A stretch of 22,582 nucleotides of DNA from a virus, in the IMG/VR virus record IMGVR_UViG_3300025886_000176, positions 1 to 22,582 of that record, one strand, 5' to 3'. A program made the position numbers and the translations under genes. The notes beneath the pieces are model-generated. The model was not told the origin of the DNA and did no database searches. It worked only from the letters and a program-made list of their open reading frames with translations. Below, one piece after another: positions 1-22,582 of the stretch. The stretch's first letter is position 1. Every line of letters starts with the position of its first letter.

Positions 1-511
1 GTGTGGCTTGATAGCCAGACATTCTGTTGAGCGTGTCGGCTGGAATGCCGCCTGTCGCCGTTGCAGAATTAATTACAACAAAGTCGCCTGTTTTTACGCC
101 GTGACCGTTATCCGTGACAGTAATTTCTGTGCTGCCGTTTGCTGTGGTGATCGGGTTCGTGAGGTTTGAAGTTGTTTTTCGCAGCGGTGTAATATCGTAC
201 AGTGCGTCATTCTCAATAATATACAAATGATTGCTTGTGCCAACCGCGATCCTGTCAACGCCATCGATTACGCCGCGCCACGATGACATTTGCCTGCATA
301 TGCCAGATATCGATGTCTCAGTGCTGTTAGGATCGCCGTCTGGATCAATCGAATAAATTGCGCTCTTTTGCCAGCCACCAAATTTTTCTGGGTATCCGTT
401 TACAAATCTAACCAGTTGGCTGTCCACCCAAAACGGGCCGTTCTTGCCAGCAGCATATTCTGTGGTGTCTTTTACGATGCCAGCGTTGTATTTCAGCAAT
501 TGCAGTGACAT
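1..511 (-). CDS. P22 gp10-like packaged-DNA stabilisation / tail protein (partial, N-terminal 170 codons)
   Basis: The frame is open from an ATG at 511 to the left edge, so only the N-terminal 170 residues are visible. It begins MSLQLLKYNAGIVKDTTEY and has the stretch LVRFVNGYPEKFGGW at about residues 44-58. A short 'xLVRFxNGxPEKxGGW' signature followed by beta-rich sequence is what I associate with the P22 gp10-type stabilisation protein, which closes the portal vertex in short-tailed phages. GGAG lies 6 nt before the ATG, inside the end of the endolysin gene, whose TAA finishes 1 nt before this start. It is odd that this tail gene follows the lysis cassette. The family call is from memory of motifs. 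A generic tail-hub or tail-tube protein is the main alternative. Confidence 0.6.
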   Translation of the reverse strand, partial: MSLQLLKYNAGIVKDTTEYAAGKNGPFWVDSQLVRFVNGYPEKFGGWQKSAIYSIDPDGDPNSTETSISGICRQMSSWRGVIDGVDRIAVGTSNHLYIIENDALYDITPLRKTTSNLTNPITTANGSTEITVTDNGHGVKTGDFVVINSATATGGIPADTLNRMSGYQAT

Positions 512-512
512 C

Positions 513-1337
513 TTATTCTCCGATCAAGGCAGCATAAGTCTTAGGGCCGACTATCCCATCTTCAGTCAAGTCATTTCTTTTTTGCCAGTCCATGACAGCC
601 GCCTTGGTCATTAGCCCAAAGATGCCGTCAGCGTCCAGATTAAGCGCCCCCTGCACTTTAGTGACCTCTGGGCCTCTAGAGCCAACCTTTAGCAGCACAG
701 GGGCTGTCTGGGGCTTGTATGAGCCATCTAGTATCGACATTGCTCGGTGGTAATGATGCTCCCGATCAGACAGGCCATTATAGCCGCCGTTGATCCGCTT
801 GGTTGCGCCCTTGATGTCGCCGTTGTCGCAGTATTTATTTAGGCCGTTTGTATTCCAGAACCAGCAGGCACTTTCCAGTGCGCCGTCCTTGGTTCCTAAA
901 TATTTAATTGTCGCATCTTTGCCCCTGCCTATGGCCTCTGCGAATAAACAATAGTTGTGCGCCCCAGTGAGTTGGATGACGCCACGGCCTCTGTGCATCC
1001 AGCCTTCTCCGCTAGATGTATCGCCATTACCCATACGATCAGCATAGACCACATTAGCGATACGCTCACTATCGCGGTGATACAACGCTGCGTCACGTCC
1101 TGCGTTTTTGAAGTATTTCGGGAATACTGCATTCAAGCCCTTTGCGGAGTAATTTAGATTTTCTTCTAGTACCGTAAAGTTCAAGCTCTCATGCCCACAC
1201 TGGGCGATAAACATTGCAATTCGCTTGGGCGTGTTGATCTGGTACTTGGCAAGAATATCTTTGAGAGGCTGCTCCCAAGATTTCCAGTCTTTATTGCCAT
1301 GCAGTAGCTGCTCAATTTGCCCCGACGATAATATCAT
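513..1337 (-). CDS. Endolysin: GH19 glycosidase with C-terminal peptidoglycan-binding domain
   Basis: This 274-residue lysis enzyme should cut the glycan strands of peptidoglycan. Residues 1-205 form a GH19 (chitinase/lysozyme-type) domain: AMFIAQCGHES at 41-51 carries the likely acid Glu50, EENLNYS at 58-64 holds the candidate second acidic residue, and GWMHRGRGVIQLTG at 112-125 is the family's hallmark loop. Residues 215-272 (LKVGSRGPEVTKVQ, DGIFGLMTKAAV, DGIVGPKT) form a PG_binding_1 repeat with the usual 'DGxxGxxT' turns. No signal peptide is visible, so release should depend on the holin. The start overlaps the holin stop as ATGA, with AGGA 5 nt upstream. Length and domain order are normal for phage GH19 endolysins. 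Confidence 0.93.
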   Translation of the reverse strand: MILSSGQIEQLLHGNKDWKSWEQPLKDILAKYQINTPKRIAMFIAQCGHESLNFTVLEENLNYSAKGLNAVFPKYFKNAGRDAALYHRDSERIANVVYADRMGNGDTSSGEGWMHRGRGVIQLTGAHNYCLFAEAIGRGKDATIKYLGTKDGALESACWFWNTNGLNKYCDNGDIKGATKRINGGYNGLSDREHHYHRAMSILDGSYKPQTAPVLLKVGSRGPEVTKVQGALNLDADGIFGLMTKAAVMDWQKRNDLTEDGIVGPKTYAALIGE

Positions 1338-1792
1338 TTCTGTCCTGCGTATTTACTGATTGCCCGATTTCCGAACCAGAATGCCAGAACCGCGCTGAAT
1401 AATCCAGATGTCTCTCCATCCCACATAAGATCAACGGCTGACATCCAGTCACCACCAGCCTGCGTTACCTTGACCATGATGACCACTTTGGTGGCTACGA
1501 ACAGTCCGAAAAAGGCATAAGTAATGACAGGACGAACACTACCCCTGAGAGCGTTGATAAAGCCTCCAGCGTCAATAGATCGGTCATGTGCGTACAGCCC
1601 CTTTGTTTCTTCGATGTCAGCCTTCTTGTCTAACTCAACCAGCTTCATCTCAGAACGCTTTTGGGCAAGCTCTGTCTCGATTTGCATCATTTCAATGCGG
1701 TGCTTCTGCTGCTGATTGGCCTTGAAGTAATCAAGCACTGACGGCAGAAAAGATGATCCGAAGCCCAGCAGGCTTCCCAGAAGCGCCATCAT
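1334..1792 (-). CDS. Holin, GTA-type three-TM holin family
   Basis: This 152-residue membrane protein sits directly upstream of the endolysin and overlaps it by 4 nt. It has an N-terminal hydrophobic segment (about residues 2-22), a charged coiled-coil stretch (about 24-65, rich in Gln, Glu and Lys) and two further hydrophobic segments (about 88-108 and 128-144, the latter with LFSAVLAFWFGNRAI). This layout and the RGSVRPVITY and FWFGNRA signatures match the 'holin of 3TMs for gene-transfer release' family as I remember it. That family is typical of alphaproteobacterial GTAs and phages. GGAG lies 7 nt before the first of two consecutive ATG codons. It should form the inner-membrane lesion that releases the endolysin. 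Confidence 0.8.
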   Translation of the reverse strand: MMALLGSLLGFGSSFLPSVLDYFKANQQQKHRIEMMQIETELAQKRSEMKLVELDKKADIEETKGLYAHDRSIDAGGFINALRGSVRPVITYAFFGLFVATKVVIMVKVTQAGGDWMSAVDLMWDGETSGLFSAVLAFWFGNRAISKYAGQK

Positions 1793-1992
1793 GTCTTCTC
1801 TCCATTAATGAAGATGCCAAAGCAGCCAGTCAACGCGCCCATACAGACGCTAACCAAACCCGCTTGGGCATTTGTCACTTGATCAGGAGGTATGGACATA
1901 AACCAGTGAACACTTTGATACGTTAGCACCGTGACAGCCAGCATCATCAAACGGGGTAAAACCTTGAGTTTATCAAACGTCTCTGGTGTCAT
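1789..1992 (-). CDS. Small two-TM membrane protein, candidate second holin or antiholin
   Basis: This 67-residue protein has two predicted membrane segments, about residues 11-32 (VLPRLMMLAVTVLTYQSVHWFM) and 42-62 (around AGLVSVCMGALTGCFGIF), joined by a short polar turn (IPPDQV). That is the class II holin layout. It overlaps the following 3-TM holin gene as ATGA, so it is translationally coupled to the lysis cassette. I remember similar short two-TM proteins from marine phages, without an established role. It may be a holin, an antiholin or an accessory spanin-like factor, and the sequence alone does not decide. The ribosome binding site is weak (GGGA). Confidence 0.6.
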   Translation of the reverse strand: MTPETFDKLKVLPRLMMLAVTVLTYQSVHWFMSIPPDQVTNAQAGLVSVCMGALTGCFGIFINGEKT

Positions 1993-1996
1993 AGTT

Positions 1997-2194
1997 TTAT
2001 CCCATTTTTGTTAGTACAGTCATCAGCATCACGATTATGGCCGCACTGGCACCGATCATAATCGCCTCTAAACGCTTCACCCTCGTAAATAGCTCTTTGT
2101 GCTGTATGGTCACCTCTGTGCGTAAAGACGCAAAGGTGACATTTAGATCATCGATTCTGCTGTGTGCAGAGGCCACTGTGCGCTTATCCATCAT
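1997..2194 (-). CDS. XhlA-like small protein: coiled coil plus C-terminal TM
   Basis: This 65-residue protein has an N-terminal charged heptad-like helix (about residues 8-42, with IDDLNVTFASLRTEV and ELFTRVKRLE) and one C-terminal membrane segment (about 44-62, IMIGASAAIIVMLMTVLT). The layout resembles haemolysin XhlA-type proteins, which act beside holins in phage lysis cassettes. It is the first gene of the four-gene lysis cluster. Two ATG codons stand side by side, and the second (2191) is better spaced from the AGGTG upstream. Similarity is by architecture only, so a small membrane anchor of other function is possible. Confidence 0.55.
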   Translation of the reverse strand: MMDKRTVASAHSRIDDLNVTFASLRTEVTIQHKELFTRVKRLEAIMIGASAAIIVMLMTVLTKMG

Positions 2195-2236
2195 TACACC
2201 TATTTACTACAAAACCACACTCATTCATATCTGGCA

Positions 2237-2518
2237 TTAGATAGGCTCAACGGGCCAAGTCACATCTGTGGGGAACTCAGCTTGTGTAGGTACGTCACGC
2301 AGTGCCTGACGATAAGTGCGCCAATCATCAGTAATCCTGTCAGCCAAGGCCATGTAGTCAGACGCAGCTAATAATGTGTCACGCTCTGCGCGTATTTGCT
2401 CTGCTGTGAGCGTTACGATTGGCCTTGTTTCTTGAAAGTCAGGCCAGTTTGACATATCTTCAGCATCTTCAAATGCTGCGCCATCGCCGGTTGTTTTATT
2501 GTACCAAGTTTTAGACAT
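2237..2518 (-). CDS. Phage tail fibre assembly chaperone-like protein
   Basis: This 93-residue protein lies directly downstream of the large tail fibre gene and overlaps it by 8 nt. The C-terminal half has 'RAERDTLLAASDYMALAD', 'WRTYRQALRDVP' and a closing 'FPTDVTWPVEP', the recognisable pattern of phage tail assembly chaperones (RDxLLxxSDxxxL... WxxYRQALRDxP... WPxxP). Such proteins help fold or assemble tail fibres and are normally encoded right after the fibre gene, as here. The N-terminal part (WYNKTTGDGAAFEDAEDM) is variable in the family. Confidence 0.8.
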   Translation of the reverse strand: MSKTWYNKTTGDGAAFEDAEDMSNWPDFQETRPIVTLTAEQIRAERDTLLAASDYMALADRITDDWRTYRQALRDVPTQAEFPTDVTWPVEPI

Positions 2519-4379
2519 GATAAATCCTTATTTGACCAGCAGCACCATCACCACCAACACCAGTACCAGTAACAGACCGCCCAGCACCTCCCGGAAATTG
2601 CCCATCTGTACCATTTAAAATTCCGCCAGCACCCGCTAGAATTGAGGTTCCCTGTAAAATAGTCGGCAAAGCGCCGAAATTGTACGGCCTTGCGCCAGCG
2701 TTACCGCCAGCAAATACACTTGTTTGTTGAGTGGTGGATACGCCGTTGCCGCTACTTAGGTTTGGCATCTCAAACGCATTGGCAGCAGCCACAGCGGTTG
2801 TAGCGGTGTCCAAGGAAAATATAGTTGGTGAAGCCACTTGAGAGTGTAAATAATCATCGCTTACGCTTCCTGCTCCGTCAACTTGGATGACCCTAGAATT
2901 AACATTGTCAGTAGAAGGAGAGCCGCCGTTATTAGTGCTATAAGCGACAGAACCGTTGCTGCTTGTTAAAGTGAAAGTTGAAGGATTACCAGCTATGTTA
3001 GAGTCATAATAGAAAGTCGTGCCACTGGGTATGGCAGAAAACGGATAAGCGGCACCGACAACCATTGCTCCACCAGTAAAAAATTTTGCTTTCCCGTATA
3101 GCAAAGTAGCTCCCCCACCCGCTGAACCTCCAACATACCCAGCAGTATTGCCAGCTTTCCCTCCGTTTGCTCTTCCAGAACTGCATCCGGGACCGCCGCC
3201 GCCTATCAAATAAATCCAAATATAATCGTCATCAGCAACGCCGCTGGGCTTTGTGTAAGTGCCGCTAGAATTAAAAGTTTCGTCGGGGGAAGTCCAATCG
3301 GAGGGAAATGTAACCTGATCGTAACCCGCGCTGACAGCAGCAAATGACAAATCAGTGCCATCAGAAGTTAAAAATGTTCCCGCAGAACCTTTTGCCAGAG
3401 GTGCAGACACACCAGAGCTATTTCCAACATCAATAGAGCCGCGTGTCAGGGCGCGTGTAACAGTGCTGTTGAACGTAGCCGCACCAGCCTCAGACATATC
3501 AAGCGTCAAGGCAGTAATTTCTGAGGCTCCGTCATCACCTTTCAGCAAGATGTCTTTGTCTTGGACATTAGATTTGATGACAAGGTCACTGGATGCGTTG
3601 GTTATAGTTCCAATGGCTGTGCCGCCATCTTTAAATATTACATCTGCCCCATCAGCATCCAGAATAATATCGCCAGCACTGTCCAATGTGATGGTTGTTC
3701 CTGCGGCACTCAAAGCACCAGATGAAGTCAAAGTAACTGTTGTTCCTGTAGCAGTAAATGTGCCGTCAGCCGTAATGGATATGTTGGCTGCGGCTGCGGC
3801 TGCGTCTGTTGTGGCAATTGCCAACGCACCATCTGCTGCGACAGTTATTGTGGCTGTGTCTCCAGCCGATCCAGTCATCGTAATGACTTTGCCGTTCAGA
3901 TCGATATCATCAACAGTGGCTTGGTTTGAAGTAATAATGTCAGTTACAGTTGTCCCAGCCAGATTTACGTCTGTCAAAAGATCGTAAACAACTGCACCTG
4001 ATCCTGCGCCATCTGTGGCGATCATTTTGACCTGACCAGCAAGCACCGCAACATTTGCTCCAGAACCTTGGGTGAATGTCAGAGTTGCAGACGTTGCGTT
4101 CTCAATCATCCAAACTTTTGAAACAGTGTTGGGCAAGAGGCTGACTGTGCAAGCCTGACCGCCACCACTCAATCTCAAGTACATACTGCGGTCAGCATCC
4201 AGTGCGCCATCCGCGAGTGTTATGGTATCTGAGGAGGCGTTGGCAATAACACGTGTGCCGTAGCTGAACGCCTCCGCAATCATTTCTAAGTTTAGGTTCG
4301 TGACCGTACCCCATGACCCACTGTTATCTCCAGTGCCTTGCTCATTGAGGCGTAAGTCGTTGTCATAGGATGAAGCCAT
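2511..4379 (-). CDS. Tail fibre protein with glycine-rich C-terminal domain
   Basis: This 622-residue protein starts with a conserved virion-attachment-like segment (SSYDNDLRLNEQGTGDNSG, residues 3-21). Residues 150-310 are a Thr/Ala/Asp-rich shaft with repeats such as TTITLDSAGDIILDADGADV, a pattern common in marine phage fibres. From about 385 to 622 it becomes very Gly-rich (LIGGGGPGC, GGSAGGGA, GGDGAAGQIRIYHV), like receptor-binding tips built from polyglycine strands. It is followed at once by a tail-fibre chaperone gene, which supports host recognition as the role. AAGGA lies about 10 nt before the ATG. The fibre call is strong, but the receptor cannot be inferred. Confidence 0.85.
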   Translation of the reverse strand: MASSYDNDLRLNEQGTGDNSGSWGTVTNLNLEMIAEAFSYGTRVIANASSDTITLADGALDADRSMYLRLSGGGQACTVSLLPNTVSKVWMIENATSATLTFTQGSGANVAVLAGQVKMIATDGAGSGAVVYDLLTDVNLAGTTVTDIITSNQATVDDIDLNGKVITMTGSAGDTATITVAADGALAIATTDAAAAAANISITADGTFTATGTTVTLTSSGALSAAGTTITLDSAGDIILDADGADVIFKDGGTAIGTITNASSDLVIKSNVQDKDILLKGDDGASEITALTLDMSEAGAATFNSTVTRALTRGSIDVGNSSGVSAPLAKGSAGTFLTSDGTDLSFAAVSAGYDQVTFPSDWTSPDETFNSSGTYTKPSGVADDDYIWIYLIGGGGPGCSSGRANGGKAGNTAGYVGGSAGGGATLLYGKAKFFTGGAMVVGAAYPFSAIPSGTTFYYDSNIAGNPSTFTLTSSNGSVAYSTNNGGSPSTDNVNSRVIQVDGAGSVSDDYLHSQVASPTIFSLDTATTAVAAANAFEMPNLSSGNGVSTTQQTSVFAGGNAGARPYNFGALPTILQGTSILAGAGGILNGTDGQFPGGAGRSVTGTGVGGDGAAGQIRIYHV

Positions 4380-4380
4380 T

Positions 4381-4821
4381 TTAGTCGATCCTTACAATTG
4401 CGGTGTTTGCAGTTGCTGCTGGGAATACAATTTTAAAAGTACCTCCAGAAACAGAGAAGTCACCGCCAAAATCAAGAATTGCGATTGCGCCTCTTGAGTT
4501 TGAAGAGGCATCGCCCAGCGTCTTGTTGTAAATCAAAGCACCACGGGCAGTAAATGTCGCGCTTGTCCACTGTGGATCAGCCGCATCAAAAACACCACTG
4601 GTGCTGTTTTCTGTTACTGCCTTACTTGCCAGCGCAACACCGCCTGTTGTGTAGCCATTGCCGTTTGCAACCTGACCAGAGGTGACGTAACCATCCGTTG
4701 CCGCACCTAGACTTGCGCTGCTGGTGTACAACGCAATCATTATTACGTCACTGTCGAGATGATGGTCGCCCAACAATACGTCTTTTTTAAATAACGTACT
4801 CATTGCTTGTGAAATTGACAT
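4381..4821 (-). CDS. Small beta-rich virion protein of unknown function
   Basis: This 146-residue protein lies between the adaptor and the tail fibre. Its start shares one base with the adaptor stop (TAATG), and GGAGG lies 7 nt before the ATG. It begins with a helical stretch (SISQAMSTLFKKDVLLG). The rest is rich in Ala, Thr, Ser and Gly with predicted beta strands (IMIALYTSSASLG, TARGALIYNKTLG, AIAILDFGGDFSVSGGTFKIVFP). I remember similar proteins next to fibre genes in marine phages, usually unnamed. It probably belongs to the tail or the base of the fibre, but no specific activity can be read from it. Confidence 0.7.
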   Translation of the reverse strand: MSISQAMSTLFKKDVLLGDHHLDSDVIMIALYTSSASLGAATDGYVTSGQVANGNGYTTGGVALASKAVTENSTSGVFDAADPQWTSATFTARGALIYNKTLGDASSNSRGAIAILDFGGDFSVSGGTFKIVFPAATANTAIVRID

Positions 4822-5447
4822 TATATGCCTCCATTGTATTCTGCTGCGTAGTCGCGTTGCATCTCTTGTACAGTAAGTTGGACGGCTTCGTCAAACTGGG
4901 TTTTATACAGAGATAAAGTTTCTGGCGCTTTTAAGAACGCAGAAGCCTCGTACAGAGCCGCAGCAAGAAGAACTGTGGAGGCGTTAGTGTCAATCCAAGT
5001 ATTGGGATTGGAATTACTTAGCCCCGTCTCAGGGGCGATGAAATCTACGCTGTAGGCCAAGGCTGCAGAGGGCGTGGGAGCCAGTGTAATGACCGTTCCA
5101 GCCGTTCCTGCGCTATCTGTGCTGTACATGCGTGGGGTGCCTTGAGTCGTTGGATTGGGCCAATAGTCGCGGATGTAAGAATCCACCCTGTGGTCGAGAT
5201 ACGTCACAACATTTGTGTCTGTTATGGAAACCTGACGGATCATCCTAGCTGTTGGAATTGTATACAAACCCCAACCTTGAATAAGATTGGCTGCTGCAGA
5301 GGTCTGTCGGAAACAGGGCAAATTTGGCAGTCGCTGAAATACCATTTCTTCAGCCTGCGCTATTATCGTATCAATTGATGCGACAAACTCTGTTGAGTCA
5401 TCTTCCAAAAAATCTTGGATATTGGCTTTTAGTGTTGTGTAGCTCAT
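4821..5447 (-). CDS. SU10-type head-tail adaptor-like protein
   Basis: This 208-residue protein starts MSYTTLKANIQDFLEDDSTEF and has IDTIIAQAEEMVFQRLPNLPCF at about residues 25-46. This combination, helical then strand-rich, is typical of the SU10-like adaptor family that bridges portal and nozzle in short-tailed phages. I chose the ATG at 5447, not the upstream ATG at 5495, because it gives the family-typical N terminus and leaves one base after the TAA of the upstream fibre gene. Starting at 5495 would add 16 residues overlapping the fibre frame. GGGGCG upstream is a weak ribosome binding site, so coupling is likely. Confidence 0.65.
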   Translation of the reverse strand: MSYTTLKANIQDFLEDDSTEFVASIDTIIAQAEEMVFQRLPNLPCFRQTSAAANLIQGWGLYTIPTARMIRQVSITDTNVVTYLDHRVDSYIRDYWPNPTTQGTPRMYSTDSAGTAGTVITLAPTPSAALAYSVDFIAPETGLSNSNPNTWIDTNASTVLLAAALYEASAFLKAPETLSLYKTQFDEAVQLTVQEMQRDYAAEYNGGI

Positions 5448-5448
5448 A

Positions 5449-7266
5449 TTATTCGCCCCATCCATCTTCTCCCCAGCCAGCATTGCCCCAGCCAAGTATA
5501 TCTATGCTTTCATTTCCAACGCCACCCGTGCCACCAACGCCAGTCTCTACTTTTTCAAGCTGCACTGTTTCTGCACCTACATCGCCGTCTCCAGCCACTC
5601 CAGCAGCGTCTTCTGTGCCTTCTTCAGTTACTGTGCCAATTGCACCTGTTCCACCAACGCCAGTCTCTGTCACTGTAATTTCTAATACTTCAGCACCGAC
5701 TGCGCCCGTTCCAGAAACACCCGCTTCTGCAATTGATATGTCGATAGCCTCTGAGCCAACGCCACCTGTTCCAGCAACACCAGCTTCTATTATTTCAAGC
5801 TGAACAATTTCTGGCCCAATTTCGCCATCACCAGAAACTCCAGATTGAGGCTTGGTTAATTCAAAGCTAGACGCTCCAATTGCACCAGTTCCAGCAACCC
5901 CAGCAACTCCAGCTTGCAAGTCAGCAACGTATGTTGGATTGCCGATTGCACCTGTGCCGCCAACACCAGCTTCATCAATTGATATTTCAAGAGCCTCAAC
6001 GCCAACCGCGCCAGTTCCTCCACCACCAGAAACTCCGCTTGGATGCGCGACAGGAATTTCAACACCGACATCACCGCTTCCAGAAACTCCAGATTGAGTT
6101 TTGGTTAATTCAAAGCTAGATGCTCCAACACCTCCATTGCCAGCCAGCCCAGAAACAGCTTCTGACATTTCTGGAGTTTCTGCGCCGATTGCTCCTGTCC
6201 CAGAAACACCATTCGCATTTTCTGTGCCTTCTTCGGTTATGTTTCCAACCGCCCCTGCGCCACCAACGCCATCTTCTGCTATTGATAGTTGAATAGTTTC
6301 AGAGCCTACATCACCATTTCCAGATACACCATTTGGCGTTGGCATAACTGATGGGGTCTCGACCCCAACGTCTCCTGCGCCACCGCTTGCAGAAACACCT
6401 GTCACAAACGCCGCAGGGATTTCATCCCCAACGTCACCATCACCACCAACACCAGTTGCGATCTCGCTTAATTCAACCACTACAGAAGCGAATACAGGAG
6501 TATTTGCCTGACCGCCCATCCCACTATGTACCGAACAATAATAGAAAAGTGTCGGTGCATTTTCTGCAACAACTATCTGAGTATACGCATTGGCCTGACC
6601 CGGTGTTCCTGATGTTGTCACGCCTGTTGTGTATTCACTTCCCCCACCATGCGTTCCGTTTGATGTGGTGCTGAATCTGAGCGGATGCCCAGAATTAGAA
6701 GATGCGCTCTGATCAAAATAATATGTCCTGCCTTCCATTAATTCCAGCGTGTCTTGCTGAACGCCAGCGATAAAGTATTTGTTTGCCCCACCAACATTTT
6801 GCACTGTCACTGCCAGCGTAACAACTTGATCAAGATCAACGGCAACACCGCCGCTGCCAGAAACGCCACTTACAGCAGGATCAAGAACTACCTCTTCCCC
6901 ACTGGAGCTTCCTGAACCACCAACGCCATTTACATCTAAATTTGTGTTAATAATTAAAGATGAAAGTCCAGAAAACGCTGTACCAGAAATTCCAACATTA
7001 GTTGTTAATCTGCGATCAGCAAATATGTCGAAATTAAAACCAATAAATACCTCGACATTTTCGGGATCGTTATCGGGCCGTGGATTAAACAGGGCGGTAG
7101 CGTCAACGACATTTTTTGCAGGCGTTAGCTGTGGGTTTTTGGGTTCCCAATCTTCTGGCGATACGCGCAGGCCGTCCCAAGTCGTTTTTAATTGCGTATA
7201 GGGAACGCGAAGGCCACTTCTATCGCTAATTGCTTGAGATTTTTTGCCCCGTGCGTATTTTGCCAT
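5449..7266 (-). CDS. Repetitive fibre-like structural protein with embedded cupredoxin-like domain
   Basis: This 605-residue protein has three parts. Residues 1-115 hold a conserved N-terminal region (LKTTWDGLRVSPEDWEPKNP, residues 26-45), probably the virion anchor. Residues about 140-265 form a compact beta domain with His194, Cys244, His247 and Met250 spaced like type-1 copper ligands. Residues 272-592 carry 16 copies of a roughly 20-residue repeat built on GVxGxGxVGxE. The end is Trp/Gly-rich (GWGNAGWGEDGWGE). The start codon directly follows the TAA of the gp4-like gene and has no clear Shine-Dalgarno sequence, so translation is probably coupled. A fibre or whisker role is inferred from the repeats and from its position between two connector genes. 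The copper domain is unproven. Confidence 0.7.
   Translation of the reverse strand: MAKYARGKKSQAISDRSGLRVPYTQLKTTWDGLRVSPEDWEPKNPQLTPAKNVVDATALFNPRPDNDPENVEVFIGFNFDIFADRRLTTNVGISGTAFSGLSSLIINTNLDVNGVGGSGSSSGEEVVLDPAVSGVSGSGGVAVDLDQVVTLAVTVQNVGGANKYFIAGVQQDTLELMEGRTYYFDQSASSNSGHPLRFSTTSNGTHGGGSEYTTGVTTSGTPGQANAYTQIVVAENAPTLFYYCSVHSGMGGQANTPVFASVVVELSEIATGVGGDGDVGDEIPAAFVTGVSASGGAGDVGVETPSVMPTPNGVSGNGDVGSETIQLSIAEDGVGGAGAVGNITEEGTENANGVSGTGAIGAETPEMSEAVSGLAGNGGVGASSFELTKTQSGVSGSGDVGVEIPVAHPSGVSGGGGTGAVGVEALEISIDEAGVGGTGAIGNPTYVADLQAGVAGVAGTGAIGASSFELTKPQSGVSGDGEIGPEIVQLEIIEAGVAGTGGVGSEAIDISIAEAGVSGTGAVGAEVLEITVTETGVGGTGAIGTVTEEGTEDAAGVAGDGDVGAETVQLEKVETGVGGTGGVGNESIDILGWGNAGWGEDGWGE
5491..6453 (-). 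repeat. In-frame tandem repeat, about 60 bp unit, 16 copies
   Basis: Residues 272-592 of the 605-residue fibre contain 16 units of about 20 residues, each beginning GVxGxGxVG followed by about eleven more variable residues, often ending in Glu or Ala. Unit spacing is 20 residues except where three extra residues are inserted (near 290, 411 and 453). Neighbouring copies differ in sequence, so the array is old or under selection for diversity. Near-identical pairs exist: SSFELTKxQSGVSG occurs at about 383 and 467, and TEEGTE at about 344 and 547. Such pairs would allow copy-number change by recombination. Confidence 0.85.
6472..6849 (-). other. Cupredoxin-like domain within the fibre (putative type-1 Cu site)
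   Basis: Residues about 140-265 contain GHPLRFS with His194 and, 50 residues later, YYCSVHSGMGG with Cys244, His247 and Met250. A single upstream His followed about 47-50 residues later by C-x2-H-x2-M is the ligand order of small blue copper proteins. Amicyanin has exactly the C-x2-H-x2-M spacing, and plastocyanin has His37 and Cys84. Surrounding strands (RTYYFDQS, YTQIVVAENAPTLFYYC) fit a Greek-key beta sandwich. I remember related sequences in marine phage structural proteins. Copper binding and electron transfer are inference. Confidence 0.55.
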
Positions 7267-7950
7267 TTACGATAAATTCAGCGCAGTTGGCTGAACCCTC
7301 AGACTGACGCCATCATTGTCGGACGCCGCCGCAAACGTAAATGCTCTCTCGTAAATTTCGTTCAACACTTGAAACCTGTCGGGTGCGTTTTTCAGCGCCA
7401 GCTTGCTTGCCAGCCCCGCGCAGATACAGTCACTCCAGCGGTATGGCACGTCAGCGTCTTGATTGCTGGCCGTGATGTCATCAAGCTGATTTACCGACCA
7501 GTAGACCATGCTGTATGTGGTGACGTTTGGTATCTGCCAGATGTAAAGAAGGGGCGTGTATTGCTTGTCCAGCATATACTGTGACGGCTTGCCCGAAGAT
7601 GTTTTGTTTGGCAGTTGATTGTAGTCGGCAATCGACACACGATTAATGATTTGATCAGACGTGTCTGTGCCTGCGCTGTCCCGAATGACGGCGTCCATAA
7701 TGTCTATAGTGCCAACAGGCAGCGTGTAGGGCGTTGTCTGGCCGTTTACCAGCGTCAGCGTCTGTTGCTTTACCGCCCAGTAATTGATGCCTCGGTTGGC
7801 CCACTCACTAAATAATAGGTTTAGGCTGCGCCTTGCCGACACAGCCTTGTAACCTGTTTGGGTTTGTGGATCGATCCCACACCGCTCAAATGCCTCTGCG
7901 ATGATTTCTTCGACATCTGGGCGAAACGCTACTGTATCTGAAGTCGCCAT
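7267..7950 (-). CDS. P22 gp4-like head-tail connector / tail accessory protein
   Basis: This 227-residue protein opens with a helical region (FRPDVEEIIAEAFERCGID, about residues 9-27; ARRSLNLLFSEWANRGINYW, about 39-58). A beta region follows (QTLTLVNGQTTPYTLPVGTIDI), and it ends in more helices (GLASKLALKNAPDRFQVLNEIYERAF). The pattern 'IxEAxERCGxD... ARRSLNLxxxEWxNRGxNxW' matches gp4-like tail accessory factors of short-tailed phages as I remember them. These form a ring below the portal. It lies at the start of the tail module, and its TAA abuts the ATG of the repetitive fibre gene. A generic connector protein is the alternative. Confidence 0.65.
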   Translation of the reverse strand: MATSDTVAFRPDVEEIIAEAFERCGIDPQTQTGYKAVSARRSLNLLFSEWANRGINYWAVKQQTLTLVNGQTTPYTLPVGTIDIMDAVIRDSAGTDTSDQIINRVSIADYNQLPNKTSSGKPSQYMLDKQYTPLLYIWQIPNVTTYSMVYWSVNQLDDITASNQDADVPYRWSDCICAGLASKLALKNAPDRFQVLNEIYERAFTFAAASDNDGVSLRVQPTALNLS

Positions 7951-7959
7951 GTAGCAATC

Positions 7960-8373
7960 CTATGCGTAATGTTTTTTCATCCGCAGCACGATGTTGTATG
8001 TATCGCCAGCGGCCCCAAGGCCAGTTGTTGTGAACATGATATCACCAGTTGTGCTTCCATATTCTACAGTTGATGGCAATCCACCAAACTTGCTGAAGTC
8101 TTGATAACCAATATCATCTTCAGCCATGTGCATCATAATCACATCTGTTCCAGCATCTGCCTCTACCATAACCGTCATGCCTTGAATTATCCACCAGCAC
8201 TCCAAAAGGCTGACCGAGTTGCAAGACGCACCGTTTGCGCTTTTTGCCAAAGTTGAGACATCAACTTTTTTTACAGCATTTTCATCCGCAGTGTCCACAT
8301 ATTGCAATTGGAATGCCATGACTATTTCGTTGGTATTTTCAGAAAGCGTTTTTATGCTTGTAATGTTAGCCAC
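7960..8373 (-). CDS. Hypothetical virion-associated protein (GTG start)
   Basis: This 137-residue protein starts with GTG at 8373, supported by AGGAGG 7 nt upstream. The sequence is beta-rich and non-repetitive, with NEIVMAFQLQYVDTADENAV near the N terminus, a central segment with Cys and paired Trp (SLLECWWIIQGMTVMVEADAG), and TGLGAAGDTYNIVLRMKKHYA at the end. No catalytic motif is visible. Its place between the small decoration-like protein and the connector gene suggests a minor structural protein. I do not recognise a named family. Confidence 0.65.
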   Translation of the reverse strand: MANITSIKTLSENTNEIVMAFQLQYVDTADENAVKKVDVSTLAKSANGASCNSVSLLECWWIIQGMTVMVEADAGTDVIMMHMAEDDIGYQDFSKFGGLPSTVEYGSTTGDIMFTTTGLGAAGDTYNIVLRMKKHYA

Positions 8374-8394
8374 TTTGACCCTCCTATAAATTGC

Positions 8395-8416
8395 TGGTGG
8401 GGCCGAAACCCCACCA
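8395..8416 (-). other. Stable intergenic hairpin without U-tract
   Basis: An 8-bp perfect GC-rich stem (TGGTGGGG / CCCCACCA) with a 6-nt loop TTTCGG lies between the stop at 8422 and the AGGAGG site of the next gene. It is not followed by a run of U, so a normal intrinsic terminator is unlikely. It may protect the upstream mRNA 3' end, or modulate how much transcript or translation reaches the GTG-started gene. Confidence 0.5.
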
Positions 8417-8421
8417 ATAAA

Positions 8422-8880
8422 TTATGTTACGTTGTTGCTCTGTGCATAGACAACGGTAACTGCGCCAACACCGTTTCCAGTGTTTGCTGTGGTCACGATC
8501 AGCCTGTGATCGCCTGTGCCTGTGTTGAGCCACTTTGACGTGCGCGTTGCGTCAGTACCGGGGCTTGCCGCCACGATGCCCACTGCATTACCTTGGATCG
8601 CTCCAGCCGCAGTCAGAGTGGTCGCCGCGCCAACGCCGCCCAAGCCAAGAGTTGTGGCTCCACCGCTCCACGCTGTGGTCACAGTCACATCAATTGAGAT
8701 AAGCTGACTGTTTGGGGGAATAATAATATTTGTGGTGGTTGTTGTTGCTGTTTGATCAATCGCAGCAGTTTGCGAAAGGACAACAAAACCTGTGTTTTTC
8801 ATGTTAGAACCAACGGTTGTTCCACTGGTTTCTTTAATTGTGCCTGATTTAATCGGGCCTGAGAAAGTTGTAGTACCCAT
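8422..8880 (-). CDS. Small decoration- or head-fibre-like virion protein
   Basis: This 152-residue protein is rich in Thr, Gly and Ala and starts MGTTTFSGPIKSGTIKETSG. The remainder is predicted beta, with IIIPPNSQLISIDVTVTTAW at about 51-70 and ALIVTTANTG-like strands near the end (HRLIVTTANTGNGVGAVTVVYAQ). I remember this 'GTTTFSGPIKxGTI' start in small structural proteins near marine phage capsid genes. AGGAG lies 6 nt before the ATG. Its leader contains a hairpin (8906-8924) and lies just after a terminator, so it should start its own transcript or receive read-through. A capsid decoration or fibre role is inferred. Confidence 0.6.
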   Translation of the reverse strand: MGTTTFSGPIKSGTIKETSGTTVGSNMKNTGFVVLSQTAAIDQTATTTTTNIIIPPNSQLISIDVTVTTAWSGGATTLGLGGVGAATTLTAAGAIQGNAVGIVAASPGTDATRTSKWLNTGTGDHRLIVTTANTGNGVGAVTVVYAQSNNVT

Positions 8881-8905
8881 GATGATCTCCTGTCGTGGGT
8901 TAAGT

Positions 8906-8924
8906 CAGGTGCAGGGCGCACCTG
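8906..8924 (-). promoter_or_regulatory. Inverted repeat in the leader of the 152-residue protein gene
   Basis: Perfect 7-bp arms CAGGTGC / GCACCTG flank a 5-nt centre, 26 nt before the ATG at 8880. As RNA it gives a compact hairpin upstream of the AGGAG site. As DNA it could be an operator half-site pair. There is no U-tract, so it is not a terminator. Its place just after a true terminator and before the next gene suggests a 5' leader element. Confidence 0.45.
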
Positions 8925-8958
8925 TCAGGGATGTCGGCACAATACAACAGGTCTGTAC

Positions 8959-8987
8959 AAAAAGAAAGGGCCATCCGAAGACAGCCC
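8959..8987 (-). terminator. Intrinsic terminator with UUCG loop after the HTH gene
   Basis: On the minus strand GGGCTGTC, TTCG, GATGGCCC forms an 8-bp stem (two G-U pairs) closed by an extra-stable C(UUCG)G tetraloop and followed by TTTCTTTTT. It begins 8 nt after the HTH gene stop. It nearly copies the terminator after the capsid gene at 9413-9439, sharing the GTCTTCGGAT core and the GGCCC/GCCC foot. Confidence 0.85.
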
Positions 8988-8995
8988 CTGCTTGA

Positions 8996-9265
8996 TTATT
9001 TGCTGATCCAGTATTCCATCATAAGACATTCCTTATGTGGAAGCTGGGACGGTGGTTTTATCACCATGTATTTGTTCATGCGAACAATGATTTTGGTCAT
9101 CTTGACCCGTTGAGACTGGATGATCCAGCCTTGCTTGCGGAGCTTTGTTAGCTCTGCGGCGGGGTTGCAGACCCCAAACATATTCATCGCTTCGATCAGC
9201 GATATTGGGTGGCCCTCAAGCAAGTGTTCAAGCATTGCCATTGATGATGGAAAACCGTTTGACAT
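8996..9265 (-). CDS. Small helix-turn-helix DNA-binding protein
   Basis: This 89-residue basic protein starts at the ATG at 9265, which has AAAGGAG 7 nt upstream; the longer open frame to 9388 lacks such a site. Residues about 10-50 (LEHLLEGHPISLIEAMNMFG, then AAELTKLRKQGWII) follow the phage HTH pattern 'LL.G..IT..EA...FG......ELR+.GW.I', a winged-helix-like fold that I recall as an HTH_39-type domain. The C-terminal part has strands and a basic patch (VKMTKIIVRMNKY). It is the only recognisable regulator in the window. It sits between the capsid and tail modules, flanked by two matching terminators and preceded by a 23-bp dyad, so it probably forms its own transcription unit and may regulate itself or late genes. 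Confidence 0.75.
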   Translation of the reverse strand: MSNGFPSSMAMLEHLLEGHPISLIEAMNMFGVCNPAAELTKLRKQGWIIQSQRVKMTKIIVRMNKYMVIKPPSQLPHKECLMMEYWISK

Positions 9266-9288
9266 ATTTTTTCTCCTTTGGATTTTTG

Positions 9289-9311
9289 TAACGCTAACGG
9301 CGTTAGTGTTA
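9289..9311. promoter_or_regulatory. 23-bp dyad, candidate operator of the HTH gene
   Basis: The plus strand reads TAACGCTAAC, GGC, GTTAGTGTTA: 10-bp arms with one mismatch around a 3-bp centre. It lies 9 bp upstream of the AAAGGAG site of the HTH gene, between that site and the candidate promoter. Position and symmetry suit a dimeric repressor site. An mRNA hairpin is possible but would be AU-rich and has no U-tract. Confidence 0.55.
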
Positions 9312-9347
9312 TGTTTTGGATGGGGGCGCGTGGCCCCGCTTATGATT

Positions 9348-9375
9348 GATATAAGGGATACAGTCCAGAATACAA
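9348..9375 (-). promoter_or_regulatory. Weak candidate sigma70-type promoter before the HTH gene
   Basis: On the minus strand TTGTAT (9370-9375) is followed after 16 nt by TATATC (9348-9353), in the only intergenic gap of about 200 nt in the window. Both hexamers are imperfect. A promoter is expected here because a strong terminator lies just upstream, but this exact placement is a guess. Confidence 0.25.
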
Positions 9376-9412
9376 TAGGCAGATACAAATAAAATGCATT
9401 TTTATTTAAAAT

Positions 9413-9439
9413 AAAAAAAGGGCGATCCGAAGACCGCCC
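9413..9439 (-). terminator. Intrinsic terminator with UUCG loop after the major capsid gene
   Basis: On the minus strand GGGCGGTC, TTCG, GATCGCCC forms an 8-bp stem (one G-U pair) with a C(UUCG)G tetraloop, followed by seven T and a further AT-rich run. It begins 36 nt after the capsid stop. This is a textbook rho-independent terminator and should limit read-through from the capsid operon into the tail module. Confidence 0.92.
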
Positions 9440-9474
9440 CAGTTTGACCCAACAGGAAGAGAAGATTGGGTTGT

Positions 9475-10383
9475 TTATGCTGCGCCTTCGGTTCCGAATA
9501 CGCCGCGCCAGTCAGTAAAGCCGAAGCTATAACGCTCACGAACTTTGTAACGGACGTTGCCAGTCTCAAAGTCACCTTCCATGCCCTTTTTCATTGCTGA
9601 ACGGGTGAAGTGCTTGAGACCGTCTGGAACGTCAGTCGTAATGAAGAACGCATCAGGATCGGTCAGACGGCGCATGATATGATAGCCCTTGGGCAGATAA
9701 CCACCAGCCTTAATGGCGTTGATGTCGTTATCGGCTGTACCAGCGCGAAGCTGGCTTTCCAACAGGCGCTCTGCGGTAAACTGATAGGCAGTTGGAATAA
9801 CCAATTGCATACCCTGTGCCGCAATGCGAAGGCCACGATCATCTTTCATGTCGCTGATGTTAATCAGGATCGACTCAAGAGATGTCTCGGACAGGTCAGC
9901 CGCCGTGGCAAGCACGTTAGACTGAATGCCGTTCTGTGTTGGGTGCGATGCACTCAACAAAGTTTGACCGTCACCACCAGTAACACCAGCAGTTTGAGCA
10001 AAGTTTAAGACGTTTGCAGCCTTAATTTCTTTGGTCGATGCCATAGACCGTGCCAGCGCCTTTGTGTAACGCGAAGCAAGCGAACCATACTGACCGTCCT
10101 CTTCAGCTTCCTCAGTGATTGAGAACGCCAAGGCGACAGTTTCGTGCTGGTAACGCGCAGTCCACTGTTGGCTTGCACTGTCATAAGAGACCGCTCCACC
10201 CTCAGTTTTTGTTGGCGCTTGGCCGAAGCCACTCAAAAGTACGTCTTCTTCGTAAGCCTTTTGAGAGCTATTCGATTCAAAGACCGCAGTGTATTCGGCA
10301 GGGTAGCTATCGTACTCAAGTCCAAAGAGAGTGTTCAGACCCGGCTCTAGAGTTTTCGCAAAACTCGCTCTATTCATTGCCAT
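9475..10383 (-). CDS. Major capsid protein (Mu gpT-like, HK97 fold expected)
   Basis: This 302-residue protein forms the icosahedral shell. Early sequence (LEPGLNTLFGLEYDSYPAEYTAVFE) leads to an extended loop region (VLLSGFGQAPTKTEGGAVSYD). A long helix region (EEDGQYGSLASRYTKALARSMASTKEIKAANVLNFA) and the SHPTQNG signature at about residues 145-151 come next, then a C-terminal beta part (DPDAFFITTDVPDGLKHFTR, FGFTDWRGVFG). This is the Mu-like head subunit (gpT) pattern. AAGGAGG lies 10 nt before the ATG, the strongest Shine-Dalgarno in the window, as suits the most abundant protein. Scaffold and decoration-like genes lie upstream and a strong terminator directly downstream. Confidence 0.88.
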   Translation of the reverse strand: MAMNRASFAKTLEPGLNTLFGLEYDSYPAEYTAVFESNSSQKAYEEDVLLSGFGQAPTKTEGGAVSYDSASQQWTARYQHETVALAFSITEEAEEDGQYGSLASRYTKALARSMASTKEIKAANVLNFAQTAGVTGGDGQTLLSASHPTQNGIQSNVLATAADLSETSLESILINISDMKDDRGLRIAAQGMQLVIPTAYQFTAERLLESQLRAGTADNDINAIKAGGYLPKGYHIMRRLTDPDAFFITTDVPDGLKHFTRSAMKKGMEGDFETGNVRYKVRERYSFGFTDWRGVFGTEGAA

Positions 10384-10397
10384 TGTTCATGCCCTCC

Positions 10398-10949
10398 TTA
10401 TATGCCAGCAGTTTGTTTTAGAATATGCTCATTGATCAGCACTTCCATTACTGCATTTGCACCAAACGCATTGTCGGGTGTGTCATGCAGGGCGAGAATT
10501 TTAACAGTGGCTGCGGTTGCTGCCATTGTTCCATTGGTCGAAAAACCAGACTGACCAGTGATGGTCGATCCAGCGCCATCCACAACATCGGCACAGTTGC
10601 CAATATTTGCTTGGGCAGGCGTACCCGCGCTTTGAACCTTAAACACAGTGTACGGGCAGTCATAGACGTATGCTATGATGTCTGTCGCAACAGTGCCTGT
10701 CGGCCAGTATTCACTGTAAACGTATGACCCATCTGCGGCTGTGTATGAACAGCCATCAAATACACCAATATTGTTTACTTCTGTTGGACTGTGCGCTGTG
10801 ATTACACCTGTGTTAATGATAATGACCAGATCGCCCTTAAAGATATTCTCTGCAAAACCACTTGCAATAGTATATCGATTAGTACGTGGCGCATTACCGC
10901 TCATGTGACGTATCGGGACAAACCCGAATGCGGCGTCTACATTTGCCAT
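10398..10949 (-). CDS. Head decoration-like virion protein
   Basis: This 183-residue beta-rich protein lies directly before the capsid gene. It starts MANVDAAFGFVPIRHMSGN and has RYTIASGFAENIFKGDLVIIINTGVI at about 25-50, then Gly/Thr-rich strands. The 'FGFxPxRHxSGNAPR' start with 'IFxGDLV' is a pattern I remember from proteins beside capsid genes in marine podoviruses, where they are predicted virion components. AGGAG lies 6 nt before the ATG. A capsid-stabilising or decoration role fits size, fold and place but is inferred. Confidence 0.65.
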   Translation of the reverse strand: MANVDAAFGFVPIRHMSGNAPRTNRYTIASGFAENIFKGDLVIIINTGVITAHSPTEVNNIGVFDGCSYTAADGSYVYSEYWPTGTVATDIIAYVYDCPYTVFKVQSAGTPAQANIGNCADVVDGAGSTITGQSGFSTNGTMAATAATVKILALHDTPDNAFGANAVMEVLINEHILKQTAGI

Positions 10950-10972
10950 GTTTCGCTCCTATAGCGTAAAGA

Positions 10973-11455
10973 TTAATCGCTCATGGCAGACAATTGCCTG
11001 CCGCGACTGGTTTCAGACTTCCGCTCTTGATAGAACTTCTGTCCACTCCGCCGTCCTAACGCATCAAGTTCACCTGAGACTGCTTCATTTTGCTCTGTGT
11101 TTTTATTCTGCCAGAACGCCTTTTGTGAGGCGTGTTTTTGTTCTGGCATTTCACATAGCAACATGCCTTCAATCCCTACTGATCCTGTCCACTGTCCATG
11201 ATTAATAGTCGGAAACAACTTTTCTTTCACAGTGTCAGCGGAGCGTGGCTCCCAACCTTCGCGCATTCTTTTATACACGTTGTCGGGGGTGTCCTTCCCT
11301 TGAATCGAGGTTGCGACCCAGCGTTGGACATAGCCGGGACGGGCTTCTGGTGCGTCCAACAGTGCTGGTGGTTTCCATGCGGCTTCTGGACGAACTTCTT
11401 CGTCCCGCACAGATGATCGTGATTGCTCGGCTCTTGAGTTTCTCTTTTCAGACAT
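10973..11455 (-). CDS. Conserved phage head-module protein of unknown function
   Basis: This 160-residue hydrophilic protein lies between the scaffold and the decoration-like gene, 2 nt after the scaffold stop. The N-terminal 25 residues are charged and disordered (SEKRNSRAEQSRSSVRDEE). A central region (RPGYVQRWVATSIQGKDTPDN, REGWEPRSADTV, GQWTGSVGIEGMLLCEMPEQ) looks conserved and folded. The C-terminal half is helical and basic. I remember the 'PGYVxRWV... NVxxRxxEGWEPR... GMxLCxMPE' pattern in marine phages next to scaffold genes. It may take part in capsid assembly, but no activity can be assigned. Confidence 0.65.
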   Translation of the reverse strand: MSEKRNSRAEQSRSSVRDEEVRPEAAWKPPALLDAPEARPGYVQRWVATSIQGKDTPDNVYKRMREGWEPRSADTVKEKLFPTINHGQWTGSVGIEGMLLCEMPEQKHASQKAFWQNKNTEQNEAVSGELDALGRRSGQKFYQERKSETSRGRQLSAMSD

Positions 11456-11457
11456 GA

Positions 11458-12363
11458 CTATTGTTCCCTCTGTTGACGGCGAATTTCGGCTTCGTATTTT
11501 TTGAGACCACGTTCATCGTTTATACCAAGTTCCCTAGCCATGCGGAGTTGCTCTTGCGTCATACGCACACGATTGCCCTTATAAGCTGAAGACCCGCCCG
11601 TAGTGGGGGCGACTGGAGACCTACCTTTTGGTCTTTGCTTCGGACTTGGCCCCGATCTTAACTCAGGAAACACTTTTTGTAAACGCCCGTTAAGTTGCGA
11701 GTAATATTCGTCGCTATTCTTATCGAAACCCTCTAAATCTAGCTGCACGTCTATCGCCCGTGCCGCCGCTGTCTCTCGCTCAAAGCCAGTGGCATTGAAC
11801 CAGTTATTTTGCTGCCACCAGCCCATTGCCTTCTCAGGCGGTGGATTGCCCTGCTGACGCTGTGGCTGCTGCTGGCGTTGCTGCTGTTGCTGCCGCTGTT
11901 GTTGCCGACCATGCTGCTGCGCCTGTGCCACGCGCATTGCCGCTCTCATGTCGGCTATCTGCTCTTGGAAGTTAACTTGGGCGTCAGTGTCGCCCTCCTC
12001 CACGGCCTTGTGCAGCGCCTGCTTGGTCTGCTGGTATCGGGAATTAAATTCCTGCTCTGCGTTCTGCTGCGATCCCTGCTCCAGACGCTCTAGCCGCTTT
12101 TGCAGTTGCGCGTTCTGAGCCTGTATTTGCTGCGCCTGTATTTCAGCCTCCCTGCGCTGCGATACGAGCTTGCTGATGCGCTTCTGCACCTTGGGGCCGT
12201 AGTCTGGCTCCTGATCGTCAGCAGCCTCCACAGGCTCCTCCTGTGGCCTCTCAGGCTTTTGCTCTGGCTCGTCAGTGATTTCTATTTCAAAATCTTCTGG
12301 CTCACCCTTGGCCGCTTGGATTTCGGCCTCGATTTCTTCAAGAATTTTCTCTTGCTCTGACAT
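11458..12363 (-). CDS. Capsid scaffolding protein with polyglutamine tract
   Basis: This 301-residue, low-complexity, mostly helical protein lies two genes upstream of the capsid protein, the usual scaffold place. Residues 1-55 are very acidic. Residues 57-150 form a long Gln/Glu/Arg coiled coil (QRREAEIQAQQIQAQNAQLQ). Residues 149-171 are almost pure Gln with Arg breaks. Residues 178-235 look more folded (AMGWWQQNNWFNATGFERE). The C-terminal tail is basic and helical (MTQEQLRMARELGINDERG, ending RRQQREQ), like the capsid-binding end of other scaffolds. It should template procapsid assembly and then leave. The role rests on composition and gene order. Confidence 0.78.
   Translation of the reverse strand: MSEQEKILEEIEAEIQAAKGEPEDFEIEITDEPEQKPERPQEEPVEAADDQEPDYGPKVQKRISKLVSQRREAEIQAQQIQAQNAQLQKRLERLEQGSQQNAEQEFNSRYQQTKQALHKAVEEGDTDAQVNFQEQIADMRAAMRVAQAQQHGRQQQRQQQQQRQQQPQRQQGNPPPEKAMGWWQQNNWFNATGFERETAAARAIDVQLDLEGFDKNSDEYYSQLNGRLQKVFPELRSGPSPKQRPKGRSPVAPTTGGSSAYKGNRVRMTQEQLRMARELGINDERGLKKYEAEIRRQQREQ
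11851..11919 (-). repeat. CAG/CAA-type low-complexity tract in the scaffold gene
   Basis: Codons 149-171 of the scaffolding gene are nearly all glutamine, written with mixed CAG and CAA codons and broken by Arg and one Pro. The mixture of codons suggests selection for the amino acids, not only slippage. Confidence 0.75.
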
Positions 12364-12367
12364 GGCC

Positions 12368-12772
12368 CTACCCCAAATATGCGGCGACTTCGACGCCCTC
12401 TGGCAGAATAGACGTTAGCTCATCGTCATTCAGCAGAAGGAATTTCACGCCCTTTACAACAATTTTCTGACCAGCGTATTTACCGTAAGTCACGCGATCT
12501 CCGATTTGCGGCATAACGTCAGACTTCCAACGCTCACCCGTGTCGCGGTCACGATACGCTAAATCACCCATCGCACAGACGGTGCCGTGGGCGGTCAGGT
12601 ATTCCTCGTTGTCTTTTGAGGTGTCTGGCAGCAAAATGCCGCCTGCGGTTGTCATCTTTACCTGATTAGGCTGAACGAGAACCTTCCAATTCATTGGAAT
12701 TGGGATTTGATGAGAGCCAATCGTCGCGCTGGTTTCTTCATCAGTGTAGATTGCGTCATGTTGATGAGACAT
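12368..12772 (-). CDS. GroES-like co-chaperonin (phage-encoded)
   Basis: This 134-residue Cpn10-family protein would cap a GroEL-type ring for folding of phage proteins, most likely the capsid protein. After about 25 polar residues the core begins (IPIPMNWKVLVQPNQVKM). The mobile loop with TTAGGILLPDTSKDNEEY follows (about residues 41-58), then the roof and body strands (GDRVTYGKYAGQKIVV, FLLLNDDELTSIL). GGILLPD is the family's GroEL-binding region. I prefer the ATG at 12772 because GAGG is 8 nt upstream. The ATG at 12781, three codons earlier, directly abuts that GAGG. The N-terminal extension and the 15-residue insert around DLAYRDRDTGERWKSD are longer than in bacterial GroES. Its gene opens the head module. 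Confidence 0.88.
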   Translation of the reverse strand: MSHQHDAIYTDEETSATIGSHQIPIPMNWKVLVQPNQVKMTTAGGILLPDTSKDNEEYLTAHGTVCAMGDLAYRDRDTGERWKSDVMPQIGDRVTYGKYAGQKIVVKGVKFLLLNDDELTSILPEGVEVAAYLG

Positions 12773-12773
12773 G

Positions 12774-12971
12774 TTATTCATCCTCTTCGTTTAAATTTTT
12801 GATCGTGTCATGGATTACGTCAGCGGCCTGCTCCAGCCCCTCCGCAATGCCCACGTTTTTGTGATACGCCTCAAAGTCGGACATTCGACCCCGAAGCATA
12901 CCGTCAGCTATTTCCAGCCGTCTTTTCTCCAGATTGTTTCTGATCTGCTGGAGCAGATCGCTTATCGTCAT
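12774..12971 (-). CDS. Small helical protein of unknown function
   Basis: This 65-residue protein is predicted almost all helical (ISDLLQQIRNNLEKRRLEIADG, FEAYHKNVGIAEGLEQAADVIHDTIKNL). Its frame ends 1 nt before the preferred GroES start. The 'LRGRMxDFExYHKxVGxxxGLExA' middle looks conserved and resembles small phage proteins I have seen near head genes. The only Shine-Dalgarno-like stretch is GGGGGG, 8 nt before the ATG. The first third overlaps another small frame (12904-13035), so it may be translated by re-initiation. Function unknown. Confidence 0.65.
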   Translation of the reverse strand: MTISDLLQQIRNNLEKRRLEIADGMLRGRMSDFEAYHKNVGIAEGLEQAADVIHDTIKNLNEEDE

Positions 12972-13035
12972 TCTTAACGCCCCCCGTCATGGAGACGCCT
13001 GTGACGTGTACTGTTACGTCTTTATTTTCCGACAT
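12904..13035 (-). CDS. Short overlapping frame of 43 codons
   Basis: ATG at 13035 preceded by GAGGGG (6 nt) opens a 43-residue frame starting MSENKDVTVHVTGVSMTGG and ending TGA at 12904. Its last 68 nt overlap the 65-residue gene in another frame. The N-terminal 20 residues look like a compact beta peptide; the C-terminal half is polar (KQSGEKTAGNS) and probably constrained by the overlapping gene. The strong ribosome binding site favours real translation, perhaps to deliver ribosomes to the gene below. It may have no function as a protein. Confidence 0.45.
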   Translation of the reverse strand: MSENKDVTVHVTGVSMTGGVKNDDKRSAPADQKQSGEKTAGNS

Positions 13036-13058
13036 CAGTATCCCCTCTTCATTGATTT

Positions 13059-13127
13059 CTATTTCTTCTTCTTAGTCGTTTTTTTCTTGGTTGCAATCGT
13101 TGTAGGTTTCTTTTTACCATATGACAT
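13059..13127 (-). CDS. Very short Lys/Thr-rich peptide (22 codons)
   Basis: ATG at 13127 with AAGGA 9 nt upstream reads MSYGKKKPTTIATKKKTTKKKK and then TAG. Eleven of 22 residues are Lys. An in-frame ATG seven codons earlier (13148) lacks a ribosome binding site. It lies in the gap between the 255-residue protein and the 43-codon frame, which otherwise has no gene. Its composition matches the other Lys-rich small proteins of this window, so it may bind nucleic acid. Too short for a firm call. Confidence 0.4.
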   Translation of the reverse strand: MSYGKKKPTTIATKKKTTKKKK

Positions 13128-13167
13128 ATTTTTTGTTCCTTGTTTCATCAGGGAGGGGAAGCTGGCT

Positions 13168-13935
13168 CTATTCATCGTAAACACCAGCGGGGTTTTGCAT
13201 TTCCATCAGCCTTGCGCGTTCTGCGGCTGTCATGGGTGGGTCAAACTCTCCATAAACTAATTCTTCTATGCGGCGTTTTTCTGGAGTGAGCGTTTCTGTT
13301 GATGTTTTGCCATCAAACTGTCCCAGCGCACCGACAGGATCGCCCTGATCGCCTGTGGGCCGTCTTGCCATCAAGCTGTCTCTTGCCGCATCCATTTGCA
13401 AGTCCATGCTGGACGGCTCCATTACATTGTCCAGTTTGTTGAATTGTCTTTTTAAAAACTTCATTGCTGCTCCACCTAGCCCCACTATAATAGGGCCAGC
13501 CGCCGCCATTCCAGTCAGATAGGTCATTGGCTCTGCTTTGTTGTCGTAATAATCACCGACAGCAGGACGAACTGCATCCGTATCTTTTGTTAACATAAGC
13601 GCCAATTGAGAGGCGAAGGGCAAGCGACCAATCATAGCGTCATCACGCGCTGTGTAATTGTCAGTCTTATATGCATCCACTAATCTGCCGCCAGCATCGT
13701 AAACGTCCATAGCGTCACCAATACCAGTCATATCAATGTAACCCATATCCATAAAGCCACGGCCCTCACCGCCAACAATGTTGCCAGCCTGCTTTGGAAA
13801 GTATTCTTCCAAATATGAAACGGCTCTGTCGCGGGTCGGGTCTAAATTTGGCACTGCCTCAAATGCAGCGTTTTCTCCACCATACATTTCGGTGGGTTTT
13901 TCAAAGCCAAATTTCTTATAAAACTCGTCAGCCAT
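13168..13935 (-). CDS. Hypothetical protein with one membrane segment, possible internal virion protein
   Basis: This 255-residue protein starts at an ATG that shares one base with the stop of the 63-residue gene. Residues 1-135 are mixed and acidic with a Gly/Asp-rich stretch (GGEGRGFMDMGYIDMTGIGDAMDVYDAGG, residues 55-83). A Gly/Ala-rich hydrophobic segment lies at about 139-161 (YLTGMAAAGPIIVGLGGAAM). The C-terminal 90 residues are polar with a long helix (AERARLMEMQ). No known family is recognised. The Gly-zipper-like segment and the position after the large polyvalent-type protein suggest a virion-internal or ejection protein that meets a membrane, which is inference only. Confidence 0.65.
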   Translation of the reverse strand: MADEFYKKFGFEKPTEMYGGENAAFEAVPNLDPTRDRAVSYLEEYFPKQAGNIVGGEGRGFMDMGYIDMTGIGDAMDVYDAGGRLVDAYKTDNYTARDDAMIGRLPFASQLALMLTKDTDAVRPAVGDYYDNKAEPMTYLTGMAAAGPIIVGLGGAAMKFLKRQFNKLDNVMEPSSMDLQMDAARDSLMARRPTGDQGDPVGALGQFDGKTSTETLTPEKRRIEELVYGEFDPPMTAAERARLMEMQNPAGVYDE

Positions 13936-14126
13936 TATACCTGTCCTCCAGACAATTCTCTTGCCAATATTTTTAGGGTATCAGCGAAGCCCTTGTCTAG
14001 TTCTTTTGCCGCCATTGCAAACTTGCGTGGCGATACATCGTCGGACTTTAGACCACGCCGCTCCAGAAACTTCTTGGCGGCTCTGATCTCTGCCTGCGCC
14101 ACTCTTTTTACTGCCGCCTTAGCCAT
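13935..14126 (-). CDS. Small basic helical protein
   Basis: This 63-residue protein has a TAATG junction at both ends, with the 948-residue gene upstream and the 255-residue gene downstream. It is strongly basic in the first half (MAKAAVKRVAQAEIRAAKKFLERRG) and predicted helical throughout (MAAKELDKGFADTLKILAREL). The context and charge suggest a DNA-associated or partner protein of its large neighbours. No family is recognised. Confidence 0.6.
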   Translation of the reverse strand: MAKAAVKRVAQAEIRAAKKFLERRGLKSDDVSPRKFAMAAKELDKGFADTLKILARELSGGQV

Positions 14127-16972
14127 TACAAGCCACCTCCTGTTGCCATCTCTTCATCTTCGGTCACTGCCCCCAATGTACCAAGGCCAACGCCACCAAA
14201 CGGCACCACATACTTTGGCATACCCATCTTGCGAAGGCCAAGCATTAAATCTTTTGTCAGTGGCAGGCCCAGCACATCTTCTGGCTGCTTACCTGTTGTC
14301 ATTCTCAAGGGAACGAAATCTGCCGTTGGGTCAGCAGGCTTTACAATATTCATTAAGTTTTTCGGCGCGATATTTCCATAAAACTGCCTGTGTCCCTCAA
14401 AGTCTCCACCCGTGTAGTCTTTAACCATTTGTGGGTTTGGCAGCGTTAGATAATCTGCACCACTTGCGATAGCGTCATTTAACTGCCTGCGAAGAACCAT
14501 GTCGAGCCACGCATCCGTGCTTTCAAGCATTGGTGCGCCCACAGTTGTGTTTTCCACATTTATGCCAGACGCCTCAAGTTTTCCCAATTCATCAGATTGT
14601 TTTTGTATCATGGGAGATAGTCCTGTATGAACATCAGCCCACGCAGTATATGGCTCTGGCAGTTTGTCTTTGTTTGCTTGAATGTATTCAGCAAATTCAT
14701 TTAATTTATCATTTAATTCAGTTGTGCTGCCCTGAGAGCCTTCAAAAAATGAGTGGTCATCTCTTATATTTTCTGGTTGAAGTTTAACAAATGTTCGATC
14801 TGTTCTGGCAGATTTAAGACTATTAAAAAAATCAGCAACAATTGTTTTGTATTCCGTAAGGGCTTCTGGATTATCACGAAATCTCGTATTAGATCGCCCT
14901 ATTCCATACCCAAAAACTTTTTGACTTAAATCATTTTCAGACCCGACCACATATTGTCTAAAAATGTCTTTTTGTTGTTCATAATTTTCTTTAAAAAGCT
15001 CTTGCTCACGGGTTCTTGTTGGCCCCACAGTGCCTTTAGATTTTGCCTTTCTTGTCGCTTGCTGAACATCCGACTGAGCCTCACCCAAGTGATATGCCGT
15101 GCCGCCAGTTTCTATTGGAAACTGCCCCGTTCGTGCGTGTGCAACAACATTTTCGTCATCATCAAAATGACCCGATCTAAAATATCCTTCTGAAAAATCG
15201 CCCGTGGGATCATCAAAGACATATCTGGTTTCAGTCATGTCTGTGCCGCCACTGGGGAAATAATTTGCGTATTCCAACTCAGCGGGATCGGCTACTGGGG
15301 CATCAGACCCGTAAAGTGTCATGTTAAAATTGTCTGGATCATAGACGCGCATTTCGTTTAGATTATTTTCTGCGCCTGCACGGGCCTGTGCCTCATAACT
15401 GTCTATGTTGTCCCGCCATTCCCAACCTGCGGCAGCTTCTTCTGAGCCAAAAACTTTTGTTTCTCCATAGTAGGCATCAGTTGCCACCCATCCATCAGGG
15501 TATTTTTCAGCAAGCTCTCTGCCATTGCTTACGCCATCTATTTCTTTTGCAAATTCATCTAGTGCATCAAAATTATCAGCAGCAACGTAACTGTCAATGT
15601 CTTGCATATTTGTACTATAGGTAAAGTTTTCTTTAAAGTTTTCTTCAAGGCCTTCCAAATAATTTTTAATATAGTCCTGTCCATTTGGACTATCTAAAAA
15701 CTCGTCTATACCGTCATCGTAGCCGCCAGAAGACGCACTTCTCATTACGCCTTGCGCCATTTTTTCTTCTTCTCTAATTAAATCTGTGTTTTGCTGTAAA
15801 TATTCCGAAAGCTCTTCTGGGGTAACGTCTGTGCGACCCTCAAACGCCTCATCGGCCCCCGACCATTCAAATTCTTTGGCCTTTACGCCGCTCTGCTTGA
15901 GCGCCAGCTTTTTGAGCTTTTCATAGCTGCCGCTTTTTACCTTGAGGTTTTCCACAGCATCTTGTGCGGCACTGTAAAACGCAACTCTTGTTCTATAAGA
16001 AGAAGTTGTTTGTGGTAATATACCCAAGTCTCCAGACGCCTGTTGTGCCAGCTTGGCCTCAAGAATTGTCGGGCCGTGTTTTTTATAGACATCATCGGGC
16101 GCGTGGGCCTTTAAGTAATTAATGTCGATATTTCTTCGCAAAGAAGGGCCAATATTAATAACGCCCCTAGCCGCTTCTATAATTAAATTAGCGGCGGCTG
16201 CTTCTGCATTTGTCTTGGGTATTGGAAGATCATATCTGTCGTAAAGCTGACGCAATTGATCTGTATTCTTTGCGTCCATAGCGCGGTCTACTGGGCGTCC
16301 AGCTTCTGCATACTCTCTTTTAACCGCATTTAAATATTCTCGTATTTCAGAATTTGTTGACCCACTTACTCTAAGCTGCTCCACATCCAGCTTAACTTGG
16401 GGATTTTGAAATGCTGGGTCAACACGCAGGGCAATTTCTAATCCTTTAGCGTTTCTGGCCTCTTCCTCCGCATTGGCTATATCAATATCTTCAAAGTCAG
16501 CGTCAACGATGTCATCGTCAACGTCAGCGTCATACATTCTGTTTGAGTGCCTCGCTATATATGCCTCCCCATCTACATCTGTCAGGGCATCTACAAGGTT
16601 ATTATTTGCAAGAACTTCATCTAGTCTGCCAGCACGAATTAATTCCAATGCGGCCTGCGCTCTTGCCTCTGCTTCGTTTGTTGGATCAGACAAAAACTGA
16701 TCTACATCGACTGTATTTCTAAGTATATCTGCGTTTCTTGCTCTAGTGGCATTAATACGCGCAATTTCAGCGTCAAAATCTCTAGCTGGATCAAAATATT
16801 CATCGTCTGGCAAATTCTCCAGCGCACCAAGGTCTTGAAAATCACCGTCAACTTCTGGCGTTATATCCACCAAATCATCGTCAGCCCTGCGCGTAATAAC
16901 GTCAGTGACAACATCTAAAACTTCATCGGCTGCGCCCCTAATAACCCTAGCTATTGCTGTAAAAAAAGACAT
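14126..16972 (-). CDS. Large polyvalent-type protein (putative ejected/internal virion protein)
   Basis: This 948-residue protein is the largest in the window. It starts with an amphipathic helix (FFTAIARVIRGAADEVLDVV) and a long acidic region up to about 340. Three segments match conserved blocks that I remember from large phage polyvalent proteins: SGSYEKLKKLALKQSGVKAKEFEW and TPEELSEYLQQN (347-395), FRSGHFDDDENVVAHAR then HLGEAQSDVQQATRK (598-642, compare 'GHWDEPNVLAHVR... EIQSDW'), and AWLDMVLRRQLNDAIASGADYLTL with HRQFYGNIAPKNLM (821-874, compare 'WHELALKRAxRYAAExGYD... fYD'). The end has a Gly-rich hydrophobic stretch (YVVPFGGVGLGTLGAV, 921-936). No catalytic residues can be assigned. 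Start and stop both overlap neighbours as TAATG. Such proteins may be packaged and injected, but this is inference. Confidence 0.6.
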   Translation of the reverse strand: MSFFTAIARVIRGAADEVLDVVTDVITRRADDDLVDITPEVDGDFQDLGALENLPDDEYFDPARDFDAEIARINATRARNADILRNTVDVDQFLSDPTNEAEARAQAALELIRAGRLDEVLANNNLVDALTDVDGEAYIARHSNRMYDADVDDDIVDADFEDIDIANAEEEARNAKGLEIALRVDPAFQNPQVKLDVEQLRVSGSTNSEIREYLNAVKREYAEAGRPVDRAMDAKNTDQLRQLYDRYDLPIPKTNAEAAAANLIIEAARGVINIGPSLRRNIDINYLKAHAPDDVYKKHGPTILEAKLAQQASGDLGILPQTTSSYRTRVAFYSAAQDAVENLKVKSGSYEKLKKLALKQSGVKAKEFEWSGADEAFEGRTDVTPEELSEYLQQNTDLIREEEKMAQGVMRSASSGGYDDGIDEFLDSPNGQDYIKNYLEGLEENFKENFTYSTNMQDIDSYVAADNFDALDEFAKEIDGVSNGRELAEKYPDGWVATDAYYGETKVFGSEEAAAGWEWRDNIDSYEAQARAGAENNLNEMRVYDPDNFNMTLYGSDAPVADPAELEYANYFPSGGTDMTETRYVFDDPTGDFSEGYFRSGHFDDDENVVAHARTGQFPIETGGTAYHLGEAQSDVQQATRKAKSKGTVGPTRTREQELFKENYEQQKDIFRQYVVGSENDLSQKVFGYGIGRSNTRFRDNPEALTEYKTIVADFFNSLKSARTDRTFVKLQPENIRDDHSFFEGSQGSTTELNDKLNEFAEYIQANKDKLPEPYTAWADVHTGLSPMIQKQSDELGKLEASGINVENTTVGAPMLESTDAWLDMVLRRQLNDAIASGADYLTLPNPQMVKDYTGGDFEGHRQFYGNIAPKNLMNIVKPADPTADFVPLRMTTGKQPEDVLGLPLTKDLMLGLRKMGMPKYVVPFGGVGLGTLGAVTEDEEMATGGGL

Positions 16973-18114
16973 TACGCGACCCCTGTGTTTTGAATGCCAG
17001 CCAATGCGCCTGCGTCCGACATTATGTCATAGCTGTCCCGCTTGTCTACGTCATAGGCCGCATTGGGCGATCTGATATCTTCTGGATTTAGAATAATCAT
17101 GCTGTCAGGCGAATATCTCTGCGTTTCCAAATCATCGCGCAAATCCATAAGCTGATCTTCACGGGCCATTTCCTCTGGGGTTTTAAAGTCTTCTGGGGAG
17201 TTTTGCACTTCCCAATCGCCTGCGGCCTTGATGCGTTTTATTACTTCGGATGCAGTTAGTGTTTCATCCGCTGCACGGGGAACTGTTGCCTCTAGTGGCC
17301 TTGTCGCCTCCATTCGCGCAGTCGCGGCGTCATTTATAACCAATAATTCTTTTTTTATTTCAGCGATCTTGGCCCTTGCTTCGGGGCGAATTGCGCCTTC
17401 TCCCTGTGACGTTGTCTCTACAAGGTTTTTATACACAATGCCATCGTATCCAGCCTTTTGTATTTCTGCGTTAATTATTTCAAGCAGTTCCCTGTTTTCC
17501 ATGCTTTCGATCCAATCATCTGGATCGCTATAATTTCCAATGGGATCGCTCATTGCGATGTCATCGAAGGCTTGCATTATTTCGTCTATATCTATTCCAG
17601 AGTTTTGGTATTGTTGCTTTTCAAGCTCTTTAATGACGTAAGAACTGTTTTTCCAATTTCCAACGTCAGGCATTCTGAGCGGATTATGTACGTTCACACG
17701 GACAGGCATTACCCTTGCCTCTGGGATGACTGGTGGGCTGTCGCTCTCGAAATTACCATAGCTGGGTATTTCACCCTTTATTCTTGCCACGTCCAGCAGG
17801 CGCTCGTTGGCCTGCTCTGGTGTGCCAACGTGTACGCCCAAGTCCAGCATGGCAGGATTAAACTCTGAGAAGTCGCCACGGGTGCCGTGATAATACATTT
17901 CTGGCCTAAATTCTTCGTAAAACATTTGATCCTCTGGCGATCTTTGCAGCGCACCCAACGCTGTCTTAGGTGCAGACATTGGAGGTTCAATTTTCTGCAT
18001 ATCTTCTGATGGGAGCGCACCAAACTTATTTCCCCAATAATCTACCGCATCACCGACAAGATTTTTGCCAGCTTTTAAGCCTGCCTTTATGCCTGATCCA
18101 ATTAAAGCTGCCAT
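16972..18114 (-). CDS. ADP-ribosyltransferase-like protein of the polyvalent (ART-PolyVal) type
   Basis: This 380-residue protein opens with a helix (MAALIGSGIKAGLKAGKNLVG). Residues about 70-230 and 338-350 look like an ART fold: YYHGTRGDFSEF (74-85, with His76 as the usual NAD-binding His), LGVHVGTPEQANERL (92-106), a strand pair VMPVRVNVHNPLRMPDVGNW (135-154), GYDGIVYKN (222-230) and SMIILNPEDIRSP (338-350). These blocks in this order match the ART domain of phage polyvalent proteins as I remember it. About 100 mostly helical residues (233-333) are inserted before the last strand, which is unusual. The third catalytic residue cannot be placed with certainty. I prefer the ATG at 18114, one base after the previous stop. 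A GTG at 18171 would add 19 residues. Confidence 0.6.
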   Translation of the reverse strand: MAALIGSGIKAGLKAGKNLVGDAVDYWGNKFGALPSEDMQKIEPPMSAPKTALGALQRSPEDQMFYEEFRPEMYYHGTRGDFSEFNPAMLDLGVHVGTPEQANERLLDVARIKGEIPSYGNFESDSPPVIPEARVMPVRVNVHNPLRMPDVGNWKNSSYVIKELEKQQYQNSGIDIDEIMQAFDDIAMSDPIGNYSDPDDWIESMENRELLEIINAEIQKAGYDGIVYKNLVETTSQGEGAIRPEARAKIAEIKKELLVINDAATARMEATRPLEATVPRAADETLTASEVIKRIKAAGDWEVQNSPEDFKTPEEMAREDQLMDLRDDLETQRYSPDSMIILNPEDIRSPNAAYDVDKRDSYDIMSDAGALAGIQNTGVA

Positions 18115-18115
18115 A

Positions 18116-18373
18116 TCACCAAGCCCTACATGACCAGTATCTGGCCTTGGTCTTCGGGCCGGGGTTATCACAATTGTGACGCGCCCTAAAATTAGATCGT
18201 CTGCCCTTTTGGTTTTTCTTGATTTTCATGTTGGGGTCGCCAAAGGTCACGCGCTTTACCCTGTCGCCGTCTGTAACGTACACCACAGACTTTTTCTTGC
18301 CGTAGCTGGTTTCGCCCTTTGCAATTCTGCGCGGCTTATTCAGTGTGACGCTCTTGCCTTTGTATTTTGCCAT
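18116..18373 (-). CDS. Small basic protein with conserved Cys/His/Trp C terminus
   Basis: This 85-residue protein is rich in Lys and Arg. Residues 1-48 have alternating strands (KSVTLNKPRRIAKGE, KKSVVYVTDGDRVKRVTFGDP). The C terminus FRARHNCDNPGPKTKARYW (about 62-80), ending SCRAW, has two Cys, one His and two Trp, and looks like a small metal-binding or DNA-binding unit. I remember this 'RARHNCDNPGPKxKARYWSC' ending as widespread in marine phages, without known function. GAGGA precedes the ATG by 9 nt. The frame abuts the 70-residue gene upstream and ends one base before the ART-like gene. Confidence 0.75.
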   Translation of the reverse strand: MAKYKGKSVTLNKPRRIAKGETSYGKKKSVVYVTDGDRVKRVTFGDPNMKIKKNQKGRRSNFRARHNCDNPGPKTKARYWSCRAW

Positions 18374-18586
18374 TCAATAAATCCTCGCCTTGTCAGGATC
18401 GACCAGCCTTGGAACACAGTATGCAACGCCAAAATCTTTTGTATTGCTGTGGTATCCGTAGCGCCTCACGATTTCTCTTGCGTAGTAATTACACGTTTCT
18501 AGCTTGCGAAACAACATATCATCGCTGACCAGCTTACGATCATCAGAAATACCGATATATAGAACCAAGGCAAAGACGTGTACCAC
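18374..18586 (-). CDS. Small conserved phage protein, CNYYA / YCVPRLVDP type (GTG start)
   Basis: This 70-residue protein appears to start with GTG at 18586, directly after the TGA of the upstream gene. It opens with a hydrophobic strand (VHVFALVLYIGIS), then MLFRKLETCNYYAREIVRRYG, and ends AYCVPRLVDPDKARIY. The pairing of a 'F.KLETCNYYA' helix with 'AYCVPRLVDP' is a pattern I have seen in many marine phage proteins of this size. The two Cys (in CNYY and YCVP) may form a pair. No function is known to me. The opening strand could be read as a signal or membrane segment but is short. Confidence 0.7.
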   Translation of the reverse strand: MVHVFALVLYIGISDDRKLVSDDMLFRKLETCNYYAREIVRRYGYHSNTKDFGVAYCVPRLVDPDKARIY

Positions 18587-18757
18587 TCACGCATTGGCCC
18601 TTTTCTTTGCGGTTTCCGACAGGTCTTTCTTGTGAACCAGAAACTTGCTAGACGCCGTGTGACGTGCGCCAGACATGACCCTACCCTTGGCGTCCTTGTG
18701 TGTTGCGCCCGTATGCTCTTTGCCGTTCTTAAAGTAATGCTTTACGCCCTTAGCCAT
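18587..18757 (-). CDS. Small basic protein (56 codons)
   Basis: I chose the ATG at 18757, with GGAG 8 nt upstream. The open frame continues to 18808, but that part overlaps the upstream gene. The product starts MAKGVKHYFKNGKEHTGATH and is very rich in Lys, His and Ala (KGRVMSGARHTASSKFLVHKKDLS). It resembles small phage proteins of unknown role with the 'HYF+DGKEHTGxTHK' start. The high charge suggests nucleic-acid or capsid-interior binding. The last 8 nt of the upstream gene overlap its start. Confidence 0.7.
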   Translation of the reverse strand: MAKGVKHYFKNGKEHTGATHKDAKGRVMSGARHTASSKFLVHKKDLSETAKKRANA

Positions 18758-18893
18758 TATAATACTCCATTTTAATCTCAGCGTCTTGACGCTCCATGTC
18801 TGCTTCAATCGCAGCGTCTTCGATTGCTTCCTCTATAGCATCTTCTTCCCACTGGTCTTCAAAATCATTGTGCGCGTCTTTTAAAATACCCAT
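18750..18893 (-). CDS. Small acidic protein (47 codons)
   Basis: The ATG at 18893 shares one base with the TAA of the upstream 80-residue gene (TAATG). The open frame up to 18971 is probably only overlap. The product MGILKDAHNDFEDQWEEDAI and onward has about 17 Asp/Glu in 47 residues and looks like one long helix. It is the only acidic member of a cluster of basic proteins, and may balance or bind one of them. Function unknown. Confidence 0.6.
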   Translation of the reverse strand: MGILKDAHNDFEDQWEEDAIEEAIEDAAIEADMERQDAEIKMEYYNG

Positions 18894-19135
18894 TATTTCT
18901 TGCCCTTCCAGTTTACACGTTTTGCAGATGTCTTGCGCTTTGATGCCGACTTGGCAGACTTGCTTTTGCATTGCGCCATTGTGGGGCGGCAGGCGGGGTA
19001 ACCTCTTTTGCTTTTAGCAGTTCTAGATTTACGGCCACAAGGCTTGCCTGTTTTGCAGTCAACCCAGCCCTTGCCTTTGTTCTGACCGAACCAATCTTTC
19101 AGACTGTTGCCGCTACTTTTTTTTGCTTTTGCCAC
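18893..19135 (-). CDS. Small Lys-rich protein with Cys-containing core (GTG start)
   Basis: This 80-residue protein starts with GTG at 19135 inside the end of the 58-residue gene. Its core LKDWFGQNKGKGWVDCKTGK, then PCGRKS, and YPACRPTMAQC (residues about 12-55) has four Cys in a pattern suited to a small zinc-binding knot. The ends are Lys/Ser-rich (KSKSAKSASKRKTSAKRVNW). I remember the 'WVDCKTGKPCGR... YPACRPT.AQC' core in marine phages and, I believe, some giant viruses. No function is established to my knowledge. Confidence 0.75.
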   Translation of the reverse strand: MAKAKKSSGNSLKDWFGQNKGKGWVDCKTGKPCGRKSRTAKSKRGYPACRPTMAQCKSKSAKSASKRKTSAKRVNWKGKK

Positions 19136-19289
19136 TTTTCTTGCCCCAGTTTTTTGCGCCGACCTTGCGGCATTTTACCAAAGCGCCAGAGCCATAGGCT
19201 GACGGCCATGTGCCGCCGTTGCGCGTGTATCGCGCCTTGACCTTACTGTAGCAGGCGTCTCGCTTGGCTTTCTTTTTCTTCGCCGCCAT
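19113..19289 (-). CDS. Small basic protein, 'WPSAYGSGALVKCRKVGA' type (58 codons)
   Basis: This gene is short but well supported. ATG at 19289 has GGAG 8 nt upstream, and it ends at TAG 19113. It starts MAAKKKKAKRDACYSKVKAR, then YTRNGGTWPSAYGSGALVKC, RKVGAKNWGK and a Lys/Ser tail. The 'ACYxKVKARY... WPSAYxSGALVKCRKVGAxNWG' pattern is one I remember as very widespread in marine phages. Two Cys (in ACYS and VKCR) are spaced for pairing or metal binding. It begins 3 nt after the 386-residue gene and overlaps the next gene by 23 nt. Confidence 0.8.
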   Translation of the reverse strand: MAAKKKKAKRDACYSKVKARYTRNGGTWPSAYGSGALVKCRKVGAKNWGKKSGKSKKK

Positions 19290-19292
19290 TAG

Positions 19293-20453
19293 TCACTCCA
19301 ATTGCTTTAAGCTCTCAAGATATTGGCTAATTTCATCAATCATTTGCTGATCCACCCTTTGCCTGTTGTACGGCGACATCATAAACGATCTTTGATCGCC
19401 TGATGTTTTTGCCCCAGACGCCCTGCGTGATGAAAAATAATCTCTCCAGACCATACCTCCCGGTACATCTTGTGGCAGACCACCCAGATATTCTCCCTCA
19501 ACTTGGTGGCTGTATGTGTCATGTGGCGCAAAAACCAATTTTGTAGGGTCAGTTGTATTCGCACCCCTTCTTGGCTTCACCTCTCTGGCAGCACCATCCA
19601 TAGTGCCAATTGATCTACCCGTTGCAAAATTTGGTGCAGTCAAAAGTTCTCGCTCTGTAATGGCCGCTCTAATTGCCCCGACATTTGGAAACCCACTTTT
19701 GACGTATTTGTCTTTATCCATCTCTTGCCAAAGCAACCGTCTTTTTGAGCCTGTCATATTGTTATTTATATAATCACGGGCGTCAGGGCTTAGAATGCCG
19801 GGCCAATTTGGATCGTTTGGTGCGTCTTTTCCCGTACCTTTTTTTACCCAATCATCATATTCTTTGGCTGCTTTTTTGGTAATTTTACTTTGCTCAACCA
19901 TTCCCATTGTGGCGCTTGACATCATCTTAGAGAAATCACCAGATTGACCAGCCATAGCAGTGTAAATTAATCGAACATCTTCACCGTCTTGATTTTTCAA
20001 AAGCTCTGCGAATTGAGCCTTTGTAGTCATTGGCGATACTTCAGACGCCCATATGCCTCCACCAGCAGAGCGCATAAATTGATTGCCACCTTGCATATTT
20101 ACAGGATCAGAGAACGTAATGTCTCCAATGCCTCTAAGAGCGCCACCAGCATAGGTTCTGTCTCCATACGCTGGTATCAGCATCTTGCCTTGCAATGCGC
20201 CAATATCTAATTCTTTTCTGGGCTGTAAGCTCCCATCTGACGCAAAATCATATTCAATATTTTCAACATAATCTGGCAACTTTACGCTGCCCAAACCCGC
20301 AGGATCAAGCATTGGCTTTGTGGGGCGTTTAAATATTTCGGCAAGAACGCTAACATCACCAGCATCAATAAGTCTTTGTTGAACCTCAGTCACGCCAGCC
20401 TTGGCAAGTTCAGCCCCAAGTCTATAAAATAGATCGACCCCAGCCTTCATCAT
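19293..20453 (-). CDS. Polyvalent-type module protein (RTYAGGxL / DPVxxxGG family)
   Basis: This 386-residue protein matches a conserved block that I remember inside giant phage polyvalent proteins: MLIPAYGDRTYAGGALRGIG (91-110), FSDPVNMQGGNQFMRS (114-129), VRLIYTAMAGQSGDFSKMM (160-178), NWPGILSPDAR (216-226), GFPNVGAIRAAITERELL (254-271) and YSHQVEGEYLGG (314-325). The order and spacing agree with that module. Here it is a separate gene, two other polyvalent-like genes being nearby. No enzymatic motif is clear. His and Asp residues in the FAPHDTYSHQ stretch could form a site. It starts directly after the TAG of the 44-codon gene. Packaging into the virion is a hypothesis. Confidence 0.6.
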   Translation of the reverse strand: MMKAGVDLFYRLGAELAKAGVTEVQQRLIDAGDVSVLAEIFKRPTKPMLDPAGLGSVKLPDYVENIEYDFASDGSLQPRKELDIGALQGKMLIPAYGDRTYAGGALRGIGDITFSDPVNMQGGNQFMRSAGGGIWASEVSPMTTKAQFAELLKNQDGEDVRLIYTAMAGQSGDFSKMMSSATMGMVEQSKITKKAAKEYDDWVKKGTGKDAPNDPNWPGILSPDARDYINNNMTGSKRRLLWQEMDKDKYVKSGFPNVGAIRAAITERELLTAPNFATGRSIGTMDGAAREVKPRRGANTTDPTKLVFAPHDTYSHQVEGEYLGGLPQDVPGGMVWRDYFSSRRASGAKTSGDQRSFMMSPYNRQRVDQQMIDEISQYLESLKQLE

Positions 20454-20588
20454 CTACTTGCCCCTTTTCTTTTTGCCATATCCAGCGGCGTGGGCAGCGC
20501 GGCCCTGCGTCTCAGCTTCGGCCTTAGTTCTATAAACCTTGCCCTTGCTGCCCCAGCGGTAGCCGCCCTTGACCTTCATAACGGGCAT
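20454..20588 (-). CDS. Small basic protein (44 codons), 'GGYRWGxKGKVYxTKAEAExQGRA' type
   Basis: The ATG at 20588 shares its first base with the TAA of the 98-residue gene (TAATG), and the frame ends at TAG 20454, directly before the 386-residue gene. The product starts MPVMKVKGGYRWGSKGKVYR, then TKAEAETQGRAAHAAGYGKK and a Lys/Arg end. I know this pattern as a common small phage protein with a strand-helix fold (a 'KVKGGYRWG' strand and a 'TKAEAExQGRA' helix). Function is not known. It fits the cluster of Lys-rich small proteins. Confidence 0.8.
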   Translation of the reverse strand: MPVMKVKGGYRWGSKGKVYRTKAEAETQGRAAHAAGYGKKKRGK

Positions 20589-20884
20589 TAGTGACCGCCA
20601 AGCAGCTTGTTCATCATGTCGTGGACATTGCCGCCATCAAGTTTCATAACCTTGATTTTCATGTCTTTGCCGCTTGGGACTTCCATCATTTCTTCGTCAA
20701 CGTCTTCGTAATCGTCTTCGTAATCTTCGCCATCAATTCCAACCATCGCCTGATGGCACAGCAGCAGGAAGTTAACCAATTGATCGTCGGACAGATCAAG
20801 TCCGTCTGCATTGTGTGGGAAGCCCATCTTTTCCATAAAGAGGGCTGCATTGTCTTCCATGTTTTCGACTTCTACCTGTGCCAT
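20588..20884 (-). CDS. Small acidic protein of unknown function
   Basis: This 98-residue protein has AAGGAGG 5 nt before its ATG, a very strong ribosome binding site. The first half is helical (NAALFMEKMGFPHNADGL, DDQLVNFLLLCHQAMVG). The middle is a run of acidic residues (GEDYEDDYEDVDEEMMEVP), and the end has KIKVMKLDGGNVHDMMNKLLGGH. The strong start suggests abundant production. Its acidity contrasts with the basic proteins next to it, so a partner or assembly role is possible. No family is recognised. Confidence 0.65.
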   Translation of the reverse strand: MAQVEVENMEDNAALFMEKMGFPHNADGLDLSDDQLVNFLLLCHQAMVGIDGEDYEDDYEDVDEEMMEVPSGKDMKIKVMKLDGGNVHDMMNKLLGGH

Positions 20885-20895
20885 GTCGGCCTCCT

Positions 20896-21462
20896 TTATG
20901 GTCGTAGTTGTGGGCGCGTCTGTCCCATTGTGCCTAGATTTGCTGGGCGTGGTTTTGGGCGTAGCGATGTTGCTGGTGCAGTGGGTCTCCGCGCAATATC
21001 TAATCCATCGATATTTTCATAAATAGTGTCGGGAGATATTTCGCCCTTGCGCTGCATTTCAGCCATTTGACTTGGTGGCATACTCATCATTCCATCATCA
21101 ACTTGGTATGATCTTTTGTTTTCACTGATTGCGCCAGATGCCCGTTGTCTTTGCATTTCAGCAGGCGTCATTCTTTCCATGCGATCATCAACTTGGTATG
21201 ACCGCTCATTCATCATTTCACCTTCAGACCGTGCGCCAAAAGACCGTTGCACTTGCATCAGAACTTCCTGCATTGCTGCGCGTTGATCGGCAGGCAAAAG
21301 CTGTAGGGTTTCTGGCGGAATGCCCTGCTCATCAGCAACTCTAAACTGTTCTCTCGCCTGATCAACCATTGCAGTAATGCCATTTACGGTGTCTTCTTCC
21401 AGCAATCCAGTGGCTTGTATGGCCTGTGCGTACTGTTGAATTAGTTCAAGGTCGGGGTTCAT
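20896..21462 (-). CDS. Hypothetical Gln/Met/Pro-rich protein with internal duplication
   Basis: This 188-residue protein has a helical N-terminal half (LELIQQYAQAIQATGLLEED, TAMVDQAREQFRVADEQG). The second half has a duplicated segment: RSYQVDDRMERMTPAEMQRQ followed by ASGAISE (residues 87-113), then RSYQVDDGMMSMPPSQMAEM followed by RKGEISPD (117-144). The C terminus is Pro/Arg-rich and disordered. AGGAG lies 7 nt before the ATG. It lies 10 nt before the 98-residue gene's start. No family is recognised. A structural or assembly helper role would suit its position. Confidence 0.6.
   Translation of the reverse strand: MNPDLELIQQYAQAIQATGLLEEDTVNGITAMVDQAREQFRVADEQGIPPETLQLLPADQRAAMQEVLMQVQRSFGARSEGEMMNERSYQVDDRMERMTPAEMQRQRASGAISENKRSYQVDDGMMSMPPSQMAEMQRKGEISPDTIYENIDGLDIARRPTAPATSLRPKPRPANLGTMGQTRPQLRP
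21087..21205 (-). repeat. Two-copy direct repeat in the 188-residue gene
   Basis: A 14-18 nt nearly identical stretch encoding RSYQVDD (plus strand ATCATCAACTTGGTATGA) occurs twice, about 90 nt apart, and the similarity extends at protein level over about 28 residues per copy. It is an in-frame tandem duplication that has since diverged. Confidence 0.6.
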
Positions 21463-21471
21463 GTCGGTCTC

Positions 21472-22356
21472 CTATACATAATTTTGCATCATTAATTGGT
21501 AATTTATTGTTGGCATAATTTCAGATGAATTATCTCCATAAAATACCTTAACCATACCTCCCCCCATATCTTCAGCATTCACAACGTATGATGTGTCAGA
21601 CGCATCTGCTGTGCTTGCGGCTGTAGACACTTCCACATTATTGACAGGCACATTCGCAGGCATCGCCATTGGCTGACCCAGACGTGGATTTAAAGACCGT
21701 GTACCCTCTATAACATCCTGCGGCACAGTCCTTGCGCCAGTGTTAAAGATGCTGTCATAACTTTTTGCCGCCTGCTCTGGTGTGACAACAGGTTTTGGCG
21801 GTGCGCCCTCGCCCCTGTACGCCCGAACTGGAGCCATAGCCATGTTTCTGGCGTCAGTTATTGCTGGATTTAAAAACCCACTAACTCCCCTGCCCAGCGC
21901 ACCAAGAACGCCGCCGCCTTGCAAATATCTAGCTATATTTTTTGTCTCTATTGGCGTTCCATATTGTGGCCCTAATGCAGCCTCTTGTCGTATCGATCCC
22001 CGTGGCAGTGCGCCGAAGGCATTGCTAAACGTGCTAATCCCCGTCTGTGCATTATTGTACGCATCGCCAAATCTACCGTAGCCGCCGCTTGCCTTGTTGG
22101 CCTCAGAGGCTTTTTGGCCTCGCATATATTCTGCTTCAGAAACGTAGTTATCATTGTTACTGTCTAATACGCCTGTGTTGCCACTGCTAAAACGTGCGCC
22201 AGATCGACCCGGCCCACCGCCGTCAATCCTATCGAACCAGCTAATGTATCCACCGCCGCCAGAGCTATTAGACGATGTATTAGACGATTTATTAGATGAG
22301 GGCTTACTATAAGTCGCATCTGAAACTTTACCGCTGCTAGTGAACGTAAGTGGCAT
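21472..22356 (-). CDS. Ser/Gly-rich protein with EF-hand-like calcium loop
   Basis: This 294-residue protein starts with a Ser/Asn/Gly-rich disordered region (about residues 5-60). At residues 65-76 it has DSNNDNYVSEAE, which fits the 12-residue EF-hand loop (D1, N3, D5, Y7, S9, E12, with Val8), except that position 6 is Asn and not Gly. Residues 100-170 contain Gly/Ala-rich hydrophobic stretches (YLQGGGVLGALGRGVSGFL) and the C-terminal 100 residues are mixed, ending with strands (MVKVFYGDNSSEI). No known family is recognised. GGAG lies 8 nt before the ATG. Its place before the internal proteins suggests a virion component, but this is unproven. Confidence 0.6.
   Translation of the reverse strand: MPLTFTSSGKVSDATYSKPSSNKSSNTSSNSSGGGGYISWFDRIDGGGPGRSGARFSSGNTGVLDSNNDNYVSEAEYMRGQKASEANKASGGYGRFGDAYNNAQTGISTFSNAFGALPRGSIRQEAALGPQYGTPIETKNIARYLQGGGVLGALGRGVSGFLNPAITDARNMAMAPVRAYRGEGAPPKPVVTPEQAAKSYDSIFNTGARTVPQDVIEGTRSLNPRLGQPMAMPANVPVNNVEVSTAASTADASDTSYVVNAEDMGGGMVKVFYGDNSSEIMPTINYQLMMQNYV
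22129..22164 (-). other. EF-hand / dockerin-type Ca2+ loop (codons 65-76)
   Basis: The loop DSNNDNYVSEAE has Asp, Asn, Asp, Tyr, Ser and Glu at the six coordinating positions 1, 3, 5, 7, 9 and 12. It is followed by a helix-like stretch (AEYMRGQKASEA), as in the exiting helix. Only one loop is present, as in some extracellular single-loop proteins. Confidence 0.5.
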
Positions 22357-22358
22357 AC

Positions 22359-22582
22359 CTAAAACTCCATTCTATATCTGGCATCAATTCTCGGTTCGCC
22401 CATATTGCTATCAGAGTAACTGATACGGCCACCATCGCCAATGTTTATTCCAAGCGACCCAGAATAAACTGGCTCCCTGCCCGTTGATTTCTGCCTGCTG
22501 ACGTTAAAATCAAACGCGCCCATCTTTGCCGCAGCGCCTAATTTTGTAAATGTGCTGGAGCTTCCCTGCGTAAAACTTCCAA
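22359..22582 (-). CDS. C-terminal end of a beta-rich protein (partial)
   Basis: A frame open from the right edge ends at TAG 22359, 2 nt before the ATG of the 294-residue gene. It gives about 74 residues: GSFTQGSSSTFTKLGAAAKM, then VSRQKSTGREPVYSGSLGIN, and an end IDARYRMEF. The residues alternate polar and hydrophobic, and the chain ends in Phe, which is also how bacterial outer-membrane beta-barrels end. In a phage operon a fibre-like or internal virion protein is more likely. The rest lies outside the window. Confidence 0.6.
   Translation of the reverse strand, partial: GSFTQGSSSTFTKLGAAAKMGAFDFNVSRQKSTGREPVYSGSLGINIGDGGRISYSDSNMGEPRIDARYRMEF

Follow-up and report, generated by a model that had tools for sequence, protein, structure and literature searches.

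Genomic context of the fibre gene

The window analysed here is a stretch of viral DNA of 22,582 nt (IMG/VR record IMGVR_UViG_3300025886_000176, positions 1 to 22,582), and its features are collected in Table 1. Placement of the virus rests on comparison of the major capsid protein, which identified Roseobacter phages CRP-901 and CRP-902 as the nearest cultured relatives (capsid protein 85% identical), and by this sequence comparison the virus is a marine tailed phage akin to those two. A GroES-like co-chaperonin near the capsid genes is also found in CRP-901/902. The window further contains an endolysin gene and an ORF with a weak ART-PolyVal match (ADP-ribosyltransferase domain of polyvalent proteins), the product of which may be an injected early protein.

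Table 1. Predicted features of the window, with positions numbered from its first nucleotide
Feature	Position	Strand	Evidence or remark
Endolysin, glycoside hydrolase 19 type, with C-terminal peptidoglycan-binding domain	513-1337	-	
Fibre-like virion protein, 605 aa	5449..7266	-	ORF and translation; synteny with CRP-901/902 gp53; PHROG tail-fibre matches
C-terminal GWGNAGWGEDGWGE motif	5452..5493	-	Retained in relatives with or without cupredoxin domain
Repeats of about 20 aa (n=16), G-V/L-S/A/G-G-x-G..., residues 272-595	5482..6453	-	
Cupredoxin-like domain, about residues 148-257	6496..6825	-	AlphaFold2; PDB fold matches; family of hundreds
Met250, predicted axial ligand 4	6517..6519	-	M in 27/27 clusters where aligned (60% identity)
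His247, predicted copper ligand 3	6526..6528	-	H in 26/27 clusters where aligned (60% identity)
Cys244, predicted copper ligand 2	6535..6537	-	C in 26/28 clusters where aligned (60% identity)
His194, predicted copper ligand 1	6685..6687	-	H in 28/30 clusters at 60% identity
N-terminal anchor, residues 1-105	6952..7266	-	74% identity to corresponding region of CRP-901/902 gp53
SU10-type adaptor protein, gene upstream of fibre gene	7267..7950	-	PF24175 E 1e-10
Major capsid protein	9475..10383	-	PF25209 E 1.6e-13; 85% identity to Roseobacter phage CRP-901
GroES-like co-chaperonin	12368-12781	-	NCBIfam E 4e-15, below curated cut-offs
ORF with weak ART-PolyVal match	16972-18171	-	E 3e-4, below cut-off

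According to its translation, the 605-aa protein consists of an anchor, repeats, a cupredoxin module, further repeats and a GWG tail, in that order. Residues 1-70 matched phrog_28581, and two repeats of about 20 aa, at residues 114 and 134, precede the cupredoxin domain in addition to the 16 that follow it. The number of these repeats varies among relatives, and the repeat region looks like a recombination-prone fibre shaft. The tryptophan-rich GWG motif at the C-terminus is kept in fibres that otherwise differ. Some relatives of the anchor (L182 and L193) carry CxxC pairs resembling a zinc ribbon (CDRCG...CRSCYEE); the anchor in the window has no cysteines.

The initial annotation had called this protein a phage fibre, and its surroundings and relatives support that. 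The gene adjoins that of the SU10 adaptor, the anchor and gene order are common to CRP-901/902, and relatives are tail fibres; in the records of S-TIM5, Syn1, P-SSM2 and HTVC028P they are annotated as virion structural proteins or tail fibres. We infer from this that the 605-aa protein sits on the virion.

Putative copper ligands and their conservation

Four residues of the fibre, His194, Cys244, His247 and Met250, had been proposed to form a type-1 copper site within positions 6472-6849 of the window (minus strand), which correspond to residues 140-265 of the 605-aa ORF. All four occur at those places in the translation, and the spacing proposed for them, H-50-C, C-x2-H and H-x2-M, was read there as well. 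Cys244 is the sole cysteine of the protein.

The proposal also depended on Cys244 and His247 being conserved among homologues, as proved to be the case (Table 1). Among 71 aligned relatives, only the columns of H194, Y242, C244, H247, M250 and G251 were invariant. When relatives were grouped into 24 clusters at 70% identity, the first histidine was kept in 23, and the cysteine, second histidine and methionine in 21 of 21 where aligned. The ligand order, His...Cys-xn-His-xn-Met, is that of type-1 copper proteins and is conserved across the family. At 60% identity, all but one of the clusters keeping all four ligands had the C-x2-H-x2-M spacing, and the distance from His to Cys ranged from 43 to 53 across clusters.

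Of the 284 viral and cellular copies pooled from all sources, 278 had a complete H-C-H-M set, and each of the remaining 6 had lost or lacked at least three ligands. One SAR86 copy, for example, reads N/S/A/M at the ligand sites, with an intact copy beside it in the same protein. C, H and M were lost in the P-RSM6 copy, and second copies in Syn1-type and S-H9-1 proteins have no ligand loop, with none of the four residues left in Syn1. Such all-or-none loss is the pattern expected of a metal site, and the persistence of copies without ligands indicates that in some settings the domain can do without the metal.

Two other roles for residues of the domain were considered and rejected. The nearby H206 was rejected as a fifth ligand since it is not conserved (94 of 106). 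A disulphide of C244 within the chain would require a second cysteine, which the protein does not have; a bond between chains is formally conceivable.

Predicted fold of the domain

An AlphaFold2 model of residues 140-265, built from an alignment of 71 rows, had a pLDDT of 92, a pTM of 0.84 and 9 strands. In model numbering, H194 is positioned just before strand 57-60, C244 at the end of strand 101-105, and H247 and M250 in the loop before strand 112-116, so that the predicted placement of the four residues on the strands matches the cupredoxin arrangement, as the initial annotation had anticipated.

Foldseek and VIA-align comparisons of the model were consistent with a Greek-key beta-sandwich of the cupredoxin type. 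Four PDB entries matched the window model in Foldseek at E <0.001, namely three rusticyanin entries (rusticyanin, E 5.7e-4) and a three-domain copper nitrite reductase (E 9.9e-4). AcoP and small laccases were the next matches, and antibody-like sandwiches started near E 0.01. In VIA-align, the nitrite reductase of Hyphomicrobium was matched through its N-terminal domain, with Z 9.0 and 4.3 A over 105 residues for the window model. TM-scores to solved cupredoxins were moderate, only about 0.5.

A second, independent model was made for a family member from Woeseiaceae, with mainly cellular relatives in the alignment (pLDDT 83). Its Foldseek matches were led by rusticyanin (E 7.2e-5), followed by nitrite reductases, CueO and plastocyanins, and nearly every match listed was a copper protein. 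VIA-align gave Z 9.4 and 2.1 A over 86 residues for this model, again with the nitrite reductase domain as best match, and all 50 of the 50 matches listed were copper proteins.

Relationship to known cupredoxins

No cupredoxin model in Pfam or NCBIfam matched the window protein, which is thus outside PF00127. The Woeseiaceae member, in contrast, passed PF00127 Copper-bind with 25.3 bits against a cut-off of 21.2, and the same gene (locus L266) was recovered by a PF00127 genome search. A family profile built without this member and one other borderline member was aligned by hhalign with plastocyanin-type proteins (probability 92, E 6e-7), with both histidines and the cysteine in register and the methionine out of register, shifted by the shorter loop of the family. 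Since the window protein has no PF00127 match, yet a relative passes and the profile aligns, we place the family outside PF00127, as a new branch of its own within the cupredoxin fold.

Searches of the PDB by sequence were less informative. The single domain retrieved only an antibody-type chain, and a profile search retrieved mainly antibodies together with a pseudoazurin at E 0.4, aligned at 'YQCAPHVGMG', which by itself is no evidence. A CBM_4_9 hint in Pfam was far below its cut-off and was dropped.

The closest solved folds share features with the fibre domain and differ from it in setting. Rusticyanin (PDB 1rcy, 2cal) and AcoP, both cupredoxins of Acidithiobacillus, were the best PDB fold match and have the same order of H, C, H and M, but they are periplasmic, only 13-19% identical, and not viral modules. 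The distance from H to C in rusticyanin is similar in size to that in the fibre domain, and its loop is longer, C-x4-H-x4-M. The best VIA-align match, the N-terminal type-1 domain of the Hyphomicrobium denitrificans three-domain nitrite reductase (2dv6, 6tfo), resembles the fibre domain in that the cupredoxin is one module of a larger protein, whereas in that case the domain belongs to an enzyme, and the identity is 18-23%. Amicyanin has the loop of the fibre domain, C-x2-H-x2-M, and plastocyanin has C-x2-H-x4-M; unlike the fibre protein, these PF00127 proteins are soluble carriers.

Taken together, the predicted fold, the conservation of the ligands, their all-or-none loss, the match to a plastocyanin-type profile and the relative passing the Copper-bind cut-off give the cupredoxin reading of the initial annotation good support.

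Distribution in phages and cells

The domain was found to be widespread. Each of two IMG/VR scans detected at least 595 relatives in the stretches that it covered, and 58 phage records carried the domain, including those of cyanophages, pelagiphages, Methylophilales phages and others. Genome assemblies, for the most part from marine bacteria and archaea, yielded 94 occurrences, many of them in phage genes contained in those assemblies. Residues 140-265 matched four PHROG families, phrog_30742, phrog_693, phrog_677 and phrog_27200, with E values from 2.7e-11 to 9e-22. These families contain the same domain, and their labels go no further than tail fibre, baseplate connector or unknown, with no mention of a copper site. 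Other carriers included PHROG tail fibres, baseplate wedges and a wedge-fibre connector.

In carriers of the pelagiphage type, PF03906 (T7 tail-fibre N-terminal domain) was detected at E 1.7e-36 and 7.5e-33, and the domain was located near the C-terminal end of these fibres, at residues 443-533 of 587 and 563-650 of 703. In the isolate HTVC028P it occupies residues 620-708 of 760. T7-type tail fibre genes with the domain were also observed in Pelagibacteraceae assemblies (L188, L196, L206 and L208, of which the first two were tested for PF03906). The contigs that carry them are as long as 133 kb, and the genes may belong to proviruses or co-sorted phage DNA.

Cellular carriers were of several kinds. 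SAR86 lipoproteins of about 170-190 aa (L225, L242, L246, L222) consist of little besides this one domain and could represent uncharacterised cupredoxins from a lineage abundant in the sea. In Flavobacteriaceae the domain occurs in giant surface-type proteins, longer than 3,800 aa, together with DUF7507, DUF11 and C-type lectin domains. On a contig that bears the label Prochlorococcus MIT 9201 (L226:2033-10940), 23 Big_5 repeats and the cupredoxin domain are combined in one protein, at least 2,969 aa long. These Big_5 repeats score also as CopC, a score that the shared sandwich fold may alone explain. In a tree of 101 copies, viral and cellular sequences were intermixed, with too few columns for the direction of transfer to be read.

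Variation in copy number among similar fibres

In order to count copies per fibre, we used only IMG/VR fibres whose end was complete and which had been retrieved with nothing but the anchor. The first 80 viral loci were left out of these presence/absence counts because they had been fetched by the domain itself. In the resulting set, with anchors 83-100% identical, 21 fibres had no copy of the domain, 36 had one and 11 had two. One locus (L297) encodes a fibre with an anchor 99% identical and the same last 30 residues but no cupredoxin domain. Similarly, gp53 of CRP-901/902 resembles the window fibre in its place after the tail-adaptor gene, its anchor, the type of its repeats and a similar GWG tail, and differs in having no cupredoxin domain. 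The occurrence of zero, one or two copies, together with the domain-free fibres of CRP-901/902 and L297, indicates from sequence comparison that the domain is an optional, recombining module.

Discussion

On the basis of the model and of conservation, a type-1 copper site made up of His194, Cys244, His247 and Met250 is highly probable. Copper binding by the domain is very likely, and we infer copper as the metal. We propose that the fibre probably carries an optional, copper-loaded cupredoxin module for contact with host surfaces. In this proposal, residues about 148-257 would fold as a Greek-key beta-sandwich with a short, amicyanin-like C-x2-H-x2-M loop, the module being inserted after the anchor and ahead of most repeats in the fibre-like virion protein. 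The occurrence of the domain in lipoproteins and giant surface-type proteins of marine bacteria is in line with this proposal. Bound copper would most likely pin together the ligand loops of the small domain, and the domain, displayed on the fibre, could aid attachment to cells or surface polymers. This last role is a real possibility that we would not yet call probable. It is favoured because the domain is distal in T7-type tail fibres, which keeps plausible the earlier suggestion of binding to a host surface; that such a surface should be rich in metal, as was also suggested, found no support.

Several other explanations were weighed against this one, beginning with whether a metal is bound at all. 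A metal-free beta-sandwich, Ig-like or carbohydrate-binding, could serve in adhesion with the four residues kept for packing. Weak CBM_4_9 hints (E 0.11 for the window protein, and 0.03), the antibodies and similar folds among the matches from E about 0.01, and the persistence of degenerate copies without ligands would all fit such a domain. We consider it improbable, given that it is precisely the type-1 ligand set that is invariant while its neighbours vary, that the ligands vanish together, that one cellular member passes Pfam Copper-bind, and that copper proteins rank ahead of other beta-sandwiches in the fold matches. Sequence and fold cannot tell metals apart, so that zinc or nickel might occupy the site in vivo. 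However, a Cys-His-His-Met set within a cupredoxin fold typically marks a copper protein, and the nearest solved folds are copper proteins, which makes another metal a faint prospect.

If copper is bound, its purpose might be no more than to stabilise the fibre, a role that the initial annotation had offered. Metal ions stabilise other phage tail parts, and the lone Cys rules out an internal disulphide as the stabiliser. The idea has nevertheless lost ground: because CRP-901/902 and 21 IMG/VR sequences combine this anchor with these repeats and this tail but have no copy of the domain, near-identical fibres among them, stabilisation alone is unlikely, with little more than a slim chance of being the whole explanation. 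A function in electron transfer or redox protection, with Cu(I)/Cu(II) cycling with a partner or scavenging of oxidants at the host surface, would agree with a ligand set that is the one of electron-transfer cupredoxins and with rusticyanin being among the best fold matches. A fibre outside the cell has no obvious redox partner, though, no partner gene was seen within the window, and the copy number varies freely, and we regard this function as very unlikely. The loaded copper might instead be bait, by which the phage docks on outer-membrane receptors for copper or metallophores. The distal position in tail fibres and the optional, recombining nature of the module, as receptor specificity would predict, speak for such a Trojan horse. 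Type-1 copper is normally buried and tightly held, on the other hand, and no receptor was identified in this analysis. Iron in phage tails has been discussed as a 'ferrojan horse' (PMC10892097), and host mutants in that work did not bear out the iron version. Bait of this kind therefore appears to us improbable too.

The proposal of an optional copper-loaded module for contact with the host can be extended, at a level that we regard as speculative and rather unlikely. Copper-loaded cupredoxin modules might act in marine tailed phages as metal-dependent host-recognition heads. Such modules would pass between phages and marine cells and would be acquired, doubled or dropped within a single fibre gene; attachment would then be gated by the availability of copper or by the host's copper receptors, and copper would be a component of marine virions.

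The cupredoxin fold and its ligand set were already known, and domains with such copper sites are familiar as carriers of electrons and as enzyme modules. In the openly licensed literature we found no report of this domain in phage fibres, and an abundant, conserved cupredoxin with the complete type-1 ligand set in virion fibres appears undescribed. If such domains are on phage fibres, a metal would be added to how marine phages contact their hosts, and whether metals on marine phage tails matter for attachment becomes testable. Phages that occur naturally with very similar fibres but 0, 1 or 2 domain copies are ready comparisons for this question, and among cultured phages CRP-901/902 lack the domain and HTVC028P, S-TIM5 and Melnitz have it.
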